Below are positions 1 to 41,472 of a DNA stretch of 41,472 bases, one piece after another. The stretch covers positions 1 through 41,472 of the forward strand of contig CAIOJL010000144.1 in the NCBI GenBank assembly GCA_903858595.1, written 5' to 3'. This DNA comes from an uncultured Spartobacteria bacterium (GTDB lineage: Bacteria; Verrucomicrobiota; Verrucomicrobiia; Chthoniobacterales; UBA6821). Below the pieces are notes generated by a model, which worked only from the letters and a program-made list of their open reading frames with translations, was not told where the DNA came from and searched no databases. The first letter of the stretch is position 1. Each line of letters starts with the position of its first letter. A program made the position numbers and the translations under genes.

Positions 1-2
1 CT

Positions 3-75
3 GGGAGGCCGATTCGATTTCGTAAGGATCCGAAGAAGGTGAGGAGATTTGTCGAAGCCTGCCGGGCTCTCTAAG
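3..75 (+). CDS. C-terminal end of an unidentified protein (partial)
   Basis: One frame is open from the left edge to a TAA at 73-75 and encodes about 23 residues: GRPIRFRKDPKK, then VRRFVEACRAL. The composition is basic and looks like a real C-terminus. A strong plus-strand terminator at 139-172 supports a plus-strand transcript ending here. The fragment is too short to assign to a family. It could still be a chance open frame, since the other two plus frames also stay open for 7 to 13 codons from the edge. Confidence 0.25.
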
Positions 76-138
76 GCATCATCTGTTAAATCTGACGTTT
101 TCTGGTGAAATCACCGAGGCTGTAGGAAAACGAAGGGA

Positions 139-172
139 CTCCCGCAGAGGCGCGGAGGTGCGGAGTTTTTTT
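139..172 (+). terminator. Intrinsic terminator with seven T
   Basis: The arms CTCCCGCA (139-146) and TGCGGAG (159-165) form a seven-pair stem with one bulged C and a 12-base loop. Seven T follow directly at 166-172. This is the clearest intrinsic terminator in the window. It probably ends the transcript of the partial gene at the left edge. The hairpin lies inside a GC-rich CGCAGAGG-type repeat, so repeat and terminator may be one element. Confidence 0.6.
141..165 (+). repeat. CGCAGAG-type short repeat, copy 1
   Basis: The stretch reads as runs of CGCAGAGG, CGCGGAGG and TGCGGAG. A related unit lies in the opposite direction at 311-335, and a third at 41004-41029 in the same direction as this one. 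No open frame explains it. It overlaps the terminator hairpin at 139-172. Confidence 0.45.
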
Positions 173-310
173 AGTCTGCCTGCAACGGATGTGCAGAAAC
201 ACAGACTCCTAAGAACAAGCAATCAGGCAGAGAGGATTTAAGACATGAGTGCCGCCGTGAAACATTATTGAGCATGGCGTCAGTGCTCACTCGTCCGCGT
301 GTATTTTTCT

Positions 311-335
311 TTACCCTCTGCGTCTCTGCGCGATA
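311..335 (-). repeat. CGCAGAG-type short repeat, copy 2
   Basis: On the minus strand this reads TATCGCGCAGAG followed by ACGCAGAGGGTAA. It is inverted relative to copy 1 at 141-165. It resembles 41004-41029, which shares TCGCGCAGAG and GCAGAGG with a longer spacer. Confidence 0.5.
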
Positions 336-379
336 ATTCTCACTTTCTGCAAAGCGGCAGAATAAAGAGAAGTTGTACT

Positions 380-395
380 AAGCTGCCGGCAGCTT
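380..395 (-). terminator. Palindrome downstream of the Q/R-rich gene, possible terminator
   Basis: AAGCTGCCGGCAGCTT is a perfect 16-base palindrome starting 7 bases after the stop codon of the minus-strand gene that ends at 403. It can fold as a six-pair stem with a CCGG loop. Only a broken T-rich stretch follows on the minus strand, so intrinsic termination is likely but not certain. A second hairpin lies further on at 345-362. Confidence 0.4.
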
Positions 396-402
396 TCCTT
401 CC

Positions 403-1011
403 CTATTTTCCACCGCGGCGGCGGTTGGGTCGGGGTCGCTTAGCCGCAGTTGATTCACTCTCAGGCTTGGCTGAACTAGCTGAACTAGCCGGTTCATCAG
501 ACTGCTCGTGCCGGGGGTCGGTTTCCGAGTCTCCCCGATCTTCTCGATAAGAAGGGGCAGAGGACGGAGCGGTTCCATCATGCTCCTCGAAATCGCCCTG
601 ATGACGATCGTCTCGGTGACGATCCTCCGTACGATCTGTCTGATCGTGATCCTGGTGAGGCTGATTGGGCTGACGGTTCTCCTGCTGGCGTCCCCGCTGC
701 TGGCGGTCGTCGCGTCGGCCTCCCCCCCCACTCCCTCCACCCTGTTGCTGATTCTGCTGGCGCTGTCCCTGCTGTTGGGGCTGAGGGTTGCGCTCCTGCT
801 GGGCCCGCTTTTGCAGTGCTGAGGTAAGCTCCTTCAGCGATGCGACAAGATGGACGCCAAGGTCACCCTCGGGTTCGTGTGCCTTCTCGATAGACTCAGC
901 CACTCCCTCGACGGCGCCCGTGAGGCTCTCGAGGGCCGATTGGATGGATTTGAGGCTGAGAGCAATGCTCTTGAGGAATTCTGTGTTGGGGTCTGTTTCT
1001 GGAGTGCTCAT
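403..1011 (-). CDS. Q/R-rich low-complexity protein of unknown function
   Basis: The protein has 202 residues. The first 70 or so form a plausible amphipathic helical region (LKSIQSALESLTGAVEGV). The rest is disordered and very rich in Q, R, D, G, S and P, with QQQ and GGGSGGGG runs, and it ends in a basic tail, KRPRPNRRRGGK. I chose the ATG at 1011 because it overlaps the TGA of the upstream DUF1365 gene (TGATG), which suggests translational coupling. I recognise no family. A basic disordered tail would suit nucleic-acid or polyanion binding, but this is only inference. It is the last gene of the parB/desaturase/amine oxidase/DUF1365 run. Confidence 0.6.
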   Translation of the reverse strand: MSTPETDPNTEFLKSIALSLKSIQSALESLTGAVEGVAESIEKAHEPEGDLGVHLVASLKELTSALQKRAQQERNPQPQQQGQRQQNQQQGGGSGGGGRRDDRQQRGRQQENRQPNQPHQDHDQTDRTEDRHRDDRHQGDFEEHDGTAPSSAPSYREDRGDSETDPRHEQSDEPASSASSAKPESESTAAKRPRPNRRRGGK

Positions 1012-1877
1012 CAATTTGAATGGAGATCAGTGGAATTTTTGGAATCTGTATCCGGATCAGAGTGGGCGCAGGAAGAGGGATGGTTGGCGAGAGATTTATG
1101 GGGCCTGTGGACTCCGCGTTGCAGTTCAGGAAGTTCTTCCTTGCGGCGAACCGTGAGGCCTTTCAGCCAGAGAAGAAGAGCCTGCCAGTGAATGCCAAAA
1201 ATGACCTGGAGTGTCAGGAACGGGTATTTGAGCGAAAAGAGCAGGAGATTCCGATCGGTGAGGGGGACTCTGACCCCGGTGAGAACACTCATCAGCTCTC
1301 GCTCCTCGCCGCGGTAGTCATCGATGAAGACCTGAAGGCGCTCGCCCGGGAGCTGAAAACGGAACTCAAACTCCAGATCGAGGTCTGAAAAGGGGGAGAC
1401 ATAGAAGTGCTTCACCACGCGACTCAAGAAGGTCCCGTCTGCCTGGAGAGGAACCAAATACGGTTTCCATTCCCCGAAGGTATTCCCAACCTCGACCACC
1501 GAGGTAAGAGGGGCACCTGCTGTGTCGAAGCAGTAGTAGATCGAGACCGGATTAAAAATATAACCAGCGATCCTGGGTAGTGTGAGGAGCTGGATCTTTC
1601 CGACGGGCGCTGAGATTCCCTGCGCGGCGAGGTAAACGATGATGTTTTCCCGCGCTGAGACTGGATGAGCCACGTGACTGATGTGATCGCTCTCCCGGAA
1701 GCTGTAGAGGCCGAGCCGGTTGACCTTCAGCAGGAAGAGTGAGCGGTCGATAGTCTCCAGTTCGTCGAGGTCGATCAGGAGGTAAAAGACGCTATAGAGG
1801 AATTCATGCTCTTTCGGTGCCAGTCGCCGATGAAAGACCGTGCACTCGTAGAGACACGAGCTAAGAGGGGAAGGCAT
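1011..1877 (-). CDS. DUF1365 family protein
   Basis: A DUF1365 protein of 288 residues, close to the usual family length. Family features are the N-terminal LYECTVFHRRLAPKEHEF, the FYLLIDLDELE strand, SFRESDH, the central GYIFNPVSIYYCF segment and VEVGNTFGEW. The frame stays open to a TTG at 1979, but family alignment favours the ATG at 1877. Neither start has a Shine-Dalgarno site. The biochemical activity of DUF1365 is not established to my knowledge. Its genes often sit beside an FAD amine oxidase and a cyclopropane-fatty-acid synthase. Here it follows the amine oxidase, and a desaturase stands in the cluster. A role in modifying membrane fatty acids is inferred from this context. Confidence 0.85.
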   Translation of the reverse strand: MPSPLSSCLYECTVFHRRLAPKEHEFLYSVFYLLIDLDELETIDRSLFLLKVNRLGLYSFRESDHISHVAHPVSARENIIVYLAAQGISAPVGKIQLLTLPRIAGYIFNPVSIYYCFDTAGAPLTSVVEVGNTFGEWKPYLVPLQADGTFLSRVVKHFYVSPFSDLDLEFEFRFQLPGERLQVFIDDYRGEERELMSVLTGVRVPLTDRNLLLFSLKYPFLTLQVIFGIHWQALLLWLKGLTVRRKEELPELQRGVHRPHKSLANHPSSCAHSDPDTDSKNSTDLHSN

Positions 1878-2029
1878 GGGGAAAATTACTATGGAACTCA
1901 GGAATTCAGGAATCTTCGACAGATTCTCAAAGAAATCGTGGAGCGATGATACAGGCGCTAGCCGATGAAAGACTTTCAAGAATAGAAGAAGTTGGGATGA
2001 CCTTTTTTCTTGAGTTCATGAGTTCCAGA

Positions 2030-3337
2030 TTAATTATTTTTTAAAAATCGGATCACTGCCTTCGCCGCGTTGAATCCCGCCATGCAGGCATCCTCATGGA
2101 AGCCGTAGCGGAAGTAGCTTCCGCAGAAGAAGAGACGTCCCGCGTGATTGAGCTTCGGAAGTTCCCGCTGAGCTCGTATGGCCTCGAGAGTGAAGACGGG
2201 ATGCTCGTAGGTCGTCTGGTAAAGAATGCTCGAAGGCGCGATCAGATCATCGCTATTCAAGGAGACGAAGTAATCCCTCTTCTGGGAGACGCCCTGCAAG
2301 GCATTCATCCAATAATGGGTGGCTGCTTTCTGATGAGAATCTGACCCCTGCTCGACACGGAAATTCCACGAGGCCCAAGCCCTGCGGCATTTTGGCATCA
2401 CCGAGGCATCGGTGTGGAGGGAGGCTTCGTTTTGCTGGTAGTGGAAGGCCGAGAGGAGGCGACGTTGATCCTCGGAGGGATGGGTCAGGAGTTGAAGGCT
2501 CTGATCGGCGTGGGAGGCCAGGATGACCGCATCGAAGCGCTCGCGGACTCCCGAAGCCGTAGTGACCCAGGCGCCACCTTCCTTTTCTTCTACGGAAATA
2601 ACGGGATCGCCGAGGCGAGGCTGGCCCAACGTCTCCAGCATTTTGTTCACATAGGTGCGGGCGCCGCTATCCACCGTGAACCAGGGATGGTGCGTAGTGA
2701 TTCCGAGGAATCCATGGTTATGAAAGAAGTGCAGCAGCGTCGAGGCCGGGAAGTCGAGGATGCGGCCTGGCTCTGTGGACCAGACGGCGGAACTCATCGG
2801 AACCAGATAAAGATCGAGGAAATCTCGGCCGAAGCCATATCTCTTGCAGAATGTGGCCAGATCCTCAGTATCGAAATCCGCTTTCTCATCCGAGGAGTCA
2901 TTCTCGGACTCATCACGCAGCCACTTTCTGCCGACACGAAAGAAGCGCATTATCTCGGCGATCAGCATGAGGAAGCGGAAGTTTCCGAGATTGCGGCGTT
3001 GAGCAAATAGCTTGTCCAGCCCCATCCCGTTGTACTCCAGGCCGCTTGCAACATGCTGAACACTGAAGGACATCTCGCTCAGCTTGATAGCGATGCCAAG
3101 TTCAGAAAAGAGACGGCAGAGATGGGGATAGGTGACCTTGTTAAAGACGATAAATCCCGTGTCGATCGGGATCGCGCACCCGTCCTCCTCAACAGTCACG
3201 GTGTTCGTATGGCCGCCAGGTCGTTTCTCCGACTCGAAGAGGGTCAGATCCGCGAGGTCGCGCAGTCCCCACGCGCAAGAGAGGCCTGAGACCCCCGTAC
3301 CAATGATGGCTACGCGCGGAAGATCTTTATTTTTCAT
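2030..3337 (-). CDS. FAD-dependent amine oxidase-like protein
   Basis: A flavoprotein of 435 residues with an N-terminal dinucleotide-binding motif (VAIIGTGVSGLSCAWGL), an acidic residue after the second strand (LFESEKRPGGHTNT), and a C-terminal FAD-binding segment (RLFFCGSYFRYGFHEDACMAG). It belongs to the COG2907-type amine oxidase/desaturase-like group commonly found with DUF1365 genes. The substrate is unknown; an acyl chain or phospholipid is likely from context. The gene overlaps the end of the upstream desaturase. An AGGAGG lies 12 bases before the ATG at 3337 but only 6 bases before an in-frame TTG at 3343, so initiation may really be at the TTG. Confidence 0.85.
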   Translation of the reverse strand: MKNKDLPRVAIIGTGVSGLSCAWGLRDLADLTLFESEKRPGGHTNTVTVEEDGCAIPIDTGFIVFNKVTYPHLCRLFSELGIAIKLSEMSFSVQHVASGLEYNGMGLDKLFAQRRNLGNFRFLMLIAEIMRFFRVGRKWLRDESENDSSDEKADFDTEDLATFCKRYGFGRDFLDLYLVPMSSAVWSTEPGRILDFPASTLLHFFHNHGFLGITTHHPWFTVDSGARTYVNKMLETLGQPRLGDPVISVEEKEGGAWVTTASGVRERFDAVILASHADQSLQLLTHPSEDQRRLLSAFHYQQNEASLHTDASVMPKCRRAWASWNFRVEQGSDSHQKAATHYWMNALQGVSQKRDYFVSLNSDDLIAPSSILYQTTYEHPVFTLEAIRAQRELPKLNHAGRLFFCGSYFRYGFHEDACMAGFNAAKAVIRFLKNN

Positions 3338-4268
3338 GAACAAGCATGTCCTCCTGCCTGTAGACACTTTCCGGAATACGCTTGAGATTGCTGATGACAC
3401 CCAGCGCTGCTAGTAGGCGCAGGGCATAGTAGGTGGGGTCGATCTCCCACCAGTAGAATCCCTGCCGTGCCGAGGACTGGTAGCGGTGGTGGTTGTTATG
3501 CCAGCCCTCGCCAAGGGTGATGATGGCGAGCAAGAAACTGTTGCGGCTGTCATCGCCGGTGTCATAGCGGGGTGTGCCCCAGACATGGGCCATGGAGTTA
3601 ATACAGCAGGTACCGTGGAAGAGCAGAACGGTGCTGATGAAGCCACCCCAGACAAGCATTTGGGGGCCGGAGGTATGGAGTTCCGGAGCCAATGACTGAA
3701 GCACAACTCCCAGACCGTAGCTAAGGAGGGCAACCAGCAGGGGGCCGATCAGATCGAAGCGATTCAGAAAAACGAGTTCCGGAAATTTCGCCAGATCCGG
3801 GATCAGGCTGTAGTCCGTGGGGAAGTTCCTGCTGCTGGTCATCCAGCCGATGTGAGCCCAGAGAAAGCCTTTCTGCTTAGGGGAATGGACATCCACCTCC
3901 TCGTCCGAGTGGGCGTGATGATGCCGGTGGACTGCGGCCCACCAGAGGGCTCCGCGTTGGACGCAAAGCAGTCCGAGCATGGCAAAAAGGAACTGAACGG
4001 GACGGGAGGCCTTGTAGGATTTATGGCAGAAGTAGCGGTGATAGATGCCGGTGACAAAGAACATCCGCACGACATAGAGCGACGCGCAGACGGCCAATGC
4101 CACGGGGCTCCAGCCAACCCAGAGGGCCCCGAGACATCCGAGATGCAGGATGATGAAGGGGAGGGCCCTGCTCCATTCCATGTGCTCGGGCATGGCGCGC
4201 GTCGCCTCGATCCCCTTGGGAAAGTAATCCGAGTCGATGAAACGGATCAATGGGCTCAGAGCGCGCAT
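3327..4268 (-). CDS. Fatty acid desaturase, acyl delta-9 type
   Basis: An integral-membrane diiron desaturase of 313 residues. The three histidine clusters of the stearoyl/acyl-CoA delta-9 class are present: HRYFCH (77-82), HRHHH (114-118) and HNNHH (257-261), plus the conserved NSMAHVWG (H228). Hydrophobic stretches lie near residues 35-75, 92-105, 172-195 and 205-222. The expected reaction is O2-dependent insertion of a cis double bond into a saturated acyl chain. It starts 15 bases after parB and overlaps the amine oxidase gene, so these genes are probably cotranscribed. The acyl carrier (CoA, ACP or phospholipid) cannot be read from the sequence. Confidence 0.92.
   Translation of the reverse strand: MRALSPLIRFIDSDYFPKGIEATRAMPEHMEWSRALPFIILHLGCLGALWVGWSPVALAVCASLYVVRMFFVTGIYHRYFCHKSYKASRPVQFLFAMLGLLCVQRGALWWAAVHRHHHAHSDEEVDVHSPKQKGFLWAHIGWMTSSRNFPTDYSLIPDLAKFPELVFLNRFDLIGPLLVALLSYGLGVVLQSLAPELHTSGPQMLVWGGFISTVLLFHGTCCINSMAHVWGTPRYDTGDDSRNSFLLAIITLGEGWHNNHHRYQSSARQGFYWWEIDPTYYALRLLAALGVISNLKRIPESVYRQEDMLVHEK
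3350..3355 (-). promoter_or_regulatory. Shine-Dalgarno site AGGAGG of the amine oxidase gene
   Basis: On the minus strand AGGAGG ends 6 bases before a TTG (3343) and 12 bases before the ATG (3337). It lies inside the last codons of the desaturase gene. It is the only full Shine-Dalgarno consensus I found at a start in this window, and its spacing favours the TTG. Confidence 0.55.
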
Positions 4269-4283
4269 GATGCTATTCTGTCA

Positions 4284-5231
4284 TCAATCAAGCGAGATGC
4301 CAAATTCGCCGATCAGGCGGTGGAGATCGTCGGAACCGAAATACTCGATCTCAATACGCCCCCTCTTGTCGGCGTGGTGGAGGCTGACCCGGGTCGCGAA
4401 GCGGTGCTGGAGCTTGTTTTCCAGATGTTTCAGTGCGGGGGGAAGTTCGGCCAATGAGCGCACTGTCTTTCCTCTACCTTTTTTCACTTTGGTGCCGGCC
4501 AGATGTGCCGCCACGAGTTGCTCGGCATCGCGCACGGAGGCATTCATCCTGATCAGCTTCTCGGCCAGTAGGCGCTGCTCCTCGGGGTTCTTGAGACCAA
4601 GTAGGACTTTGGCATGACCGACAGTCAGTCGCCCCTGAATTAGGTGTGCCTGAACTTCGGGGTCGAGTTCCATGAGACGCATCGCATTGGCGACCGCGGC
4701 CCGGCTTTTGCCGACGCGCTTGGCGATATCTTCCTGAGTCAGGCGGAATTCCTTGGAAAGTCGGCTGTAAGCGGCGGCTTCCTCGATGGGATTCAGGTCC
4801 GCCCGCTGAAGGTTCTCGATCAGCGCCAGCTCCAGGACTTCCTGATCGGAGGCTTTGCGAACAATAACCGGGGCCTCGGTCAGGCCGACTTCGAGGGAGG
4901 CGCGCATACGGCGCTCACCGGCGATGAGTTCATACTTCCCACCCGCCAGTCTAACGATCAGGGGCTGGATAATGCCACGTTCCCGAATGGAATCAATCAG
5001 GTCACGGAGCTGGTCATCTCGGAACTCTGTGCGGGGTTGGAGAGGGCTCGCAACGATCTGGTCGAGGCGGATCTGCTGGATGCGTTCGCCATACTCCTCG
5101 GAAGGGGTGGTGGCCGCAACCCGTGTGTTAATGAGTGCTCCAAGGCCTTTGCCCAAACCTTTGCCGAGACCCTTTCCCAGTCCTTTGCCAACTGGTTCTT
5201 TGGGGGCGCTTCCTGAGTCTGACGTTGCCAT
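4284..5231 (-). CDS. parB: Chromosome-partitioning protein ParB
   Basis: ParB of 315 residues. After a short N-terminus come four tandem GKGL units (residues 15-30) ending in GALI; the usual chromosomal ParB has one or two. The CTP-binding N-terminal domain contains SPLQPRTEF (62-70) and GERRMR (105-110), followed by ENLQRADLNPIEEA. The DNA-binding helix-turn-helix is at about 164-187 (LTQEDIAKRVGKSRAAVANA). A C-terminal dimerisation domain follows. I chose the ATG at 5231 because the frame upstream has no family similarity. ParB binds parS and slides as a CTP-dependent clamp in origin segregation. No parA gene is present in the window, and parB leads the desaturase operon. A parS-like sequence lies in thiE at 14865-14880. 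Confidence 0.95.
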   Translation of the reverse strand: MATSDSGSAPKEPVGKGLGKGLGKGLGKGLGALINTRVAATTPSEEYGERIQQIRLDQIVASPLQPRTEFRDDQLRDLIDSIRERGIIQPLIVRLAGGKYELIAGERRMRASLEVGLTEAPVIVRKASDQEVLELALIENLQRADLNPIEEAAAYSRLSKEFRLTQEDIAKRVGKSRAAVANAMRLMELDPEVQAHLIQGRLTVGHAKVLLGLKNPEEQRLLAEKLIRMNASVRDAEQLVAAHLAGTKVKKGRGKTVRSLAELPPALKHLENKLQHRFATRVSLHHADKRGRIEIEYFGSDDLHRLIGEFGISLD

Positions 5232-5314
5232 AAAGTGGAGCGTAGAGCAGGTAGTAAGGGATCGGGAAGAAAAAGGTGTGGCGGGTTGGCTCACAGAACG
5301 TTCAGCATCCCAGA

Positions 5315-6013
5315 ATGTTTTCCAGATTGGATCTCCTGATTCCCATGCATCCCGTGGAATCGTTCGACGGGCCGATGCAGATGGCTCTAGACGAAGTGCT
5401 TCTCCGGCAGGTGTCGGTGCCAACGCTCAGAATTTATAAGTGGAAGTCTCCTTGGGTGACTTTTGGCTACTTTCAGGAGATAAAAGAAGTTCAGCGTAGC
5501 TTTCCCAGCCAACCTGTCGTGAGGCGCTGGACGGGGGGAGGGATGGTCTCTCACTCCCATGAGGAGGAAGAGGAATTGACTTTTTCCCTTATGATTCCGG
5601 CCGGGGAAAAAATAGCGACTGAATCTCCGGCTTCTTTCTACAAGCAATTGCATGGCAAATCGGCTGGTTGGATCCGATCTCAACTCCCGCTCTCCGTGAA
5701 TCTAGCCGGAAGTGAGGACGTGAAACCAGGGTCTTCCTGCTTTCAGGCGCCGGCCAATGACGATCTCCTGATCCAGGGAAGGAAGGTGCTTGGAGGTGCA
5801 CTCCGACGCAGTGGTGGAGGTTTACTCTACCAAGGCAGTCTGAAGATATCGGATATCCCGGGCTGGGATCCTGCTCGGATCTCTCCGATGGCATGGGCGG
5901 ATGCTTTCAGTGCTTCCCTTGAACCAAAGCAACTGGATGCTCCGATCCTAAGGGAAGCCGAGGAGTTGGTCAGGACGCGCTATGGAACCACGGGATGGAA
6001 TCATCGCAAATAA
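5315..6013 (+). CDS. Lipoate-protein ligase / octanoyltransferase family protein
   Basis: A biotin/lipoate ligase-fold protein of 232 residues. It shows MALDEVLL near the N-terminus, RRWTGG (70-75), SCFQAP with C142, GRKVLGGALRR with K157, and LYQGSL. The cysteine after a serine is as in LipM octanoyltransferases, and the lysine matches the acyl-binding lysine of LplA/LipM. Between the conserved VxH and the ELT(F/Y)S strand there is an extra acidic stretch (SHEEEE). It probably transfers an octanoyl or lipoyl group to a lipoyl domain. A GTG at 5276 would add 13 residues; I preferred the ATG at 5315 since the family's first strand begins right after it. The gene is divergent from parB. Confidence 0.75.
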   Translation: MFSRLDLLIPMHPVESFDGPMQMALDEVLLRQVSVPTLRIYKWKSPWVTFGYFQEIKEVQRSFPSQPVVRRWTGGGMVSHSHEEEEELTFSLMIPAGEKIATESPASFYKQLHGKSAGWIRSQLPLSVNLAGSEDVKPGSSCFQAPANDDLLIQGRKVLGGALRRSGGGLLYQGSLKISDIPGWDPARISPMAWADAFSASLEPKQLDAPILREAEELVRTRYGTTGWNHRK

Positions 6014-6143
6014 ATCAAAGGTACTCGAAGTGAGAGGGAATCCTGAGGCAACTTCGATACTTCATGTCGGTATTGTCACACGAAAGGGATTGTTCTCAGG
6101 GGTCATGGTGACGCAGTATCTTCATTTAAACCCAACAAAAATC

Positions 6144-7226
6144 ATGAAAAACCACTCTATTCAGCTCCGGATTTTAGCTTCGGCAACCATGCTGGCCGGC
6201 GTTGCATTCGTAACATCCTGTCAAAAAGCTCCCAATCCATCTTCCTCGGAAGTTCCCAAGGAAACGGTGCCTAAACAGGCAGGGACCCTTCTGAATGGTT
6301 CTGGAGCTACTTTTCCGGCCCCTATGTATCTTCGCTGGGCTTCTGATTTTCACAAGGCCACCTCTGATATCACCGTGAACTACCAAGGCGTTGGAAGCGG
6401 TGCGGGCATCAAGCAGTTCACGGATGGAATCACGGATTTCGGCGCCAGCGACGTCGCGATGTCCGACGCCGAGATCGCCAAGGTCAACGGCAATGTCCTG
6501 ATGCTGCCTGCAACGGCAGGAACGATCGTGCTCGCCTACAACATCCCCGGAGTTCAGGGCGGCTTGAAGCTCTCCCGCAGCGACTATGTCGGCATCCTGC
6601 TCGGCACCATCAAGAGCTGGAATGATCCCGTCATTGTCAAGGATAACGATGGCATCGCGCTTCCTAATCTTCCGATCACGGTTGTAGCCCGTTCGGATGG
6701 CAGCGGAACCACCGCCGTCTTCACCGCTCACTTAGACGCCATCAGCCCCGAATTCACCAGCAAGGTCGGAAGCGGCAAGTCGGTGACCTGGCCCATCGGC
6801 GTAGCCGGCAAGGGCAACGACGGGGTGACCGCTCTGATCAAGCAGACCCCCGGAGCCATTGGTTACGTGGAGTTCGGTTATGCCGAGAACAATAAGCTGA
6901 CCATGGCAGCTCTCCAGAACAAGGCCGGCAACTTCATCGCCCCCACCATCGAGAGTGGTGCAGCGACACTGGCTTCGGTGAATCTTCCCGAGAATCTCCG
7001 CGCCTTTATCACCGATCCCGAGGGAGCCAACGACTATCCGATCGCAACCTTCACCTGGCTCCTTGTGAAGAAGACCTATACCGATGCCAACAAGGCGGCA
7101 GCGGTGAAGGCCTTCGTAACCTACGGACTCACCACCGGTCAGGCTATCGCTCCCGAACTCGGATACATCGCGCTTCCTGCAAACGTAGTGACTAAGGTTC
7201 AGACCGCGCTGGCAACTGTCAAGTAA
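6144..7226 (+). CDS. pstS: Phosphate ABC transporter substrate-binding lipoprotein PstS
   Basis: PstS of 360 residues that captures phosphate for the Pst importer. The N-terminus is a lipoprotein signal peptide with lipobox VTSC (C26). The mature protein carries the family hallmarks LNGSGATFPAPMYLRW, YQGVGSGAGIKQF, FGASDVAMSD and the phosphate-contacting RSDGSGTT. I chose the ATG at 6144 because it gives a proper signal peptide; the frame opens earlier, at 5982, without one. The upstream gap (6014-6143) is the likely promoter region of the operon, but I could not identify a convincing Pho box. Confidence 0.96.
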   Translation: MKNHSIQLRILASATMLAGVAFVTSCQKAPNPSSSEVPKETVPKQAGTLLNGSGATFPAPMYLRWASDFHKATSDITVNYQGVGSGAGIKQFTDGITDFGASDVAMSDAEIAKVNGNVLMLPATAGTIVLAYNIPGVQGGLKLSRSDYVGILLGTIKSWNDPVIVKDNDGIALPNLPITVVARSDGSGTTAVFTAHLDAISPEFTSKVGSGKSVTWPIGVAGKGNDGVTALIKQTPGAIGYVEFGYAENNKLTMAALQNKAGNFIAPTIESGAATLASVNLPENLRAFITDPEGANDYPIATFTWLLVKKTYTDANKAAAVKAFVTYGLTTGQAIAPELGYIALPANVVTKVQTALATVK

Positions 7227-7254
7227 GGCTCTCCTACCAGCGGCCATCATCCCC

Positions 7255-8217
7255 GTGGGCGATAATATTTCAACGACTGGGCCATCCCGTCCCGTCACCC
7301 AGGAATATCGTCCGCGTCCGGACTTCTTCCGGATGGCCTGTTTTCTGGCCTCGGTCCTGACCATCGTACTCCTCGCTTTCATTATCGGCGAGATCCTGGT
7401 CAAAGCTTGGCCGGCCATGATCAAATTTGGCCTCGGGTTCATTACGGGCATCCAGTGGAGCCCTAATAGAGGGGTCTTCGGCGTTCTCCCGGTGCTTATC
7501 GGTACCGTAGCTAGCAGTTTCTTGGCTTTGCTTCTGGCTCTACCCTTAGGGCTGGCGATCGCCATTTTCCTGAGCGAGGATTTTTTCCCGGCACCCGTGC
7601 GCCAAGTCATTCGTTTCGTGGTGGAGACGCTGGCGGCTATTCCCAGTGTTGTCTACGGACTGTGGGGAATCTTCGTGGTGATTCCTCTGGTCCAGCAGTA
7701 CGGGGCAGTGCTTGCCGCCAAGTTCGGATTCATTCCCTTCCTGGCCGGTCCCGCCTACGGCAATAGCCTGCTGACCGCCAGTCTTGTTCTGGCCCTGATG
7801 GTCCTTCCGACCATCACCGCGATCTCACGTTCCTCCTTGGTGGCTGTTCCTTATACACTGCGCGAAGGATCCTATGCCCTTGGCGCCACGCGGTGGGAGA
7901 CCATCCTGAGCGTCATCATCCCAACGGCTGCTCCCGGCATCGTCGCCTCGGGCATCCTGGGTTTTGGCAGGGCCATGGGAGAGACCATGGCCGTTGCCAT
8001 GCTCATTGGAAACAGCCAGCGTCTCTCCTGGTCGCTACTCTCTCCCTCCAACACGCTCTCCGCGCTTCTTGCCAACCAGTTTGCAGAGGCCGACGGAATT
8101 CAGGTCAGCGCTCTCATGTATGCCGCCGCGCTGCTGGTCGTGCTGACCCTAGGCGTGAATATCGCGGGCGAGGCGGTTCTCCGGCATACGCAAAAAGCCA
8201 CGGCAGGCCTTCGTTAA
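7255..8217 (+). CDS. pstC: Phosphate ABC transporter permease PstC
   Basis: PstC of 320 residues, one of the two Pst permeases. About six transmembrane segments are visible, starting with FFRMACFLASVLTIVLLAF (around residues 22-40). The permease loop with the conserved glycine occurs in EGSYALGATRWETI, and GFGRAMGETMAVAMLIGN is typical of PstC. The start is a GTG at 7255, 28 bases after pstS, with no Shine-Dalgarno site. Partner genes pstA and pstB follow. Confidence 0.94.
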   Translation: MGDNISTTGPSRPVTQEYRPRPDFFRMACFLASVLTIVLLAFIIGEILVKAWPAMIKFGLGFITGIQWSPNRGVFGVLPVLIGTVASSFLALLLALPLGLAIAIFLSEDFFPAPVRQVIRFVVETLAAIPSVVYGLWGIFVVIPLVQQYGAVLAAKFGFIPFLAGPAYGNSLLTASLVLALMVLPTITAISRSSLVAVPYTLREGSYALGATRWETILSVIIPTAAPGIVASGILGFGRAMGETMAVAMLIGNSQRLSWSLLSPSNTLSALLANQFAEADGIQVSALMYAAALLVVLTLGVNIAGEAVLRHTQKATAGLR

Positions 8218-8230
8218 AATCGAATAAGCC

Positions 8231-9121
8231 ATGACAAGCACAGCAGCAACATCACCCAAAAACTTCTTCTCAGATGCCGGAAAGAAGACTTCCTTGCTCC
8301 GGTTATTTCGCAATCATTTCCTTACAGGTCTCTGTATCGCCATCTCCCTGCTGACGCTGGTGCCGCTTTTTTCGATTATCGTTCTGGTGATCAAGAACGG
8401 CCTTCCTCTGCTTTCTACAAATCTCTTCACGCAGCTTCCTCCTGCTCCCGGCTTGGATGGGGGAGGTTTTGGCAATGCCATTGTGGGGACACTAGTTATG
8501 GTCGGGATCTCGCTTGGTTTCTCTGTTCCGCTGGGGATTCTAGCCGCTGTTTTCGTGAATGAATACGCATCCGTCTCATGGTTGGCTTCCGTCGTGCGCT
8601 TCGTTGCCAAGCTACTCACCGGGATTCCCTCGATCATCTGCGGTGTTTTTGCGTTTGCCGCTGTGGTGATGACGACCCACAAGTTCTCGGCACTCGCGGG
8701 TGGCCTAGCCCTGGCCATCCTGATCCTGCCAACGATCCTGCTGACTGCAGAACAGGCACTACTGGGGGTTCCCTATGCCTTCCGGGAGGCCTCGTTCGGT
8801 GTCGGAGCTACTCCCTTCCAGACGATCTGGTGCATTGTTCTTCCCGAGGCGATGCCCGCCATCATGACCGGAGTCATGCTAGCCGTAGCGCGCGCTGCGG
8901 GTGAGACCGCCCCCGTGCTTTTCACCGCCCTTTTCAGCCAGAACTGGATCAAGGGTATCATGGAGCCAACGGCATCCCTTTCGGTGCTGATCTATAATTT
9001 CGCCTCCCTTCCCTATGCCTATCACATCAAACTTGCCTGGTCCGCCTCGCTGATCCTTGTAGTCCTCGTGACTCTCAGCAATATCTTGGCACAGGTGATC
9101 TTTGCTCCCAAACACCACTAA
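8231..9121 (+). CDS. pstA: Phosphate ABC transporter permease PstA
   Basis: PstA of 296 residues, the second Pst permease. It has about six transmembrane segments, an initial cytoplasmic stretch, then [20 protein letters not shown]. Family signatures are [22 protein letters not shown], the coupling loop [15 protein letters not shown] and [16 protein letters not shown]. It starts with ATG 13 bases after pstC. PstA and PstC form the membrane channel energised by PstB. Confidence 0.95.
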
Positions 9122-9150
9122 GAAATCTTTCAACCAGCACAACCGGAATC

Positions 9151-9987
9151 ATGTCTACCGAAGAACACGCCGCCACGCCAACCGAAGCTTCTGAATGGCC
9201 CTTGGAACCAACCAATAATTTTGCTCCAGGCGAAAACAATTTTATCAAGGTCGATAACTTCAAGTTCTTCTACGGGAAGAAGGAGGCTCTCCACGGGATC
9301 AATCTGGAGATTCCCTCGCGTAAAGTAACCGCCTTTATCGGACCCTCTGGCTGCGGAAAATCGACCCTGCTCCGCAATTTCAACCGAATGAACGAACTCA
9401 TCCCCGGGGTGCGTCATGAGGGGGATATCACTATCCATGGCACGAGCATCTACGATCCCTCGGTTGAGATCATTGCGCTGCGTCGCCGCATCGGGATGGT
9501 CTTTCAGAAATCGAACCCATTTCCCATGTCAATCTACGAGAACATCGTCTATCCCCTCCGTATCGCTGGTCAGAACACCCGTTCCGTCCTTGATGAGACA
9601 GTGGAGCGCTGTCTCCGTTCAGCAGCCCTCTGGGATGAGGCAAAGGACCGCCTCAACGATAGCGCCCTTGGCCTCTCCGGTGGCCAGATGCAGCGTCTCT
9701 GTATCGCCCGTGCGGTGGCTAGTCGTCCCGAGATCCTGCTCATGGATGAGCCATGCTCCGCTCTGGATCCGATCGCCACAGCTAAGGTCGAAGAACTCAT
9801 TATCGAACTCAAGAAGGACTTCACGATAGTGATCGTCACCCACAACATGCAGCAAGCCAGTCGTGTCTCCGAGCTCACTGCCTTCTTCTACCTGGGTATC
9901 CTGATCGAGTTCGACAATACTCGCAAGATCTTCACCAATCCCTCGATGAAGCAGACCGAGGAATACATCACCGGTCGGTTCGGGTGA
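9151..9987 (+). CDS. pstB: Phosphate ABC transporter ATPase PstB
   Basis: PstB of 278 residues. Walker A is GPSGCGKST (64-72), the Q-loop lies in [18 protein letters not shown], the signature LSGGQ is at 175-179, Walker B is ILLMDEP (about 195-201), and the switch histidine is in [19 protein letters not shown] is specific to PstB. The first 30 residues are a polar extension before the ATPase domain. It hydrolyses ATP to drive phosphate import by PstC/PstA. Confidence 0.96.
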
Positions 9988-10007
9988 TCTCAGTTCCCCC
10001 CTTTTTT

Positions 10008-10694
10008 ATGTACAAAGAACCTGCCAAACCTCACACGCTCACGAATTTCACGACGGCCCTCGACCAGCTCCGCAGCAGCGTGCTGAGGATGTCAAGCCTC
10101 GCCCAGCTGAATCTCCAGAATTCCATCAAGGGGTTGTTGGAGCGAGACGACGACTGGTGCAATAACTGCATCGCTGACGACGAGGAGATCGATCTGCTAG
10201 AGATGCAGATCGACCACGAGGGCATCGAGGTGATGAGTCGCTTTCAACCGGTTGCCTCGGATCTGCGCGAGGTAATCTCCTCGATCAAGATCGGGGCGAA
10301 TATCGAACGCGTCGCCGACCAGGCTGTGAATATCGCCCGTCGCGCCCGCAAGCTGAACGAGCAACCTGAGTTGACGGAACTCCACCTGCTGGACAACCCA
10401 ATCCGCCTTTCGCTAACGATGTTCGATGATGCCGTCCGCGCCTTCGCCGAGCGTAATACGGAACTCGCGGTGGAACTTAAATCCCGTGACAAGGAGCTCG
10501 ATCTTCTCAACAAAGAACTCACCGATACCCTGATCAACAGGATGCAGGACGACTCGCCCAATCTCCCGAGTTATCTCAATCTGATCTTCATCAGCCGCTG
10601 TCTAGAGCGTATCGGGGACCATGCCTGCAATATCGCAGAGGATATTGTCTTCGCGGTGAGCGCTCAGGATATCAGGCATCTTGGGAAGCAGTAG
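10008..10694 (+). CDS. phoU: Phosphate regulator PhoU
   Basis: PhoU of 228 residues made of two similar three-helix PhoU repeats, with metal-binding style motifs DDEEIDLLEMQIDHEGIEV and, in the second half, SRDKELDLLNKEL. RFQPVASDLREVIS and RCLERIGDHACNIAEDIVF are conserved family segments. PhoU restrains the Pst transporter and the PhoR kinase when phosphate is plentiful. I chose the ATG at 10008; a GTG at 9984 overlapping the pstB stop would add eight residues. It closes the pst operon. Confidence 0.95.
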   Translation: MYKEPAKPHTLTNFTTALDQLRSSVLRMSSLAQLNLQNSIKGLLERDDDWCNNCIADDEEIDLLEMQIDHEGIEVMSRFQPVASDLREVISSIKIGANIERVADQAVNIARRARKLNEQPELTELHLLDNPIRLSLTMFDDAVRAFAERNTELAVELKSRDKELDLLNKELTDTLINRMQDDSPNLPSYLNLIFISRCLERIGDHACNIAEDIVFAVSAQDIRHLGKQ

Positions 10695-10718
10695 TCCTCC
10701 TGCGCAGCTTCAGCAATA

Positions 10719-10768
10719 TCCCTTGAGGGACGGGAGATTTTCTCCTTGAACGGGGGGGTGTGCCCCTT
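10719..10768 (+). terminator. Cluster of small hairpins between phoU and lptD
   Basis: Three hairpins follow one another: arms TCCCT/AGGGA at 10719-10730, GGAGA/TCTCC around TTT at 10733-10745, and GGGG/CCCC around TGTG at 10755-10766, the last followed by TT. None has a long T run. They may weaken read-through from the pst operon into lptD. Confidence 0.3.
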
Positions 10769-10788
10769 AGCCTTCTAAGTTAAAGTTC

Positions 10789-13161
10789 ATGCGTCGTTTT
10801 CTTCTGGTTTCCGTGTTTTTTCTGTCCTCAAGCGTCTTGCTGCGGGCCCAGTTCGGTAATTTCGGAGACAAGCCGGTGGAGATTACCGCAGATGGGGATA
10901 CGCGTTTCGAAAACGGAACCGCGATCGCGGACAACAATGTCCAGATTCATTATAATGGCATCGCCATTTATGCTGATCACGCCGAATACAACCCCGACAC
11001 TCGCGATGTCCTGCTGGTGGGAAATGTCCGCATCTACAGTGGCGACGACCTGTTCAACGGGCAACGGGTCTTTTACAATCTGGAGACCAAGCAGACCCGG
11101 GCGCTGGAATTTGATGGAAGCCATTATCCGCTAAAGTTCAGCTCCCTCTCGGCCCGTGGATTCGGCACTCGCCAGTTCACGCTTAGTGACTCCTCAATCA
11201 CCACATCGGATTCCTCGATGCCCGACTGGCACGTGAAGGCAAAGACGATCCGTCTCTACACAAACGACCGCGTGGTCATGCTGAACTCCACTCTATATGT
11301 GGGCAAGATCCCCGTGTTCTGGCTTCCCTATGTCTATTCCAGTCTGACACACCAAGGATTTCAGTTCACTCCTGGATATGACTCGAACTGGGGCGGTTAT
11401 CTCCTCACCTCTTACTCGTTTCCTCTTGGAACCGACGATAATTTCCTCGCAACCCTCCGTCAGGATTATAGAACGGAGCATGGTTATGCCGTGGGTTTCG
11501 ATGCGAATCTCAAATTCGGCAAGGAGGACCGCAATGTCGGCCAGTTCATCTCCTACTACGTCAATGATACCAATCCCTCTAAGTTCCACGATGCGCTTCC
11601 TGCGCCATCCCCTGGCACCGCCCGCTACCGCGTCGGCTTCCAACAGCATCTTTATTTGACGGATGATGTCTACGCGACGTTCGATATCACGAAATTGAGC
11701 GACGCAAATTTCATGGAGGATTATTACCCTGTGGAAAATCGCTTTAATCCCCAGCCCGATAACAACATCGCACTGACCAAACTGGACGATATCTACGCCA
11801 TGTCCCTAGTGACTCGCTGGCAGATGAACGGCTTTCAGGAAACCACGCAGCGGAAGCCCGAGGCGGCCATTGACTTCAAACAGGAACCTCTCTTCGGACT
11901 TCCAGTTTTCTATGATGGAACGACCGAACTTGGCCAACTGAACCGTAATTTTTCGGATAATCCTCCACAAGGTTTCACCAATGTTCCGAGCAATATCAAC
12001 TATGGGAGCGCCCGTTTCGATACATTCCATCAGCTGAGTGCTCCCCAGACCTTCTTTGGTTGGCTGTCTACCGTTCCCACCATCGGCATCCGTGGAACCT
12101 ATTACTCGCAGGGCAGTTACTACACGAATGCTTTGGGTCAGAATGTCCCTTATCCTTACACCCCCACAACCAATAACTCACTAGTCACAACCGGAAGCCA
12201 GATGAGGGCGATTGTGAATGCCAGCCTGGAAAACTCGTTTAAGATTTCCCAGAGCTTCGAGGCTTTCCAGCGCGGTTGGCTTGCCTTGGATGGACTCCGC
12301 CATGTTTTCCAGCCTTACAGCATGCTTTCCGGAGTCTATGCCGGAGGGCCAAATGTGAACCAGATCCCGCAATTCGACAGACTTCTGCCAAACAATCCGA
12401 ATTCTACTACAAAATCCGGCTACCAGCCCAGTTCCACGCAGCTAGAGCCGCTAGATTTCCCAGAGTTTGGGGCCATTGACACGATCGATAGCTGGGCGAT
12501 CTGGCGTCTCGGTGTACGTAACCGTCTCCAGACCCGTCGCGATGGGGAGACCGTGGACTGGCTCTATCTCGACAGCTTTACGGATGTCAATGGAGTCAAT
12601 CCCTACATGAACGGTCCCCTGTCAAATCTCAACAACAGGCTAACCTTTGCCCCCGTGAGTTGGTTCAACTTCAAGATGGGGTCCCAGGTGCCGCTTGACT
12701 CGGAGGGTTTCACCGAACTCAACACGGACCTCACGTTCATGCCGGTGCGTAATTTTAGCTTTGGTTTCGGCACTCGCTACATCAATAACTATCAAGGGTT
12801 GAACACTTCGGGCGAACTTAACCAGAACGTCAATCAGAACGGGAATCAGTATCCTTTCAGCGCGTTCTGGCGCGTGAATGACCACTGGTCGATGAGCGCC
12901 CAGGAACTTTACAACGTGCAGCCGGGCCAACCTAACGCGCTCATCTACGAGCGTTACATGATCCATCGCGATCTCTCGAGCTGGATCGTTTCGTTAGGTG
13001 TCGAGGTTCGCAATAACCAGGCTCAAGGCTCCTCCAGTCAACAGACCCAGTACGGAGCTCTGCTCAGTCTCACGCTCAAGGATCTTCCTCAAGTATCGCT
13101 TCCCTTTGCTTTCAGTCCTGCCTCCCAGGCGGGATCTAGCCCTCTTTCTGCATCGCACTGA
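10789..13161 (+). CDS. lptD: LPS-assembly outer-membrane protein LptD
   Basis: LptD of 790 residues, the outer-membrane barrel that inserts lipopolysaccharide at the cell surface with LptE. A cleavable signal peptide (MRRFLLVSVFFLSSSVLLRAQ) is followed by a periplasmic OstA/LptA-like beta-jellyroll (about 28-130; VEITADGDTRFENGTAIADN, YNPDTRDVLLVGNVRIYSG). Then comes a long barrel with alternating aromatic and polar strands (for example PVFWLPYVYSS, LDGLRHVFQPYS). LRHVFQPY matches the conserved barrel segment of the family. No cysteine occurs, so the disulphide maturation known from E. coli LptD cannot apply. The gene probably has its own promoter after the hairpins at 10719-10768. Its stop codon lies in a hairpin shared with the convergent midA. 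Confidence 0.9.
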   Translation: MRRFLLVSVFFLSSSVLLRAQFGNFGDKPVEITADGDTRFENGTAIADNNVQIHYNGIAIYADHAEYNPDTRDVLLVGNVRIYSGDDLFNGQRVFYNLETKQTRALEFDGSHYPLKFSSLSARGFGTRQFTLSDSSITTSDSSMPDWHVKAKTIRLYTNDRVVMLNSTLYVGKIPVFWLPYVYSSLTHQGFQFTPGYDSNWGGYLLTSYSFPLGTDDNFLATLRQDYRTEHGYAVGFDANLKFGKEDRNVGQFISYYVNDTNPSKFHDALPAPSPGTARYRVGFQQHLYLTDDVYATFDITKLSDANFMEDYYPVENRFNPQPDNNIALTKLDDIYAMSLVTRWQMNGFQETTQRKPEAAIDFKQEPLFGLPVFYDGTTELGQLNRNFSDNPPQGFTNVPSNINYGSARFDTFHQLSAPQTFFGWLSTVPTIGIRGTYYSQGSYYTNALGQNVPYPYTPTTNNSLVTTGSQMRAIVNASLENSFKISQSFEAFQRGWLALDGLRHVFQPYSMLSGVYAGGPNVNQIPQFDRLLPNNPNSTTKSGYQPSSTQLEPLDFPEFGAIDTIDSWAIWRLGVRNRLQTRRDGETVDWLYLDSFTDVNGVNPYMNGPLSNLNNRLTFAPVSWFNFKMGSQVPLDSEGFTELNTDLTFMPVRNFSFGFGTRYINNYQGLNTSGELNQNVNQNGNQYPFSAFWRVNDHWSMSAQELYNVQPGQPNALIYERYMIHRDLSSWIVSLGVEVRNNQAQGSSSQQTQYGALLSLTLKDLPQVSLPFAFSPASQAGSSPLSASH

Positions 13162-13177
13162 TCAAATCTGATCAGTG
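13156..13177. terminator. Shared hairpin over the convergent lptD and midA stop codons
   Basis: CACTGATCA (13156-13164) and TGATCAGTG (13169-13177) are perfect inverted arms of nine bases around the loop AATC. The lptD stop TGA is 13159-13161 and the midA stop is directly next to it at 13162-13164, so both stop codons and the last codons of both genes form the stem. TTTAAA follows on the plus strand. It can act as a bidirectional terminator, although the T tract is short. Confidence 0.6.
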
Positions 13178-14226
13178 TTTAAAGGGCTAGGTGTCGAGTT
13201 GGGGCTTTGTTCCAGCACTTTAAAGGCATCGCCGGCGTCTTCCGGCACAAGAAATCGGTTGGATGATCTGACGATCTTTTTTGGGGAGATCCATCGATTC
13301 AGGAATTCCCGTTGCGTTGAAAAAGAGTGTTCGGTCCATCCGAAGGAGTTCCCCCACGCAATGAGGTCACTAAAATTTACATCTGCAGTGAGATCTTGTT
13401 TTCCGAAACGGGCATAAATTTCCCGGCCCGTGTAGCGGTGATGTTTCCAGTACGCCCGGAGTGACCCTTTCGGGCGTCCTGCATAGAGGGCTGTGGCTAG
13501 GTCCCCATAGTCGATTGTGAGGAAACCCCCCTCTTTCCAAAACGGACTCCAAGTTTGGAGGTAATTACGATAGGAGTCATGTCTTTCCACGCGCTGGCCC
13601 TCAGGCAATCCGACGAAATTGTCGAACCAGGCATCGGGAGCGATCGGGAGGGTCGTTGTCTCGGAAAGAGAGCCGATCAAGTGAATAATGATGCCCAGTT
13701 CCAGCCACTCATCTTCCGACTTTTGAAATATTCTGCAGGGAAAGGCATCGACCAGTTCGTTGCTGAAGATCAAGGCTCGGCCATGACTTCTCTGGAGTCC
13801 CTCCTTGAGCGAATCGACCCAGCGGACACCTCGCCAGCGAAGGTTCTGTTGCTGTTTGGCGCAAAGGATGGGGGAGGTCTCACAAATCATGTAATCAATA
13901 TGCCAACGAGTCTTCCAATCCAGATGACGTAGAACCGAGCTGGCCAGCATGCCGCCTCCAGCACCTACCTCAATCACGGGAATCCTATCCCATCCGAGTT
14001 CTTTAGCCCTCTGGCCGATCCAATGCGCGATGGCCTCTCCCAGTTGGGGGTCAAGAGTGGCGGCAGTGGAGAAATCACCCCCACGACCCACATCATGGAT
14101 CTGTGACGAGTAGTAGCCGAAATTCGAATGGTAGAGAGCCTCCTGCATGAAGCGCTCAAACGGGATCATCCCGCCGCATTCATCCTGCACACCTTGCAGG
14201 AAGCGGAGAAGATCGGTGGAACCCAC
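13162..14226 (-). CDS. MidA/NDUFAF7-type SAM-dependent methyltransferase
   Basis: A protein of 354 residues of the COG1565 class (DUF185, MidA/NDUFAF7). Visible features are MIPFERFMQEALYHSNFGYYSS near the N-terminus, GGDFSTAATLDPQLGEAIA, the SAM-binding VIEVGAGGGMLA, the ICETSP strand, and the family motif IFSNELVDAFPCRIF, then LTIDYGD. Homologues methylate an arginine of a complex I subunit and help its assembly; whether that holds here is inference. The GTG at 14226 is preferred because family similarity begins before the next ATG at 14169. It is last in the accB-accC-thiE-midA operon. Confidence 0.85.
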   Translation of the reverse strand: MGSTDLLRFLQGVQDECGGMIPFERFMQEALYHSNFGYYSSQIHDVGRGGDFSTAATLDPQLGEAIAHWIGQRAKELGWDRIPVIEVGAGGGMLASSVLRHLDWKTRWHIDYMICETSPILCAKQQQNLRWRGVRWVDSLKEGLQRSHGRALIFSNELVDAFPCRIFQKSEDEWLELGIIIHLIGSLSETTTLPIAPDAWFDNFVGLPEGQRVERHDSYRNYLQTWSPFWKEGGFLTIDYGDLATALYAGRPKGSLRAYWKHHRYTGREIYARFGKQDLTADVNFSDLIAWGNSFGWTEHSFSTQREFLNRWISPKKIVRSSNRFLVPEDAGDAFKVLEQSPNSTPSPLNTDQI

Positions 14227-14248
14227 AGGTGATCAGCTTTTGGAGGTA

Positions 14249-14896
14249 TTAGCTCAAGAAGGCCCTGCAGGCTGTTGTCCTAGCTACGGGGTCTGCAGCG
14301 GTCAAGAGGTCGGAGACGATGACCGCTCGCTGGGCGCCGGACCGTAGTACAGAGGGGAGATTGCCTAGATTGATTCCCCCGATACAGAAGACTGGGAAGG
14401 GAAGCAAGCGGTGCACTTCGTGGATCTGTTCTGTTCCGATCGGTGCATAGTCGGGTTTGGTCGCTGTGGCAAATAGAGGGCCGAAGCCGATGTAGTTGGG
14501 AGATTCACCGACAGCGACCAGGGCCTGTTCCAGCGAATGAGTGGATTTGCCAATGAGGGCCTCCGGTCCGGCCAGTCTTCGTGCTTCGGCAACGCTTAGA
14601 TCAATCTGTCCTACATGAGCTCCATCCGCCCCGGTTTCTGGGACAAGGTCAGGATGATCGTTCAGGATAAAGGCAATGCCAGCCTTCCGGCAGATTGGAG
14701 CTAGTTCCAGCGCCATGATGCGGATTTCCTCCCGACTTTCCTTCTTTGCTCTGAGTTGGAGGATGTCAACACCTCCCGCGATCAGCGAACAGGCCATCGC
14801 GACCATGCGATCCGAATTGACGTACCCGGTGTCAAGGATCCCGTAGAGGCGGCAGAGAGCGATCGGTTTCACGTGATAGGAGAACCGATCAAGCAT
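14249..14896 (-). CDS. thiE: Thiamine-phosphate synthase ThiE
   Basis: A TIM-barrel thiamine-phosphate synthase of 215 residues. It joins the hydroxymethylpyrimidine and thiazole halves to form thiamine phosphate. Family motifs are GGVDILQLRAK, FILNDHPDLV, GAHVGQIDL, GKSTHS, YIGFGPLFATATK and FCIGGI. It lies 16 bases after accC with no riboswitch between them, so thiamine control is not visible locally. The first codons contain a parS-like sequence (14865-14880). Confidence 0.93.
   Translation of the reverse strand: MLDRFSYHVKPIALCRLYGILDTGYVNSDRMVAMACSLIAGGVDILQLRAKKESREEIRIMALELAPICRKAGIAFILNDHPDLVPETGADGAHVGQIDLSVAEARRLAGPEALIGKSTHSLEQALVAVGESPNYIGFGPLFATATKPDYAPIGTEQIHEVHRLLPFPVFCIGGINLGNLPSVLRSGAQRAVIVSDLLTAADPVARTTACRAFLS
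14865..14880. promoter_or_regulatory. Possible parS-like site within thiE
   Basis: GGTTTCACGTGATAGG matches the widely conserved parS consensus TGTTTCACGTGAAACA at 12 of 16 positions, including eleven in a row (GTTTCACGTGA). It sits about 9.6 kb from parB. The bases are also codons of ThiE (H-V-K), so coincidence is possible. Confidence 0.25.
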
Positions 14897-14912
14897 TCCC
14901 TGTTACCAAGAC

Positions 14913-16277
<1,365 letters not shown>

Positions 16278-16306
16278 GGGTTCGGTGATCAGGTGTTCCG
16301 GTTACC

Positions 16307-16870
16307 TTAGCTGACCCGGAAGAGAACCTGGCCGAACTGGACCGGCTTGCCGTTCTCGGCAACGATCTCAACAATCTTGCCGTCGAGTTCCGCTTTGATC
16401 TCATTCATGACCTTCATCGCCTCGATGATGCAGACGACAGATTCGGAGTTGATGGTCTTATCGACCTCAACGAATGGCGGTGAATCGGTGGACGGACAGG
16501 CGTAGAAGGTGCCGACCATCGGGGAGGTGATCTCCTTGTAGTTGCTCTTGGCGGGTTCTGCGGAAGCTGGCTTCTCGGAGGAGGGGGCGGCTGCCGCAGC
16601 GACTGGCGCAGCATGACCATGAGCTTGGTGCCCCTGAAAGATAGCTGCACCCCCGGAGGCTCCGGCGGGTGTCTTCAAGGTGATCTTGAAGTCCCCCTTT
16701 TCGAATTCCAGAACGGCCAGATCGTTTTTCTTCAGCAGGTCGATCAGTGTCCGGACCTCCTGGAAGTCGCCACTACTTTTCCCTTGGAAGACGGCAGGCT
16801 TGGCTGCGGCGGTGGCCTTGGTCATTGGTTTAACGAAAGGCTTTTTGGAGGTCTTGGTATTAAGTGCCAT
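16307..16870 (-). CDS. accB: Biotin carboxyl carrier protein AccB
   Basis: AccB of 187 residues. The C-terminal biotinyl domain carries EAMKVM with the biotinylated lysine at K153, preceded by [19 protein letters not shown] containing the thumb. A helix-strand N-terminal segment ([25 protein letters not shown]) is typical of bacterial AccB, and an alanine/proline-rich linker (about 68-108) joins the two. An unusual basic extension of about 30 residues precedes it ([20 protein letters not shown]). The protein carries carboxybiotin between AccC and the carboxyltransferase. It is the first gene of the operon and divergent from secG. Confidence 0.96.
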
Positions 16871-16973
16871 GCGATATTGAATTGAAACGTGAATTGTGGG
16901 TCGATTACTCCTCTTAGGTCAAGCAAGTGATCCGGCTTTACAGCGGAAGTTCTTCCGGTTTTATTTAACGTCT

Positions 16974-17282
16974 ATGTGGCTCCTCATGCCTTTTCTTTTA
17001 ACCATTCTCGTGATCGTCTGTTTCCTGATGATCCTCACGATCCTCATGCAGCGTCCGAAGAGCGAAGGCCTCGGTGCCGCCTTCGGGGGAGGACTCACGG
17101 ATAATCTCTTCGGTGCCCAGACGACCACAGTCCTGACCAAGTTTACGGTTTGGCTCGGCGGACTCTTCTTCTTCCTGACGCTGCTGATTTCCGTCCTGCA
17201 TGTGAAATCATCCGCTGGTCCCACGGCCATTCAGAAGCAGCTGATGAAGGCCCCCGCTCCAGTCTCCTCGCCAGCCAAGTAA
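16974..17282 (+). CDS. secG: Preprotein translocase subunit SecG
   Basis: SecG of about 102 residues with two transmembrane helices (about 3-24 and 59-78) separated by the conserved cytoplasmic loop QRPKSEGLGAAFGGG. This loop and the following DNLFG are diagnostic. The C-terminal tail is alanine/proline/lysine-rich. The frame opens earlier at 16896, but the ATG at 16974 places the first helix at the N-terminus as in the family. SecG assists SecYEG-mediated export. It leads secG-panC-nadB. Confidence 0.9.
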   Translation: MWLLMPFLLTILVIVCFLMILTILMQRPKSEGLGAAFGGGLTDNLFGAQTTTVLTKFTVWLGGLFFFLTLLISVLHVKSSAGPTAIQKQLMKAPAPVSSPAK

Positions 17283-17288
17283 TTCCCT

Positions 17289-18179
17289 GTGAGAACGGCC
17301 GCCTTGATCGGCCCCGTGACGGCATGGCGGAGTAGAGCGCAATCTCCCGTTATCTTTGTTCCCACCATGGGGGCCCTGCATGAGGGGCATGGCGCACTGA
17401 TCCGTCGCGCGAGACGACTGGCCGATGCCAGTGGTAAAAACGGCAATGTTGTTGTCTCGATTTTTGTGAATCCGAAGCAGTTCGGCCCCAAGGAGGATCT
17501 TTCTCTCTATCCGCGTCCCTTTGCCGAAGACCGCGCACTCTGCAAGAGGGAGGGGGTGGACCTGCTCTTTCATCCCTCTCCCGGGGAGATGTACGCGGAG
17601 GATGCCTCCGTTATGGTCACCGAGTCCTCCCTCTCTTCGGGTCTCTGCGGCGGCTCACGACCAGGTCATTTCGACGGGGTTTGCACCGTGGTGGCGATGC
17701 TCTTCACTATCGTCAGACCCAATATCGCCATCTTCGGAGAGAAGGATTGGCAGCAGCTTGCCGTGATTCGACGGATGGTCCGGGACTTGAAGATCCCCGT
17801 GAAGATTATCGGGCACCCCACTATGCGCGAGGATGATGGGTTGGCCCTCAGTTCGCGGAACCGCCTACTCACATCCGACGCCCGCCGCGTCGCCCCGAGA
17901 ATTTACCAAGCCTTACTCGCCTCGGCCATGAAAGCCGAGAATGAGACTGGGGAGCATCCCTCTGTGACTCGACTCCGACAGGGATTGAAGAAGGATTTGA
18001 CCGCCATACCCGGCGCTGAGATCGATTATGTGGAGATCGTGGATGAGTCAACTCTGGCACCGCTGAAAAAGTTCACCACTCAGGTGAAAGCTCGCGCATT
18101 AGTCGCCGTTCGGTTTGGCTCTGTAGGAACTGCCTCCGTGAGACTGATCGATAACATTTCACTCCCTTTCCGTTCATGA
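17289..18179 (+). CDS. panC: Pantothenate synthetase PanC
   Basis: PanC of 296 residues, which condenses pantoate and beta-alanine with ATP. The nucleotidyltransferase HIGH-type motif is in [10 protein letters not shown] (25-34). Further family motifs are [33 protein letters not shown] and the KMSKS-like [13 protein letters not shown]. It starts with GTG six bases after secG and overlaps nadB by four bases (ATGA). Confidence 0.95.
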
Positions 18180-19771
18180 AATCCTTTGACTACATCGTTA
18201 TAGGTAGTGGCATTGCCGGCCTCACTTTTGCCCTCAAGGCTTCTGAGAAGGGATCCGTCGCCATCGTCACCAAGAAGTCGCGCGCCGATTCCAACACTGC
18301 CTGGGCCCAGGGAGGCATCGCTTGCGTCACCAGCAATGAGGACTCCGTCGCCCTCCATGTGCACGATACCATCATCGCTGGAGATGGTCTTTGCAACGAA
18401 GAAGTCGTGCGCAGCATTGTGAGTGAGGGGCCCGAGCGCATCGCTGAGTTGGTGACTCTAGGCATGCACTTTGACGAGCGCATCAATCTTGAGGGCATCA
18501 AGGAACCCGACCTTGGTCGTGAGGGAGGCCATTCCAAGCGCCGGATCCTTCATGCCAAGGACGCGACTGGATTCGAGATCGAGAGGACCCTGCTTGCCGC
18601 CGTTGCGGCTCATTCGAATATCACCGTGCTCGAGAACCACATGGCCGTGGATCTCATCACCACGGGTAAGCTTGGCTACGCCATGCAGGATAGTTGCGTC
18701 GGCCTCTATGTGCTGAACGAGGCCACGGGCGAAGTGGAGACGCTCCGCACCGATGTGACCATCCTGGCTACCGGAGGCTGCGGTCGCGTCTATCTCTACA
18801 CGACCAATCCTGACATCGCCACCGGTGACGGCGTCGCTATGGCTTGGCGTGCGGGCGCGGCTATTACGAACATGGAGTTCATGCAGTTTCACCCGACCTG
18901 CCTCTATCATCCCAAGGCCAAGTCCTTCCTGATCACTGAGGCAGTCCGTGGGGAGGGAGGAATCCTGACGAATGACAACGGACGCCGCTTCATGGAGAAA
19001 TATGACGAGCGTCTCGAGTTGGCACCCCGCGATATCGTAGCACGGGCTATCGACGCCGAGATGAAGCGGACTGGCAAGCCTTGCGTCTACCTCGACATTT
19101 CCCACAAGCCCGCAGACTTCATCCGGGAGCGTTTTCCCACCATTTACGAGACCTGCCTTGGCCTCGGAATTGACATCACGAGTCAGCCGATCCCAGTCGT
19201 GCCTGCAGCCCATTACCAGTGCGGAGGAGTGAAAACCGACATGAACGGCGAGACCACGTTGCGGGGGCTCTATGCCGTGGGTGAGGCTGCAAGTACGGGC
19301 CTTCATGGTGCCAATCGTCTGGCCAGCAACTCCCTACTGGAGGCTCTTGTCATGGCCCATCGCGCCGAGGCTAAAGCCAGCCGTAATCACCACCATCAGG
19401 GGACCGAGATCAGCCTCCCCGAGTGGCGTCCTGGGAAGGTTCAGGACGTCGACGAACTCGTGGTGATTTATCATAACTGGGACGAGATACGACGCCTCAT
19501 GTGGGATTACGTCGGTATCGTCCGCACCGATAAGCGGCTCCAACGCGCGGCTACCCGCCTTCGCAATCTGCAGACCGAAATTCAGGAGTTCTACTGGAAC
19601 TTTAAGATCACAGCCGATCTCCTCGAACTCCGCAATCTGGCTACGGCGGCATCCCTTATCGTTGACTGCGCCATCAGCAGGAAAGAGAGCCGCGGGCTTC
19701 ACTACACGCTCGACTATCCGGGGCATGATGATGCGAAGTTTTTTCACGATACCGTGATCCGTCGGATCTAA
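18176..19771 (+). CDS. nadB: L-aspartate oxidase NadB
   Basis: NadB of 531 residues, a flavoenzyme that oxidises aspartate to iminoaspartate for NAD synthesis. It begins with the FAD-binding [11 protein letters not shown] (10-20). [12 protein letters not shown], the [11 protein letters not shown] loop, [18 protein letters not shown] and [18 protein letters not shown] are all typical of the aspartate oxidase branch of the succinate dehydrogenase flavoprotein family. The helical C-terminal domain is intact (about 430-531). Its start overlaps the panC stop. The next NAD-pathway genes (nadA, nadC) are not in the window. Confidence 0.96.
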
Positions 19772-19874
19772 CCGCTCGATATCCCTTTCAAAGGTACTTT
19801 TGAATCAGGCTAAGGTTTTCGCTGTTTCCTCGGGTTTGCCATCTAACGGCGATAAGTCGACCAGAGAAAAAGAC

Positions 19875-19962
19875 CGGTGAGGGAGGGATTCGAACCCTCG
19901 GTACCCTTTTGGAGTACGGCGCTTTAGCAAAGCGCTGCTTTCGACCACTCAGCCACCTCACC
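19875..19962 (-). tRNA. tRNA-Ser(GCU)
   Basis: A complete 88-base serine tRNA on the minus strand. The acceptor stem pairs GGTGAGG with CCTCACC. The anticodon stem GCGCT/AGCGC encloses TTGCTAA, giving anticodon GCT (19928-19926), which reads AGC and AGU. The T arm is GAGGG-TTCGAAT-CCCTC. A long variable arm with GTACTCC and GGGTAC confirms a class II serine tRNA. The CCA end is not encoded: the discriminator G is followed by GTC. A short T run (CTTTTTCTC) just downstream may end transcription. Confidence 0.97.
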
Positions 19963-20045
19963 TGATAAATTAGCTTTCTAGATTGCTGGAGCCGCGCTCG
20001 CTGGTCAACCGGAAAGCTTTCTCCCCGAGAGAAGGTAGAGAAGGG

Positions 20046-20405
20046 TCACAGATGATTTTTAAAGACAAGGACAGCGACGGCAACGGAGATCAGGGCGGTG
20101 ATGAGCACGCCGCCGGCAGCGACATCCTTAGCCTTGCCGATCCGATCTCTTTTTTCTAGGGAGACCTCGTCCGCCAAGAACTCTATTGCGGTATTTAGGG
20201 CCTCCGCCATCCAGACCATGCCGATGCAGACTAAGATGGCCACCCATTCCCAACGACGAAGGTGAAAAATTTTTCCGAGAACGAGGACCGCAATGCTTGC
20301 CAAGGCGTGAAGCTTGGCGTGAGGCTGTGTCAGCAAGAGAACCTTCAGACCGTTGAACGCATAGCCAAAGCTTTTGACTCGGGCTTGGAAATATCGGGCA
20401 ATCAT
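20046..20405 (-). CDS. dgkA: Diacylglycerol kinase / undecaprenol kinase family protein
   Basis: A small membrane kinase of 119 residues with three hydrophobic helices. The family motif MAEALNTAIEFLADEV (catalytic glutamates) is followed by GKAKDVAAGGVL; AFNGLKVLL and KLHALASIAVL form the N-terminal part. It phosphorylates diacylglycerol or undecaprenol; these cannot be told apart from sequence alone. I chose the ATG at 20405, which begins with the expected amphipathic helix (MIARYFQARVKSFGYAFNG). It starts 20 bases after the ABC-F gene. Confidence 0.88.
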   Translation of the reverse strand: MIARYFQARVKSFGYAFNGLKVLLLTQPHAKLHALASIAVLVLGKIFHLRRWEWVAILVCIGMVWMAEALNTAIEFLADEVSLEKRDRIGKAKDVAAGGVLITALISVAVAVLVFKNHL

Positions 20406-20425
20406 TAGGAGGAGGTGTGATGATC

Positions 20426-22369
20426 CTAGCTTTCTTCTAGGGTTTCCTCTTCCATGACAGGAAGTGAAGCCGAGAGTGCCTCCCACTCCTCCATCACCGA
20501 GCTGAGACGTTCCTGAACCTCTGCCAGTTCGCGGTTCAGCTCAAAGGCTTTTCCTCCCGAGTTTTCAAGTTCCAAGACCAGTTCCCGCTGCCGGGCTTCC
20601 AGTCTGGTGATGTTCTCTTCGGCGGTTTTAAGACGTGCCTGTTTCTCCCGGATGATTTTATTGGCCGCTTTTCTGGCCTCGGCTTCGGCGCGACGCTGTT
20701 CCTTGATCTCCTTGAGTCCCATCTTCACACGTGGTGCAGTTTCCAGGGTTCCGGAAGTCTCTGGACGATAATCCCCCGGAGCGACAAGTGCCGCCCTCTC
20801 GGAGAGAGCCCCTGATTTTTCGAGGTAGTACTGATAATCACCCGAATAGGAGGTGAGCTTACCCGCGCTGATATGCAGGACCGTGGTGGCCAGGGCCCTG
20901 ATGAAGTGCACGTCGTGGCTGACAAAGAGGAGGGTTCCCTCGTACTGGCTCAGGGCGCCGATCAGGGCGTCGATGCTAGGCATATCGAGGTGGGTCGTCG
21001 GCTCGTCCAAGAGCAGAAGATTGGGCGGGTTAAGCAGCAGCTTCACCAGAGCCAGACGGCTCTTTTCTCCTCCGCTGAGCACTCCTACCGGCTTGAAGAC
21101 ATCATCCCCACGGAACAGGAAGGATCCCAGAATGGTACGGACTGTCTGTTCCGGAACCGGAGTCTGGGTCTCCATCGCCTCGGCAAGAACGGTCCTCTTC
21201 ACATCCAGCATCTCGGTGCGGTGCTGGGCAAAGTAGCCGATCGAGAGGTTGTGGCCAGGAGTGACTGTGCCGGCTTCCAGTGGGAGCATCCCCGCCAGGA
21301 TCTTGAGCATGGTGGATTTTCCGGCGCCGTTCGGTCCCACGAGAACGGTCCGCTGACCCTTCTCGACTTCGTGGTCGAGGTGGGAATAGACGACATGAGA
21401 GCCGTAGGCCTGTTTGACACCTTCCAGTGTGATCACCCGCTGGCCACTCCGCTTTGGCTGAGGGAAAGAGAAGGAGACCGTCGCATCGTCGCGCTCCGGA
21501 GCATCGATTTTTTCCATACGCGCTAGCTGCTTGATTCGGTCTTGGGCCTGGGAAGCCTTGCTCGCCTTAGCTCGGAAGCGGTCGATGAAGCGCTGGAGTT
21601 CTGCGATCTCACGCTGCTGGTTCTTATAGGCGGCCAAGAGCTGCTCTTCACGGGCGGCCTTCTGGGCCAGGTAGTCATCGTAGTTCCCCCGGTAACGGTT
21701 AAGCTTGCGATTGCGGATTTCGAGGATGCCCACGCAGATCTCATTCAGGAACTCACGGTCGTGTGAGATCGCTAGGATGGCACCGGAATATTTCGAGAGA
21801 TAGCTCTGGAACCACCCGAGTGACTCAAGATCGAGGTGGTTTGTCGGCTCATCGAGCATCAGGATATCGGGCTCCATCACAAGAAGACGGGCCAGATGGG
21901 CGCGCATAATCCAGCCGCCACTGAGTGTGCGTGCCGGTTTGTTGACATCCCCTTCGCGAAAGGCGAGACCGCTAAGAATCCGCTTTGCCTTCACCTGAAG
22001 TGAGTGGCCGTCGAGTTCTACGAAACGTCCTGCTCCCTCATGGTGAAGGGGGTCCTCCTCGGTGCGCTCCCTCATCTGTCGCTGGGCCTCCTCCATGTCG
22101 GCAGAAATATTGGTAGCAAGTTCCAGGATGGTCTCATCTCCCGATGGAGCACTCTCCTGCGGCAGGAATCCGATCGTGACGTTCCTCTCCAAAGCCACGG
22201 TTCCGGAGTCCGGGGCGGACTCTTTGAGAATCAGCGAGAAAAGCGTCGATTTGCCCGCTCCATTGGCCCCGATGAGTCCAACACGGTCTCCTCGGTTAAT
22301 CTGCAGGGAGGCCTCCTCAAAGAGGGCTCGTCCGCCATAGGATTTGGAAAGACCGGAAGCTGTCAGCAT
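20426..22369 (-). CDS. ABC-F family ATPase (Uup/YheS-like)
   Basis: A soluble protein of 647 residues with two ABC ATPase domains and no membrane segment. The first Walker A is GANGAGKST (about 34-42) with signature LSGGWIMRAHLARLL and LMLDEPTNHLDL. The second is GPNGAGKST with LSGGEKSRLALVKLL and LLLDEPTTHLDM. Between them lies the charged linker typical of ribosome-binding ABC-F factors, and the C-terminus (about 560-640) is a coiled coil (EKQARLKTAEENITRLEARQ). Such proteins act on the ribosomal E site. The exact subfamily is uncertain. Confidence 0.92.
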   Translation of the reverse strand: MLTASGLSKSYGGRALFEEASLQINRGDRVGLIGANGAGKSTLFSLILKESAPDSGTVALERNVTIGFLPQESAPSGDETILELATNISADMEEAQRQMRERTEEDPLHHEGAGRFVELDGHSLQVKAKRILSGLAFREGDVNKPARTLSGGWIMRAHLARLLVMEPDILMLDEPTNHLDLESLGWFQSYLSKYSGAILAISHDREFLNEICVGILEIRNRKLNRYRGNYDDYLAQKAAREEQLLAAYKNQQREIAELQRFIDRFRAKASKASQAQDRIKQLARMEKIDAPERDDATVSFSFPQPKRSGQRVITLEGVKQAYGSHVVYSHLDHEVEKGQRTVLVGPNGAGKSTMLKILAGMLPLEAGTVTPGHNLSIGYFAQHRTEMLDVKRTVLAEAMETQTPVPEQTVRTILGSFLFRGDDVFKPVGVLSGGEKSRLALVKLLLNPPNLLLLDEPTTHLDMPSIDALIGALSQYEGTLLFVSHDVHFIRALATTVLHISAGKLTSYSGDYQYYLEKSGALSERAALVAPGDYRPETSGTLETAPRVKMGLKEIKEQRRAEAEARKAANKIIREKQARLKTAEENITRLEARQRELVLELENSGGKAFELNRELAEVQERLSSVMEEWEALSASLPVMEEETLEES

Positions 22370-22510
22370 GATGGAATGAAATAGAGGGCGAAAACGATGG
22401 CCTTAGAGGCTATCCTCTTCGAGGAGCTCCAGCAAAAGAAGATTTCTCACCTCATTGCTGGCTCGGATATCGGATCGCCATCTCTCCGGGTTTTCTGCCA
22501 TTGTTTTCTG

Positions 22511-23299
22511 ATGCCTTGGATCGAACTGATTTCTCTGCTGGCTGCTGCCTGCGTTGCGGGAGTGATCAACGCTGTTGCCGGAGGAGGCACCCTCATTACT
22601 TTCCCAGTTCTGATCCTCTTCGGCATGAATCCCGTGGAGGCAAACGCCACGAGCACCCTCTCGCTTGTAATCGGCACTTCAGGCAGTATCTACGGCTTCA
22701 GACAGCATCTCTCTGAGATCAGGCCCTGGCTTGCCTCCTTTATCCCAGTAAGTATTGTCGGTGGCTTACTCGGCAGTTTCCTGCTGACTCATGGAAGCGA
22801 AAGCTCTTTTGTCCGTTTGGTTCCCTATCTGTTACTCTTCGCAACAGTGCTCTTTATGATCCAAGGAGTGGTGAGGAGATGGGTTGCCCATCAACTCGTT
22901 ATGGAGGCGCCGCAATCCCAGCCTCTTCCATCAGGAAGAAGACATCTGATTGCTGGCATGACCTTCCATCTTCTGGTCTCGGTCTATGGAGGATACTTCG
23001 GGGCAGGGATCGGAATTCTGATGTTGGCGACACTTGGCTTCCTCGGTTTTTCCAATATTCATCAGATGAACACGCTGAAGAATCTCCTCGGTTCCCTGAT
23101 CAATCTGATCGCCGCGATCTGGTTTACGGTGCATGGGCTGATTGACTGGCCACGTATGGCCGTGATGACCGTGGGTGCTGTGGCCGGATATTACATCGGC
23201 GCCACCTATTCCCAGCGCCTTTCGCAAGAGAAGGTGCGTTATCTCATCACGGCAACCGGCTTGATCATCACGGTCGCGATGTTTTGGAAGCTGCGTTAA
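22511..23299 (+). CDS. TSUP family permease (TauE/SafE type)
   Basis: A membrane protein of 262 residues with about seven or eight helices. The N-terminus AACVAGVINAVAGGGTLITFP and the mid-protein repeat HLLVSVYGGYFGAGIGILML are the two signature repeats of the TauE/SafE (TSUP) family. ANATSTLSLVIGTSGSIYGF is also conserved. Family members export sulfite, sulfonates or other small anions; the substrate here is unknown. The ATG at 22511 puts the first helix at the start; an upstream ATG at 22397 would add 38 non-conserved residues. Its stop overlaps the convergent DUF1361 gene in TTAA. Confidence 0.88.
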   Translation: MPWIELISLLAAACVAGVINAVAGGGTLITFPVLILFGMNPVEANATSTLSLVIGTSGSIYGFRQHLSEIRPWLASFIPVSIVGGLLGSFLLTHGSESSFVRLVPYLLLFATVLFMIQGVVRRWVAHQLVMEAPQSQPLPSGRRHLIAGMTFHLLVSVYGGYFGAGIGILMLATLGFLGFSNIHQMNTLKNLLGSLINLIAAIWFTVHGLIDWPRMAVMTVGAVAGYYIGATYSQRLSQEKVRYLITATGLIITVAMFWKLR

Positions 23300-23976
23300 G
23301 AAGCCAAAGGGGCTATATCTCGTGCAAGCAGTCTGGCGATAAGAACATTAACAGTCTTGATCAGGTAGAAGACGACGAGGACCGCCAGAAAAAATAATAG
23401 GATTATCTCTTCTGGTTTAGGATTCATGGCGTCACGGAGAGCCTGATTCATGAGGTGCTCGGGATCGGTGACCACATCCCAGCTATTCAGTCTGTCGATG
23501 CGCCCCAGGTAGATTCCGAAAGCACTGAGAGATATCATCAGGATTTCGAACGGTAAAATAAGCCATCCCCAGTGATGCCTCCGAAGCGTTCTGCCCCAGA
23601 GCATCATCGGAATCACAAAGCACTCCATCCCGATCAGAAAATAGAAAAAATATTCCACCACAAGGAGACTCATTGCCCAGATCGGCAGCGGTGGAGTGAC
23701 ACGGACCTTGGCGACGAAGTGAATGACATCCGTGAGGACATAGGGGGCATTGGGCAGGAATAGGACCATGATGGCGAGTAGTGGCCACCAGAGAATCCCC
23801 GGGATGCTGCTTTTCTTTCGAAAAATAAGGAGTGCGATCACAAAGGGAGTGAACGCCAGGAAGAGATCAAGACCCATGTGGAAGTCGGGTCGGATGATGG
23901 CAACGGCCTGCTCGAATGTTTGCTGGAGAAGGGCATGTACCTCGTGGAGTGGCAGGGGGAGGGTTACTGGTGGCAT
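23296..23976 (-). CDS. DUF1361 membrane protein
   Basis: A membrane protein of 226 residues with about six hydrophobic segments. Conserved DUF1361 features are LFLPNAPYVLTDVIHF, WGWLILPFEI, and IYLGRIDRLNSWDVV. No biochemical function is established for the family to my knowledge. It converges on the TSUP gene, and the two stop codons overlap. It lies 26 bases beyond the CHAD gene on the same strand and might share its transcript. Confidence 0.85.
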   Translation of the reverse strand: MPPVTLPLPLHEVHALLQQTFEQAVAIIRPDFHMGLDLFLAFTPFVIALLIFRKKSSIPGILWWPLLAIMVLFLPNAPYVLTDVIHFVAKVRVTPPLPIWAMSLLVVEYFFYFLIGMECFVIPMMLWGRTLRRHHWGWLILPFEILMISLSAFGIYLGRIDRLNSWDVVTDPEHLMNQALRDAMNPKPEEIILLFFLAVLVVFYLIKTVNVLIARLLARDIAPLAS

Positions 23977-24002
23977 GGTTTAAAAAATAACAGGGGTGAT
24001 GC

Positions 24003-24917
24003 TCAGAGATCCAGGGATTCGACAAAAGCTTTGGGCTTCTGCTCATAGAAAGACAGAGCCGCAGTCAGGGTGGCCCTTCTCAATTTGGGAAGTTCCTCGT
24101 CTAGCATCCCGATCACATGGTGAGCAGCCTTGTTTGCTGGGCCTTGGCGGAGGGTCTTCGCTAGCAACGTGAAATCGCGTTCCTTGCCGGCGAGTTCCCC
24201 GATGAGACCGAGTTCATGGATAAGATCGGCAGCTTGTTCCGGCCAAAACCTGGAGGTGATACGGATTGAGTGCCAGAGCTGTTTCACTGTTTTGCGGAAG
24301 GAATGGAAAGTTTCCGGATCGTCATTGACCTGGCAGAGGTCGAGCAGGGATCGTCCCCTTCGGTAGCTGCGGCGGACACGCCGACTCACATCTTTTCCCT
24401 GCAGCGGGTCGAGTAGCCATTTGTTCACGCATCGGAGCGCTTTTTCCAAGGATTCGAGCACTCTTGGGATCTGGCGGATATCGTTTACGCGCCGCTGTTT
24501 GGCTATATCGGCAAGCCCCGCTCTGACAGAGGAGAAATCTTCCGGCATCAGATTTTCCGTTTCCAGTAGGAGATCCAGAGCTTGGACCTGCACCTCTGCA
24601 TCCCTGAGCGGTCCCAGCCTCATCATGGCATCATGCAGCAGTTCAGAGACCAGTTTTCGGTGGATGCTTCCCAGTGCAGGGGAAGCGAGTTGGATGACGG
24701 CCCTGACTTTTTTGATGGCTTTCCGAGCCTCATGAACCGGCTCGGGGGAGACCTTGTTCCCAGCAAGTTGGGTGAGTGCCTCTTCAATGTGGAGACGACC
24801 GATTATTTGGAGCTCCTCTCCAATCGGTTTGCCAAGTCTGAGATTAAAGCGTGGTTTTTTCTTTAGTATCGGTGCTTTGCGCCCTCGTCCTGAAATAGGT
24901 TTTTTCCGAACGCTCAT
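24003..24917 (-). CDS. CHAD domain protein
   Basis: A helical, strongly basic protein of 304 residues. Two CHAD-type repeats show the conserved histidine/lysine segments PVHEARKAIKKVRAVIQL and TFHSFRKTVKQLWHSIRI, plus GPLRDAEVQ. CHAD domains bind inorganic polyphosphate, and the basic surface fits that; binding here is inferred. The ATG at 24917 lies five bases beyond the CYTH stop; an ATG at 24944 would overlap it and add nine residues. The CYTH partner, often fused to CHAD in other bacteria, is a separate gene here. Confidence 0.9.
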   Translation of the reverse strand: MSVRKKPISGRGRKAPILKKKPRFNLRLGKPIGEELQIIGRLHIEEALTQLAGNKVSPEPVHEARKAIKKVRAVIQLASPALGSIHRKLVSELLHDAMMRLGPLRDAEVQVQALDLLLETENLMPEDFSSVRAGLADIAKQRRVNDIRQIPRVLESLEKALRCVNKWLLDPLQGKDVSRRVRRSYRRGRSLLDLCQVNDDPETFHSFRKTVKQLWHSIRITSRFWPEQAADLIHELGLIGELAGKERDFTLLAKTLRQGPANKAAHHVIGMLDEELPKLRRATLTAALSFYEQKPKAFVESLDL

Positions 24918-24922
24918 CGTGA

Positions 24923-25408
24923 TCAGGTTTCTCTTTCCTGCCATATCCCGAAGGGATGGTCGGCCAGGCTTGAGTTGTAATAGCGGCGATCACCGGTAAC
25001 TTCCTTGCCCACCCATTCGGGCATCGGAACCTCCTGCGTCTCTTTCTCAAGTTCGATTTCCGCAATAATCAATCCCTCGTTCTTGCCGTGGAAGATATCG
25101 ACCTCCCAGACATGCCCCTCGTGGGGAATGAGGTGCCGTGTTTTATCGATCAGCGGGCCGTCGCAGAGAGTTAGCATCGCACGCGCATCTTCGACGGGAA
25201 TCGGATATTCGAATTCCGCCCTGGAAATCCCCTGCACCTCTCCCTTGATCGTCAAATAGGCCTTATCCCCAGCGATCCTGACACGGACTGTGCGGCCCCG
25301 TTCCCTGGAGAGGTATCCCTGAACATACAGAATGCCATGGGCTTCCCTAAGCCAGCGGTCATCTGCATCTTCGCGGATGAGGAATTTACGTTCGATTTCA
25401 ACTCCCAT
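24923..25408 (-). CDS. CYTH domain protein (triphosphate tunnel metalloenzyme)
   Basis: A protein of 161 residues that is a complete CYTH domain. The diagnostic ExExK motif is EIERK (E4, E6, K8). RVRIAGDKAYLTIKG, EFEYPIP, KTRHLIP and IAEIELEKE supply the alternating charged tunnel residues. Members hydrolyse inorganic triphosphate or long-chain polyphosphate, and a few make cAMP. With a CHAD gene immediately downstream, phosphate or polyphosphate metabolism is more likely than cAMP synthesis. Confidence 0.92.
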   Translation of the reverse strand: MGVEIERKFLIREDADDRWLREAHGILYVQGYLSRERGRTVRVRIAGDKAYLTIKGEVQGISRAEFEYPIPVEDARAMLTLCDGPLIDKTRHLIPHEGHVWEVDIFHGKNEGLIIAEIELEKETQEVPMPEWVGKEVTGDRRYYNSSLADHPFGIWQERET

Positions 25409-25510
25409 ATCGCTAGCATTGCGGCGATTTCAGTTAAAGGCAAGGGGCTGGAGAAGGCGTCCCAGTTCCCGTTTGAGGAATCGGCTGATCAGTGTCATAT
25501 TCTCACCCCT

Positions 25511-25948
25511 ATGTGGATCTTATACGCCACCGCCGCCTCCGTCTGTTGGGGAATAAGTTATGCAGCCAGCGGACCGCTTCTCAAGCAAGGGCTCAACCCC
25601 TTGGTTTTCTTTTTCGGATACTCCCTCTTTGGTTTTCTTGGAGCCCTGATCACCCTCCTATCTACGGGGCGTCTATCCTCTGCCCTTGCCATCGCCTCGC
25701 TATCGCGTGGTGATCTCGGATTGTTTATCTTCTCCATCGGTGGTTCGGCGCTTGGTGCCTATTTGACCTACGCCGCGATGTCCGATAAGAATCCCACGCT
25801 CGTCTCCCTTATCGAGATCTCTTACCCACTCTTTGTTATTCTCTTTGCCTGGGTATTTTTCCGTGAAATGCAGTTGAACATGATAACAATGCTCGGAGGC
25901 ATTCTGGTACTTGCGGGAGTGGTAGTCATCACTCTCGGGGAACGCTGA
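25511..25948 (+). CDS. Half-size EamA/DMT family transporter
   Basis: A membrane protein of 145 residues with about five helices: a single EamA domain rather than the usual two. It begins MWILYATAASVCWGISYA and ends with the family pattern ISYPLFVILFAWVFFREM, then GGILVLAGVVVITLG. Single-domain members probably work as dimers. The substrate is unknown. The ATG at 25511 is preferred; the frame reaches back to 25337 without membrane character. It is divergent from the CYTH gene. Confidence 0.85.
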   Translation: MWILYATAASVCWGISYAASGPLLKQGLNPLVFFFGYSLFGFLGALITLLSTGRLSSALAIASLSRGDLGLFIFSIGGSALGAYLTYAAMSDKNPTLVSLIEISYPLFVILFAWVFFREMQLNMITMLGGILVLAGVVVITLGER

Positions 25949-26031
25949 GCATTCAGATAATTAAACATAATAGTTGCTCCGAACACTTCGCTTTCTCATT
26001 TCTAGCTACTTGATTGAATCCTGATCCCATT

Positions 26032-27045
26032 ATGTCTGCCAACGAACCCCTTCCAGCCTGGAGTCGTCGTGAATTTGTCACGGGTCTTGGGGCGTTCTTT
26101 GCCTCCCAGCTTCTGCTGCCGAGGGTTCTGGGAGGAGTCGAGCTTCCGGCGGGCTTAAAGCCGGTCCGCCTCGGTTTTCTTACCGACTGCCATGCCATGG
26201 ATGAGCATGACGCCCCGGCATGGCTGGACCACACCGCCGAACTCATGAACTCCCTCAAGCCAGATCTCATCATCGGGGGAGGGGATTTCGTCCATGGGGG
26301 ATTCCACTCACCGGGCAGGGTCATGGAACATCGCTGGGGGCAGGCTGATATCTTCCTTAAGAAACTCAAGACAAGGCTCGAACCGATCATCGGCAACCAT
26401 GACTGCTACGAACCGCTCCAGGCTGATGGCACGCCTTCCCAGGGAGATCCTCGCTGGCGCTGGCGTAAGTATTTTGGCTTGGAGCATACCTACCGCTCTT
26501 TTCACTGGCACGGATACCGGTTCCTAATGCTCGACTCCATCAAGGTAGTGGGTGGTCAGGATCCCTACCGGGGATGGATCGATGCCGCGCAGTTGGCCTG
26601 GCTGGACCGTGAGCTCTCCACCATTCCTCCCAATGAGCCGATCATCCTTTGCACACATATTCCTTTCCGTACTACGGTCGCTGGGTCCTTCGGACCGCTG
26701 GTCGGTCCCTCACCGGGACGAGTCCGTGTCCTGAATGCAAGACTCGTAATGGAAAAACTCCAAAACCGTCCCGTAGTGGCAATTCTTCAAGGACATGTTC
26801 ATCTTAATGAACGCCTTGAGTTGAATGGTATTCCATGCATCACCGGAGGAGCGGTTTGTGGAAAATGGTGGCAGGGTCCGAATATGGGAACCTATCCGGG
26901 AGTCGGCATGATTGAGATCCTGCCTCAGGGATCTCAAAAGTTGGATATCAAGAAAAAAGTCGCGTGGAACTACACCAATACCCCGGATCCGATGAATGGC
27001 AACGCCAAGGTTACCGATGATTCTAAGATCAATTCTTACATTTAG
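26032..27045 (+). CDS. Tat-exported calcineurin-like metallophosphoesterase
   Basis: A phosphoesterase of 337 residues. The N-terminus has a twin-arginine-type signal (SRREFVTGLGAFFA, residues 11-24). The five metallophosphoesterase blocks are present: FLTDCHAM (D52, H54), GGGDFVHGG (D85), GNHD (121-124), CTHIPF and GHVH. It should bind two metals and hydrolyse a phosphate ester outside the cytoplasm; the substrate is unknown. An in-frame TTG at 26014 would add six residues, and the ATG at 26032 is the better start. Confidence 0.88.
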   Translation: MSANEPLPAWSRREFVTGLGAFFASQLLLPRVLGGVELPAGLKPVRLGFLTDCHAMDEHDAPAWLDHTAELMNSLKPDLIIGGGDFVHGGFHSPGRVMEHRWGQADIFLKKLKTRLEPIIGNHDCYEPLQADGTPSQGDPRWRWRKYFGLEHTYRSFHWHGYRFLMLDSIKVVGGQDPYRGWIDAAQLAWLDRELSTIPPNEPIILCTHIPFRTTVAGSFGPLVGPSPGRVRVLNARLVMEKLQNRPVVAILQGHVHLNERLELNGIPCITGGAVCGKWWQGPNMGTYPGVGMIEILPQGSQKLDIKKKVAWNYTNTPDPMNGNAKVTDDSKINSYI

Positions 27046-27059
27046 AATCTGCTATCTAC

Positions 27060-28187
27060 TCAGGCTGTGTGGTGCAGGAGAGCGATTGCGATCTCGATCA
27101 CGATCAATACGACGATCGCCACCTCGAGCAGTTCTCCTCGTGAACCGGAGGCCTCGGCATAGAGGGCAGCATAGGTATCCCTGACGATGGAGAGTTTCCG
27201 GTCGACTGCAGCGCTGACCGTCGGCACACGGAAGATCTCCAGCGCGGTCAAGTAGATGCGGGCCAGATAGACATCCTCAGTCACCTGGAGAACGTTGTCG
27301 GCCTTTTCGGTGAGTTCCGTCACCTCGGCAACCAGCGTGTAGAGCTTGCGAGCAAGGTCTGCGAAGCGTCTGGGCGCCAGGAGATTCGTCGCCCGTCGCG
27401 CCTGCTTCACGAGCTCGTACATGCGTGGCAGTTCGTCATCGAGCAGTTCGTCGTAGTAGCGGAACTCAAGCAACTGCGCATTCGCCACCTCGAGGATGTC
27501 GGAGACATCGGAATCGCTGCGGGGCTCGTAGATGAAGGCCCTGTCCCAAGTGAGCACCACCAGATCGTCCTCATAGTAGGAGAAGCGTTGTTTCAGCAGA
27601 TCCCTGCGGGCCTTCTCGGAGAGGGGACGGTTCTCGCCGGAGAGGATCGGCACGAGGTCAATTAGTTTCGGAAGCTCGGCCCCGACGACCGGCCTATCCC
27701 ATTTTTGCACAATGGCGACGAGGTGATCCTCCTCCAGGGTCGAGGCATTGGGTCTTGTCATCGCAGGAGTGAGTGAATTCCTGATCTGTTGCAGGAGATT
27801 CTGCCACGGGCCTCCTCCCAAGGCATTTGGTCCGATGCTTTGGTCCACCGCCTCGCAGAGTGTGGAGTATTCTTCCCAACTGAGATCCATCGCGGGCGTG
27901 CGGACGGAGAGAGCCACCACTCCGAAGTCATAGAGACGCGCCGAGACCGAGGCCTGATGACTGACTCCTGCGAACTCCAGCATCACGGGAGTCATCGTCA
28001 GCAGAACAGGAGGCACATCGAAGGTCAGGGCCTTTGGGGGTGTTGAACTCAGGCGGCTCCGGCTGGTAGATCGACCGCTTCCTTGAGAGCAGAGATCCTC
28101 GACCAGTTGCAGATCGATAGAGTAGGCGATGTCAAAAAGCCTTAGTGCGATGACCGCACCGGCTTGGACCTTCAATTTGGGCAACAT
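27060..28187 (-). CDS. RMD1/DUF155 family protein
   Basis: A protein of 375 residues with a soluble body and a C-terminal membrane helix (VAIVVLIVIEIAIALL). The central VSARLYDFGVVAL, the late ANAQLLEFRYYDEL block and the helical SIVRDTYAALYAEASGSRGELLE before the membrane helix resemble the DUF155 family, known from yeast Rmd1 and Rmd8 and from mitochondrial RMND1. The bacterial function is unknown. I chose the ATG at 28187 (MLPKLKVQAGAVIALRL); a TTG at 28220 is also in frame. It follows carB by about 106 bases on the same strand and may share its transcript. Confidence 0.65.
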   Translation of the reverse strand: MLPKLKVQAGAVIALRLFDIAYSIDLQLVEDLCSQGSGRSTSRSRLSSTPPKALTFDVPPVLLTMTPVMLEFAGVSHQASVSARLYDFGVVALSVRTPAMDLSWEEYSTLCEAVDQSIGPNALGGGPWQNLLQQIRNSLTPAMTRPNASTLEEDHLVAIVQKWDRPVVGAELPKLIDLVPILSGENRPLSEKARRDLLKQRFSYYEDDLVVLTWDRAFIYEPRSDSDVSDILEVANAQLLEFRYYDELLDDELPRMYELVKQARRATNLLAPRRFADLARKLYTLVAEVTELTEKADNVLQVTEDVYLARIYLTALEIFRVPTVSAAVDRKLSIVRDTYAALYAEASGSRGELLEVAIVVLIVIEIAIALLHHTA

Positions 28188-28293
28188 AAGAGGCGGAGGT
28201 ACTCTATGGGATAATGCCAAAGCGAACCCTTGTCACAATAACCCCGAATTGGTGATGCGCAACCAGCCGAGTTAGCTGGCACTCAGCGTTTGC

Positions 28294-31521
<3,228 letters not shown>

Positions 31522-31734
31522 GGAGTGCTACGTGTCGTAAAGTGTGTCGGTACCCCTCGGAGGAGGCCCTATATTCAACCCTCCAAGGTACAGGAGAGTC
31601 AAACGTGTAGTCGAAGGAGAGGAGTGAAATCGTTTGGCGGCTTCTGAACCGATCCATGAGTTCAACCCGTCATGAAGATCCCAAAGTCAGCGACTTTCTG
31701 GACATTACCACCCGCTCTCGCTAGTACCACACTC
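31522..31734. other. Divergent intergenic region between carB and the HD gene
   Basis: About 213 bases without a gene. It should hold promoters for carB (minus) and the HD gene (plus). I can see no clear paired -35/-10 boxes, and no pyrimidine attenuator hairpin with a T run. Confidence 0.5.
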
Positions 31735-32354
31735 ATGTCCGATAACCCAATCGTCCCAGATTCCAATCAAAGGAGTTCACCGGCTCCCAGCACTGGCAAG
31801 ATGCATTTTCATAGCATGGAGGAAATGAGCCGCGACGACTTTGCGATCTTGAAGCAGGTGCATGAGGAGAACCTGGAAAAGTTACCTGACCCTCTCCTTA
31901 GCCTGCTCAACAGTCTGGGCGGGGACGAAGCCTATCCGGTGGCTGCCTAGAGCATTCCCTCCAGGCTGCCACTCGTGCCCTGAGGGATGGTCGGGACGAG
32001 GAATATGTGGTCGTGGCGTTGCTTCATGATGTGGGGGAGGCGCTTGGTCCCATGAATCACGGCGAGGTCATCGGTGCCGTACTGCACCCGTTCATCAGCG
32101 AAGCCAATCACTGGATGCTTGTCAACCACCCCCTATTCCAGACCTACTTTTATGGGAGTCATGTCGGAATCGATCCCAATGGCAGGGATATTTACAGGGA
32201 TCATCCCCACTTCGAGCACACGGCCGAGTTCTGCGCCAAATATGACGAGGTTTCCTTCGATCCTGATTACCCAGTGGAACATTTAGAGACATTCATTCCG
32301 ATGGTTAGGAGGGTGCTCTCGAAAAAGCGGACTGCACCCGGTCAGGAGAAATGA
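31735..32354 (+). pseudogene. HD-domain phosphohydrolase/oxygenase-like gene, broken by a one-base frameshift
   Basis: The first part (31735-31950) ends at TAG after LNSLGGDEAYPVAA. The second part continues in another frame from 31947 with LEHSLQAATRALRDGRDEEY, then VVVALLHDVGEALGPMNH, and runs to 32354. Together they give a normal HD protein of about 206 residues. The HD residues (LEHS, LLHD) and the conserved ISEANHWML, HPHFEHTAEFCAKYDEVSFDP are intact in the second part. One extra C in the CC at 31946-31947 would rejoin the frames as VAALEHS. There is no slippery heptamer, so this is a recent mutation or a sequencing error. The pattern recalls PhnZ/MIOX-like HD proteins, but the substrate is unknown. 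Confidence 0.8.
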
Positions 32355-32381
32355 GCGGGATCTATTTTTTCGAATTGGACT

Positions 32382-33338
32382 TCATTCCTGCCTTGGCAGA
32401 CGCGTGACTAGAATGGTCGTGTCCCCAGTGATGGGGATCAGGATAGCCTCTTCCAGTAAGGAGGGAATCAGCATGAACCCGCCGGGTCGAATGTTCGTTC
32501 CAGAGCACTCCACCTCACCCGTCAGGCACGTGACGATAGAGAAGTCCCCCGTGGTAGCGATATTCCTGGGGCAGGGGAGGGGGATCTTCTCGACATGAAA
32601 ATAGGGACAGTCGGCAACTACGGTTTGAGAGGAGGGAGTTAGAGGTGGCTCGAAATCGTTGAAATCAATGGAAGCCAGCGATTCTTTGATATGAAGATCA
32701 CGCGGATTTCCGTCGAGACCCCGCCGATTCCAATCGAAGACGCGGTAGGTGGTGTCGCTGTTCTGCTGAACTTCAACGATCACCAAACCCTCACCAATGG
32801 CATGCAGTCTTCCACTCGGAATGAAGATGCTCTCCCCAGTGTCAGCTTGTACACTGTGAAGCGTCTCCTCAACCGTGCCCTCCTGGAGGGCCTGCTCGAA
32901 CTGCTTTCGTGAAACCCCTTTCTTGAGTCCGGCATAGACGGAGGCTCCTTTGGAGGCATGGAGAAAATACCAGCATTCCGTCTTCGGCTCCCCGTTCATG
33001 GATGCGGCCCTCGCCACCGGGGGGTGGACTTGGACGGAGAGGCGCTCACGGGCATCAAGTAGCTTTATCAGAAGGGGAAAACGGGGGGAGGGGTTGGAGG
33101 TGTGCAGGGATCCGAAGACCTCCTCACGGTGTCCGATCCATAGGTCGTGAAGAGTCTTACCTTTTAGGGGACCTTCATGCACCACGCTCTGCGCCTCGGG
33201 TCGGTCAACCATTTCCCAGAGTTCTCCGACTGGAACCGCATGCGGAAGTGTTTTGCCCAGCAGAGTCTCGAACCGGCGCCCCCCCCAGACGCGTTCCATG
33301 GCCAGGGGATCGAAAGTGATCGGGGATGATAGATTCAT
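32382..33338 (-). CDS. manA: Mannose-6-phosphate isomerase, class I
   Basis: A zinc-dependent isomerase of 318 residues that interconverts fructose 6-phosphate and mannose 6-phosphate. Metal ligands are Q103 and H105 (SVQVHPP), E121 (KTECWYFL) and H179 (SGRLHAIG). VQQNSDTTYRVFDWNR is the conserved late motif. The length fits the short class seen in Bacillus and many other bacteria. I chose the ATG at 33338 (MNLSSPITFDPLAMERVWGG) because the upstream frame has no similarity. It is convergent with the HD gene and divergent from ftsK. Confidence 0.9.
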   Translation of the reverse strand: MNLSSPITFDPLAMERVWGGRRFETLLGKTLPHAVPVGELWEMVDRPEAQSVVHEGPLKGKTLHDLWIGHREEVFGSLHTSNPSPRFPLLIKLLDARERLSVQVHPPVARAASMNGEPKTECWYFLHASKGASVYAGLKKGVSRKQFEQALQEGTVEETLHSVQADTGESIFIPSGRLHAIGEGLVIVEVQQNSDTTYRVFDWNRRGLDGNPRDLHIKESLASIDFNDFEPPLTPSSQTVVADCPYFHVEKIPLPCPRNIATTGDFSIVTCLTGEVECSGTNIRPGGFMLIPSLLEEAILIPITGDTTILVTRLPRQE

Positions 33339-33400
33339 GTGTGGACAAGTAGTATTCCCAAGATGCCTGCGATTGCCAAGACCACACGGTATCCTGCAAG

Positions 33401-35911
33401 ATGAACCAGATGGTCTCGACACGACGTAAACGCTCCTTGGATGAAATAACGGGGGTTCTTCTGCTTTTTGGAGGAATCCTGCTCTTTCTCGCACTCTGCT
33501 CCTTCGAGCCAAGGGATGTTTCCCCCTGGCTGCCGTATGCGAAACACGCCCATTCCTCGGAATATCCGGTTAACTTCATCGGTCGTGTGGGAGCGGATAT
33601 TGCCGGCCTGTTTTACTTTCTTTTCGGCGGCGCCTCCTACTTCGCCTCAGTGGCCCTGGTTGGGCTCGGAATAGCCAAGTTCACGACTCCGGAATTCCGA
33701 CTCGGTATCCGCCTGGGATGGGCGCTTGTTTTTGTCCTGAGTTGGTCAACCCTGCTTGATTTGCAGCATCTGATTCTGCGTGATTGGCACGAGAAATTCA
33801 ACATTCAGGGGCCCGGTGGATGGTTCGGACACCGGATTGATCTGGTGCTCGGGCGACATGTGCTTGGCACGCTCGGATCGGGTCTTATCTTTATGGCCCT
33901 TGCCCTGGTCAGCCTCATCCTGGCAACAGGATTCCATCCGATCCTGGCACTGCGCCGGGCCTTTGTTTTTTTGGTTTCGATCCTTGGAACGCTCGTCGGT
34001 TTCTTGATCGGGTTGATTAAAAAGCACCTTGCCAACCGGAAAAAGGAATCCGAGCTGCTGGAGGAGATTGAGCCTCCCCGCTATCGCACGGGCAATCGTC
34101 GCAAGTCTCCCGCCGTGGAAACCAAGGTTGAGAAATTGTCTGAGGAAGGTGTTTCGATCGGATCACCTCCCTCAACTGATCTCCCTTCCCCCAAGATCAT
34201 CGATGCCAGCGTTCCGGCGCCGGCCCGCAAGCCCACACTGGCGGAAGTGATGAAGAGTAAATCCAACTCTAAGCAGAGTGATTCCCTTCCTGCTGCCGGC
34301 GGCCTTGGTGAGTTGAGTTTGGAGGAATACACCTTACCCGGTTTTGAACTTCTGGAGACCTATGATGATGAGGGGCACAAACCCGCTGATCCGGCCGAGC
34401 TTCAAGGGGTACAGAAGATCATTCTGGAGACGCTTGCCCAATTCGACATTGAGGCTTCTCCCGGAGACATCACCAAGGGTCCGACAATCACACGTTACGA
34501 GGTCTATCCCGCCACCGGCGTACGCGTGGAGCGCATCTCGGCGCTGGAAAAAAATCTGGCCCGTGCCACACGTGCGGAACGAATCAATATTCTGGCTCCG
34601 ATTCCCGGGAAGGACACTGTCGGCATCGAGATCGCCAACTCCAGCAAGGTAAAGGTGAGCATCCGCGAGCTTTTTGAGAGCGAGGCCTGGCACACGACGA
34701 AAGCCGCCTTGCCTCTTGCTCTAGGGAAGGATGTTTACGGTCAGGCCATCATCACCGATCTCGCCGCGATGCCTCACCTGCTTGTGGCGGGTGCTACAGG
34801 TAGCGGCAAGAGCGTCTGCATCAACTCCATCATCACCAGCCTGATCTTCAAGCACACGCCCGAGACCCTACGATTCATCATGATCGATCCGAAGGTCGTG
34901 GAGATGCAGGTCTACAATGATCTCCCCCATCTGGTGACTCCGGTCGTGACGGATCCGAAGAAGGTCCTTCTGGCATTGCGCTGGGTGGTCGACGAGATGG
35001 AAAAGCGCTATGGCATCTTCGCCAAGGTGGGCGTCAAGAATATCAGCGGCTTCAATAGCCGACCCAAGCCCGAGAAAGCACCCTTGACTGTGGTGGCGGA
35101 TGGCTACTCCGAAGGGGAAGAAACTTCCGAAGTGAGCGAGATTGCTCATGATCCCTTCGATTCGACCATGGTTGCCATTCTAGAGGATCAGGAGGAACCA
35201 GCGGTGCCGGAACTTCCGCTCAATCCCGGTGACGACATGATCATTCCGGACCAGATGCCTTTTATCGTCGTGATCGTCGACGAGTTGGCCGATCTCATGC
35301 AGACAGCGCCTGCCGATGTCGAGGGGGCAATCGCCCGCATCACTCAGAAGGCGCGTGCCGCCGGAATCCACATGATCGTGGCGACACAGACGCCCCGCTC
35401 AAGCGTCGTCACCGGAGTCATTAAGGCGAATATTCCCTCCCGCATCGCCTTCCAAGTGGCCTCGGGTCTCGACAGTCGGGTTATCCTAGACATGAATGGC
35501 GCAGAAAAACTCCTCGGTAAGGGAGACATGCTTTATATGCCCCCGGGAAGCGCGAAGCTCACGCGGGCACAAGGCGTCCTAGTCACCGATGAGGAGATCC
35601 ATCGAGTCGTGGCCAATCTCGCCACCCAGGCTAAGCCTGTCTTCGAGCCCAGTATCTCCGCCAAGCTCTCTTCCAATACCATGCCGGAAGATGAGATCAC
35701 CGACGAAGAGGAGGATCTTGTCGACAGGTGCCTCGAGATCATCCGTCAAGAGAAAAAGGCCTCCACCTCCATGCTGCAGCGTCGTTTGCGACTGGGTTAC
35801 ACCCGTGCCGCGCGTATTGTCGACATTCTTGAGCAACGTGGCATTCTGGGGCCCAAAGATGGGGCGAAAGACCGCGAGATTCTCGTTGATCTGGATGGTC
35901 TGGACGACTGA
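33401..35911 (+). CDS. ftsK: DNA translocase FtsK/SpoIIIE
   Basis: FtsK of 836 residues. The N-terminal 205 or so residues contain four or five membrane helices that anchor it at the division septum. A charged, low-complexity linker runs from about 210 to 310. The motor has Walker A GATGSGKSV (about 464-472), Walker B in IVVIVDELADLM (about 622) and ARAAGIHMIVATQTP. The C-terminal winged-helix gamma domain (ASTSMLQRRLRLGYTRAARIV) reads KOPS-like sites. Between the two Walker motifs there is an unusually long acidic insertion (about 550-618). It should pump DNA to clear the septum and activate dimer resolution. Confidence 0.95.
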   Translation: MNQMVSTRRKRSLDEITGVLLLFGGILLFLALCSFEPRDVSPWLPYAKHAHSSEYPVNFIGRVGADIAGLFYFLFGGASYFASVALVGLGIAKFTTPEFRLGIRLGWALVFVLSWSTLLDLQHLILRDWHEKFNIQGPGGWFGHRIDLVLGRHVLGTLGSGLIFMALALVSLILATGFHPILALRRAFVFLVSILGTLVGFLIGLIKKHLANRKKESELLEEIEPPRYRTGNRRKSPAVETKVEKLSEEGVSIGSPPSTDLPSPKIIDASVPAPARKPTLAEVMKSKSNSKQSDSLPAAGGLGELSLEEYTLPGFELLETYDDEGHKPADPAELQGVQKIILETLAQFDIEASPGDITKGPTITRYEVYPATGVRVERISALEKNLARATRAERINILAPIPGKDTVGIEIANSSKVKVSIRELFESEAWHTTKAALPLALGKDVYGQAIITDLAAMPHLLVAGATGSGKSVCINSIITSLIFKHTPETLRFIMIDPKVVEMQVYNDLPHLVTPVVTDPKKVLLALRWVVDEMEKRYGIFAKVGVKNISGFNSRPKPEKAPLTVVADGYSEGEETSEVSEIAHDPFDSTMVAILEDQEEPAVPELPLNPGDDMIIPDQMPFIVVIVDELADLMQTAPADVEGAIARITQKARAAGIHMIVATQTPRSSVVTGVIKANIPSRIAFQVASGLDSRVILDMNGAEKLLGKGDMLYMPPGSAKLTRAQGVLVTDEEIHRVVANLATQAKPVFEPSISAKLSSNTMPEDEITDEEEDLVDRCLEIIRQEKKASTSMLQRRLRLGYTRAARIVDILEQRGILGPKDGAKDREILVDLDGLDD

Positions 35912-35940
35912 GAGTTCCACCTGTCTGACCTTCATTATAT

Positions 35941-36420
35941 ATGTTTTTTCAACCGACATCTTCGCCCAGGCCACTTGGTCCTCTTTTCCGTGAGGCGAGA
36001 CAGGATCTTGGGCTGAGCCTTGGTGAGGCGTCACGGTTAACAAGGCTTTCCGAACAGGAGATCGAACTGATGGAGGAGGGTAGATCCCTGAATTCCGATG
36101 TCGCCCGCATCCATTCAGCGTCCTATGCGAGAGCTCTGGGATTGGATCCACTTTCCATCCGCGACTCCCTTCCCTCCATGCCGGAGCTGGCACCTAAGAA
36201 CTGCCAGTATCTCTCTAATTACGCACGCCCTCTGAAACCTCCCTTCGAATGGAGTCTGGAACTACTGGCTCCTTTAGCTCCCTTGGGACGTGCAACCGTT
36301 TATTTCCTGCTGGTGACCACACTCCTGAGTACCTGGGGCGTGATGCGCCAACTATCGCGCGTCCGATCTATTCCCTGGATCACCAGCAACGCCAGCCTCT
36401 CTTCCTTTTCCACCCGATAA
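35941..36420 (+). CDS. Short RodZ-like helix-turn-helix membrane protein
   Basis: A protein of 159 residues. An N-terminal helix-turn-helix of the RodZ/HTH_25 type (LFREARQDLGLSLGEASRLTRLS, about 15-37, then SYARALGLDP) is followed by a proline-rich stretch and a single membrane segment (ATVYFLLVTTLLSTWGVM, about 117-134). In RodZ the same order anchors MreB to the membrane, but the periplasmic C-terminal domain is missing here. It sits between ftsK and rimO, 10 bases before rimO, and may share their transcript. A role in cell shape is inferred only. Confidence 0.65.
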   Translation: MFFQPTSSPRPLGPLFREARQDLGLSLGEASRLTRLSEQEIELMEEGRSLNSDVARIHSASYARALGLDPLSIRDSLPSMPELAPKNCQYLSNYARPLKPPFEWSLELLAPLAPLGRATVYFLLVTTLLSTWGVMRQLSRVRSIPWITSNASLSSFSTR

Positions 36421-36430
36421 TTTCCAACCG

Positions 36431-37825
36431 ATGAGCACGACCCAGATTACTGAAACCCGCAAGATCGGCTTGATCAGCCTTGGCTGTGCCAAGAACCTCG
36501 TCGATGCCGAAATCCTGCTTGGAGATGCCAAGCTCCACGGCTACGAACTCACGAACGAGACCGACGAGGCCGATGTTGTCCTTGTCAATACCTGCGGATT
36601 CATCGATCCGGCGAAGGAGGAGAGTATCAATGCGATCCTGGAGGCTAACCGCCGCCGTCTCCATGGTGCAAAACCGGGACAGAAGCTTGTCGTGGGGGGA
36701 TGCCTTTCCCAACGCTATTCGAGCGATCTCGCCATTCAGCTTCCCGAAGTGGATGCCTTCATGGGGTTGGATGAGATCAAGAGCGCTGGCTCGTTCTTTG
36801 ACCGCCTTCTTGACGACGAGCGTGAAGAGACGGGGGCCTTGGTCGAGGTTTCGCGCCGTGCCGCCTACATTCCCGACTACGACACTCCGCGTGTCCGTCT
36901 CACGGCTTCCCACACCGCTTATGTGAAAATCGCAGAAGGATGCAACCACCCCTGTTCCTTCTGCGTCATCCCGAGGATGCGCGGCCGTCATCGCAGTCGC
37001 ACGATTGAGTCCGTGGTGAAGGAAGTCGAGGGACTGGTGGCTTCCGGCGTGAAGGAGATCAACCTCATCAGCCAGGACACAACTTACTACGGGATGGATC
37101 TTTGGGAGGAGAAGGCTGGACCGCGTCAGCCGGTTGATGAAGCCAGAGGTCCTGGACTTCCCTCCCTGCTCGACGCCTTGGCGGCGATCCCGGGCAAGTT
37201 CTGGATCCGGCTTCTCTACACCCATCCGGCCCACTGGAGCGACGACATGATCGCCGCTATCGCCCGCAATCCCAAGGTGGCCCGCTATGTTGATATGCCA
37301 CTCCAGCACATCCATGACGTGATGCTGGATGCTATGCGCCGCGAAACGGACCGCGGACATATCGAACGCCTGATCGACCGGATGCGTGCCGGCATTCCCG
37401 GACTGACGATCAGGACGACCTTCATTGTGGGCTTCCCTGGAGAAGCCGAGGAGCATTTTGAGAGTCTCTTGGAATTCATGGATGCCCGCCGGTTTGAGCG
37501 TCTGGGTGTCTTTAACTACTCCCGCGAGGAGGAATCCCGCGCCGCAAAGCTTCCGGGTCAGATCCATGGTGGCACCAAGAAGCGCCGTCACCGTGAGGCG
37601 ATGCTTGTCCAGCAGGAGATCGCCGTCGAACTGGCTCTGGAGCAGGTGGGCAGGGAGATGATCGTTCTTGCGGACACTGCTGGATTCGGGCGCACCGAGG
37701 GGGATGCCCCCGATGTCGATTGCCGCGTCCACTTTACCAGGCCCGTGAAAGCAGGGGAGTTCTACCGTGTCAGGATCACCGGTACCCGCGGCTATGATCT
37801 CGAGGCGGAGCCGCTCCTTGATTAG
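36431..37825 (+). CDS. rimO: Ribosomal protein S12 methylthiotransferase RimO
   Basis: RimO of 464 residues, a radical-SAM enzyme with two iron-sulfur clusters that methylthiolates an aspartate of ribosomal protein S12. The N-terminal UPF0004 domain supplies C19 (SLGCAKN), C55 (NTCGF) and C91 (GGCLSQRY). The radical-SAM motif is C171-x3-C175-x2-C178 (CNHPCSFC). A TRAM domain fills the C-terminus (about 395-464). LGCAKNLVDAE and MRGRHRSR favour RimO over MiaB. Confidence 0.95.
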   Translation: MSTTQITETRKIGLISLGCAKNLVDAEILLGDAKLHGYELTNETDEADVVLVNTCGFIDPAKEESINAILEANRRRLHGAKPGQKLVVGGCLSQRYSSDLAIQLPEVDAFMGLDEIKSAGSFFDRLLDDEREETGALVEVSRRAAYIPDYDTPRVRLTASHTAYVKIAEGCNHPCSFCVIPRMRGRHRSRTIESVVKEVEGLVASGVKEINLISQDTTYYGMDLWEEKAGPRQPVDEARGPGLPSLLDALAAIPGKFWIRLLYTHPAHWSDDMIAAIARNPKVARYVDMPLQHIHDVMLDAMRRETDRGHIERLIDRMRAGIPGLTIRTTFIVGFPGEAEEHFESLLEFMDARRFERLGVFNYSREEESRAAKLPGQIHGGTKKRRHREAMLVQQEIAVELALEQVGREMIVLADTAGFGRTEGDAPDVDCRVHFTRPVKAGEFYRVRITGTRGYDLEAEPLLD

Positions 37826-37850
37826 CCAGCTGAGGTGAGGTTCCTGCAAG

Positions 37851-38642
37851 ATGAATTTTCCGTATTCCTTTCCGCTGACACGGGCATTTAGCCTCTATCT
37901 GGGACAGATTGCTTTCCTGGTCGGCGAGTCCTTCTCGTCGATCTTGCTCGGAAGGATCCGCTGGCGTCTGGTTCTGAACCAGATTGTCGAGATCGGATTC
38001 GGCTCCCAGGCCGTCGTCATCATCACGGGGATTTTCACAGGAGCTGTTTTCACGGCACAGATTTTTTTCCAATTTAACGCCTTGAACATGAGTTCCGCAG
38101 TCGGTCCCGTGGTATCCATCGCCCTCTGCCGTGAACTCGGCCCTGTCCTGACTGGACTCATGGTGGCTGGTCGCGTCGGAGCCGCCATCTGCGCAGAGAT
38201 CGGCACGATGAGGGTAACCCAACAGATCGACGCCCTCCGTGCCCTGGCGGTTCATCCGATCGATTACCTCGTGGTGCCCCGTGCCGTGGCGATGATGATC
38301 TCGATGCCCCTACTCGTGGGGGAATGCATTTTCTTCGCCCTTACAGCCAGTTACTACGTGGCCACACGGATCCTGAATGTGAACAGCGTCTTCTTTCTGC
38401 AGCACATGTGGTTCTACACACACACCAAGGACATGGTCATGGCGCTGACCAAAGGATTTGTCTTCGCCTTGATCGTTGTCTTTGTCGGATGTCAGCAGGG
38501 ACTCACGACCAGCAATGGTGCCGTCGGTGTGGGACGCTCCACGACCGAGGCAGTGGTCATCAGTTCCCTGACCATCCTGATGATCAACTTCTTCCTGACG
38601 ATGGGGCTGAACATCATCTTTCCAGCCGGAGGGAAGTTGTGA
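37851..38642 (+). CDS. mlaE: MlaE family lipid ABC transporter permease
   Basis: A permease of 263 residues of the MlaE/YrbE family with about five or six membrane segments. Typical motifs are GAVFTAQIFFQF, LCRELGPVLTGLMVAGRVGAAICAEIG, TMRVTQQIDALRALAVHPIDYLVVPR and the late QQGLTTSNGAVGVGRSTTEAVV. It should form the inner-membrane channel of a phospholipid transport complex with the following ATPase and MCE protein. The last A of its TGA is also the first base of the next gene's ATG. Confidence 0.94.
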   Translation: MNFPYSFPLTRAFSLYLGQIAFLVGESFSSILLGRIRWRLVLNQIVEIGFGSQAVVIITGIFTGAVFTAQIFFQFNALNMSSAVGPVVSIALCRELGPVLTGLMVAGRVGAAICAEIGTMRVTQQIDALRALAVHPIDYLVVPRAVAMMISMPLLVGECIFFALTASYYVATRILNVNSVFFLQHMWFYTHTKDMVMALTKGFVFALIVVFVGCQQGLTTSNGAVGVGRSTTEAVVISSLTILMINFFLTMGLNIIFPAGGKL

Positions 38643-39400
38643 TGATCTCCGCAGGCGATAACCTGATCGAGGTCCGCAACCTCCGCCAGAGCTTCTCCGG
38701 ACAGGAGATTCTGCGCGGTGTGAACCTCGACATTCCCCGGGGTGAGACCACCGTGCTTCTGGGACAGAGTGGCGGAGGGAAGAGTGTTTTTCTCAGGCAG
38801 CTCATCGGACTGATCCACCCCCTCTCCGGATCCATTAAGATCGACGGTGAGGAAATTGCCCATCTCGACGAGCGTCAGCTCGAGCCAATCCGTCGGAAGA
38901 TCGGGATGCTCTTTCAGGATGGGGCACTCTTCGACTCGATGACGGTTTTCGAGAATGTGGCCTTTCCCCTGCGTGAACGCGGTGAGCGGAGTGAAAAAAT
39001 CGTCTGGGAGAAGGTTGCCAGATCCTTGGAGCTCGTCTCTCTGGAGGGGCAGGATCAGAAGATGCCGTCCAATCTCAGCGGAGGCATGCGCAAGCGCGCC
39101 GCTCTTGCCCGCGCCATCATCACCGAGCCCGCCTGCATTCTCTATGACGAGCCGACAGCCGGTCTCGATCCCATTGTTTCTGACACGATCAATAAGCTCA
39201 TCAGACGCATGCAATCCCAGCTCAAGGTGACATCCATCGTCGTGACCCACGACATGATCAGCACCAATTATATTGCCGACCGAGTAGCCCTTCTCCGCGA
39301 GGGACGCATTCATTTCGACGGCTCACTTGCGGATCTTCACAACTCGACGGACCCCGTGATTACGGATTTCATCGAAGGACGTTCCCACGAAATCGATTAA
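38642..39400 (+). CDS. mlaF: MlaF-type ATPase of the lipid transporter
   Basis: An ABC ATPase of 252 residues. Walker A is GQSGGGKS (41-48), the Q-loop is in GMLFQDGALFDSMTVFENV, the signature is NLSGGMRKRAALARAI, and Walker B is CILYDEPTAGLDP, followed by VTHDM. SGGMRKR and FQDGALFDSMTV are typical of the MlaF branch. I chose the ATG at 38642, which overlaps the mlaE stop; the frame is open upstream only as a shadow of mlaE. Confidence 0.95.
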   Translation: MISAGDNLIEVRNLRQSFSGQEILRGVNLDIPRGETTVLLGQSGGGKSVFLRQLIGLIHPLSGSIKIDGEEIAHLDERQLEPIRRKIGMLFQDGALFDSMTVFENVAFPLRERGERSEKIVWEKVARSLELVSLEGQDQKMPSNLSGGMRKRAALARAIITEPACILYDEPTAGLDPIVSDTINKLIRRMQSQLKVTSIVVTHDMISTNYIADRVALLREGRIHFDGSLADLHNSTDPVITDFIEGRSHEID

Positions 39401-39428
39401 GAGACCAAGACCTTCCCGTTATTCCACT

Positions 39429-40220
39429 ATGGACACTACCGACACCTCCAATCAGCTCCGGGCAGGAGTTTTTATGATCCTCGGCTTCCTCTGCATAGGA
39501 TCACTCGTCATTTACTTCGGACGATTCGGCGAGGGAGTGAAGAAATATTACACCCTGACCGTCGAGTATCGGAATGCCAGTGGTATCCTGAAGGGGGCGG
39601 ATGTCATGATGGCAGGTGCGAAGATCGGAGAAGTGGCGACTCCACCCACGGTGCTGCCCAACATGCGAGGTGTTGCTGTTCCTCTGAAGATCGAGGAGAC
39701 AGTCCAGATCCCGCAGGGCAGCGTCTTCTCTATTGGAAGTTCCGGGCTTCTTGGAGACCACTTCGTGACCGTGACAATGGATGACCATAACCGCAATCCC
39801 CAGCCGATCGCTTCTGGTACCGTGGTCAAGAACGGGCAGAGTGAATCCAGCATCTCGGAGCTCCAGCGCCAACTCCACGACGAGATCCTGCCCAAGCTTA
39901 GCTCAGCCTTGGACAACATCGATTCCGTGAGCAAGTCGCTCCATGATGATGTCTTCAATAAGCAGGGTGTCCAGAACCTGCAGATGACGCTCGCGAACTT
40001 CCGCACCACCAGCGACGCCATGGCGGCTTCTTCACGGGAACTCAAAGGAGTGATGGAAAAGGCCAATGTCTTCTTGAAGAAGGGAAACACCGCGATGGAT
40101 TCTGTTCAGGGGGCAACTGGGGATCTTAAGGCCTTTGTGGCAAACCTGCGCCAGCACGGGATCATCTTCTATAAAGATAGCGCGGGTATGTCGGCGGGGC
40201 CCCTCAAAAAACAGCACTGA
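39429..40220 (+). CDS. mlaD: MlaD-like MCE domain protein
   Basis: A protein of 263 residues with one N-terminal membrane helix (AGVFMILGFLCIGSLVIYFG, about 12-31) and an MCE domain (about 38-118; YRNASGILKGADVMMAGAKIGEV, IGSSGLLGDHFVTV). A helical C-terminal region follows (about 135-245). MCE domains form hexameric rings that carry phospholipids across the periplasm. The upstream mlaE and mlaF complete the core complex. No mlaC or mlaB homologue follows. Confidence 0.92.
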   Translation: MDTTDTSNQLRAGVFMILGFLCIGSLVIYFGRFGEGVKKYYTLTVEYRNASGILKGADVMMAGAKIGEVATPPTVLPNMRGVAVPLKIEETVQIPQGSVFSIGSSGLLGDHFVTVTMDDHNRNPQPIASGTVVKNGQSESSISELQRQLHDEILPKLSSALDNIDSVSKSLHDDVFNKQGVQNLQMTLANFRTTSDAMAASSRELKGVMEKANVFLKKGNTAMDSVQGATGDLKAFVANLRQHGIIFYKDSAGMSAGPLKKQH

Positions 40221-40302
40221 TTTTTTTCTCTGGGCTTGAAAGAAGTGTTACACCAAAATTTTCTCGCGGTTCGACACCCAGCTGTCTGCAATCTTCTCCA
40301 AC

Positions 40303-40950
40303 ATGTCATTACTAGCCGAACTCTTTTCAAATAATCAGGCTTGGGCCGAGGATCTCAGCTCACGGGATCCTCAATTCTTCAAGGATCTGGCTGTCCAGCA
40401 GCGTCCCGAATACCTCTGGATCGGATGTGCGGACAGCCGTGTGCCTGCTGAGGAATTGGTCGGACTTGCTCCCGGAGAGATCTTTGTTCATCGCAATGTG
40501 GCCAATGTGGTCGTGCACACCGACTTCAACTGTCTTTCGGTGATGCAGTTCGCTGTCGATGTCCTGAAGGTCAAACACATCATCGTCTGCGGTCACTATG
40601 GTTGCGGCGGCGTCCAGGCTACCCTGCGCGGCGACCGTGTGGGACTTGCTGACAACTGGCTCCGTCATGTGGATGACGTCCTTCAGAAGCACCAATCCCT
40701 ACTGTCAGGCTGGCAAGATGAGACCACTAGGCTAAATCATCTTTGCGAGCTCAATGTCATCGAGCAGGTAGCCAATATCTGCAAGACCACCGTGGTTCGT
40801 GATGCTTGGGAACATGGACAGGATCTCACCGTGCATGGCTGGATCTATGGCATGAGCGACGGACTTCTCCGCGACCTTCACACTAGCGCTCGATCCATGG
40901 AGAGCGCTAAGACAGCCTACCTGAATGCGGTAAACTCGCTGCCGGAATAA
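40303..40950 (+). CDS. can: Beta-class carbonic anhydrase
   Basis: A beta-carbonic anhydrase of 215 residues that interconverts CO2 and bicarbonate. The zinc site is C42 and D44 (GCADSRVP), H98 and C101 (GHYGCGGV), and VHRNVANVV is conserved. Bicarbonate supply fits the demands of AccC and CarB elsewhere in the window, but that link is only contextual. It stands alone, 82 bases after mlaD, in a T- and A-rich gap. Confidence 0.95.
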   Translation: MSLLAELFSNNQAWAEDLSSRDPQFFKDLAVQQRPEYLWIGCADSRVPAEELVGLAPGEIFVHRNVANVVVHTDFNCLSVMQFAVDVLKVKHIIVCGHYGCGGVQATLRGDRVGLADNWLRHVDDVLQKHQSLLSGWQDETTRLNHLCELNVIEQVANICKTTVVRDAWEHGQDLTVHGWIYGMSDGLLRDLHTSARSMESAKTAYLNAVNSLPE

Positions 40951-40953
40951 AAG

Positions 40954-40977
40954 AAGCTAGAGCGGCTGAGCTTTATT
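40954..40977 (+). terminator. Weak hairpin after the carbonic anhydrase gene
   Basis: Arms AAGCT (40954-40958) and AGCTT (40969-40973), with a small inner AG/CT pairing, are followed by TTATT. It begins three bases after the stop codon. The stem is short and the T run is interrupted, so termination here is only possible. Confidence 0.3.
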
Positions 40978-41003
40978 CTGGAATATTCCAAATAAATAAA
41001 ATC

Positions 41004-41029
41004 TCGCGCAGAGCAAGGTGCAGAGGATA
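41004..41029 (+). repeat. CGCAGAG-type short repeat, copy 3
   Basis: The sequence starts TCGCGCAGAG, continues CAAGGT and ends GCAGAGGATA. It matches the minus-strand form of the repeat at 311-335 except for a longer spacer. It lies between the carbonic anhydrase and the transposase. Confidence 0.4.
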
Positions 41030-41220
41030 CAAGCCTGAGGTTATTCCTATGCAGAAATCTTATCCAAATCAGAGCGGCAGTCCTGTTTTAGAAACTGTTC
41101 TGAATCACTAGAGTCCGATTGAGAGGGTTATTGGTTTTTGTTGATTCTTCAAGGTGAGTGATTTGCTATCCAAAATAGATGTGACGCATTTGAACTTTGA
41201 GCGACGTTTTTTGAGGATGG

Positions 41221-41472
41221 ATGGCTATGAGCTCTGGCCGCTACATCCTCTCCCAAGTCCTCGATCTGGTAGATCGCAAGTCTCTTTCCCGGTTGGTCCA
41301 ACGATACGACGCTGAGAGTAAGGTTCGGCATTTCGGTTGCCGCCAGCAGTTGATCTGCATGGCCTTTGCACAGTTGACCTGGAGGGAAGAACTAAGCGAT
41401 ATTGCCACCTGTCTCAACGCACGGGGCGAAGCTCTCTACCATCTCGGCTTTCGAGAGAGAGTTGCCAAGTCC
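41221..41472 (+). mobile_element. 5' part of an IS4-family transposase (DUF4372), cut by the window edge
   Basis: An open frame from ATG 41221 runs out of the window with 84 codons and no stop. The protein begins MAMSSGRYILSQVLDLVDRK and continues with LSRLVQRYDAESKVRHFGC, QQLICMAFAQLTWREELSDI and LYHLGFRERVAKS. This is the DUF4372 N-terminal domain of IS4-family transposases, where AFAQLTxRExLxDI and LYHxGFRExV are hallmarks. The DDE catalytic core lies outside the window, so intactness cannot be judged. A GAGG lies four bases before the ATG, unlike most genes here. Confidence 0.85.

Follow-up and report, generated by a model that had tools for sequence, protein, structure and literature searches.

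Furan fatty acids are synthesized in Rhodobacter sphaeroides and Rhodopseudomonas palustris by a pathway comprising UfaM, UfaD, UfaO and FufM (Lemke et al. 2020, PMC7380195, cited throughout from parts of its text). In R. sphaeroides, the substrate of UfaM is cis-vaccenate, and UfaD and UfaO are the final two enzymes in the synthesis of the 9M5 furan fatty acid, UfaO being the one that carries the DUF1365 domain; the proven substrate of FufM is a monomethyl furan fatty acid (PMC7380195). The same parts of the article already state that homologues of UfaM, UfaD and UfaO occur across bacteria. The R. sphaeroides pathway is induced by singlet oxygen under the control of ChrR, and, judging by the locus tags, its ufaM (RSP2144) is far from ufaO (RSP1090) and ufaD (RSP1091). 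Our comparison set consisted of eight named alphaproteobacterial genomes, seven of Rhodopseudomonas and that of Bradyrhizobium BTAi1. Each of the eight had a single DUF1365 gene, with the start of a CMAS gene 1.2 to 1.4 kb away in every case. Where the gene order was read (four genomes of the Rhodopseudomonas group), the UfaD, UfaO and UfaM homologues were consecutive in all four and the DUF1295-FufM homologues were located elsewhere. Azospirillum sp. B510 and Salinivibrio proteolyticus harbor a cluster of an FAD oxidoreductase, a DUF1365 protein, a protein of the cyclopropane synthase family and a DUF3833 protein, and this UfaD-UfaO-UfaM type of order is shared with the relatives of the bacterium studied here. 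The annotation of the stretches inspected in these two shows only a single gene of the cyclopropane synthase family and no desaturase, and the neighbors are a sigma factor, an SDR protein, a photolyase and a DUF2878 protein, unlike the parB found in our case.

We analyzed a contig of an uncultured Spartobacteria bacterium (order Chthoniobacterales, phylum Verrucomicrobiota), which very probably carries part of such a furan fatty acid (FuFA) pathway. The window, i.e., the whole stretch of 41,472 nt that was analyzed, is all of contig C144 of a 2.35-Mb assembly in 242 contigs (95.95% complete). Next to parB (4284 to 5231; ParB_N and HTH_ParB), which is their upstream neighbor on the minus strand, lie four genes. 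These encode an SCD-type acyl desaturase (3327 to 4268; PF00487, 7.9e-18), a UfaD homologue that is an FAD protein of the amine oxidase superfamily (2030 to 3337; PF01593, 3.5e-24), a UfaO homologue (DUF1365; 1011 to 1877; PF07103, 5.6e-71) and a 202-residue Q/R-rich protein (403 to 1011), probably disordered and with matches in its genus only. The contig ends about 400 nt past the last gene. The run of genes described in the original prediction was confirmed, all four being genuine, tightly spaced and on the minus strand. The description of overlapping or coupled starts throughout applies only in part. The desaturase gene, separated from parB by a 15-nt spacer, overlaps the FAD gene by 11 nt, if the start of the latter is taken to be the ATG at 3337 (the GTG at 3400 being a mechanical ORF call), and the DUF1365 gene (ATG at 1877) overlaps the Q/R gene by 1 nt (TGATG), the A of the UfaO stop codon being also the first base of the Q/R start (ATG at 1011). 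The FAD and DUF1365 genes, in contrast, are about 150 nt apart.

By homology, the FAD "amine oxidase" is the counterpart of UfaD, and the DUF1365 protein that of UfaO. The former was 38% identical (282 bits) to the product of the ufaD-like gene adjoining ufaO in R. palustris 2.1.18 and matched LkcE (6f7l) over residues 7 to 423 in a search of PDB sequences (1.6e-26). The latter was 38% identical (153 bits) to the DUF1365 protein of the same strain, and overall the identity to the UfaD, UfaO and UfaM homologues of R. palustris 2.1.18 was just 38 to 39%. DUF1365 occurred in only 1 of 14 control genomes, and the two genes are adjacent in the window, as expected for the furan pathway. For UfaO, no PDB sequence was matched up to E = 1. 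An alignment of 76 rows (10 of 86 having been left out for length) revealed conserved polar residues, namely H16, R18, D64, N109, N132, T133, K156 and S161, in at least 73 rows; since no histidine cluster was seen in it, we do not propose a metal site.

The original prediction had remarked that no cyclopropane synthase is visible next to this pair and had proposed to look for one elsewhere in the genome. The remark is correct within the window, but the genome encodes three CMAS-family proteins, two on contig C32 and one on contig C176. Because the family was present in 13 of the 14 control genomes, its presence by itself proves nothing, and the case rests on subfamily scores. In the four Rhodopseudomonas-group genomes read, each of our proteins matched its own counterpart. 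At the place of UfaM in R. palustris 2.1.18, one of the C32 proteins reached 286 bits, compared to 161 for the C176 protein. At the place of FufM, assigned in this strain by subfamily and by its layout beside DUF1295, the second C32 protein reached 320 bits with 48% identity, compared to 75 for the UfaM-like protein. Conversely, the C176 protein scored 427 bits at the place of the CFA synthase, compared to 187 for the C32 UfaM-like protein. With 593.7 bits against an NCBIfam cut-off of 600, it falls just under the threshold for a cyclopropane synthase, which it likely is. The genome thus encodes homologues of all four enzymes of the furan pathway, and those of UfaM and FufM differ from the protein that is likely its cyclopropane synthase. 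Unlike in Rhodobacter and Rhodopseudomonas, the UfaM-like and FufM-like genes are side by side with a DUF1295 gene between them. This DUF1295 gene (L010, 6201 to 6998) adjoins FufM, as it does in the four Rhodopseudomonas-group loci read. After FufM lies a gene for an MGDG synthase-like glycosyltransferase (L010, 8012 to 9160), also seen in L064, L068, L069, L073, L077 and L080 and hinting at a link to glycolipids.

DUF1365 had 40 matches, distributed over 38 of the 77 related genomes. To see how these genes are arranged in the order, we fetched the flanks of 38 of these matches, all but the one in the window and an additional, partial one in G055. This partial match (L075, 13032 to 13478) lies about 5 kb from the first one, inside a fetched stretch. 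Many relatives have in common the order desaturase-UfaD-UfaO-UfaM-DUF1295-FufM. Of the four-gene order to which the original prediction had drawn attention, the desaturase-FAD-DUF1365 part is therefore conserved beyond chance and the Q/R gene is not. UfaM was found downstream of UfaO in 18 of the 38 loci (at a distance of up to 0.6 kb in 12, of 1.5 to 6.3 kb in 4 and of about 7.7 kb in 2) and was not seen in the fetched flank in 20. parB was present in 26 of the 38 loci, in the window's genus and in families f7, f10 and f13. One locus (L065) had UfaO and no UfaD match despite 8.2 kb of upstream room.

In the window's genus, none of the 14 loci other than the cluster of G010 had UfaM downstream of UfaO, three of them (L048, L049 and L053) offering less than 3 kb of downstream room. 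A search of whole genomes, with a limit of E up to 1e-80 that we chose in order to exclude ordinary cyclopropane synthases, detected UfaM in 41 of the 77 genomes. With the exception of G010, UfaM was on the contig of FufM in all 14 genomes of the genus having UfaM, and 13 of these 14 have DUF1365 and carry it on a different contig from UfaM. UfaM, DUF1295 and FufM were together in 10 of the 11 FufM loci fetched from the genus, and the 8 loci with enough contig had ndk, an aspartate aminotransferase gene and a polyprenyl synthase gene upstream of the three. Family f7 showed both a UfaM on another contig than UfaO (G027, G045, G053 and G072) and a UfaM 7.7 kb from UfaO (G061 and G066). The three genomes of genus g2 (G018, G019 and G021) each had two UfaM-like genes; one belongs to the cluster, whereas the second is on a different contig and resembles the window's type more closely.

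In the phylum as a whole, DUF1365 was found in 64 of 288 genomes, of which 61 do not belong to the order. We fetched 40 of these 61 loci, one per genus and covering 40 of 42 genera. UfaD was present in 38, UfaM in 33, FufM in 24 and DUF1295 in 22; UfaM was not seen in the fetched flank in the other 7. The two loci with no UfaD are L293, which stops at UfaO, and L268, which offers 2.8 kb upstream. In 8 of the 40 loci (L290, L291, L292, L294, L295, L296, L297 and L298), UfaO and UfaM formed one open frame of 653 to 701 residues, with DUF1365 first and both Pfam domains detected in all 8. L077, considered as another such fusion, was rejected because of a stop codon in the stretch. Many members of another phylum thus carry furan fatty acid gene sets, which often include the dimethyl branch, and the DUF1365 protein, the FAD protein and the two methyltransferases keep together although they are split, swapped or fused.

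The desaturase does seem to belong with the furan set. Its best PDB match (phmmer) was acyl-CoA desaturase 1 (4ymk, 3.7e-26, residues 31 to 301), and the boxes of the diiron site (HX4H, HX2HH and HX2HH, in addition to H228 and N224) are present. H77, H82, H114, H117, H118, N224, H228, H257, H260 and H261 were invariant in 51 of 51 aligned rows, L282 (28% identity) having been dropped beforehand. We presume that these nine histidines and the asparagine have the roles assigned to them in SCD1. This pattern, common to the SCD family, bears out the original assignment to the diiron type, and the protein is far below the cut-off of the NCBIfam equivalog DesA_fam_desat (85.8 versus 400 bits). The genome has three further desaturases, of which only that of L007 resembles this one (36% by tblastn). 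The best FabA score in this 95.95% complete genome was 39.2 bits, against a cut-off of 238.15. The linked SCD-type desaturase and a genome without FabA above the cut-off both set the bacterium apart from the Rhodobacter and Rhodopseudomonas pathway.

In 30 of the 35 loci of the order having UfaD, a desaturase gene was located no more than 5 kb from it, and two of the five others (L047 and L072) begin at a contig edge. Outside the order this was the case in 21 of 38 loci of the phylum, a count that includes L282, whose desaturase is 28% identical and probably belongs to another subfamily. The arrangements outside the order varied, the desaturase gene preceding UfaD or DUF1295-FufM in some loci and running divergently, either beyond UfaM-DUF1295 or ahead of UfaD, in others. 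It could nevertheless be that the furan set is real and that the desaturase is a housekeeping neighbor serving bulk membrane unsaturation. Comparable loci with no desaturase within 5 kb of UfaD do exist, namely 17 of the 38 outside the order and all 4 of the Rhodopseudomonas group, indicating that it is not needed everywhere. However, linkage within 5 kb in several arrangements compares with about 2% expected by chance, based on four desaturase matches in 2.35 Mb in an estimate that ignores kinship, and we consider a mere neighbor rather unlikely. Together with the histidine pattern and the FabA result, this linkage makes it probable that the desaturase introduces the double bond methylated by UfaM.

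This linkage is the modest novelty of our finding. Among the matches listed for DUF1365, furan fatty acids and UfaO-UfaD-UfaM, we found no report of a linked desaturase in titles and abstract openings or in the available parts of PMC7380195 and PMC10940516, a scope outside which most subscription papers fall. On the same level of titles and abstract openings, the matches for furan fatty acids in Verrucomicrobia were gut, rumen and nutrition work, and those for fatty acids or desaturases of Verrucomicrobia contained nothing in point. We tentatively suggest that, in this phylum, six genes may form a module in which a dedicated O2-dependent desaturase feeds UfaM, with a furan ring that is possibly shifted. 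If the desaturase were a delta-9 enzyme and UfaM, UfaD and UfaO acted at a Rhodobacter-like distance, the ring would be two carbons nearer the carboxyl end, i.e., 8,11-epoxy rather than 10,13-epoxy, and the dimethyl furan fatty acids made would belong to another series. This clearly predicts both the desaturase supplying the pathway and the position of the ring. To our knowledge, such bacteria are not known to produce dimethyl furan fatty acids.

The product could also be another modified acyl chain, for instance a methylated diene, with DUF1365 carrying out a chemistry other than ring closure in this phylum. The authors of the UfaO study allow other roles for DUF1365 (PMC7380195, in the parts cited), and the UfaO homologue of R. 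palustris is just 38% identical to ours. FufM, however, which acts on a monomethyl furan, accompanied DUF1365 in 37 of the 41 genomes holding either, which fits a furan product and makes a different one improbable. Among the 77 genomes, DUF1365 and FufM occurred together in 37, DUF1365 only in 1, FufM only in 3 (G006, G017 and G020) and neither in 36. For DUF1365 and UfaM, the respective numbers were 37, 1, 4 (the same three and G037) and 35. The one genome with DUF1365 and no UfaM or FufM match in the whole-genome search was G001. In G017 and G020, the FufM contig ends inside the UfaM gene, so UfaO may have been cut off. Since the genomes are related, these counts and those for linkage are not independent and are less telling than they look.

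The phylogenies of UfaD (80 rows) and UfaM (69 rows, 4 of 73 having been dropped for length or as CFA-type rows) both placed the window's genus in one clade (100/100), with f7, f10 and f13 nearest. This concordance indicates that UfaM was relocated rather than replaced in the genus. One genome of the same genus, G010, differs. Its Q/R gene follows parB with no desaturase, UfaD and UfaO between, and its DUF1295 match comes 38 nt after the polyprenyl synthase match, UfaM being missing there. It harbors a complete desaturase-UfaD-UfaO-UfaM-DUF1295-FufM cluster on contig C56, which contains its sole UfaM and groups with family f6 in both trees. G010 thus seems to have lost both halves and gained a whole set, which connects the genes of the window with the UfaM located apart from them, with the proviso that this genome is 85% complete with 2% contamination and that a stray contig is possible.

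A synthase-type gene that follows in relatives and was moved here, the very outcome named beforehand as speaking against a new pathway, is therefore what we observed. The proposal of an undescribed pathway in which the desaturase, the flavoprotein and DUF1365, with or without the Q/R protein, act on a new double bond with no methyltransferase takes its appeal from the genus, where these genes form their own run at parB with no methyltransferase gene found nearby, and was rejected as highly improbable in view of the UfaM and FufM homologues in the genome, their linkage to the set in relatives and co-occurrence with DUF1365, the concordant UfaD and UfaM trees, the fusion of UfaM to DUF1365 elsewhere and the persistence of the Q/R protein without the set in G010. 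What stands of the original prediction is a fatty acid modification that probably starts from a newly made double bond; it is not undescribed, as a UfaM homologue is present in the genome and the pathway is known from Rhodobacter and Rhodopseudomonas (PMC7380195, in the parts cited).

In the furan fatty acid pathway that we favor, the SCD-type desaturase would first introduce a cis double bond into an acyl chain. The C32 UfaM homologue would then methylate the chain at this double bond with SAM and shift the bond, an activity shown for UfaM in Rhodobacter (PMC7380195, in part) and assigned here by homology. UfaD (2030 to 3337) would desaturate again, yielding a methylated conjugated diene, and UfaO (1011 to 1877) would add an oxygen atom derived from O2 and close the furan ring, to which the C32 FufM homologue would add a second methyl group. 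These last three steps, predicted here from homology, were shown or proposed in Rhodobacter or Rhodopseudomonas (PMC7380195, in the parts cited). The genes probably formed one block originally, from which, in the genus, UfaM-DUF1295-FufM became separate from desaturase-UfaD-UfaO. Judging from the literature, the likely benefit would be a membrane shielded from singlet oxygen and other oxidants.

The Q/R-rich protein, which the original prediction had included in the system, would take no part in this pathway. It matched nothing in Pfam or NCBIfam up to E = 0.001, and R, Q, G and D are abundant in its tail. Its first 80 residues were matched in 15 of the 16 genomes of the genus (its own included) and in none of the 61 others. 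Because of this restriction to the genus and because it follows parB without the three enzymes in G010, we rejected it as a pathway member and judged it to be a passenger of the parB locus. On the other side of parB and divergent from it, the window contains a plus-strand run (5276 to 10694) that begins with a lipoate ligase-like gene, followed by what, judged by eye, is apparently a phosphate uptake run (a binding protein, two permeases, an ATPase and a PhoU-like protein).
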